Source: Holdemanella biformis DSM 3989 (GTDB lineage Bacteria > Bacillota_I > Bacilli_A > Erysipelotrichales > Erysipelotrichaceae). From it: 32,258 nucleotides of DNA. This document shows, one piece after another, positions 1-32,258 of the stretch (the first letter of the stretch is position 1; each line of letters begins with the position of its first letter). Location: the NCBI RefSeq assembly GCF_000156655.1, contig NZ_DS996845.1, positions 93,376 to 125,633 on the forward strand, written 5' to 3'. The position numbers and the translations under genes are program-made. Below the pieces are notes generated by a model. It saw only the letters and a program-made list of their open reading frames with translations. It ran no database searches and was not told the origin of the DNA.

Positions 1-2
1 CA

Positions 3-269
3 ATTCATCTCATGACTAAAGTCACGAGTGTTCTTAGATCGCTTTACAAAGAATATGTTGAAAACTTTAAATGGGCATTTGAAAGAGGATGTTCATGGAG
101 TAACATGGGAGGTGTAGAAGGAACTTTAGATGATGGATTAACAAAATTCAAAGACAATTTCAATCCAACAATAAATGAATTTATTGGTGAATTTGATATA
201 CCAGTTTATCCATTCATGTATCGTTTAACACAAAAAGCATATAAAATACTGAAAAGTAAGCATATGTGA
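3..269 (+). CDS. FemX/MurM-like peptidoglycan bridge aminoacyltransferase, 3' end only
   Basis: The reading frame is open at the left edge, so the true start lies outside the window; only about 89 C-terminal residues are seen. The segment GCSWSNMGGVEGTLDDGLTK, followed by FKDNFNP and EFIGEFDIPVYP, resembles the C-terminal acyltransferase half of the FemABX family. These enzymes attach amino acids from aminoacyl-tRNA to the lysine side chain of lipid II in the cytoplasm to build the interpeptide bridge. The gene ends with TGA 12 bases before the rpmH promoter. The family call rests on motif memory, and the substrate amino acid cannot be told from this fragment. Confidence 0.7.
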   Translation: MHLMTKVTSVLRSLYKEYVENFKWAFERGCSWSNMGGVEGTLDDGLTKFKDNFNPTINEFIGEFDIPVYPFMYRLTQKAYKILKSKHM

Positions 270-280
270 TAATTATTTTA

Positions 281-310
281 TTGACAATTATTTTATTTTA
301 TGTTTATAAT
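281..310 (+). promoter_or_regulatory. Consensus sigma-A promoter for rpmH-rnpA-yidC-jag
   Basis: TTGACA at 281-286 and TATAAT at 305-310 are perfect consensus hexamers with an 18-base spacer. The start of transcription would be near 317, giving a leader of about 50 bases before rpmH. A strong promoter fits a ribosomal protein gene. Confidence 0.85.
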
Positions 311-368
311 GTTTGAGCAATCTTATTTGAAAATTTAGAAGAAGAAAAGACTGAGAGGTGTAATCAAG

Positions 369-503
369 ATGAAAAGAACATATCAGCCAAGTAAGAGAAA
401 ACACCAAAAAGTTCATGGTTTCCGTGCTCGTATGGCAACTGTTGGTGGACGTAACGTTCTTTCTAGAAGAAGAGCGAAAGGCAGAAAGGTTTTATCCGCA
501 TAG
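369..503 (+). CDS. rpmH: 50S ribosomal protein L34
   Basis: This 44-residue, very basic protein begins [11 protein letters not shown] and contains HGFRARMAT and [14 protein letters not shown], the hallmark of L34, a protein of the large ribosomal subunit that contacts 23S rRNA. The length matches the family exactly. GAGAGGTG at about 353-360 lies a normal distance before the ATG. It is the first gene after the consensus promoter and is followed by a hairpin, then rnpA, the usual bacterial order. Confidence 0.97.
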
Positions 504-528
504 AAATCACCTGCTAGGTGATTTTTTT
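504..528 (+). terminator. Intrinsic hairpin between rpmH and rnpA
   Basis: A 9-bp stem (AAATCACCT, 504-512, with AGGTGATTT, 516-524) with a 3-base loop is followed by four more T. It starts directly after the rpmH stop. It probably terminates part of the transcripts, so that L34 is made in far greater amounts than RNase P protein. Confidence 0.75.
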
Positions 529-547
529 GTCTGGATAGGGAAATAAC

Positions 548-889
548 ATGAAAAAAGAGTTTCGTGTATTAAAAAACTATGAGTTTTCTTCCATCATCCA
601 GAATCGACAATTTGTTAAGTCGTCGTCATTTGTATGTTATTTTCAAAAACGAAAATTGGACCATGCAAGAGTCGGAATCAGTGTTGGCAAAAAATTAGGA
701 AATGCGGTTTGTCGAAATAAAGTTAAAAGACAACTTCGTAGTATCGTTGATGACGTATTTACCTTTGAAGAGGGATATGATGTTATTATTATAGTTCGAC
801 CTGCCTACACGAATAAATCGTTTGAAGAAAATAAAAATGAAATGAAAGAAAATCAAAATCGGATAAATAAAAGATTTTTGAAAAAGTAG
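548..889 (+). CDS. rnpA: Ribonuclease P protein component
   Basis: This small basic protein binds the RnpB RNA and helps it cut the 5' leader from pre-tRNA. The family signature RNKVKRQLR is at residues 56-64, preceded by ARVGISVGKKLGNAV and followed by the usual strand with IIIVRPAY near 80-87. At 113 residues it has typical length. The start follows GGGAAATAAC, a weak ribosome site, which suits a low-abundance protein read past the rpmH hairpin. It is followed 11 bases later by yidC. Confidence 0.95.
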   Translation: MKKEFRVLKNYEFSSIIQNRQFVKSSSFVCYFQKRKLDHARVGISVGKKLGNAVCRNKVKRQLRSIVDDVFTFEEGYDVIIIVRPAYTNKSFEENKNEMKENQNRINKRFLKK

Positions 890-900
890 AGGAATAAAAA

Positions 901-1893
901 ATGAAACAATTTTTGCAGAAAAAAGCAAAATTGGTCTTTCTATGTATGTTGGTATTATTAACATGTACGGCTTGTGCAAATCCAAGAGGTAGAGATGGAA
1001 AAACATTAGCAGACCAAATTATTGCAAGTGAAGAGACAACAATTGATGCAAGTCAAATCAATTACAAAGACATTTCTGATAAGAAATTAAAGAAAGAAAT
1101 TAAAAAGAATATTAAAGATGGACAATATACAATTCAACCAACAACTTTTAAAGAATCTATGTCAAAAGGATGGTTTGAAGGTTTAATTGTTTGGCCAATT
1201 GCACAAATTATTAACTTAATTTCTTCAAAAACAGATGCCGGTGTAGGTATCATTTTAACAACATTGTTAATTCAGATGCTTGTATTTGTATTTACACGTA
1301 AATCACAAATGTCTACACAAAGAATGCAGGAAATCTCACCTGAAATTCAAAAGATTCAAAATAAATATAAAGATAAAACAGATGAGCGTTCTAAAATGCA
1401 AATGGCTCAAGAAATGCAAAATCTTTATCAAAAATATGATATTCATCCATTTGGCTCAATGTTGATCACTTTCATTCAGCTACCAATCATGATGGGTATG
1501 TATTATGCTACAATGCGTTCTGTAAGTGTTGTAAGTGGAAGCTTTATGGGTATTTCTTTAGCGGGCACACCACTTGATGGATTTAAAGCTTTAGATATCG
1601 CATATATCGCAATTTATGTATTAATGGTTATTTTCTATATTGTTTCAATGAAATTACCTCAATGGTTAAAGAAATGGCAAGATAAGAAAGATAACGTTAA
1701 AGTTAAAAAATATGCACAAGAAGAAACAAATCCTATGGCTAACAGCATGAATATGTCAATGTACTTCATGACAGCTATGATTTGTATTATGTATATTTCG
1801 TGGCCAATGGCGATGTCATTCTATTGGTTAGTATCAAGTGTGATTCGTGTATGTCAATCATTGATCCTACACCAAGTTATGAACAAAAAGTAG
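901..1893 (+). CDS. yidC: Membrane protein insertase YidC (Oxa1/SpoIIIJ family)
   Basis: YidC inserts membrane proteins alone or with SecYEG. A signal peptide (residues 1-24) ends at TAC25, so Cys25 is the likely lipidated residue, as in other Gram-positive YidC, although the -3 position is Cys and not a classical lipobox residue. The 60TKD-type core begins near residue 93, with membrane segments at about 93-108, 113-132, 183-206, 232-252 and 285-320, and the coiled loop with MQEISPEIQKIQNKYKDK at 142-159. The hydrophilic-groove arginine expected in the first core helix (TILIRLLIL in Bacillus) appears to be Gln125 here (TLLIQMLVF), which is unusual. At 330 residues it is longer than SpoIIIJ because of a 60-residue pre-core segment and a charged loop near 256-276. 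Confidence 0.93.
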   Translation: MKQFLQKKAKLVFLCMLVLLTCTACANPRGRDGKTLADQIIASEETTIDASQINYKDISDKKLKKEIKKNIKDGQYTIQPTTFKESMSKGWFEGLIVWPIAQIINLISSKTDAGVGIILTTLLIQMLVFVFTRKSQMSTQRMQEISPEIQKIQNKYKDKTDERSKMQMAQEMQNLYQKYDIHPFGSMLITFIQLPIMMGMYYATMRSVSVVSGSFMGISLAGTPLDGFKALDIAYIAIYVLMVIFYIVSMKLPQWLKKWQDKKDNVKVKKYAQEETNPMANSMNMSMYFMTAMICIMYISWPMAMSFYWLVSSVIRVCQSLILHQVMNKK

Positions 1894-1902
1894 GTAATAC
1901 AT

Positions 1903-2529
1903 ATGGAATTTGCAAAATTTACTGGGAAAACTTTAGATGAAGCTTTAAATGCTGCATGTAACGCAAAGGGATGTGCAAAAGAAGAACTTCATTATGAAGT
2001 TACAGAAGAAAAAAGTGGTTTTTTAGGAATTGGAAAAACAATTGAAATTGAAGCATATTGCCAAAAAGATATTGAAGATTTCATTAAATCCTATATTCAA
2101 ACATATTTTGATAATGCAGAATTGGATGGAACTGTTGAAATTGAAAATGATCATGGTTTCTATCGTATTACTGTAAATACAAAGAACAATGCGATTATGA
2201 TTGGTAAAGCTGGTAAGTCTTTACAAGCATTCAATCGTTTAGTAAAAGCTGCAGTTAGTGCGGCATTCAAAAAGCGTGTCGGTCTATTAATCGATGTAAA
2301 TGGTTATAAGGAAGAAAGATACGAAAAAATTTGTAAAATGGCAGTTCGCGTCGCAAAAGATGTGCGTCGTACAAAAGTAGATGCCGTATTAGATCCAATG
2401 CCAGCCGATGAAAGAAAAGCAATTCACAATGCTTTAGCAGGGATGAATGATATTTCTACTAAGAGTGAAGGCGAAGGCGAAGGGCGTCGTTTGCACATTT
2501 TATATACACCAGGAAAAGATGAAGAATAA
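1903..2529 (+). CDS. khpB: KhpB/Jag RNA-binding protein (Jag_N, KH and R3H domains)
   Basis: Residues 1-50 form a Jag_N domain (GKTLDEAL, then GFLGIGKTIEIEA). A KH domain follows with the loop IGKAGKSLQAF at 100-110, and then an R3H domain with the signature R171xxxH175 in DERKAIHNAL. Proteins of this type bind RNA and, with KhpA, affect cell elongation and division in Gram-positive cocci. Its place directly after yidC is conserved across Firmicutes. The coding end includes a Glu/Gly run (SEGEGEGRR). A terminator hairpin overlaps its stop codon. Confidence 0.93.
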   Translation: MEFAKFTGKTLDEALNAACNAKGCAKEELHYEVTEEKSGFLGIGKTIEIEAYCQKDIEDFIKSYIQTYFDNAELDGTVEIENDHGFYRITVNTKNNAIMIGKAGKSLQAFNRLVKAAVSAAFKKRVGLLIDVNGYKEERYEKICKMAVRVAKDVRRTKVDAVLDPMPADERKAIHNALAGMNDISTKSEGEGEGRRLHILYTPGKDEE

Positions 2530-2552
2530 CGGGATTATCCCGTTATTTTTTT
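2526..2552 (+). terminator. Terminator hairpin after khpB, abutting the pth ribosome site
   Basis: ATAACGGG (2526-2533) pairs with CCCGTTAT (2539-2546) around the loop ATTAT and is followed by a T tract. The Shine-Dalgarno of pth begins two bases later, so either there is read-through into pth or pth has a promoter inside khpB that I could not identify. Confidence 0.8.
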
Positions 2553-2565
2553 GAAGGAGGACTTC

Positions 2566-3126
2566 ATGAAAATTATTATCGGATTAGGAAATATTGGTAG
2601 AGAATACGAAAACACACGTCATAATGCAGGATTTATGGCAATTGATAAATTAGCACAAATGTTAGAAATGGATTTTAATCAAGAAAAATTTTCGGCTTAT
2701 TTTTCAAAAAAGAAAATTGATGGAGAAGATATTATTTTATTAAAACCAACTACATATATGAATAATAGTGGCATTGCCTTAAGACAATGCATGGATTTCT
2801 ATAAAGTATCCGCAGAAGATATCCTTGTATTATATGATGATATGGATATGCCTGTTGGAAAACTTCGTTTGCGTCAAAAAGGCAGTGCCGGAGGACATAA
2901 TGGGATTAAAAGTATAATTTCTCACATTGGTACGCAAGAGTTTGATCGTATTCGCATTGGTATTGGAAAAGATAAAATGATTCCGGTTGTAGATTGGGTA
3001 TTAGGAAAATTTCCTCAAGAACAACAAGAAGATTTAAATCATGCTTTGGAACAGGCCGCAAAAGCAGCTAAATTTTCAATTAAACACTCTTTTAGTGATA
3101 CAATGAACAGATATAATAAAAAGTAG
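2566..3126 (+). CDS. pth: Peptidyl-tRNA hydrolase
   Basis: Pth cleaves the ester bond of peptidyl-tRNA released from stalled ribosomes. The N-terminal signature KIIIGLGNIG is followed by TRHNAGF with the catalytic His19. LLKPTTYMNNSG, LYDDMDMPVGK and GSAGGHNGIKS are further family blocks. The usual GLGNPG reads GLGNIG here. The ATG at 2566 was chosen because AAGGAGG (2554-2560) sits five bases before it; an in-frame TTG at 2551 lies inside the preceding terminator. The protein is 186 residues, normal for the family. mfd follows at once, as in Bacillus where pth and mfd are near neighbours. Confidence 0.95.
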   Translation: MKIIIGLGNIGREYENTRHNAGFMAIDKLAQMLEMDFNQEKFSAYFSKKKIDGEDIILLKPTTYMNNSGIALRQCMDFYKVSAEDILVLYDDMDMPVGKLRLRQKGSAGGHNGIKSIISHIGTQEFDRIRIGIGKDKMIPVVDWVLGKFPQEQQEDLNHALEQAAKAAKFSIKHSFSDTMNRYNKK

Positions 3127-3138
3127 AAGGTGATATTC

Positions 3139-6100
3139 TTGAAAGAGACAATATTAAATAAACTACAAGACAATCCTATCGTTCAACAAATGCTTCAATT
3201 TGGAAATAATATAGGAAACTTACTTCCAAATGAAGAAGCATTGTGTTTAGCTAGTGCGTTTATACAAGATAAACAAACAAGGATTGTAGTTAAAAAGAAT
3301 CGCTATGAAGCGCAACAACTCTATCAAAGATTGAAACCACTTATTAACGATACATTATTATTTGTGATGGAAGAATCTTTACGAGTTCAAGCCATTGCTT
3401 CAAGTCCAGAAGATAAACAAGAACAACTCTATGTACTTACTCAGCTAGTAAAAGAAGATAAGCCACGTATTATCATATGCAATACGGCGGCCTTTTTCCG
3501 TTATTTACCAGATAAAGAATTATTTAGAAATCTTTGTTTCAAATTTGAAGTGGATCAAGAAATCACAATGACTGAATTGAAACAAAAATTAAATCGCGCA
3601 GGCTATACTAAAGTGAATTATGTAGATCGTCCATGCACATACGCAAGTCGTGGTGGTATTGTCGATGTATATTGTCTTGAATATGACCATCCAATTCGTA
3701 TTGAATTTTTTGATACAGTCATTGAATCCATTCGAATCTTTCATGAAGAAACACAAAGAACCATTGAAACAATTGATTCTGTATTTATCAATCCAGCTAC
3801 AGATTTATTATTTACGGATGATCAGATAGAATTTCTACAAAAGGAAATTGACTCTGAATTGGAAAAACAACACGAAAAACTTATTCAAGATGATTATGAT
3901 TTTTTATTGGATTATCTTGAAAAAGATAAAATAGCTTTAGAAAATTATGATATAGATCCTCATTTATACATTTATTTTAGTTATTTAAACGCAAATCAAT
4001 TCATGGATTATGTGAAGGGTCATATTATTTTTTCGAGTCAGGAAGAAGTAGAAAATGGATATAAAAAATTAAATGAAGAAACAATTTCATTTATACAAGA
4101 AATGGTCGAATCCCATCAATACTTACCTAAATATAGTATGTTCCATGATGTATTCACATTTGAAAAAGAACATAACATTCAAATGTTTCATGATTTCATG
4201 GATTTTAAAAATCCAATCTTTTCAAAAATAGAAACACTTGAAAAATCAGATCCGCCATTGATTCAAATTTTAGAGAATCTAAAAGGAAATACCATCTATA
4301 TTTCATTGGATGAAGAGCATACTAAAAAGGTAGAAGAGGCTTTAAAAGCATATTCGATTCATAAAAATATCATATTTATAGAAGATGATTTTTATGAAGG
4401 GTTTGTGTATGAAGATATTTCTGTGTATACTCAACAAGAATTATTTCATCGTCCTAGTCAAATCAAGAGATATCAGAAAACATTTAAACAAGGACAAATT
4501 TTACAAAATATTCTTGAACTTGAACCAAACGACTATGTTGTGCATGAACAATATGGTATTGGCCAATATGTTGGAATCACAACACGAAAAATAAAAGGAA
4601 AAACTTTAGATTATTTGCACGTTATATATAATGGTGGAGATGAATTATATGTACCATTATCACAATTTCAGCTTGTAAGAAAATATGTATCTAAAGAAGG
4701 GGTGGGCATAAAACTATCTCAATTAGGTTCAAATAAGTGGAAAAAAACAAAAGAAAAAGTTTCTAAAAAAGTTGAAGAAATTGCAGCACGTTTAGTTGAA
4801 TTATATGCCAAAAGAAATGAAGATATTGGTTTTGCGTTTAGTAAAGATGATGATCTACAAAAAGAATTTGAGGATGCCTTTGAATATGAGGCAACGCCAG
4901 ATCAAATTAGAGCTACAGAAGAAATCAAACGAGAAATGGAAAAACCAAAACCAATGGACCATTTACTTTGTGGAGATGTTGGATTTGGAAAAACGGAAGT
5001 TGCGATGAGAGCTGCCTTTAAGGCGATTTCGAACAATAAACAAGTAGCTTTATTGTGTCCGACAACTATTTTATCTATGCAGCACTATCAAACATTTGTT
5101 AAAAGATTTGAAAATGTGGGAGCAAATATTCGTGTTGTGAATCGTTTTGTAGCGACAAAAGAAATCAATCAAATCAAAAAAGAATTAGAAGCCGGTCAAG
5201 TCGATATTATTATTGGTACTCATAAATTGTTGAATAAATCTTTCCAATATAAAAATTTGGGTTTATTAATCATTGATGAAGAACAACGATTTGGTGTTGA
5301 ACATAAAGAAAGAATTAAAGAAATGAAAAATGCGATTGATGTTCTATCTTTGAGTGCAACACCCATTCCAAGAACTTTACAGATGTCTTTGATTGGTGTG
5401 CGTACAATTTCACAATTGAATACTCCTCCTTTACATCGACATCCTATTCAAACATATGTGATGGAAAATCGAAAAAGTGTTGTCAAAGAAATTATTCAAA
5501 GAGAATTATCACGTGGTGGACAAGTATTCTATTTGTACAATCATGTTTCAAATATCTATTCTGTCGCAAAAAATATTCAGAATATGTTTCCAGATGCAAA
5601 AGTGGCAGTAGCGCATGGGCGTATGGAAAAAAATGATATTGAACAAACTATGATTGATTTTGAACAAGAGAAATATCAAATTTTAGTATGTACGACAATT
5701 ATTGAAACAGGACTTGATATTGCCAATGCGAATACAATGATCATTGATGATGCGGATCGTTTTGGATTATCACAATTGTATCAGATTCGTGGTCGTGTGG
5801 GGCGTCGAGAAAAAATCGCATATTGTTATTTATTGGTGCAGCCACAAAAAGAATTGACAGAACAAGCACATAAAAGATTAAAAGCCATTAAAGAATTTAC
5901 ATCTTTAGGCAGTGGATATAAAGTGGCTATGCGAGATTTAACGATTCGTGGAGCTGGAGATATGCTTGGTCCTCAACAAGCAGGATTTATTGACGATGTT
6001 GGTTTGGATTTATATCTTGAAATGTTGGCAAGTGCTATTAAAGAAAAACAAGGCAAGCCAATGGAAGATAAGAAAAATGATAAAGTAGCACAAGTGCAAT

Positions 6101-6525
6101 TATCAGGATATATCCCTGAAAAATTTACGGATAATGATGGGGATAAATTAGAAATTTATCAACATATCAAAAAAATAGAGAGTCTTACTGAATTGATTGA
6201 ATATGAAAAGCGTGTTGAAGACTTATTTGGACATATTCCAAATGAAGTAAAACAATTGTTTGAACAGAAAAAACTGGATTTCTTTGTGAATCGAGAAGGT
6301 GTTGAATCATTAAAAGAAACAGAAGATGTTGTTACTATCACTATGAGTGCAGAATGGTCAAAGAATTGTGATGGGGTAAAACTATTTGGAGCTATCAATG
6401 ATATTAGTCGTAAGATCAATTTGAAATTAGAGAGTGGAAAAATTAAAATAATGATTTCTAAACGATTAAAGAAGCATATTGAATTGATGATGCAAGTGAT
6501 TGATAAATTAGAAGGAGAGTTTTGA
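3139..6525 (+). CDS. mfd: Transcription-repair coupling factor Mfd
   Basis: Mfd releases RNA polymerase stalled at DNA damage and recruits UvrA. Order of domains: a UvrB-like N-terminal region; a CarD-like RNA-polymerase-interaction domain from about residue 459 (NDYVVHEQYGIGQYVG); a RecG-like translocase with Walker A GDVGFGKT at 612-619, DEEQ at 713-716, SATPIPRTLQMSL, and GRVGRR; and a C-terminal TRCF domain. I prefer the TTG start at 3139 because AGAAGGTGAT ends four bases before it; GTG at 3130 lies inside that ribosome site. That gives 1128 residues, normal for the family. The stop TGA overlaps the ATG of the next gene by one base. Confidence 0.96.
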   Translation: MKETILNKLQDNPIVQQMLQFGNNIGNLLPNEEALCLASAFIQDKQTRIVVKKNRYEAQQLYQRLKPLINDTLLFVMEESLRVQAIASSPEDKQEQLYVLTQLVKEDKPRIIICNTAAFFRYLPDKELFRNLCFKFEVDQEITMTELKQKLNRAGYTKVNYVDRPCTYASRGGIVDVYCLEYDHPIRIEFFDTVIESIRIFHEETQRTIETIDSVFINPATDLLFTDDQIEFLQKEIDSELEKQHEKLIQDDYDFLLDYLEKDKIALENYDIDPHLYIYFSYLNANQFMDYVKGHIIFSSQEEVENGYKKLNEETISFIQEMVESHQYLPKYSMFHDVFTFEKEHNIQMFHDFMDFKNPIFSKIETLEKSDPPLIQILENLKGNTIYISLDEEHTKKVEEALKAYSIHKNIIFIEDDFYEGFVYEDISVYTQQELFHRPSQIKRYQKTFKQGQILQNILELEPNDYVVHEQYGIGQYVGITTRKIKGKTLDYLHVIYNGGDELYVPLSQFQLVRKYVSKEGVGIKLSQLGSNKWKKTKEKVSKKVEEIAARLVELYAKRNEDIGFAFSKDDDLQKEFEDAFEYEATPDQIRATEEIKREMEKPKPMDHLLCGDVGFGKTEVAMRAAFKAISNNKQVALLCPTTILSMQHYQTFVKRFENVGANIRVVNRFVATKEINQIKKELEAGQVDIIIGTHKLLNKSFQYKNLGLLIIDEEQRFGVEHKERIKEMKNAIDVLSLSATPIPRTLQMSLIGVRTISQLNTPPLHRHPIQTYVMENRKSVVKEIIQRELSRGGQVFYLYNHVSNIYSVAKNIQNMFPDAKVAVAHGRMEKNDIEQTMIDFEQEKYQILVCTTIIETGLDIANANTMIIDDADRFGLSQLYQIRGRVGRREKIAYCYLLVQPQKELTEQAHKRLKAIKEFTSLGSGYKVAMRDLTIRGAGDMLGPQQAGFIDDVGLDLYLEMLASAIKEKQGKPMEDKKNDKVAQVQLSGYIPEKFTDNDGDKLEIYQHIKKIESLTELIEYEKRVEDLFGHIPNEVKQLFEQKKLDFFVNREGVESLKETEDVVTITMSAEWSKNCDGVKLFGAINDISRKINLKLESGKIKIMISKRLKKHIELMMQVIDKLEGEF

Positions 6526-6794
6526 TGCGATTAGATAAATATTTAAAAACAGCACGAATCTTAAAAAGAAGAGAAGCAGCTAAAGAACTAGCTTTACAAG
6601 GACGAATTTGGGTCAATGATCGAGTGGCAAAACCAAGCACGGAATTAAAAATTGGGGATACGATTCGTATTCGTTTTGGAGCAAGACTGCTTGAAATTCG
6701 TGTATTAGATATTCAAAAACAAGTTTCTAAACAAAACGCACAGTTGTTGTTTGAAATCATTCACGAAGAAAGAATTGAAGATGAACAAGCTTAA
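6525..6794 (+). CDS. rqcP: S4-domain RNA-binding protein, RqcP/YabO-like
   Basis: This 89-residue protein consists of an S4 domain: MRLDKYLKTARILKRREAAK, then GRIWVNDRVAKPSTELKIGD. RqcP binds the 50S subunit with RqcH in ribosome-associated quality control, adding Ala tails to stalled chains; the paralog Hsp15 has a related role. It follows mfd in the same region where Bacillus has yabO, which supports the RqcP call. The ATG shares one base with the mfd stop, and GAAGGAG lies seven bases before it, so translation is probably coupled. Confidence 0.85.
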   Translation: MRLDKYLKTARILKRREAAKELALQGRIWVNDRVAKPSTELKIGDTIRIRFGARLLEIRVLDIQKQVSKQNAQLLFEIIHEERIEDEQA

Positions 6795-7200
6795 TGTTGT
6801 GTGTGGAGCTCTTGTGATTGATGGAAAAGTCATGATTGCACAAAGAAATTATGGTTCAAGCCAAGGTTTCTTTGAATTTCCTGGTGGAAAAGTTGAGGGA
6901 AATGAAACAAAAGAAGAGGCATTAATTCGTGAATGGAAAGAAGAATGTGATATTGATATTTATGATGTTAGATATTTATCATCAAGTATTGATTATCAAG
7001 ATGGATATGAAATTCACTTAACTTGTTTCACATGTACTTCTAATGAAAAACCAAAAAAATTAAGTGTGCATTCAGAATATATTTGGACAACTCCAGATCA
7101 TATATATGACTATAACTTCTTTAAATCTGATAAAATGCTTGTAGAAGCATTAAAGGAGGTATGGCCATGTTTGATAAAACCAACGAAACTAAAGTATTAA
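6781..7200 (+). CDS. NUDIX hydrolase (MutT-like nucleotide pyrophosphohydrolase)
   Basis: The start MNKLNVVCGALVIDGK followed by AQRNYG and FEFPGGKVEGNE is typical of MutT-type enzymes that cleave (deoxy)nucleoside triphosphates to monophosphates. The NUDIX box runs from G36 to I58: GKVEGNE, seven residues, then REWKEECDI. The catalytic REWKEE glutamates are intact; the glycine near the end of the box is Asp57. Substrate could be 8-oxo-dGTP or a CTP-like nucleotide and cannot be fixed here. ATG 6781 gives 139 residues and overlaps the end of rqcP by 14 bases; its ribosome site is weak, suggesting coupling. The 3' end overlaps the next gene by 34 bases. Confidence 0.88.
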   Translation: MNKLNVVCGALVIDGKVMIAQRNYGSSQGFFEFPGGKVEGNETKEEALIREWKEECDIDIYDVRYLSSSIDYQDGYEIHLTCFTCTSNEKPKKLSVHSEYIWTTPDHIYDYNFFKSDKMLVEALKEVWPCLIKPTKLKY

Positions 7201-8366
7201 GAGATCCTGTGCATGGATATATTCATGTGAAATATCAAGTGATATGGGATTGCATCAACGCAAAAGAATTTCAAAGATTGCATCGCATTCATCAATTAGG
7301 TGGAGATTTTCAAATTTATCATACGGCAGAGCATTCACGTTTTTCACATAGTCTAGGCGTATATGAAATCACAAGACGAATGTGTGAAGAAGTGGATTCA
7401 ATCACAGCTACTTTAAGTGAATATGAAAAAATTCAAGTTTTATGTGCTGCATTGTTGCATGATTTGGGCCATGGTCCTTTTTCACATTTTTTTGAAACAC
7501 TTCATAAGAAGCATCACGAACAAATGACTTGTGATTTGATTTTGGATCCAGAAACAGAAATTCATAAGGCTTTAGTAAAAGAAGATGAATCCCTACCACA
7601 AAATATTGTGTTGATTTTAACGCATAAACATCCCAAACCAATGATGCATCAAATGATCAGCTCACAATTGGATGCGGATCGCATGGATTATCTTTTAAGA
7701 GATGCTTATGAAACCGGTACAAGCTATGGTAATTTCGATTTAGAAAGAATTTTGCGAACTTTGCGAGTGAAAAATGATTCGTTGTGTGTGAAAATGAGTG
7801 GTATGCACAGTGTTGAAGACTATATTATGGCAAGATACCATATGTATTGGCAGGTTTACTTGCATCCAGATGCAAAATCATATGAAATTATGATTCAACA
7901 ATTTTTTAAGCGATATGAAAAGATTCGTAATATTTCGGTATTTGAACCATTAATGAATGGAGAACTATCGAACAATGATTTTTATTTAATGGATGAACAC
8001 CGTATGTTCTATGGTTTTCAACAAGCATTAGCAAGCGAAGATGAAATATTAAAGGATTTCGCAAATCGAATTTTAAATCGTCATTTGTTTGAGTGGATCG
8101 AAGATCCAAGTGATCAACAAATGCAAGATATCAAACTGAAACTTATTGAATCTGGATATGATTTAGATTATTACTATTATGAAGCAATATCACATTCTAA
8201 GGCGTATTTGCCATATACAGAAAATGATGAAAATCAAATTATTTGGATGTTAGATTCTAAAAATGAATTGGTGTCTTTATCTAGTTGTTCACAGATTGTC
8301 AAGGCATTATTAAAGATGAAAAATCAAACGAATAAACGAATTTATTTTCCAAAAGAAATACTTTAA
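7167..8366 (+). CDS. HD-domain phosphohydrolase (YwfO/SAMHD1-like dNTPase family)
   Basis: The N-terminus KVLRDPVHGYIHV, then EFQRLHRIHQLGG and HSRFSHSLGVYEI, is typical of the YwfO-type HD proteins related to dGTPase and SAMHD1. Predicted metal ligands are His61, His98-Asp99 (LLHDLGHGPFSH) and Asp169 (LDADRMDYL). Characterised relatives hydrolyse dNTPs to deoxynucleosides and triphosphate; the exact substrate is not known here. I chose ATG 7167, six bases after AAAGGAGGT; the ATG at 7161 touches that site directly. The product is 399 residues. Coupling to a NUDIX gene by a 34-base overlap points to joint control of the nucleotide pool. Confidence 0.88.
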   Translation: MFDKTNETKVLRDPVHGYIHVKYQVIWDCINAKEFQRLHRIHQLGGDFQIYHTAEHSRFSHSLGVYEITRRMCEEVDSITATLSEYEKIQVLCAALLHDLGHGPFSHFFETLHKKHHEQMTCDLILDPETEIHKALVKEDESLPQNIVLILTHKHPKPMMHQMISSQLDADRMDYLLRDAYETGTSYGNFDLERILRTLRVKNDSLCVKMSGMHSVEDYIMARYHMYWQVYLHPDAKSYEIMIQQFFKRYEKIRNISVFEPLMNGELSNNDFYLMDEHRMFYGFQQALASEDEILKDFANRILNRHLFEWIEDPSDQQMQDIKLKLIESGYDLDYYYYEAISHSKAYLPYTENDENQIIWMLDSKNELVSLSSCSQIVKALLKMKNQTNKRIYFPKEIL

Positions 8367-8370
8367 AATG

Positions 8371-8400
8371 AACGGTAACATGCAATGTGTTACCGTTTTC
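8371..8400 (+). terminator. Terminator of the pth-mfd-HD run
   Basis: A perfect 10-bp stem AACGGTAACA (8371-8380) with TGTTACCGTT (8388-8397) and a 7-base loop sits four bases after the HD gene stop. The T tract is short (TTTTC), so efficiency is uncertain. The remaining bases to 8497 are very AT-rich with no other recognisable element. Confidence 0.7.
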
Positions 8401-8497
8401 ACTTGTGAAAAAATGGGATAAATATATAAAAAATCATAGATTTTAAATTAAATTTGTTATATTTTTATTAAATTCTTGTGTTTTTTAATAAATTTTC

Positions 8498-8525
8498 TTG
8501 CAAAAAAATCAGAGTGTGATATTAT
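8498..8525 (+). promoter_or_regulatory. Extended -10 promoter giving a leaderless transcript
   Basis: TTGCAA (8498-8503) and TATTAT (8520-8525) are 16 bases apart, and the -10 is extended by TGA (TG at 8517-8518). Transcription would start near 8531-8533, two to four bases before the ATG at 8535. No ribosome site precedes that ATG. Confidence 0.6.
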
Positions 8526-8534
8526 GCACTAGCT

Positions 8535-8921
8535 ATGACAAATCAGGTACATTTATTTGATAAAATTTCAAATCAAACATTATACAAAGGAGAGGCTATA
8601 ATTGATTTTTGTGCGAACGAAGGACTTCTAGTTTCTTTTAGTAATGATACACATCGATTTGAATGGAGAATATGGAAAAAAGGATTAGTAATCCGTAGTG
8701 AATCTGATGTTCTTGTGAATTTGACACTTCGTTTAAATAGTCAAACAAAGGGGCATATTGAAACAGAATTTGGACAAATAGATTTGGATTGTCATACAAG
8801 TCATTATGATGTGGACGAAAATCACATAGAAGTAAAATACAGTCTTATACAGGGGAATGAAGAACAAAAATTTCACTTTGTACTATATATAAATAAGGAG
8901 GATACATATGCAGTCAATTGA
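8535..8921 (+). CDS. DUF1934 / YwiB-like beta-barrel protein
   Basis: This 128-residue protein has alternating beta-strand character. The segment TKGHIETEFGQIDLDC (about residues 71-86), followed by a strand with HIEVKYSLIQ, matches the C-terminal half of DUF1934 (Bacillus YwiB), a calycin-like barrel of unknown role. YwiB also lies immediately upstream of argS in many Firmicutes, and that synteny carries much of this call. No in-frame start exists upstream of ATG 8535 before a TGA, and there is no Shine-Dalgarno, so the start is either leaderless or weakly translated. The 3' end overlaps argS by 14 bases and contains its ribosome site. Confidence 0.72.
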   Translation: MTNQVHLFDKISNQTLYKGEAIIDFCANEGLLVSFSNDTHRFEWRIWKKGLVIRSESDVLVNLTLRLNSQTKGHIETEFGQIDLDCHTSHYDVDENHIEVKYSLIQGNEEQKFHFVLYINKEDTYAVN

Positions 8922-10542
8922 AGTTGAATTAAAGCAGGCCATTCAAATTGCAGTAAAAAAAGCATTTGATTTAGATTTAGATGTGCAAAACATTGTTGTT
9001 GAAACACCAAAAAATAAAGATCATGGTGATTTTTCAAGTAATGTTGCGATGCAGTTAACTCGTCAATTACATCAAAATCCAAGAATGATTGCGCAAAGCT
9101 TATTAGATGCATTTTCATTAGAAATGGTTTCTAATATTGAAATTGCAGGACCTGGTTTCTTAAACTTTACATTATCTAAAGACCGTTTTAGTACAGTAAT
9201 TTCTGATGTATTAGCACAAAAGGAAAATTACGGTCAACAACCATCTAATGGAATTAAAGTAGATTTAGAATATGTAAGTGCAAACCCAACTGGATCCTTA
9301 CACTTAGGACATGCTCGTGGAGCTGCTTGGGGAGACAGTTGTGCACGTATCATGAAAAAAGCGGGATATGACGTAACTCGTGAATATTATGTAAATGATG
9401 CGGGTAACCAAATCACAAACTTGGCATTGTCTTTAAATGCTCGTTATCGTCAAGCACAAGGGATTCCTACAGAAATTGGTCAAGACGGTTACATGGGTAA
9501 GGATGTTGAAGAAAAAGGATATGAATTGGCGAAAGAATATCCTGAAACATACTTAGAACCTACAGAAGAAAATTTGAAATTCTTTAGAAAAGAAGGAATT
9601 AAGTTTGAATTAGATAAAATTAGAAAAGATTTAGATCGTTATCGTGTACATTTTGATGTTTGGTCAAGTGAACAAAGTATTCGTGATGCAGGTAAAGTAG
9701 AGGCTGCAATCAATGAATTGAATGAAAAGGGCTATGTATATGAAAAAGATGGTGCTTTATGGTTCGAAACAACAAAATTTGGAGATGATAAAGACCGTGT
9801 TTTAAGAAAACAAGACGGATCATTAACTTATTTAGTTCCAGATATTGCTTATCATAATGATAAATGTCAACGTGGATTTGATATGTTGGTTGACTTCTTT
9901 GGAGCTGACCACCATGGCTATATTCCTCGTTTAAAAGCGAGTATGACAGCTTTAGGAAACGATGCAGACAAATTACATGTAGATATTATTCAGATGGTTC
10001 GTTTAGTATCAAATGGGGAAGAAATGAAGATGTCAAAACGTTTAGGAAATGCGACAACAATTAATGAGTTGTGCGATAAAGTAGGCGTTGATGCAGCTCG
10101 TTATTTCTTTGTACAACGTGCATTAGATTCACATTTAGATTTCGATATTGAATTGGCAACTAAAAAGTCAAATGAAAACCCTGTTTACTATGCACAATAT
10201 GCACATGCTCGTATGTGTTCTATTCAAAAACAAGCTCAAGATATTGAGTTAGCAACATCATTTGAAGATTTAACAAATGAAAAAGAAATTGAATTGATGA
10301 AATCTTTACAAGAATTCAATAAGGTTATTGTAGAAACAGCACAATCTCGCCAAGTTCATAAAATGTGTCACTATATTCAAAATTTAGCTAGTAAATTCCA
10401 CAGTTTCTATAATGTATGTAAAGTTGTAGATCGTGATAATTTAGAATTAAGTTCACAACGTCTAGCTTTAGTAAAGGCAACTCAAATTGTTTTAGCTAAC
10501 GCATTAGAATGTATTGGTGTTGAAGCCGTTGAATCAATGTAA
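8908..10542 (+). CDS. argS: Arginyl-tRNA synthetase
   Basis: This class I synthetase charges tRNA-Arg. The HIGH motif is HLGH at residues 132-135 in SANPTGSLHLGHARG, and the KMSKS loop is KMSKR at 374-378. The N-terminal Add1 domain (1-100, with KNKDHGDFSSNVAM) and the C-terminal DALR anticodon-binding domain (from about 430, NPVYYAQYAHAR near 419) are both present. At 544 residues it is slightly shorter than the usual 550-560. A strong AAGGAGG lies six bases before the ATG. It is followed 25 bases later by rpoE. Confidence 0.97.
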   Translation: MQSIEVELKQAIQIAVKKAFDLDLDVQNIVVETPKNKDHGDFSSNVAMQLTRQLHQNPRMIAQSLLDAFSLEMVSNIEIAGPGFLNFTLSKDRFSTVISDVLAQKENYGQQPSNGIKVDLEYVSANPTGSLHLGHARGAAWGDSCARIMKKAGYDVTREYYVNDAGNQITNLALSLNARYRQAQGIPTEIGQDGYMGKDVEEKGYELAKEYPETYLEPTEENLKFFRKEGIKFELDKIRKDLDRYRVHFDVWSSEQSIRDAGKVEAAINELNEKGYVYEKDGALWFETTKFGDDKDRVLRKQDGSLTYLVPDIAYHNDKCQRGFDMLVDFFGADHHGYIPRLKASMTALGNDADKLHVDIIQMVRLVSNGEEMKMSKRLGNATTINELCDKVGVDAARYFFVQRALDSHLDFDIELATKKSNENPVYYAQYAHARMCSIQKQAQDIELATSFEDLTNEKEIELMKSLQEFNKVIVETAQSRQVHKMCHYIQNLASKFHSFYNVCKVVDRDNLELSSQRLALVKATQIVLANALECIGVEAVESM

Positions 10543-10567
10543 GTATTAAGAGGAGTTTTATAGTATT

Positions 10568-10909
10568 ATGAAAAAGTCTATGATTGAAGTAGCTTATCAA
10601 GTATTGACTAACAACGATGGTGCTATGCCATTCGTTGATCTTTGGAAAGATGTAAGTCAAGAAATGGGATTTAGTCAAACACAGTTTGAAGATAATATCG
10701 CACAATTTTATACAGATTTATCTTTAGATGGCCGTTTCTTGAATATGTCACAAAATACTTGGGATTTACGTTCACGTCACACGTATTCAGAAAGTGTAAT
10801 GGATACAGATTCTATCGCAATTGACGAGGATGATGAAGAAGAAGAATCAGAAATCGTTGAAGATGGATTAGACGAAGTAGAAAAAGAAATGGAAGAAGAA
10901 AACGAATAA
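10568..10909 (+). CDS. rpoE: DNA-directed RNA polymerase delta subunit
   Basis: The N-terminal HARE-HTH fold (residues 1-70: SMIEVAYQVLTNN, PFVDLWKDV, DLSLDGRFLN, TWDLR) is followed by an acidic, disordered tail from residue 86 made almost wholly of Asp and Glu. This is the architecture of the Gram-positive delta factor, which speeds recycling of RNA polymerase and affects initiation. At 113 residues the tail is shorter than in Bacillus subtilis (about 173). Its position after argS is the usual one. Confidence 0.93.
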   Translation: MKKSMIEVAYQVLTNNDGAMPFVDLWKDVSQEMGFSQTQFEDNIAQFYTDLSLDGRFLNMSQNTWDLRSRHTYSESVMDTDSIAIDEDDEEEESEIVEDGLDEVEKEMEEENE

Positions 10910-10944
10910 AACGCATCCTTTTTCACAATAAATTCACATTGAAT

Positions 10945-10953
10945 TGTTAGAAT
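10945..10953 (+). promoter_or_regulatory. Possible extended -10 promoter before the teichoic acid cluster
   Basis: TGTTAGAAT is an extended -10 (TGn plus TAGAAT). No good -35 hexamer stands 16-18 bases upstream; TTCACA at 10922-10927 is 20 bases away. A transcript would start near 10960, just before the small reading frame at 10974. Confidence 0.35.
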
Positions 10954-10973
10954 TGAAGTGGAAAGGAGAAGGA

Positions 10974-11030
10974 ATGCAAGAAAATCTGCTTCATGCAGAT
11001 TTTTTTTCTAGAAAAAATATGATAACCTAG
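10974..11030 (+). CDS. Possible 18-codon leader peptide spanning a terminator
   Basis: An ATG at 10974 lies five bases after a very strong ribosome site (GAAAGGAG). It encodes MQENLLHADFFSRKNMIT and ends at TAG 11028-11030. The terminator hairpin at 10982-11007 lies entirely inside it, so a translating ribosome would block that hairpin. The frame stops 22 bases before the export permease gene. This is the layout of a translated leader or attenuator, but the peptide resembles nothing I know, and it may be chance in the 3' region of rpoE. Confidence 0.35.
   Translation: MQENLLHADFFSRKNMIT
10981..11008 (+). terminator. Intrinsic terminator between rpoE and the export genes
   Basis: AAATCTGC (10982-10989) pairs with GCAGATTT (10995-11002) around TTCAT and is followed by a run of T to 11007. 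It ends the DUF1934-argS-rpoE transcript. It could also act as an attenuator for the downstream genes because it sits inside the small frame at 10974-11030. Confidence 0.85.
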
Positions 11031-11052
11031 AAGTTGTTAAGGAGATATTTAT

Positions 11053-11883
11053 ATGTTTAAAAGCATTTTATACGTTATAAAAGAAAATTGTTCAAATTTC
11101 TATCGTATTTTCTGTATCGCAAAATATGAATTGTTGTCAGATATGCGAGATTCTAAATTTGGTATTTTTTGGAACTTTGCATCTCCAGCTATTCAAGTGT
11201 TCACATATTGGTTAGTCTTTGGGATTGCTTGGGGAAGAAAAGCACAAACATACAAAGGTATTACTGTCGAATATTTGCCATGGCTTGTTGTAGCTTTTAG
11301 TGTATGGTGGTATATTCGTCCATGCATTGTCGATGGATGTTCTGCCGTGTTTTCAAAAACCAATGTCATCACAAGAATGAAGTTTCCAGTGTCGGTTTTA
11401 CCAGCAACAGTTTGTTTAAGAGAACTATTCAATCATTTTGTGATGTTGATTATCACATTCGTTACTTTGATTTTAAGCGGATGGTATCCAAATCTAAACT
11501 GGCTTTGGATTCTATATTATATGTTCTGCGCATTTATGCTTGGAGAAGCTATTTCACTAGTATTATCTGTACTCACAATGTTATGGCGTGATGTAAAAAA
11601 ATTTATTTCTTCAATCATGCGTATGTTGATGTATTTCTCGCCTATTTTATGGGATTGTCATTTTAAAGCAGATGTTCCATTCGCAAGTATTTTAAATAAA
11701 CTTGTGAAGGTAAATCCAATCTATTATATTATTCAAGGATATAGAGATGCCGTTTTCTATGGAAGAAACGTATTTGATCATCCTGCTATTACACTTTATT
11801 TCTGGTGTCTGGTTTTCTTGATTTTTGCGTTAGGATGCTATTTGATGTACACCTTCAAAAAGAAATTTATCGATATGATTTAA
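11053..11883 (+). CDS. tagG: Teichoic acid / polysaccharide export ABC permease, TagG-like
   Basis: This 276-residue integral membrane protein of the ABC-2 family has about six membrane segments (roughly residues 50-70, 78-95, 130-150, 158-185, 190-210 and 245-268). Typical family features are SDMRDSKFGIFWNFASPAIQ near the N-terminus and VNPIYYIIQGYRDAVFYGR near residue 220. TagG with TagH flips the undecaprenyl-linked polymer across the membrane. The next gene, 10 bases on, is the matching ATPase, and polymer synthesis genes follow. AAGGAGAT precedes the ATG. An O-antigen-type export role is an alternative that context argues against. Confidence 0.9.
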   Translation: MFKSILYVIKENCSNFYRIFCIAKYELLSDMRDSKFGIFWNFASPAIQVFTYWLVFGIAWGRKAQTYKGITVEYLPWLVVAFSVWWYIRPCIVDGCSAVFSKTNVITRMKFPVSVLPATVCLRELFNHFVMLIITFVTLILSGWYPNLNWLWILYYMFCAFMLGEAISLVLSVLTMLWRDVKKFISSIMRMLMYFSPILWDCHFKADVPFASILNKLVKVNPIYYIIQGYRDAVFYGRNVFDHPAITLYFWCLVFLIFALGCYLMYTFKKKFIDMI

Positions 11884-11893
11884 GGAGGTTTTT

Positions 11894-12712
11894 ATGTCTA
11901 AAGAAGAATATGCTGTTGAAGTCGAAAATATTTCGAAAATCTATACTTTAAGAAATAAAAACAATCAATATAAAACAGATAAGAAAGAATTCTATGCATT
12001 AAAAGACGTTTCTTTTAAAATAAAAAAAGGCGATGTGGTTGGAATTCTTGGAACTAATGGATCTGGTAAATCTACATTATCTTTATTATTATCAGGTATT
12101 TCTGAAATTAATAGTGGAACCATGAAAATTAATGGAGAACAAGCATTGATTGCCATTAATACAGGGTTGAATCAACAATTGACAGGACTTGAAAATATTA
12201 ACGTCAAAGGCGCATTGATGGGGCTTAGAAAAAAGAGAATTCAAGAAATCACAAATGATGTTATTGATTTTGCAGAGTTAGGAGATTTCTTATATCAGCC
12301 TGTAAAAAAATATTCATCAGGTATGAAATCTCGTTTAGGATTTTCCATCTCACTTGCATTAAATCCAGATATTTTTATTGTCGATGAAGCATTAAGTGTT
12401 GGAGATAAAGGTTTTGCGAAAAAATGCATGAAGCGTATGATGAAACTCAGAGATGAAGAAGGAAAAACAATCTTCTTTATTTCTCACTCATTAAGTCAAG
12501 TTCGCGAATTTTGCAAGACGGGAATGTGGATTGAAGGTGGTCAGCTTGTTGAAATGGGTGACATTAATAAAGTGTGTGATGATTATTCTGTTTATGTAGA
12601 CAAATTAGAGGCGATGAGCAAAAAGGAAAAGAAAAAATTCTTAGATGAAAAATTTGAAAAGCGTTTGCTTCCTAAAAAAGAAAAAAAGGGTATCGCAAAA
12701 TTATTTGGTTAA
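11894..12712 (+). CDS. tagH: Teichoic acid export ABC ATPase, TagH/TarH-like
   Basis: This ABC protein has Walker A GTNGSGKST at residues 53-61, the signature YSSGMKSR at 140-147, Walker B FIVDEA at 161-166 and the switch His198. The insertion before Walker A (YTLRNKNNQYKTDKKEF) and the motif INTGLNQQLTGLENI are typical of polysaccharide and teichoic acid exporters. It ends in a basic tail (from about 235) and lacks the long extra-cytoplasmic extension of Bacillus TagH, so at 272 residues it is like the short Staphylococcus TarH. A strong AAGGAGGT stands before the ATG, and a hairpin follows the stop. Confidence 0.92.
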   Translation: MSKEEYAVEVENISKIYTLRNKNNQYKTDKKEFYALKDVSFKIKKGDVVGILGTNGSGKSTLSLLLSGISEINSGTMKINGEQALIAINTGLNQQLTGLENINVKGALMGLRKKRIQEITNDVIDFAELGDFLYQPVKKYSSGMKSRLGFSISLALNPDIFIVDEALSVGDKGFAKKCMKRMMKLRDEEGKTIFFISHSLSQVREFCKTGMWIEGGQLVEMGDINKVCDDYSVYVDKLEAMSKKEKKKFLDEKFEKRLLPKKEKKGIAKLFG

Positions 12713-12713
12713 T

Positions 12714-12736
12714 AAAGGAGTTTATGGACTCCTTTT
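12714..12736 (+). terminator. Hairpin after tagH, weak T tract
   Basis: AAAGGAGT (12714-12721) pairs with ACTCCTTT (12728-12735) around TTATGG. The following bases are TCAATTTG, so termination is probably partial. It separates the export pair from tagD. No convincing promoter was found in the 55 bases between the hairpin and tagD. Confidence 0.55.
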
Positions 12737-12791
12737 CAATTTGTCAAAAATAGTTTACAATTACAGTGTTTATATAGGGAGGTTTATACTC

Positions 12792-13178
12792 ATGAAAACA
12801 GTAATAACATATGGAACTTTTGATTTATTTCATGTAGGTCATTTAAATTTATTACGCCGTGCAAAAGAATTAGGGGATTATTTGATTGTTGCGGTAAGTA
12901 GTGATGAGTTTAATTTGGGTAAAAATAAAGTGTGTAAAATTAAAGACACAGATCGTATGAAGATTGTAGAAGCGATTAAATATGTAGACAAGGTTATTCC
13001 AGAAACAAGTTGGGAACAAAAAATTGAAGATGTAAAAAAATATAATGTAGATGTGTTTGTTATGGGCGATGATTGGAAGGGAAAATTTGATTTCTTAAAA
13101 GATTATTGTGAAGTTGTTTATTTACCAAGAACAGAAGGTATTAGTACAACACAATTAAAAGAGGAATTGAAGGGTTAA
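12792..13178 (+). CDS. tagD: Glycerol-3-phosphate cytidylyltransferase
   Basis: TagD makes CDP-glycerol from CTP and glycerol-3-phosphate, the activated unit for poly(glycerol phosphate) teichoic acid. The protein begins MKTVITYGTFDLFHVGHLNL, holding the nucleotidyltransferase HxGH motif, and ends with the second signature RTEGISTTQL. At 128 residues it has the exact family size. ATG 12792 follows GGGAGG by nine bases; an upstream in-frame extension lacks both a ribosome site and family homology. The next gene starts one base after the stop. Confidence 0.96.
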   Translation: MKTVITYGTFDLFHVGHLNLLRRAKELGDYLIVAVSSDEFNLGKNKVCKIKDTDRMKIVEAIKYVDKVIPETSWEQKIEDVKKYNVDVFVMGDDWKGKFDFLKDYCEVVYLPRTEGISTTQLKEELKG

Positions 13179-13179
13179 T

Positions 13180-15417
13180 ATGCGTACTATCAGTATTATC
13201 CTTCCTTTTTTTAAGTACAAACATTATTTTAAAGAATGTCTACAAAATTTAGCACAAAGCACATTTAAAGATTTTGAATTAATTGTCGTTTTAGATCATC
13301 CAACTGAAGATATTGATGATTTATTAGAACAATATAATTCTGTTTTTGACATGAAAGTATACGCATTACCTGAAGGAGTAACAGGTGTAGCGGCTTGTCG
13401 AAATGTTGGAATTCAAGAAGCTAAAGGTGCCTATCTTTACTTTTTGGATAGTGACGATTATGTTTTGGAAGATACTCTACAAAATATGATCAAGGCGATA
13501 GATCATGATGTGGATATGGTTTATGGTATGATCAATCACACTTGGAATAATAAAGCGAATTATCTTCATAAAATTGAAAATAAAGAAGTGGATGAAGAGG
13601 ATCAAGAAGAAAGAGAACAACAACGTTTGAATAGACTTTCTGATTTTATTTCGTTTTCGTCATATGAAAAAGATGAGCAACAAGCTAAAGCTATTTTTTA
13701 TACAATGGATAACCGAAAAGGAATCCGTACATTTACAGTGTTAGGTAATTTGTATAATCGTGATTTTGTTGTTCGCAATAACTTAAAATTTAATGAGAAC
13801 TTTAGATATTATTGTGATATGACATTCATGTGTCCATTATTAGAAAAATTGACTTCCGCTTTACAAGTAGAAGAAGCAATCTATGTGAAACGTAAGCATA
13901 ATGATCCTATTAATGAACCAGCATTGAGTCAGGAAGAGAATGAAAATCGTTTTAATGAAAGATGCGATGCAGTTGAATATACACGTACACTTTTAAAAGA
14001 AGAAGGGGTTGTACGTTTCTGCTTAGATCGTAAAATTGTATCGTATTTTGTTTCTCAAATGGCAAAGAAGATTCGTCGTAGTCAAGATGATTTGTGGCGT
14101 ACAGAATACTTTGAACGAATGGCAAAAACAATGGATGGTATTCGTCCAGAAGTTATGAATCGCTATAAGCGTAATTCTAGAAAAATGGTAGCTTATCTAC
14201 AAAATCGTGACTTGAAAGGTGTTCAAAGTTGTGTTCGAAGAAAATTAGGAATTAAAAAGTTTTTTAGAATCTTTAAAAATAAGAATGTTTTATTTAAACT
14301 TGCTTACTATCATGTTTATTCTAAGAAACCAATTCAAGAAAACACAATTTTATTTGAAACATTTATGGCTAAAAATTACTCAGACAGCCCTAAATATATA
14401 TATGAATATATTGCCAAGAATTATCCAGGCAAATATAAATGTGTATGGGCATTGAATGATGGGCATGAAGTTCCTTATGGAGCAGAAGTTGTAAAGCGTT
14501 TCTCTTTTAAATATGCGTATTATTTAGCTGTTAGTAAATATTTTGTATTTAATGTTAGACAACCATTGTGGTATCGCAAAAGAGAAGGCCAAGTATTTGT
14601 TGAAACTTGGCATGGTACACCATTAAAACGTCTTGTGTTCGATCAAGAAGAAGTAACTTCAGCATCTCCAAAATATAAGCAGCAATTCTATCGCCAAAGA
14701 CAAGAATGGGATTATTTAGTAAGTGCCAATCCGTTTAGTACGAAAACATTTAGAAGTTGTTTTATGTATGAGGGTAAAATGCTTGAATATGGATATCCAA
14801 GAAATGATATTTTATATTGGCCAAACAAAGATCAAATTGCGAAAGACTTAAGAAAAAAACTAGGTATTCCAGAAGATAAGAAAACGATTTTATATGCACC
14901 AACATGGCGTGATGATGAACATTATGGAAAAGGTGAATATAAATTTACATTGGCCTTAGATTTGAAGTTAATGATGGAAAAATTATCAGATGAATATGTT
15001 GTTTTATTAAGAACGCACCATTATATTGCAGATAACATTGATACAACAGGACTTGAAGGTTTTGTTTATAATTTAAGTAAATATGATGATATTAGTGAGA
15101 TTTATTTGATTAGTGATATTTGTATCACGGATTACTCAAGTGTATTCTTTGATTTTGCGAATTTAAAACGACCAGTCCTTTTCTATACATATGATATTGA
15201 AAAATATAAAAATCAATTACGAGGATTCTATATTGATATGAATACTGAGGTTCCAGGCCCACTATTATATACAAGTGAAGAAGTTGTGAATGCGATTTTA
15301 AATATTGATCAAATCAATGAAGAATATAAAGAACGTTATGAAGAATTCTACAAGCGTTTCTGTTGTTATGATGATGGAAATGCGTCAAAGCATATTGTAG
15401 AGGAAGTATTTAAATAA
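13180..15417 (+). CDS. GT2 glycosyltransferase fused to CDP-glycerol glycerophosphotransferase (TagF-like)
   Basis: This 745-residue protein has two catalytic parts. Residues 1 to about 230 are a GT-A family 2 domain (SIILPFFKYKHYF, AACRNVGIQEAKGAYLYFLD, DSDD at 90-93). After a basic, helical linker, residues about 385-740 are a CDP-glycerol glycerophosphotransferase: ENTILFETFMAKNYSDSPK, TWHGTPLKR from 476, LYAPTWRDD and TDYSSVFFDF from 650. It probably adds both a sugar and polyol phosphates to the growing cell-wall polymer on the inner membrane face. It begins one base after tagD, and the paralog follows 16 bases after its stop. The donor sugar is unknown; the polyol is inferred to be glycerol because tagD is adjacent. 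Confidence 0.9.
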   Translation: MRTISIILPFFKYKHYFKECLQNLAQSTFKDFELIVVLDHPTEDIDDLLEQYNSVFDMKVYALPEGVTGVAACRNVGIQEAKGAYLYFLDSDDYVLEDTLQNMIKAIDHDVDMVYGMINHTWNNKANYLHKIENKEVDEEDQEEREQQRLNRLSDFISFSSYEKDEQQAKAIFYTMDNRKGIRTFTVLGNLYNRDFVVRNNLKFNENFRYYCDMTFMCPLLEKLTSALQVEEAIYVKRKHNDPINEPALSQEENENRFNERCDAVEYTRTLLKEEGVVRFCLDRKIVSYFVSQMAKKIRRSQDDLWRTEYFERMAKTMDGIRPEVMNRYKRNSRKMVAYLQNRDLKGVQSCVRRKLGIKKFFRIFKNKNVLFKLAYYHVYSKKPIQENTILFETFMAKNYSDSPKYIYEYIAKNYPGKYKCVWALNDGHEVPYGAEVVKRFSFKYAYYLAVSKYFVFNVRQPLWYRKREGQVFVETWHGTPLKRLVFDQEEVTSASPKYKQQFYRQRQEWDYLVSANPFSTKTFRSCFMYEGKMLEYGYPRNDILYWPNKDQIAKDLRKKLGIPEDKKTILYAPTWRDDEHYGKGEYKFTLALDLKLMMEKLSDEYVVLLRTHHYIADNIDTTGLEGFVYNLSKYDDISEIYLISDICITDYSSVFFDFANLKRPVLFYTYDIEKYKNQLRGFYIDMNTEVPGPLLYTSEEVVNAILNIDQINEEYKERYEEFYKRFCCYDDGNASKHIVEEVFK

Positions 15418-15433
15418 AAGAAGGAGGATAGCC

Positions 15434-16639
15434 ATGTTAATTAAGCTTTTAAGACCTATTAAAAAGTTTGCGGGAAAGTGTATTCGCTTGGCCTATAAAT
15501 TAACATATCGTCTATTTAAAGTAGATGATAAGCTTGTCATATTTATATCTTTTCATGGCCGTGGCTATTCGGATAATCCTAAAGCTATTTATGAACAAAT
15601 GAGACAAGATCCACGATTTGTTGGATACCGTTTTATTTGGTTTATAAAAAATCATAAAGAAAAGAATATTCATATTGAAGGAGCTGAAATAAAGGAGTAT
15701 TTCAGCATTCCTTATTTCTATTATTTGTCCAAGGCAAAATTATGGGTAGTGAACTGCAAATTACCTACATATATCTTTAAAAAGGAAAATCAGGTTTATC
15801 TACAAACATGGCACGGAACCCCGTTAAAACGATTAGCTCACGATATTGATGTAAGTGAAGATACAACGTTCTATCGATCTGGAGTTAGTTATGAACAGAT
15901 GTGCCATTCTTATGATGTAGATGTCGCAAGATATAATTATATGATTAGTCCGAATGCGTTTTGTACGCGTGTTTTTCAAACGTCTTTTAAAATCAATAGA
16001 GAAAGATTGATTGAAACAGGTTATCCTAGAAATGATTTTATTTCAAATGCCACAAAAGAAGAATGTGATGCAATAAAAAATAAGTATCATTTGCCAATGG
16101 ATAAAAAGATTGTGTTATATGCACCTACATGGAGAGATAATTCTTATGTTTCTGCAGGATATACTTTTGAATTGAAGGCAAACTTTAGAAAATGGAAAGA
16201 AATTTTAGGCGAAGATACAATTGTTGTATTTAAACCTCATTATTTAATTATTAACACATTTAAAGATGATCCAGAATTAGACGGATTCTTATATTCTATA
16301 CCTGCACAAGCAGAAATTAATGAGTTATATGTGATTAGCGACATTTTAATTACAGATTATTCGAGCGTTTTCTTTGATTATGCGATATTGAAACGACCTA
16401 TTTATTTCTATATGTATGATTTAAAAGAATATGCCACAGATTTAAGAGGTTTCTATTTAGATATTCATAAGGATATTCCTGGTGAAATTTATATGGATGA
16501 AGAAACCATGTTGAAAGCTATTAAAAATGAAGTGTATGATTATTCGAAATTAAATGAATTTAATCAATATTTTAATAATCATGAAGATGGAAAGGCATCT
16601 AAAAGAGTTGTAGATATTCTATATAAGGCGGTGCACTAA
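15434..16639 (+). CDS. CDP-glycerol glycerophosphotransferase, TagB/TagF-like
   Basis: A single catalytic domain of 401 residues carries the family blocks ISFHGRGYSDNPKAIYEQM (about 36-54), TWHGTPLKRL from 125, YPRNDF, LYAPTWRDN and TDYSSVFFDYAILKRP from 307. These enzymes transfer glycerol phosphate from CDP-glycerol onto the lipid-linked primer or onto the growing chain. It is closely similar in layout to the C-terminal half of the preceding protein, suggesting duplication. AAGGAGGATAGCC gives a strong ribosome site. Whether it acts as primase or polymerase cannot be decided from sequence. Confidence 0.9.
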   Translation: MLIKLLRPIKKFAGKCIRLAYKLTYRLFKVDDKLVIFISFHGRGYSDNPKAIYEQMRQDPRFVGYRFIWFIKNHKEKNIHIEGAEIKEYFSIPYFYYLSKAKLWVVNCKLPTYIFKKENQVYLQTWHGTPLKRLAHDIDVSEDTTFYRSGVSYEQMCHSYDVDVARYNYMISPNAFCTRVFQTSFKINRERLIETGYPRNDFISNATKEECDAIKNKYHLPMDKKIVLYAPTWRDNSYVSAGYTFELKANFRKWKEILGEDTIVVFKPHYLIINTFKDDPELDGFLYSIPAQAEINELYVISDILITDYSSVFFDYAILKRPIYFYMYDLKEYATDLRGFYLDIHKDIPGEIYMDEETMLKAIKNEVYDYSKLNEFNQYFNNHEDGKASKRVVDILYKAVH

Positions 16640-16640
16640 A

Positions 16641-17705
16641 ATGGGATTAAGTAAGATAATCTTAAATATTGCTTTAAAGATTGTAGATATTTTAACTTTT
16701 TATATTCGTCCAAAGAAGAACCATATTACTTTTATTAGTTTAACTCAAAGTGAATTATCGTCTGATTTTAAATTAATTGATAAACAATTACGTCATGAGA
16801 ATAAATATGACATTCATTATATTTTATTGATGTTCGAAAAGAATTTATGGGGTGATTTTAAATACTTTTTGAATTGTTTAAAACAACTTGTTGAAATCAA
16901 AAAATCAAGTCTAGTGATTTTAAATGATAATAATTATGTGATTAGTCATATGAAACCTAAGAATGTTAAGGTACTACAAATATGGCATGCGTGTGGTGCC
17001 GTTAAGAAATTTGGAAATCAAATTAAAAGGCAATATCCTGTACAAAACTATGATTATGTTTTATGTAATGCGGAATATTGGAAAGATCCTTATTCTCAAG
17101 CGTTTAATGTAGAAAAAAATCAAGTTTTGGTGACGGGAATGCCTAGAATTGATACATTGTTAAATTTGAATGGAAAAGATGAATTCTATTTGAAATATCC
17201 TGAATTAAAGGATAAAAAATTATGTTTATACGCACCTACTTTTAGAGGAAATATCATTGATGGCTTTAAAATCCAGTCTTTTGATTTCACAAAAATTAAA
17301 GATTATATTGTCCTATATAAGTTTCATCCATTACTTGGAGACATTCAGTGCAAAGGTGGAATCAATATGAATAAAGAAGATTTATATACACTGATGCAGG
17401 TGAGTGATTGTTTAATATCCGATTATTCGAGTGTGATATTTGATTATTCTTTATTAAATAAACCAATGATTAGCTATATTCCAGATATTGATGAATATAA
17501 ACAAGATATAGGATTGAATATTGATTTTAACGATTTTCCAGGCCCAGTATGTACGGATGAAAATCAATTGATGGAAGCATTGAAATTTGAAGATTATGAT
17601 TATGACAAATTATCTTATTTTCAAATGAAGTACATGGTATATACAGATGGAAGAAATACAAGTCGAGTCGTTGATACAATCAATCAGATTATGGAAGAGG
17701 CATAG
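16641..17705 (+). CDS. CDP-glycerol glycerophosphotransferase family protein, TagB-like
   Basis: This 354-residue protein is the most divergent of the three transferases. In place of TWHGTP it has IWHACGAVKKFG (W115 H116), a form common in TagB-type primases and related proteins. GMPRIDTL, LYAPTFRGN and SDYSSVIFDYS (from 260) are conserved. It could add the first glycerol phosphate to the linkage unit; this is inferred from the motif and from the lack of any other candidate here. It starts one base after the preceding stop with AAGGCGGTG as ribosome site. Its last codons form half of a terminator stem. Confidence 0.85.
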   Translation: MGLSKIILNIALKIVDILTFYIRPKKNHITFISLTQSELSSDFKLIDKQLRHENKYDIHYILLMFEKNLWGDFKYFLNCLKQLVEIKKSSLVILNDNNYVISHMKPKNVKVLQIWHACGAVKKFGNQIKRQYPVQNYDYVLCNAEYWKDPYSQAFNVEKNQVLVTGMPRIDTLLNLNGKDEFYLKYPELKDKKLCLYAPTFRGNIIDGFKIQSFDFTKIKDYIVLYKFHPLLGDIQCKGGINMNKEDLYTLMQVSDCLISDYSSVIFDYSLLNKPMISYIPDIDEYKQDIGLNIDFNDFPGPVCTDENQLMEALKFEDYDYDKLSYFQMKYMVYTDGRNTSRVVDTINQIMEEA

Positions 17706-17719
17706 GGCCTCTTTCTTTT
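17695..17719 (+). terminator. Terminator overlapping the end of the teichoic acid cluster
   Basis: AAGAGGC (17695-17701) pairs with GCCTCTT (17707-17713) and is followed by TCTTTTC. The 5' arm lies in the last codons and the stop TAG is in the loop. The bases from 17720 to 17755 hold nothing I recognise. Confidence 0.75.
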
Positions 17720-17755
17720 CATTTACAAATATATGAAAAAAATTTCAATTTAATA

Positions 17756-17784
17756 TTGAAACAAAATGTAAATCGTAGTATTAT
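17756..17784 (+). promoter_or_regulatory. Promoter of the T-box leader
   Basis: TTGAAA (17756-17761) and TATTAT (17779-17784) are separated by 17 bases. Transcription would start near 17791, about 300 bases before the transporter gene. Confidence 0.75.
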
Positions 17785-17790
17785 ACAGAC

Positions 17791-18065
17791 AACACATTGA
17801 TATGGAAGAGTAATTCACTAAGTTTTAGCCAAGAGAGATATTGTTTGGTGGAAAATATCGTAAAGCTAGAGAATGAAAATCACCATGGAGTGGCTATAGC
17901 GATAATGTAGTTATAGACGTGAGTCTTACGATATAAAGACTAGATGTGATTGCATCGATGAGGGCATTCGTTAGAATGAATTAGAGTGGTACCGCGGAAG
18001 AATAAAAATATTACCTTTCGTCTCTGAAGTTGTTTATCAGGCAACAAGAGACGGAAGGTTTTTTG
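17791..18065 (+). promoter_or_regulatory. T-box riboswitch, probably tRNA-Ile responsive
   Basis: The diagnostic T-box AGAGTGGTACCGCGG is at 17983-17997, followed by a terminator. Stem I closes by TAGCCA (17826-17831) with TGGCTA (17891-17896) and contains the AGAGAG motif, a distal stem GATATT/AATATC (17837-17842, 17854-17859) and the specifier region GAAAATCACCATGGAG. Aligned on the usual xxx-AC context, the specifier is ATC (17879-17881), an isoleucine codon. The antiterminator bulge TGGT would pair with a tRNA ending ACCA, which fits the A discriminator of tRNA-Ile and disfavours the alternatives Asn (AAT) or Ser (TCA), both with G discriminators. Uncharged tRNA would allow read-through into the transporter. 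Confidence 0.93.
18013..18065 (+). terminator. T-box terminator stem
   Basis: ACCTTTCGTCTCT (18013-18025) pairs with AGAGACGGAAGGT (18047-18059) with one G-U pair, followed by six T. Part of the 5' region is expected to compete with the antiterminator formed by the T-box sequence. Confidence 0.9.
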
Positions 18066-18088
18066 TTGCAGAAAAGGAGAATTTGAGA

Positions 18089-19282
18089 ATGAAGAGAAAT
18101 GAAAACACAAAATTAAATCGTTCCTGGATGGCAGCATTTTCAGTGGCAACAACTGCATTTGCGGCTCATGCAGGCGGAGGATTTGCAACAGGAAATCAGG
18201 AAAACACATGGTTTGTTAGTTTAGGTTGGCCAGCTATTGTTGGTGTTGCGGTTGCGATGTTACTTTTAGCAATGACAATTCGTGAAGGTCAAATTATGAT
18301 GAATTCACGAGGATTAAAAACGTATAAAGAATTATTTGAATGTTTATATCATCCATTTGATAAGGTAGAACTGTTATTTGAATTATTCTTTAATATCATG
18401 GTTTTAATGGTTGTCGCATCATGTATTTCTGGAGCAGCCAGTGCATTAACACAATACTTTGGATTGAATTACTATCTAGGAACATTTGTGATTGGCCTTG
18501 TTGTATTATTCTTAACAATTTTTGGAGTCGACTTAATTCGTAGAGCAAGTACATATATGGGAATTGTCATTTTAGTATTAGCTGTATCTATTTATACAGT
18601 TGGCTTATTAGATGGACATAACTTATTAGATGTTATGCGCGTTGATTTTTCAGTACATGGATGGAGTCAACTTCCAAAAGCAGTTTGGAACGGTGTTACT
18701 TATTCAGCTTTTCAATGGGTTACAGTACCTGCTATCCTAGTTTGTGGAACAAGTGTATTAAAAACAAAACAAGATTGTGATCGTTCAATGGCATTAACAT
18801 TCACATTGAATATGTTAGGATTAGGACTTGCCGTATTAATGTTACTTTGTTGGCAACACTATTATCTAACACAGCCGAACGGAACAACTTTACCAACGTT
18901 GACAACATTAAAATCATTTGGAGCAAACTGGCTTGTGGCACTATATGGATTGGTATTATTTTTATGCTTGATTTCAAGTGCAGTCTGCGTCATCTTTGGC
19001 TTTGTGAATCGTTTCGAAAATGTGAAGTTCCTTCAAAATGTAGAAAATGTACCAGTTCGAAGGGCTTTAGTTTCAGCATTCATCATGGTCGTTTCTATGG
19101 GAATTTCTTTTGTCGGACTAACAAATGTTGTTAAGTATGGCTATGGATATTGTGGATATTTAGGAATCGCAATTATCATTGTTCCATTATTAACAGTTGG
19201 ATTCTGTAAAAATCGTAAATTCATGAAAGAAAATGCACAAGACGCAAAAGTATCTTTTGAAGAAGTATATGAAGAAAATTAG
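18089..19282 (+). CDS. YkvI-family membrane transporter (APC/LeuT-like), T-box controlled
   Basis: This 397-residue protein has about ten or eleven membrane segments and the motif GGGFATGNQ at 29-37, which corresponds to the GAGFATGQE signature of YkvI (COG3949), a family of the LeuT/APC fold with no agreed substrate. The ATG at 18089 stands nine bases after GGAG; a TTG at 18083 is too close. It is alone between the T-box and a terminator. Because the T-box probably reads tRNA-Ile, I infer import of isoleucine or branched-chain amino acids or a precursor. It is not a BrnQ or NSS-type sequence. Confidence 0.85.
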   Translation: MKRNENTKLNRSWMAAFSVATTAFAAHAGGGFATGNQENTWFVSLGWPAIVGVAVAMLLLAMTIREGQIMMNSRGLKTYKELFECLYHPFDKVELLFELFFNIMVLMVVASCISGAASALTQYFGLNYYLGTFVIGLVVLFLTIFGVDLIRRASTYMGIVILVLAVSIYTVGLLDGHNLLDVMRVDFSVHGWSQLPKAVWNGVTYSAFQWVTVPAILVCGTSVLKTKQDCDRSMALTFTLNMLGLGLAVLMLLCWQHYYLTQPNGTTLPTLTTLKSFGANWLVALYGLVLFLCLISSAVCVIFGFVNRFENVKFLQNVENVPVRRALVSAFIMVVSMGISFVGLTNVVKYGYGYCGYLGIAIIIVPLLTVGFCKNRKFMKENAQDAKVSFEEVYEEN

Positions 19283-19304
19283 ACGGGAAATTAATTTCCC
19301 GTCT
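19281..19304. terminator. Bidirectional terminator between convergent genes
   Basis: AGACGGGAAA (19281-19290) pairs with TTTCCCGTCT (19295-19304) around TTAA. On plus it overlaps the transporter stop and is followed by TTTATTT. On minus it overlaps the stop of the alarmone synthetase gene and is followed by AATTTTCTTC. One hairpin thus serves both genes. Confidence 0.85.
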
Positions 19305-19935
19305 TTATTTCTTCCATTTTTTCATCCAGTGTCTTACAAATTTTAGCGCATTCTAATAATTCTTTATCAATTTCATTTAAGCGTTCTTTTGATAAGTTCT
19401 TCTTATAGCGAATTTTGTGTTCTAGACTTGCCCAGAAATCCATCGCAATGGTTCTAAATTGTACCTCTACCTTGACCCATTTTTTCTCATCTGATAAAAA
19501 GATAGGAATTTCTACAATTAAATGAAGACTTCGATACCCATTTTCTTTTGGATTTTGAATGTAATCCTTTTTTTCAATCAAGCGAACATCATCTTGGTTA
19601 AGAAAAGAGTTGGCCAAAGAATAAATATCTTCAGTGAATGAACATACCACACGAACACCTGCAATATCGAACAGATTGTTTTCAATGTTTGGGATGGTTA
19701 AAGCAAGATTCTTTTTTTGAAGTTTTTTAAGAATGCTGGATTGCGATTTAATACGCGTATGAATGGACTCAATGGGATTGCGATCATAGAATAGGGAGAA
19801 TTGTTCGTTAAGTACTTTAAATTTAGTTTCCACTTCCATTAATGCACAATTGTAGTAGGTCATCATTTGACGATATGGAAGCGTACTTTCTTCTACAAAA
19901 TCTGTGAATGCATCGACTAATTTGATATTTGGCAT
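19291..19935 (-). CDS. relP: Small alarmone synthetase, RelP/YwaC (SasA)-like
   Basis: This 214-residue protein has a single RelA/SpoT-type synthetase domain and no hydrolase, TGS or ACT domain, so it should only make (p)ppGpp from ATP and GDP or GTP. Blocks NPIESIHTRIKSQSSILKK, FDIAGVRVVCSF, KDYIQNPKENGYRSLH and VEVQFRTIAMDFWASLEHK match the family, and the last with the N-terminal part is closer to Bacillus YwaC (RelP) than to YjbM (RelQ). Such enzymes usually respond transcriptionally to envelope stress. Its ribosome site AAGGAG lies in the last codons of the upstream DUF4230 gene, two bases away, so the two are coupled. Confidence 0.92.
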   Translation of the reverse strand: MPNIKLVDAFTDFVEESTLPYRQMMTYYNCALMEVETKFKVLNEQFSLFYDRNPIESIHTRIKSQSSILKKLQKKNLALTIPNIENNLFDIAGVRVVCSFTEDIYSLANSFLNQDDVRLIEKKDYIQNPKENGYRSLHLIVEIPIFLSDEKKWVKVEVQFRTIAMDFWASLEHKIRYKKNLSKERLNEIDKELLECAKICKTLDEKMEEIKTGN

Positions 19936-19937
19936 AA

Positions 19938-20525
19938 TTACTCCTTAAATGTGACTTCAATTGTATACTCATCCGTGTCAGGAATAATGGAAACAATTTC
20001 TTTAATACTTTTCTTTGTGTTTTCTTGAGCCGTTTTCATTAATCCTTTTTCTTTTGCCTCAGATAAAGCCTTATCTTTTTGTTCGAGCGCAAAAGCTTTA
20101 TAGTCACTCACACTAATTGGGTTAAAAATATTTTTTGTTTCATCATAGACTTCAATGCTTGATTCATCAATTGAATTCGAAATAACAGCAGGTTTATCGA
20201 CAGTCACATGAATCGTTGAGTCGTTGATCTCTACATTTGCCTTAGATAAATCTGTACCTAATTGAATTTCCCCTTCAAATGTTAGTATGAAGTATTTGTT
20301 TGTCAAAGGGATAGACCATCCATTGAGATTTAATGAATTTTCGAATTTTCCTACTTTCGTATAATGATATTTTGTGGTTACTAAATCACTCGCCTGTTCA
20401 ATTCGATTCTGAATTAATGTAGATGTGATTTCTGGTTCTGTTTGTTTATTCATAAAGAACATACCACCAATAAAGGCAATTAAGATACATATAAGAATGA
20501 ATAAAATTTTTTTAAAGTTTTTCAT
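19938..20525 (-). CDS. DUF4230 family membrane-anchored protein
   Basis: This 195-residue protein has an N-terminal membrane anchor (about residues 5-26, KKILFILICILIAFIGGMF) and an extracytoplasmic domain. The middle (LIQNRIEQASDLVTTKYHYT, then strands with GEIQLGTDLSKANVEI and IHVTVDKPAVISNSID) fits DUF4230, whose function is unknown. The C-terminal third is helical and ends before a beta strand. I chose the ATG at 20525 because AAAGGAGGTCACTT precedes it directly; an in-frame upstream extension lacks a ribosome site. It is the first gene of a two-gene unit with the alarmone synthetase, which may link the two to envelope stress. Confidence 0.8.
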   Translation of the reverse strand: MKNFKKILFILICILIAFIGGMFFMNKQTEPEITSTLIQNRIEQASDLVTTKYHYTKVGKFENSLNLNGWSIPLTNKYFILTFEGEIQLGTDLSKANVEINDSTIHVTVDKPAVISNSIDESSIEVYDETKNIFNPISVSDYKAFALEQKDKALSEAKEKGLMKTAQENTKKSIKEIVSIIPDTDEYTIEVTFKE

Positions 20526-20544
20526 AAGTGACCTCCTTTTTAAA

Positions 20545-20553
20545 ATTGTAACA
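20545..20553 (-). promoter_or_regulatory. Extended -10 promoter for DUF4230-relP
   Basis: On the minus strand TGTTACAAT forms an extended -10 (TGn plus TACAAT). The leader would be only about 13-15 bases and includes the AAAGGAGG ribosome site. The -35 region is poor (TTATTA-like). Confidence 0.5.
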
Positions 20554-20632
20554 TAAATGAACAAAACTAATAAACTGACATGCATAATGTCGAATTATTG
20601 CGTATAGTAAGAATACGACGGAAACGATTATA

Positions 20633-20641
20633 TGATATAAT
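20633..20641 (+). promoter_or_regulatory. Extended -10 promoter for rsmG-parA-parB
   Basis: TGATATAAT is a perfect extended -10 (TATAAT at 20636-20641). No clear -35 stands 17 bases upstream. The transcript would start near 20648, leaving about 14 bases with GGAGGG before the rsmG ATG at 20662. Confidence 0.6.
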
Positions 20642-20661
20642 GATTAGCGTGGAGGGTTTTC

Positions 20662-21363
20662 ATGACTAAAGTAGAATTTCAAAAGGCTTGTTTAGAAGCT
20701 GGCATCCAATTAAATGAAGAACAAATGAATCGATTTGAAAAATATATGCAACTTCTTATTGAATGGAATGAGAAGATGAATTTAACGGCAATTACGCAGG
20801 AAGAAGAAGTGTGGGAGAAACATTTCTACGATTCAATCATGCCTTTTTCAAATATTGATTTTGAAACAATGTGTGATATTGGCTCAGGCGCAGGTTTTCC
20901 TGGAATCCCAGTAAAAATTGCATTTCCACATGTACATATGACATTGGTGGAGCCTTTACAAAAGCGTTGTCGTTTTTTAAATGAAGTGAAAACTCAATTG
21001 AACTTAGAAAATCTAGATATATTAAATGTTCGAGCCGAAGATTTAGCGAAAGAAAAGCGTGAATGTTTTGATGTGGTCAGCGCACGTGCTGTTGCGAAAT
21101 TATCAATTTTATTAGAACTTTGTGTTCCTTTTGTGAAAATGAATCGTACAATGGTGGCACTAAAAGGAAAAAATGGACATGAAGAATTATTAAATGCGAA
21201 AAAGGCAATTGATACATTAGGTGTTGAATTGGTTGATGAAGAAAAATTCATGATTGAAGAGGATGCAACACGTATTAATTTATATTTTAAAAAGGTAAAA
21301 CATACACCTAGTAAATATCCTAGGGCGTATGGGCAAATCAAGAAAAAACCTTTGGAGGGTTAA
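20662..21363 (+). CDS. rsmG: 16S rRNA (guanine-N7)-methyltransferase
   Basis: RsmG (GidB) uses SAM to methylate N7 of G527 (E. coli numbering) in 16S rRNA. The SAM-binding motif CDIGSGAGFPGIPVKIAFP is near residues 72-90, preceded by EWNEKMNLTAIT and a HFYDS block, and followed by SARAVAKLSILLEL. The 233 residues match the family. The gene lies two bases before parA; rsmG next to the par genes is a common Firmicute arrangement near the origin. Loss of this gene in other bacteria gives low-level streptomycin resistance. Confidence 0.96.
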   Translation: MTKVEFQKACLEAGIQLNEEQMNRFEKYMQLLIEWNEKMNLTAITQEEEVWEKHFYDSIMPFSNIDFETMCDIGSGAGFPGIPVKIAFPHVHMTLVEPLQKRCRFLNEVKTQLNLENLDILNVRAEDLAKEKRECFDVVSARAVAKLSILLELCVPFVKMNRTMVALKGKNGHEELLNAKKAIDTLGVELVDEEKFMIEEDATRINLYFKKVKHTPSKYPRAYGQIKKKPLEG

Positions 21364-21365
21364 GT

Positions 21366-22142
21366 ATGGGAAAAGTAATGGCGATTTCGAATCAAAAAGG
21401 TGGAGTTGGAAAAACGACAACTTCTATAAATTTGGCGAGTGGACTTGCACATGTAGGTAAAAAAGTATTATTGATTGATTTCGATTCACAAGGAAATGCT
21501 ACACAGGGATTGGGTGCGAATCAAAATAATTCACAAGCAACAATTTATTCAGTTTTAATGGAAGGTGTTCCAATACAGCAAGCTATCGTGCCTAAGGTGA
21601 ATCCTAGAATTGATATTGTACCGGCTAACATTAATTTAGCAGGTGCTGATTTGGACATGGATAAAATGGAATATGGCAAGGAAGAATTGTTGAAAAAGGC
21701 AATTGCACCTATTCGAGATCAATATGATTATATTATTATTGATTGTCCACCTTCACTTGGCTTATTAAATACAAACGCATTAACGGCGGCTGACAGTATT
21801 TTAATTCCAGTACAATGTGAATATTATGCATTGGAAGGTGTAACGCAATTGTTGATTACAATTCGTCTTGTACAAAGAACAAGTAATCGTAACTTGAAAA
21901 TCGAAGGAATTTTATTAACGATGTTTGATATTCGTACAAGATTGAGTGTTGATGTATCGCAAGATGTTCGTCAAACATTTGGAAAGCTTGTATATCAAAA
22001 TTCAATTCCAAGAAATGTAAAATTGTCTGAAGCACCAAGTCGTGGTGTATCGATTTTTGAATATGATCCAAAAAGTACAGGTGCCAAGGCATATGCTGGT
22101 TTAACTGAAGAAGTACTAAAACGTAATTCAAAGGAGGCATAA
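21366..22142 (+). CDS. parA: Chromosome partitioning ATPase ParA/Soj
   Basis: The deviant Walker A KGGVGKTT is at about residues 11-18, with the second motif LLIDFDSQGNATQG and Walker B YIIIDCPPSLGLL. The protein is 258 residues with no N-terminal DNA-binding extension, as expected for chromosomal Soj. It binds DNA as an ATP dimer, is stimulated by ParB and takes part in origin segregation and control of DnaA. It overlaps nothing but is spaced only three bases from parB, with AAGGAGG before it. Confidence 0.96.
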   Translation: MGKVMAISNQKGGVGKTTTSINLASGLAHVGKKVLLIDFDSQGNATQGLGANQNNSQATIYSVLMEGVPIQQAIVPKVNPRIDIVPANINLAGADLDMDKMEYGKEELLKKAIAPIRDQYDYIIIDCPPSLGLLNTNALTAADSILIPVQCEYYALEGVTQLLITIRLVQRTSNRNLKIEGILLTMFDIRTRLSVDVSQDVRQTFGKLVYQNSIPRNVKLSEAPSRGVSIFEYDPKSTGAKAYAGLTEEVLKRNSKEA

Positions 22143-22145
22143 TTT

Positions 22146-23024
22146 ATGGATAACAAAAATAATGCTCGTTTAGGAAAAGGCTTGTCTAGTATTTTTGGGC
22201 AAGATGTTTCCAAGGTATTAGATGATATTCAAAATGGAGATATGGAAGTTGAAAGTCAGCAACAATCAAAGATTCCTGTAAATGAAATTCGTCCAAATCC
22301 ATATCAGCCTCGTAAAGTATTTAATGATGAAGCGCTAAAAGAATTAAGTTCATCGATTAAGCAGCATGGTGTATTTACGCCTATTCTAGTTAAAAAAAGT
22401 ATTCAGGGATATGATTTGATTGCAGGCGAAAGAAGACTTAGAGCTTCAAAACTTGCTGGATTAGAGAATATTCCAGCTATCATTGTTGATTTTGATGATC
22501 AGGAAATGATGGAAATTGCGTTGTTAGAAAATATTCAACGTGAAGATTTAAACGTAATTGAAGAAGCAAAAGCTTATGAAAAATTGATTCAGCGTTTAGG
22601 ATATACACAAGAACAATTGGCTCATCGTGTGGGAAAATCACGTGAACATATCACAAACTTATTGCGTCTATTAAAACTTCCTGAAGATGTACAGGAATAT
22701 GTTGTAAATAAACAATTAAGTATGGGGCATGTTCGTGCTTTGTTGGGTCTTAAAACGGAATCTAGCATGCGCAAGATTGCTAAACAGGCCATCGATCAAG
22801 GGTTGTCTGTGCGTAAAGTAGAACAAATTGTAAAGGATACAAATAATAAAAAAACGGTAGAAAAACCAAAGGAAGATATTTATGTGAAAGCAGCGAAAGA
22901 AAAGCTACAAGAATTCTTCCAAACATCTGTATCTATCAGTAAAAATTCAATTTCTATTCATTATGAAAATAAAGAAGACTTAAATCGAATACTAGAATTA
23001 TTGAATCTAGTTGAAGAAGAGTAA
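22146..23024 (+). CDS. parB: Chromosome partitioning protein ParB/Spo0J
   Basis: This 292-residue protein begins with ARLGKGLSSIFGQ, the Soj-interacting N-terminus. Residues about 38-130 are the ParB/CTPase domain with IRPNPYQPRKVF, LIAGERRLRASKLAG and NIQREDLNVIEEA. A helix-turn-helix follows (YTQEQLAHRVGKSREHITNLLRLL at about 153-176), then a C-terminal dimerisation region. It loads at parS and recruits SMC. No canonical parS was found in the window. The stop codon is inside the terminator stem. Confidence 0.95.
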   Translation: MDNKNNARLGKGLSSIFGQDVSKVLDDIQNGDMEVESQQQSKIPVNEIRPNPYQPRKVFNDEALKELSSSIKQHGVFTPILVKKSIQGYDLIAGERRLRASKLAGLENIPAIIVDFDDQEMMEIALLENIQREDLNVIEEAKAYEKLIQRLGYTQEQLAHRVGKSREHITNLLRLLKLPEDVQEYVVNKQLSMGHVRALLGLKTESSMRKIAKQAIDQGLSVRKVEQIVKDTNNKKTVEKPKEDIYVKAAKEKLQEFFQTSVSISKNSISIHYENKEDLNRILELLNLVEEE

Positions 23025-23037
23025 GTCTTCTTTTTTT
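23014..23037 (+). terminator. Terminator after parB, fused to the glmS -35 box
   Basis: AAGAAGA (23014-23020) pairs with TCTTCTT (23026-23032) around GTAAG, followed by five T. The stem contains the parB stop TAA (23022-23024). Its T tract runs straight into TTGACA of the next promoter, a very compact boundary. Confidence 0.8.
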
Positions 23038-23063
23038 GACATATGTATTATTTTTTGTATAAT
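23036..23063 (+). promoter_or_regulatory. Consensus promoter for glmS
   Basis: TTGACA (23036-23041) and TATAAT (23058-23063) are separated by 16 bases. Transcription is expected at about 23070-23071, about 26 bases before the ribozyme cleavage site. Confidence 0.85.
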
Positions 23064-23071
23064 ATTCATTA

Positions 23072-23255
23072 TTCATGGAGTTGTAGTAAAAAAATAGCGC
23101 CAGGACTAGAAACTAGTTGACGAGGACCAGACTTATCGAAAGATTCGGCGGGTAGTCTGGAGGTTGATACAACCTTTAACGATGGACAAAACCAATGTGT
23201 GAATATTGAACAAATCCATTTGGTATCCTCCATGAAAATAATATAATAGGAGGAT
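23072..23255 (+). promoter_or_regulatory. Candidate cleavage-dependent translational switch in the glmS leader
   Basis: TTCATGGAG (23072-23080), at the very 5' end of the mRNA and upstream of the ribozyme cut, is perfectly complementary to CTCCATGAA (23228-23236). Separately, ATCCTCC (23225-23231) is perfectly complementary to GGAGGAT (23249-23255), which contains the glmS Shine-Dalgarno. Both helices need bases 23228-23231, so they cannot form together. In uncut RNA the 5' end would hold the anti-Shine-Dalgarno; after cleavage the 5' piece may leave and the ribosome site may close. The pairings are seen in the sequence; the mechanism is inference. Confidence 0.5.
23092..23227 (+). ncRNA. glmS self-cleaving ribozyme riboswitch
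   Basis: The core is recognisable: AGCGCCAG at 23096-23103 with cleavage expected between A23096 and G23097, then P1 (ACTAG-AAA-CTAGT), GTTGACGAGGACCAG, P3 CCAGAC with GTCTGG, the conserved ATTCGGCGGG, an AGGTTG/CAACCT stem, and GATGGACAAAACC with GTGTGA. Glucosamine-6-phosphate is the cofactor of this class and triggers cleavage, lowering glmS expression. It lies directly in front of glmS, as always. The 3' border is approximate. Confidence 0.95.
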
Positions 23256-23263
23256 TTTTTATA

Positions 23264-25069
23264 ATGTGTGGAATCACAGCTTACGCAGGTAAAGAGAATG
23301 CTTTACCGTTTTTATTGCAGGGTTTGGAAAAATTGGAGTATCGTGGATATGACTCTGCAGGAGTGACATTAGTTTCAAGTCATCATTTAGAAACGTATAA
23401 GGCCAAGGGACGCTTAACAAATTTAGAAAAGATATTATCCGAAAAAGAACATCCTGAACATACAGGAATTGGACATACACGTTGGGCAACGCATGGTGTT
23501 CCAAGTAATATGAATTCACATCCACATACAAATGAGAGTGAGACAATTTCAATTGTGCATAATGGAATCATCGAAAACTATGCATCCATTAAAGAATGTT
23601 TATTGGAACAAGGATATAAATTTCAATCACAGACAGATAGTGAAGTCATTGTTCATATGTTGGATTATTACTATCAAGGAGATATGATGTATGCCTTAAA
23701 GAAATGTGTACAGTATCTTCAAGGAAGTTTTGCGCTATGTGTAGTTTGTACAGATTATCCAGACTGCGTCTTTGTCGCAAAGAAAGAAAGTCCAATGATT
23801 GTTGGAAAAACGGATACGGCTGCTTTTTGTGCAAGTGATATTCCAGCTGTATTAGATTACACAAAGGATATTTGTGCTTTAGAAGATAATCAAATGGCTA
23901 TTTTGAAACCAGGAAGTATTGAATTATATGATTTCTTTGGAGATCCAGTATCTATGAAATGGACACACATTTCGTATGATGCGTGTGCAGCTCAAAAAGG
24001 TGGATATGATACTTTTATGCAAAAAGAGATGCATGAACAGCCATATGTCATTAAAGAAACGCTAAGAGCTCATATTGAAAATAATTTGGCTATGCCAGAA
24101 TTATCTGGTTTAGACGTTTCAAAAATCAATCAAATCTATTTTGTTGCATGCGGAACTGCATATCATGCGAGTTTGTATGCTCAATACTTATTGCGCACAT
24201 GGATTGATTTACCAATTTACTGCATTAGTGCAAGTGAGTTTAGATATGGAAATTATCGAATTGATGAAAACACTTTATGCATCTTTGTTTCACAATCTGG
24301 AGAAACAGCCGATACTTTGGCGGCATTAAAACTTTCAAAAGAAAACAAAGCACAAACATTAGCTGTGACAAATGTATTAGGCTCTAGTCTAGCTCGTTTA
24401 TCTGATTTTGTATTATATACTTGTGCTGGGCCAGAAATTGCAGTCGCAAGTACGAAGGCTTATACAACACAACTTGTGCTGTTGGCATGTTTATGTTTAA
24501 AACTTGCAGCATTATGTAATGGGGATGTAGAAAATAAATATAATATGATCAATCAGTTGAAACAAATGCCAGAAGTGGTAGAAGAAATGCTTCAACAAGA
24601 AGATAAAATGGCAGAATTCGCAAAACTACTAACGAATCAAAAAGATGCTTACTTTATTGGTAGACAATTGGATTATTTAAGTGTTTTAGAAGGGGCATTA
24701 AAACTAAAAGAAGTTTCTTATGTACATGCCGATGCATATATGGCTGGAGAATTAAAACATGGTCCTATTGCATTGATTGAAAAAGATACGGTAGTGATTG
24801 CGTTAGCTACACAGCCTAGTGTTGCACAAAAGACGATTTCAAATATTTTAGAAACAGTAGCTCGTGGGGCAAAAGTCATTCTAATTACTTCAAAAAATCA
24901 GAATGCAGAAGGTTTTGATTATGTAATTCGTATTCCGGATGTGGATCCATTATTTAGTTGTATTCCAGCAACTGTTTTATTGCAGGAACTCGCATATTAT
25001 GTCGCAAAAGAAAAAGGTTGCGATGTAGATAAACCTCGTAACCTTGCGAAAAGTGTGACTGTAGAATAA
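23264..25069 (+). CDS. glmS: Glutamine-fructose-6-phosphate aminotransferase (isomerizing)
   Basis: GlmS makes glucosamine-6-phosphate from fructose-6-phosphate and glutamine, the first step to UDP-GlcNAc for peptidoglycan and teichoic acid. After Met, the nucleophile Cys begins CGITAYAGKENALPFLLQGL. The glutaminase domain has EYRGYDSAG, GHTRWATHG and HNGIIENY. Two SIS domains follow (CGTAYHASLYAQYL, SQSGETADTLAAL, ASTKAYTTQ, ELKHGPIALIE), and the C-terminus ends KPRNLAKSVTVE. The 601 residues match the family. The ATG lies ten bases after AGGAGG. The stop is immediately adjacent to the convergent DUF5662 gene. Confidence 0.98.
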   Translation: MCGITAYAGKENALPFLLQGLEKLEYRGYDSAGVTLVSSHHLETYKAKGRLTNLEKILSEKEHPEHTGIGHTRWATHGVPSNMNSHPHTNESETISIVHNGIIENYASIKECLLEQGYKFQSQTDSEVIVHMLDYYYQGDMMYALKKCVQYLQGSFALCVVCTDYPDCVFVAKKESPMIVGKTDTAAFCASDIPAVLDYTKDICALEDNQMAILKPGSIELYDFFGDPVSMKWTHISYDACAAQKGGYDTFMQKEMHEQPYVIKETLRAHIENNLAMPELSGLDVSKINQIYFVACGTAYHASLYAQYLLRTWIDLPIYCISASEFRYGNYRIDENTLCIFVSQSGETADTLAALKLSKENKAQTLAVTNVLGSSLARLSDFVLYTCAGPEIAVASTKAYTTQLVLLACLCLKLAALCNGDVENKYNMINQLKQMPEVVEEMLQQEDKMAEFAKLLTNQKDAYFIGRQLDYLSVLEGALKLKEVSYVHADAYMAGELKHGPIALIEKDTVVIALATQPSVAQKTISNILETVARGAKVILITSKNQNAEGFDYVIRIPDVDPLFSCIPATVLLQELAYYVAKEKGCDVDKPRNLAKSVTVE

Positions 25070-25591
25070 TTATTCTTTGATTTCTGTAACAATATAATGA
25101 ATGGTTTGATCTAAACCATGCTCAGATAAATATTTCAATAAGTGATGGATGAGGGCGTCTGTTTCCGGGTGAATCAGAATTTTACCTCGTCCATTTTCAT
25201 AATATTCAAGGGCGCTTGAATCGGTGTATTTTTCTTTTTGATAGATCATACTTGCGGCAACTCTGTCACAAAACATTTCAATGACATAATTGGTTGGCAT
25301 TTTACACGCATATATGCCATCTACGCCAAAATCAAGCCAATATTCCCAATGATGTTTGTTTCTTCCTTTATGATGTAACCAACCTAATGAATAACCTTTT
25401 TCTTCTTTTTCTGCATCAATAGGAGAGCGGAATCCTTGATAATAATGAAAACCGGTTTTCAATTCGATATAAGAGTATTTGCTTAAGTCATGTAGTAATC
25501 CTTGTTTGTATAAATGACAGCGAAAACACAAGTATGTAACTTTTACTTTGTGCTTATTGATTGTATGTAAATGTGCTAATGCTTTATTCAT
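25070..25591 (-). CDS. DUF5662 family protein
   Basis: This 173-residue soluble protein has QGLLHDLSKYSYIELKTGFHYYQGFRSPIDAE, then YSLGWLHHKGRNKHHWEYW and MFCDRVAASMIYQ, the pattern of DUF5662, seen often in gut Firmicutes. The spaced His-Asp pair (HDLSKYS) and the HHKGRNKHH block look like metal ligands of an HD-like hydrolase; that is inference and no substrate is known. The ATG at 25591 has only a weak ribosome site (AGAAAGAAG). The stop codon directly abuts the glmS stop on the other strand with no space for a terminator, apart from a weak palindrome AGAATAATTATTCT at 25064-25077. Confidence 0.82.
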   Translation of the reverse strand: MNKALAHLHTINKHKVKVTYLCFRCHLYKQGLLHDLSKYSYIELKTGFHYYQGFRSPIDAEKEEKGYSLGWLHHKGRNKHHWEYWLDFGVDGIYACKMPTNYVIEMFCDRVAASMIYQKEKYTDSSALEYYENGRGKILIHPETDALIHHLLKYLSEHGLDQTIHYIVTEIKE

Positions 25592-25656
25592 AAATTCACT
25601 TCTTTCTCGCCTATTTTAGCATATGAATAATAAGAAAACCATTCTAGTTAAAATTG

Positions 25657-25685
25657 ATTATAATAAATAAAAATCAGTTATGTAA
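25657..25685 (-). promoter_or_regulatory. Promoter for the DUF5662 gene
   Basis: On the minus strand TTACAT (25685-25680) and TATAAT (25662-25657) are separated by 17 bases. The leader would be about 60 bases long. Confidence 0.5.
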
Positions 25686-25697
25686 GGTATTATGTTA

Positions 25698-25715
25698 TTG
25701 AGTATTAATGTTCAA
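25698..25715 (+). promoter_or_regulatory. Candidate operator dyad before the PTS genes
   Basis: TTGAGTATTAATGTTCAA is an interrupted palindrome with arms TTGA and TCAA around a symmetric ATTAAT centre. It overlaps a possible -35 (TTGAGT) with TAAAAT (25719-25724) 15 bases on. It may be the binding site of the PRD regulator encoded downstream, but no second copy was found before that regulator's own gene. Confidence 0.3.
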
Positions 25716-25731
25716 CTGTAAAATTGTAAAG

Positions 25732-25769
25732 AATTTCTCTTTATAAAGTAAAAAAGAGAAATTTTTTTT
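25732..25769 (+). terminator. Strong intrinsic terminator in the PTS leader
   Basis: AATTTCTCTTT (25732-25742) pairs with AAAGAGAAATT (25753-25763) around a 10-base loop and is followed by T to 25769. It faces plus, but the gene upstream of it is on minus; the nearest plus-strand gene end is glmS, about 660 bases back. It is either an attenuator of the PTS operon or the late end of glmS transcripts. Confidence 0.8.
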
Positions 25770-25810
25770 AATTTTTTTATTATATATTAGGGATATTAAG
25801 GAGGAGAGTT

Positions 25811-26134
25811 ATGGAAGATATTGAAACACTATTAATGCAAATCATTTCGTACAGCGGAGATTGTAAGTCTTCTTGTATTGAAGCGTTGGATTTATTTAAG
25901 GAAGAGGATTATTCTCAAGCCAATTCAAAGCTAGAAAGTGCTTATAACAGTTTGTTGAAAGCAAAAAAGATTCATGCCAAACTTCTTTCAGAATCTGTTG
26001 ATAGTAGCACAATGCAAATCAGTTTGTTTTTGGTGCATGCGGAAGATCAAATGATGAGTGCAGAAACTATTATTACTTTAGTAAGAAAGTTTTTGGAAAT
26101 TATTAAAAAGGAAGAAGGAAAATCTAATGATTAA
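25811..26134 (+). CDS. PTS EIIA component, lactose/cellobiose family
   Basis: This 107-residue helical protein matches EIIA of the Lac family. The phosphorylated His is His76 in FLVHAEDQMMSAET, and Asp79 corresponds to the metal-binding Asp. It receives phosphate from HPr and passes it to EIIB. AAGGAGGAGAG gives a strong ribosome site. It is the first gene of the operon, and its last 8 bases overlap the EIIB gene. The family serves beta-glucosides, chitobiose or lactose in known cases, but no glycosidase is found here. Confidence 0.92.
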   Translation: MEDIETLLMQIISYSGDCKSSCIEALDLFKEEDYSQANSKLESAYNSLLKAKKIHAKLLSESVDSSTMQISLFLVHAEDQMMSAETIITLVRKFLEIIKKEEGKSND

Positions 26135-26423
26135 TGTAATGCTAGTTTGTAATGCAGGAATGTCTACTGCTATGTTGGCTCAAAAAATCAATAAAAATTG
26201 TGATGGTTATTGTTATGTTGAAGCATTTGGAGAAGGAGAATATATGGAACATATTGAAAACATTGATGTTATTCTTGTAGGACCACAGATTCGCCATTTG
26301 ATTCCTAGTATAAAAAAAACAACTCAAAATAAAATTCCGGTTAGTTATATTAATCCAATGGATTATGGAATGATGAGAGTGGATAATGTGATTTCACAAA
26401 TTAAAGAAATGTTGGAGGGATAG
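26127..26423 (+). CDS. PTS EIIB component, lactose/cellobiose family
   Basis: The 98-residue protein has the phosphocysteine Cys8 in the loop VCNAGMSTAM, then VEAFGEGE and VILVGPQIRH, the marks of EIIB of the Lac/cellobiose family. It takes phosphate from EIIA and gives it to the substrate bound by EIIC. It overlaps the EIIA gene by 8 bases and is separated from the EIIC gene by three bases, so the three should be made together as one transport system. Confidence 0.93.
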   Translation: MINVMLVCNAGMSTAMLAQKINKNCDGYCYVEAFGEGEYMEHIENIDVILVGPQIRHLIPSIKKTTQNKIPVSYINPMDYGMMRVDNVISQIKEMLEG

Positions 26424-26426
26424 GCT

Positions 26427-27701
26427 ATGAAAAATTTAGAAGAGAAAATATTGGAAATTTCGGCAAAATTAGGTAATGAAGTTCACTTAAAAGCTATACG
26501 AAATACATTTATTTCAATGTTACCAATTATGATTTTCGGAGGTATATTTGCTGTAATTGGTGCAGCACCAGCAACAGAAAATGCTACAGGATTTATGAAG
26601 GCGTGGGCAGACTTTGTGTCTGCAAATAGTGCAATCTTTTCTTGGGTTTCAGTTCTTGGACTAGGTTTTACATCTTTGTATATTGCATTAGGTATTACTT
26701 ATAACTTATGTAAAGAATATAAAGTAGATCCATTGATTCCTTTGTTTATATGTATTTTTGGTATGTTTATGTTAACAGTAAAACCTGAAAAATTAGTATA
26801 TGGAACATCTTTAACAGATTTAAATTATTTAGATGGAAAAGGAATTATTGTAGGTCTTTTTGTAGGAATTTTCACTGTAGAAATATATCGTATTTTAAAA
26901 CAGAAAAATTTTGGAAAAATCAAATTACCAGATAGTGTTCCACCATCATTAAGTGAAACATTCTCTTCATTAGCTATTTCTGTGTTGATTATGTTATTTT
27001 ATTTAGTATTATTTGTGATTTTCAAATCAATGAATACTACTTTTGCTGCTTGGATAGCAAGTATTATTGCTCCACAAATCAAAGCTACTGATAGTTTATG
27101 GTTTATTTTACTAATGACATTTATTATAAATGCAGCTTGGTTCTTTGGAATCCATAATGCTACATTCTGGGGATTGATGGGACCTATTATGTTTATGAAT
27201 CTATCAACTAATGCAGCACAACAAGCTTCAGGAATAGCTCCTACTGCAATTTTGACAGAGTCTTTCTGGGTATACTTTGTGGTTATTGGAGGAGTCGGTG
27301 CGTGCTTATCAGTTTCAATATTATGTTGTTTTTCTAAATCTGAAATGATAAAAACAGTAGGTCGTATAAGTGTGTTACCGGCTTTCTTCGGAATTAGTGA
27401 ACCTGCTACTTTTGGTTTACCTATGATGTTAAACCCAATTTTCTTTATTCCATGTGCATTTGTACCAACAATTAATGCATGTATTGCATATTTTTGTATG
27501 AATACTAATATCATTGGTAAAACATATGCAATGTTATCATTTAATATGCCAAGTGTTTTTGGCGCATTCTTGTCAACAGGAGATGTAAAAGCATTGCTTT
27601 TAGTTGTAGCATTATTGATTCTAGATATGGTACTTTATTATCCGTTTGTTAAGATGTATGAAAGACAACAATTAAAACTGGAGAATAAAGAATCGAAATG
27701 A
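26427..27701 (+). CDS. PTS EIIC permease, lactose/cellobiose family
   Basis: This 424-residue protein has about ten membrane segments. Two substrate-site residues known from the ChbC structure appear conserved: His243 in FFGIHN and Glu325 in SEPATFGLPMMLNP. Compared with common members, the context differs: IHN in place of IHG, and GISEPATFG in place of the usual NEP(V/I)(I/L)FG. That suggests a substrate unlike the usual beta-glucosides; this is inference. The stop overlaps the ATG of the adenine deaminase gene (ATGA), tying the permease to purine use. Confidence 0.92.
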   Translation: MKNLEEKILEISAKLGNEVHLKAIRNTFISMLPIMIFGGIFAVIGAAPATENATGFMKAWADFVSANSAIFSWVSVLGLGFTSLYIALGITYNLCKEYKVDPLIPLFICIFGMFMLTVKPEKLVYGTSLTDLNYLDGKGIIVGLFVGIFTVEIYRILKQKNFGKIKLPDSVPPSLSETFSSLAISVLIMLFYLVLFVIFKSMNTTFAAWIASIIAPQIKATDSLWFILLMTFIINAAWFFGIHNATFWGLMGPIMFMNLSTNAAQQASGIAPTAILTESFWVYFVVIGGVGACLSVSILCCFSKSEMIKTVGRISVLPAFFGISEPATFGLPMMLNPIFFIPCAFVPTINACIAYFCMNTNIIGKTYAMLSFNMPSVFGAFLSTGDVKALLLVVALLILDMVLYYPFVKMYERQQLKLENKESK

Positions 27702-29464
27702 TCAATTTAAAATGCGATTGTATTGAAGAATTAATAAATGCAAGTCAAGGATATATCGAGAATGATACAGTATTTGAAAATATCAAAATTTTAAATGTCT
27801 TTACTAAAGAGTGGATTTATGCACATGTTTATATCTATAAAAAATGGATATCCCATGTTGAATATAATGTAGATAAACCACTAATGAATAGTAAAAATAT
27901 TGTTAATGGAAATGGTTTATTTCTTTGTCCGGCGTTTGTTGATGCACATACGCATATCGAAAGCAGCTTATTAACGCCAGCAAACTATGCAAAATTAGTT
28001 ATACCTCATGGAACGTTAACGATTTTAGAGGATGCTCATGAAATTGCAAATGTAGCAGGAGAAAAAGGATTGGAATACATACTTTCTAGTGCTAAAGACC
28101 TACCTATGCGACAGTTATTAACTGTACCTTCATGTGTTCCTTCAGTACCAAATTATGAAAATAGCGGTGCAAATTTTGATTATAAGATATATGAAAAATT
28201 TCTAGACGAGAAAAATGTTATTGGTTTAGGTGAAGTGATGGATTATGAAGGTGTCATAAATAACGATGAAAGAATTGGGAAAATATTAGAAACGGCCAGA
28301 AGAAAAAATTGTTATATCCAAGGACATGCACCTTTAGTAACTGGTAATAGATTGTCTGCATATTTATGTGCAAATATTAAAAGTGATCATGAGGCTAGGC
28401 AAGTTGAAGAAGTGATTGAAAAGTATAGGCAGGGAATGTGGATAGATATAAGAGATGCAAATACCAATCATAATATGCCAAAAATTATGCAAGCTTTAAA
28501 AAAAATAGGAAATTACGAGAGAGTGTCCTTTAGTAGTGATGATCGTAGAAGTGATGTGATTCAAAAGAAAGGACATCTAGATGGCATTATTAGACATGCT
28601 TATTTATGTGGTATGCCCTTAACTGAAGCTTATATAAGTGCATCCTATAGGCCTTGTCTTGAAGCAAATATCAATAATTTAGGGGCAATTGCTCCTGGTT
28701 ATGTTGCAGATTTAAATGTTTTAGCTGATATTGAAAGTGTAAATATAAAATCTGTTTATTTTGAAGGTCAGTGTGTATCTAAAAATGGCAAACTTATTTC
28801 AATGTTATCTGTTGATTCTAGTGGAAATGATTTAAGGGATACAATTCATGTTCCAAGTTTTGATGAGGAAAAATTTAAAATATCTTCTCAGAATAAAAAG
28901 GAAATTATCAATGTAGTAGAATTTGAATCTTATTCATCTTCTATAACGAATTTAAAACAAATTGAATTTCCAACAAAAAACAAACAAGTAGATATATCAA
29001 GTCAAAAAGATTATATGTATGTTGCAGTAATCAACAGATATAAAAAAGATACTTATACAATTGGTGTTGTAAAAAATTTTGGTATTAATCACGGAGCAAT
29101 CGCAAGTACTGTTGGACATGATTCGCATAACATAGCTATTGTGTATGATAATTCTAAAAATGCTTTATTTGCTTTACAACAATTGATCAAACAAAAAGGT
29201 GGTTTTTGCGCAATTGAAGATGGTAATGTAATTGCCACATTAGAATTGCCTATTGCAGGATTGATGTCTGATGAGCCTATAAATATTGTTGTTGATAAAA
29301 TCACAAAAATGAATGAAGCCAATGCACAATTAGGAAATACATACATTGACAATCCCATATCTAGGATCACGATACTTTCTTTATTGGTTTGTCCTTATGT
29401 GAAAATTTCAGATAAAGGGATTGTACTAACAGAAGAAAAAAAATATATTTCATTATTTGATTAA
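27698..29464 (+). CDS. ade: Adenine deaminase
   Basis: This amidohydrolase converts adenine to hypoxanthine and ammonia. The metal-binding motif PAFVDAHTHIESSL has His84 and His86; EDAHEIANVAG holds His114-Glu115, and GLGEVMDYEGV and FSSDDRRSD are further family blocks. A C-terminal domain typical of adenine deaminase (GVVKNFGINHGAIASTVGHDSHN, then GGFCAIEDG) distinguishes it from other amidohydrolases. The 588 residues match the family. The start overlaps the EIIC stop by four bases, an unusual neighbour for this enzyme. A regulator gene follows after 183 bases. Confidence 0.94.
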   Translation: MINLKCDCIEELINASQGYIENDTVFENIKILNVFTKEWIYAHVYIYKKWISHVEYNVDKPLMNSKNIVNGNGLFLCPAFVDAHTHIESSLLTPANYAKLVIPHGTLTILEDAHEIANVAGEKGLEYILSSAKDLPMRQLLTVPSCVPSVPNYENSGANFDYKIYEKFLDEKNVIGLGEVMDYEGVINNDERIGKILETARRKNCYIQGHAPLVTGNRLSAYLCANIKSDHEARQVEEVIEKYRQGMWIDIRDANTNHNMPKIMQALKKIGNYERVSFSSDDRRSDVIQKKGHLDGIIRHAYLCGMPLTEAYISASYRPCLEANINNLGAIAPGYVADLNVLADIESVNIKSVYFEGQCVSKNGKLISMLSVDSSGNDLRDTIHVPSFDEEKFKISSQNKKEIINVVEFESYSSSITNLKQIEFPTKNKQVDISSQKDYMYVAVINRYKKDTYTIGVVKNFGINHGAIASTVGHDSHNIAIVYDNSKNALFALQQLIKQKGGFCAIEDGNVIATLELPIAGLMSDEPINIVVDKITKMNEANAQLGNTYIDNPISRITILSLLVCPYVKISDKGIVLTEEKKYISLFD

Positions 29465-29587
29465 ATTGCTAATATTTTAGTTTAAGTAAAAATATGTAAA
29501 TAGTTGTTTATAGGCTGAATTTAATTTGTTTAGGAATATATTAAGTGTTATTCTTAATGATAATTAGTCTTTTTATATTATTCGATT

Positions 29588-29593
29588 TATAAT
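29588..29593 (+). promoter_or_regulatory. Possible promoter of the regulator-deoD-deoB unit
   Basis: TATAAT at 29588-29593 is a perfect -10, but no -35 is recognisable 16-18 bases upstream, as seen at activator-dependent promoters. The gap 29465-29647 also has a weak hairpin ATTAAG/CTTAAT at 29540-29558 without a T run of note. Confidence 0.35.
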
Positions 29594-29647
29594 TTGAGCT
29601 AAAAGAAATACATATAAAATTATTTAGAAAGTAAGAGGATTTTGGGC

Positions 29648-31474
29648 ATGAAGGTACTTCTGAATCAAAGACAGCGTAAAATATTAGAAATTTTATCTAG
29701 AGAAAATGAATGTATTACTTCTCTTGAAATATCTAAAAATCTTTCAATAAGTTCGAAAACTGTCCAAAATGAAATTGTGGCTATAAACACAAAGTATGGA
29801 GATCACATTATACAATCGAAAAAAGGTAGAGGATACAAATTAAAAGATAATTTTGTCATAAATAGTGATGATAAACAACAAGTGGTGAGTGAAAATAGAA
29901 AAATTTTTATAGTAAAAGAATTAGTGGTACAAAATGTAATAGATTATTATGAATTAGCTGATAGATTATATATTAGTACTTCATCATTAAATAAAGATAT
30001 CAAAGAACTTAATGATGAAATTTCGAAAAAATTTAATGTATGTATAGTAAGAAAAAAGAATAAGTTGTATTTTAAAGGCGATGATGTAAAAAAACAAAAG
30101 GTTATCGTATACTATTTGCGTATGGAAAGTGAAAATGCAGATTTTGATATGTCTATTCTAGAATCTTATTTTGCACCATTAGATGTAAAATTTATTCGAA
30201 ATGCAATTTATGAATATGTGAGGGAAAAAGATATTGTTGTAAGTGATTTTGAATTGATGTCAATCTTATTACATATTTTAGCTGCACAACTGAATCAGAA
30301 TTTCCAAGAAAATACAGTAAATAATGATTTTTCAAAATATTTATTTAAACAAACGGGACTGTTATTGAGCGAGGAAGTCGCAACAAGAATTGAAATCTCT
30401 TTGAAATTAAATAACATTGATAATCAATCCGTTTATTATCAAGAATATAAGTATTTTTTAATGGAAATCTTTGATGAAATAAAACAAATATATTCTATTA
30501 ATTTGAAAGATGATAATACTTTAATGGATGAATTGAGTTTGCATCTAAAGTATGCAGAACGAAGATGTAAAGCAAACACGCAATTAAAAAACCCATTAAT
30601 TGATGAGTTTAGAAAAAAATATGTATTGGTTTATGATATTGCGGCGTTTATATCTTCAAGATTTTATGAAAAAACAACATTAAGATTAGATATAAGTGAA
30701 GTTGGTTATATAGCAATGCATATTTTGGGAGCTTTACAAAAATTAAGTGGCGAGGACATAAAAATAGTGCTTGTTAATCCATATGGAAAAGCTGTAGAAA
30801 AAATTATTTTGAATGGAATTAAGGACATATCAAATGTGAAATATTGTGGAAATTTTTCGTTTTTGGATACAAAGGGCATTTCAGAAGTAAAACCAGATTT
30901 GATATTGACGTTAGTTCAATTAAATTGGAATAATTCATGTGAAGTATATAAAATTGAAGATTATTTAAATTCAAATGAATATCATGCGATTGAAAAAATA
31001 GTTAAACAAATCAAAGTAAATAATGCTTATCAAAGTTTAGCTATATCAGAATGTTTTAATGAAAATTTATTTTTACCTGAAATATCGTTGCAAACAAGAG
31101 ATGAAATTATTGATTTGATGTGCAAAAGATTATATGAAAATAATTATGTTAACGAGAATTTTCGCAACCAAGTATACCAGCGAGAGGCCGTTGCACCAAC
31201 TTGCTTTTCCAATCAAATAGCTATTCCACATAGCATAAAAAAAGATGCTAAGAAAAGCGGAATTTGTATTTCTGTATTGAGAGAACCGATTTTATGGAAT
31301 GGTTATAATGTACGTCTGATATTTATGTTTGCTTTAAACAAGTCTTTTGATCAAGTTCCTAAACTGTATGAGTTGATTTTAGATGCAATTGATGATAAAA
31401 CACGATATCAAAAAATGTTGGAATGTAAAAATTTTAAAGATTTTATATCTATATTAATGAAAGGAAATGATTAA
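29648..31474 (+). CDS. PRD-containing PTS-regulated transcription activator (MtlR/LicR type)
   Basis: Domains in order in 608 residues: helix-turn-helix (4-60), second Mga-like helix-turn-helix (85-140), PRD1 (about 175-280, His209), PRD2 (about 285-395, His299 in LSLHLK and His358 in AMHILGAL), an EIIB-like domain (372-435) and a C-terminal EIIA-type domain with AIPHS, His528. Such proteins bind DNA and are tuned by phosphorylation from HPr and EII proteins. The EIIB-like domain has VLVNPYG where a phosphocysteine would be expected, so that site seems lost. ATG 29648 follows AAGAGG by nine bases. It probably controls the PTS-ade genes upstream and its own unit with deoD and deoB. Confidence 0.9.
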   Translation: MKVLLNQRQRKILEILSRENECITSLEISKNLSISSKTVQNEIVAINTKYGDHIIQSKKGRGYKLKDNFVINSDDKQQVVSENRKIFIVKELVVQNVIDYYELADRLYISTSSLNKDIKELNDEISKKFNVCIVRKKNKLYFKGDDVKKQKVIVYYLRMESENADFDMSILESYFAPLDVKFIRNAIYEYVREKDIVVSDFELMSILLHILAAQLNQNFQENTVNNDFSKYLFKQTGLLLSEEVATRIEISLKLNNIDNQSVYYQEYKYFLMEIFDEIKQIYSINLKDDNTLMDELSLHLKYAERRCKANTQLKNPLIDEFRKKYVLVYDIAAFISSRFYEKTTLRLDISEVGYIAMHILGALQKLSGEDIKIVLVNPYGKAVEKIILNGIKDISNVKYCGNFSFLDTKGISEVKPDLILTLVQLNWNNSCEVYKIEDYLNSNEYHAIEKIVKQIKVNNAYQSLAISECFNENLFLPEISLQTRDEIIDLMCKRLYENNYVNENFRNQVYQREAVAPTCFSNQIAIPHSIKKDAKKSGICISVLREPILWNGYNVRLIFMFALNKSFDQVPKLYELILDAIDDKTRYQKMLECKNFKDFISILMKGND

Positions 31475-31478
31475 TGAT

Positions 31479-32195
31479 ATGAGTACACATATTGAAGCTA
31501 AAAAGGAAGATGTAGCCAATATTGTTTTAATGCCAGGTGATCCGCTAAGAGCAAAGATGATAGCAGATACTTACCTAAATGATGTGACAATCATAAATAA
31601 TGTTAGAAACATGTTAGGTTTTACTGGATATTATAAAAACATGAAGATTACTGTTATGGGAAGTGGTATGGGAATACCAAGCATGGGAATATACTCTTAT
31701 GAATTGTTTGACAAATATGATGTTGAATTTATTATACGAATTGGAACAGCCGGATCATACACTGAAGAATTAGATGTTTATGATACGGTGCTTGTTGATG
31801 AATGTTATAGTGAGTCAACTTATGCATATTGTCAATCGTTGAAAAAGACTCATGTTGAAAAACCATCTTTGCAATTAAACAAAACGATTTTAAAGACGGC
31901 AAAAAAAATGGGAAGGAAATTGACTGTTGCTAAGGCGCATAGTTCAGATGTATACAAAAGAGAAGAGAAAGCTAAAGCTTTAGTAAATGATGCTATTCAA
32001 AAAGAAAAGTGTAAATGTGTAGAGATGGAATCATATGCTCTTTTTCATAATGCAAAAGTGTTAAACAAACAAAGCGCATGTCTATTAACAATTTCAGATA
32101 GCATGGTTTCAAAGAAAAAAACAACAAGTGAAGAACGTGAAAAACTATTTATAAACATGATTGAAATTGCTCTTGAAACGGCATTGGAGTTATAG
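31479..32195 (+). CDS. deoD: Purine-nucleoside phosphorylase, DeoD type
   Basis: DeoD splits purine (deoxy)nucleosides with phosphate to base and (deoxy)ribose-1-phosphate. Sequence marks: His4, phosphate-site MPGDPLRAK (Gly20, Arg24), Arg43, IIRIGTAG with Arg87, VEMES near 181-185 and the catalytic Asp207 in ISDSM with Arg220 to match. The serine of the usual RVGSCG loop is Thr90. ATG 31479 gives 238 residues and aligns with DeoD N-termini; ATG 31467 lies one base after AAAGGA. The regulator gene ends five bases before. Confidence 0.94.
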   Translation: MSTHIEAKKEDVANIVLMPGDPLRAKMIADTYLNDVTIINNVRNMLGFTGYYKNMKITVMGSGMGIPSMGIYSYELFDKYDVEFIIRIGTAGSYTEELDVYDTVLVDECYSESTYAYCQSLKKTHVEKPSLQLNKTILKTAKKMGRKLTVAKAHSSDVYKREEKAKALVNDAIQKEKCKCVEMESYALFHNAKVLNKQSACLLTISDSMVSKKKTTSEEREKLFINMIEIALETALEL

Positions 32196-32258
32196 ATGAA
32201 AGGGAATTGTAAATTTAAAAAAATTGTAACGATCGTCATCGATTCTTTTGGGATTGGG
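32196..32258 (+). CDS. deoB: Phosphopentomutase, 5' end only
   Basis: Only 21 codons lie in the window. KKIVTIVIDSFGIG matches the N-terminus of DeoB, with the metal-binding Asp in DSFGIG. DeoB converts ribose-1-phosphate or deoxyribose-1-phosphate to the 5-phosphates, directly following DeoD in the pathway. The ATG is adjacent to the deoD stop, and GGAG lies about seven bases before it. The family call is strong, given the motif and gene order, even from this short fragment. Confidence 0.88.
   Translation, partial: MKGNCKFKKIVTIVIDSFGIG

Follow-up and report, generated by a model that had tools for sequence, protein, structure and literature searches.

GlcN6P-driven self-cleavage is established for the glmS ribozyme class. 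The leader of glmS, a cell-wall gene, in the gut bacterium Holdemanella biformis DSM 3989 raises the question of whether the cut can itself act as the switch of the gene. In Bacillus subtilis the ribozyme acts through RNase J1 decay (PMC3997798); two further papers attribute the action of glmS to decay of its mRNA and distinguish it from riboswitches that have an expression platform (PMC2258182, PMC11477304), and a 2024 review argues that the glmS ribozyme is not a riboswitch, given its decay-only action and the lack of an expression platform (PMC10907184). For the H. biformis leader, an initial annotation proposed instead that the 5' end of the intact RNA holds an anti-Shine-Dalgarno (anti-SD) strand and thereby keeps the ribosome site open, and that GlcN6P-induced cleavage releases this strand to close on the site. 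We analysed the leader within the window, that is, the whole stretch of 32,258 nucleotides to which all coordinates refer, and compared it with the leaders of relatives. With a probability of about 0.62, we read it as a glmS ribozyme whose own cleavage operates an attached expression platform.

Results

The element upstream of glmS is a glmS ribozyme. Its covariance match to RF00234 scored 88.1 bits against a curated cut-off of 37, and both the conserved cleavage site A/GCGCC and the location upstream of glmS are present. A whole-genome search returned one glmS ribozyme in this genome. The GlmS protein of the window shares 93% identity with that of Holdemanella porci. Since the promoter ahead of the leader is perfect, we predict the mRNA start near 23070, which places the 5' strand of a helix that we call P0 at the extreme 5' end of the message. 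The features of the locus are as follows:

23036 to 23063, plus strand: predicted promoter, TTGACA-16 nt-TATAAT, with 12 of 12 consensus matches
23072 to 23080, plus strand: P0 5' strand TTCATGGAG, on the fragment lost by cleavage (sequence and covariation)
23085 to 23232, plus strand: glmS ribozyme (RF00234, 88.1 bits), cut at 23096/23097 in A/GCGCC
23225 to 23231, plus strand: anti-SD strand ATCCTCC, pairing 7/7 with 23249-23255 and kept in relatives
23228 to 23236, plus strand: P0 3' strand CTCCATGAA, pairing 9/9 with 23072-23080, with covariation and a 4-base overlap with the anti-SD strand
23249 to 23255, plus strand: glmS Shine-Dalgarno region GGAGGAT, by sequence and by its position ahead of the ATG at 23264
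23255 to 23260, plus strand: T-run TTTTTT closing the SD hairpin, a possible terminator U-tract by sequence, enriched in relatives
23264 to 25069, plus strand: glmS coding sequence, 601 aa (open reading frame)

All four pairing segments were found exactly where the initial annotation had placed them, and the complementarity that it claimed is complete. TTCATGGAG (23072-23080) matches CTCCATGAA (23228-23236) at 9/9 positions and gives P0, and ATCCTCC (23225-23231) matches GGAGGAT (23249-23255) at 7/7 positions and gives what we call the start helix. The cut at 23096/23097 falls at the conserved cleavage site, and the 5' strand of P0 lies upstream of it. Because bases 23228-23231 are common to both helices, these cannot both form in full. 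That is, the leader contains two mutually exclusive helices, one of which hides the ribosome site, as in a translational expression platform. When the segments of the window were shuffled with dinucleotides preserved, P0 was equalled in none of 300 cases. The start helix was equalled in 4-6% of dinucleotide shuffles, which is mildly unusual in a single sequence; at p = 0.04-0.06 the single sequence does not settle the matter of chance, and the comparative evidence is therefore the strong part.

For this comparison, about 170 glmS-ribozyme leaders were gathered from f1, which is the family of the window, from its sister family f2 and from families f9, f12, f13 and f18. All of these relatives fall in the window's own class; a scan of named genomes found four. 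P0 is present in 12 f1 genera, including that of the window (hereafter f1A), in nearly all of the 20 f2 genera, and in f9 and f13. Its strands differ widely in sequence: TATTGCGAA/TTCGCAATA in L004, AAGATGAGT/ACTCATCTT in L007, GTTACTTAGAGA/TCTCTATAGTAAC in L149, GGCACAACTT/AAGTTGTGCC in L161 and AGTTGCTTTC/GAAAGCGGCT in L168. The helix sits at the predicted 5' end, and does so even in genera whose start pairing is unclear. In f13 it lies 50-60 nt upstream of the cut, beyond our search window of 34-38 nt, which was widened for the swap test to take in this family.

In the swap test, one leader per genus was taken from 40 genera of four families, and the pairing energies of a leader's own segments were compared with those of segments exchanged between genera. 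Own P0 strands paired at -13.67 kcal/mol versus -7.57 +/- 0.45 kcal/mol when swapped, and own 3' segments paired with the start region at -12.90 versus -10.73 +/- 0.33 kcal/mol; none of 20,000 permutations was as low in either case. Taken family by family, the test was significant for P0 and start helix in f1A (p = 0.0017 and p = 0.014), f2 (p < 0.00005 and p = 0.0001) and f9 (p = 0.016 and p = 0.014), and not significant in f13, where only 3 genera were available. Shared ancestry counts against this test, because segments swapped between relatives also pair well. When swaps were confined to families, with eight random draws of genus representatives, z was about -9 for P0 and about -4 for the start helix, values never reached in 4,000 permutations each. 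The negative control, 11 genera with P0-less leaders, gave p = 0.57 for both pairings.

Pair counts were obtained for the 30 distinct leaders of f1A. Here 95.2% of the P0 cells were paired and four of the nine pairs had changed on both sides, with a covariation score of 0.215 versus 0.120 shuffled (0/500 as high). The start helix was paired in 97.1%, one of its seven pairs was doubly changed (UA to CG, in L012 and L017), and its score was 0.073 versus 0.057 shuffled (1/500 as high); with the SD fixed, few changes are to be expected. Since pair counts ignore the tree, we placed more weight on the swap tests. The P0 3' strand and the anti-start strand overlap by at least 3 nt in 38 of the 40 genera, and the summed overlap of 269, versus 234 +/- 17.5 for random placement (p = 0.026), is a slight excess only. 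The test set beforehand for the proposal was whether relatives carry compensatory changes in both helices, and the swap tests and pair counts revealed such changes. At the level of sequence comparison, both helices are supported by covariation in relatives.

The target of the anti-start strand is not the same in all lineages. In f1A and the majority of f2 genera, the P0 3' strand complements the SD, in some across a mismatch or bulge whose flanks match. Interrupted anti-SD helices of this kind occur in L130, where CAUA-A-CUUCAUUUU pairs with AAAAUGGAG-G-UAUG, and in L150, where UAUGCCCCAUU pairs with AAUGG-A-GGUAUA; linker shuffles scoring SD occlusion worked in f1A and missed such interrupted helices in f2. 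Where some f2 genera (g72, g74) lack anti-SD pairing, and likewise in f9, this strand or the stretch continuing it is complementary to the region of the start codon (L165: CCATACACAGT with ATTGTGTGTGG; L128: TCGACACATATT with AATATGTGTGGA; p = 0.00-0.03 in shuffles). One strand matches GGAGTTG at the SD in f13, and convincing anti-start pairing was not found in some P0 genera, e.g. g69, g77 and g78. The idea that the CUCC strand merely complements an ancestral, SD-like GGAG close to the 5' end was rejected as the whole story, because the flanks of the pairing covary and the f9 target moves to the start codon.

Several further features of these leaders were recorded in their own right. An SD-like AAGGAGG or AGGAGG precedes the cut by about 20-40 nt in 27 of the 47 f1 leaders without P0 (e.g. 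L045, L047, L066), in 4/5 f12 leaders (among them L170-L172) and in 6/6 f13 leaders (among them L155-L157 and L164), versus 0/44 f1A leaders; this element might serve as a 5' stabiliser (Stab-SD), which cleavage would sever from the message. Some glmS ribozymes lie upstream of other genes, namely nagB (glucosamine-6-phosphate deaminase; L229, L230, L231, L232, L233, L237, L238), a GlmU-like acetyltransferase (L234, L235, L240) and glmM (phosphoglucosamine mutase; L236), where the target family was confirmed for L229, L230, L234 and L236 and assigned by similarity of the translation for the others. The 5' piece AAAGCTTGGTATT of L233 pairs with AATATCAAGCTTT just ahead of the nagB SD. In genera g20 and g8 of f1 (L061, L079-L082, L093, L095, L101-L103), TTCTCTTCTA directly before the cut complements GAGAA at the SD, which is modelled as less open in the intact than in the cleaved RNA; this is opposite in sign to the window and not significant. 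Behind ribozyme helix P4 (window 23222-23226) a motif outside the conserved Rfam core is kept, GGUAU or GGCAU in f1A and f2 and GGAUG in f9, and the P0 strand that follows it is variable. Genome G372 (f9) carries two glmS ribozymes (L158, L160), each ahead of a glmS-like gene. The window also contains a T-box leader (RF00230, 116.5 bits) at 17788-18028, which is ordinary for the group.

Folding with and without the 5' piece, the check that the initial annotation had suggested, bore out one half of its expectation: the cleaved RNA was clearly closed, whereas the intact RNA was open only conditionally and depending on length. Equilibrium folding of the cleaved window RNA gave 0.95-0.97 for the start helix and 0.01 for an open SD. 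In the intact RNA, P0 reached 0.93-0.95 before the SD is transcribed, and then roughly 0.4-0.8 for 3' ends from 23255 to 23280, 0.22 at 23290 and 0.01 at 23300. With more coding sequence, equilibrium thus favours the SD hairpin over P0, and the intact RNA is only bistable. When the ribozyme was replaced by a hairpin, the SD of the intact leader opened strongly in g2 (0.00 to 0.99) and g67 (0.25 to 0.91) and weakly in the window (0.01 to 0.18). Since the outcome depends on coding length and on the representation of the ribozyme, we relied on the comparative tests. Since equilibrium folding also lacks a clean 'intact = open' state, the switch must be kinetic or aided by ribozyme tertiary structure. 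P0 could form about 20 nt of transcription ahead of the start helix and would thus be kinetically favoured.

Discussion

The very start of the mRNA pairs with a strand that closely follows the ribozyme, and the 3' strand of this helix can pair with the glmS start region instead; pairing and covariation were observed for both. From this arrangement we infer the following course of events. At low GlcN6P, P0 would form first, because both of its strands are already present when the ribosome site is transcribed, and would hold the anti-SD strand; the ribosome site would therefore stay open in the intact RNA and glmS would be translated. At high GlcN6P, the cut at 23096/23097 would untether a piece of about 26 nt that carries the P0 5' strand, upon which the freed anti-SD strand would close on the SD and block initiation. 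Where a U-tract follows the hairpin, as in the window, an early end of transcription would be possible too. RNase J1 and J2 are encoded in the genome (two matches, 581 and 403 bits against a cut-off of 400), so decay of the cut RNA from its 5'-OH end can follow or add to repression. The cut probably closes the glmS ribosome site, and it may also stop transcription. Of the translational switch in the initial annotation, the covariation of both helices stands, as does the exclusive arrangement, which recurs in several families; a clean 'intact = open' state did not emerge from folding. A shade less confidently, though still on the favourable side of even odds, we extend the reading to several families of Bacilli, in which the glmS ribozyme would be a true riboswitch: ligand-driven scission would remove one P0 strand and set an irreversible OFF state that hides the ribosome site or start codon, with many lineages also terminating transcription.

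The window's SD hairpin, with 7 bp and a 17-nt loop, runs into TTTTTT (23255-23260) and resembles an intrinsic terminator. P0 might then be an antiterminator, an early cut would stop glmS transcription, and hiding of the SD would be secondary. The T-run begins at the very end of the hairpin, and at least five T's follow the SD in 49 of the 82 P0 leaders of f1A and f2, versus 5 of 101 SD-ATG spacers from about 280 kb of this genome (p = 7e-17, which is overstated because the leaders are related). By genus, runs of at least four T's were found in 9/12 of f1A and 10/20 of f2, and some relatives, e.g. L012, have short-loop terminators. Given this enrichment, the hairpin may terminate transcription besides or instead of hiding the ribosome site. 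For B. subtilis, a review reports that cleavage is cotranscriptional and reaches up to 80 per minute (PMC11476745), so the cut could come in time. As the principal output we nevertheless consider termination unlikely, since f9, f13 and about half of f2 keep the start-region pairing without a U-tract. In the window, the 17-nt loop and the few seconds between completion of the ribozyme and the U-tract speak against it as well, and a terminator scan did not list the SD hairpin. B. subtilis glmS, whose leader lies outside the comparison made here, showed no termination and served as a negative control for it (PMC12121620). Because f13 and half of f2 pair without a U-tract and f9 pairs the start codon itself, what the lineages share would be a block of initiation, with termination a likely additional output of some of them, perhaps including that of the window.

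P0 might also merely close the ribozyme and protect the 5' end against RNase J or RppH, with regulation left to decay and the SD complementarity a side effect of GGAG. Its place at the predicted 5' end, even in genera without clear start pairing, would suit such a role, as would the encoded RNase J1 and J2 and the decay mechanism known from B. subtilis (PMC3997798). But the pairing with the start region shows covariation of its own within families and reaches beyond GGAGG (L012/L017, L130, L150), and its target shifts to the start codon in f9, which is not expected of a by-product; we regard this explanation as quite unlikely. That the complementarity arose by chance in an AT-rich leader, as the shuffle result for the anti-SD helix alone (p = 0.04-0.06) would allow, is very improbable in the face of the 40-genus swap tests, whose negative control was clean, together with the pair counts, and the initial annotation had judged it unlikely too.

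A ribozyme whose own cut throws an expression platform is likely new to the literature on glmS leaders. In the titles, abstracts and passages covered, glmS with an SD, anti-SD, antiterminator or Stab-SD platform is not described. The B. subtilis glmS ribozyme (RF00234) shares with the window the ribozyme family, the cut position, the gene and RNase J in the genome; it is described as lacking an expression platform (PMC2258182, PMC10907184), whereas the window has two exclusive, covarying helices. As in translational riboswitches with anti-SD and anti-anti-SD strands, alternative pairing would set access to the ribosome site, but these refold reversibly on ligand, whereas here scission would remove one of the competing strands for good. 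Transcription attenuators likewise have exclusive helices, the later of which precedes a U-tract; here the antiterminator would be destroyed by self-cleavage, and many relatives are without a U-tract. The c-di-GMP-controlled group I ribozyme of Clostridioides difficile is natural and ligand-controlled, and its reaction alters downstream translation, but it is a self-splicing intron with a separate aptamer, whereas here a competing helix accompanies a ribozyme that cleaves itself. Engineered ribozyme-RBS switches, among them hammerhead designs, come close in that self-cleavage alters access to the ribosome site. This applies also to a twister-based switch (PMC5052635). Cleavage in engineered switches typically frees the ribosome site, whereas the present leader is natural and its cleavage is predicted to hide it.

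If the reading is true, cleavage of the glmS leader would act directly on translation or transcription, with no nuclease needed. The leader would then be a naturally occurring counterpart of irreversible RNA switches known from engineering, with a platform that persisted while the sequences of its strands changed repeatedly. This would also bear on the action of GlcN6P analogues, which are under study as antibacterials.
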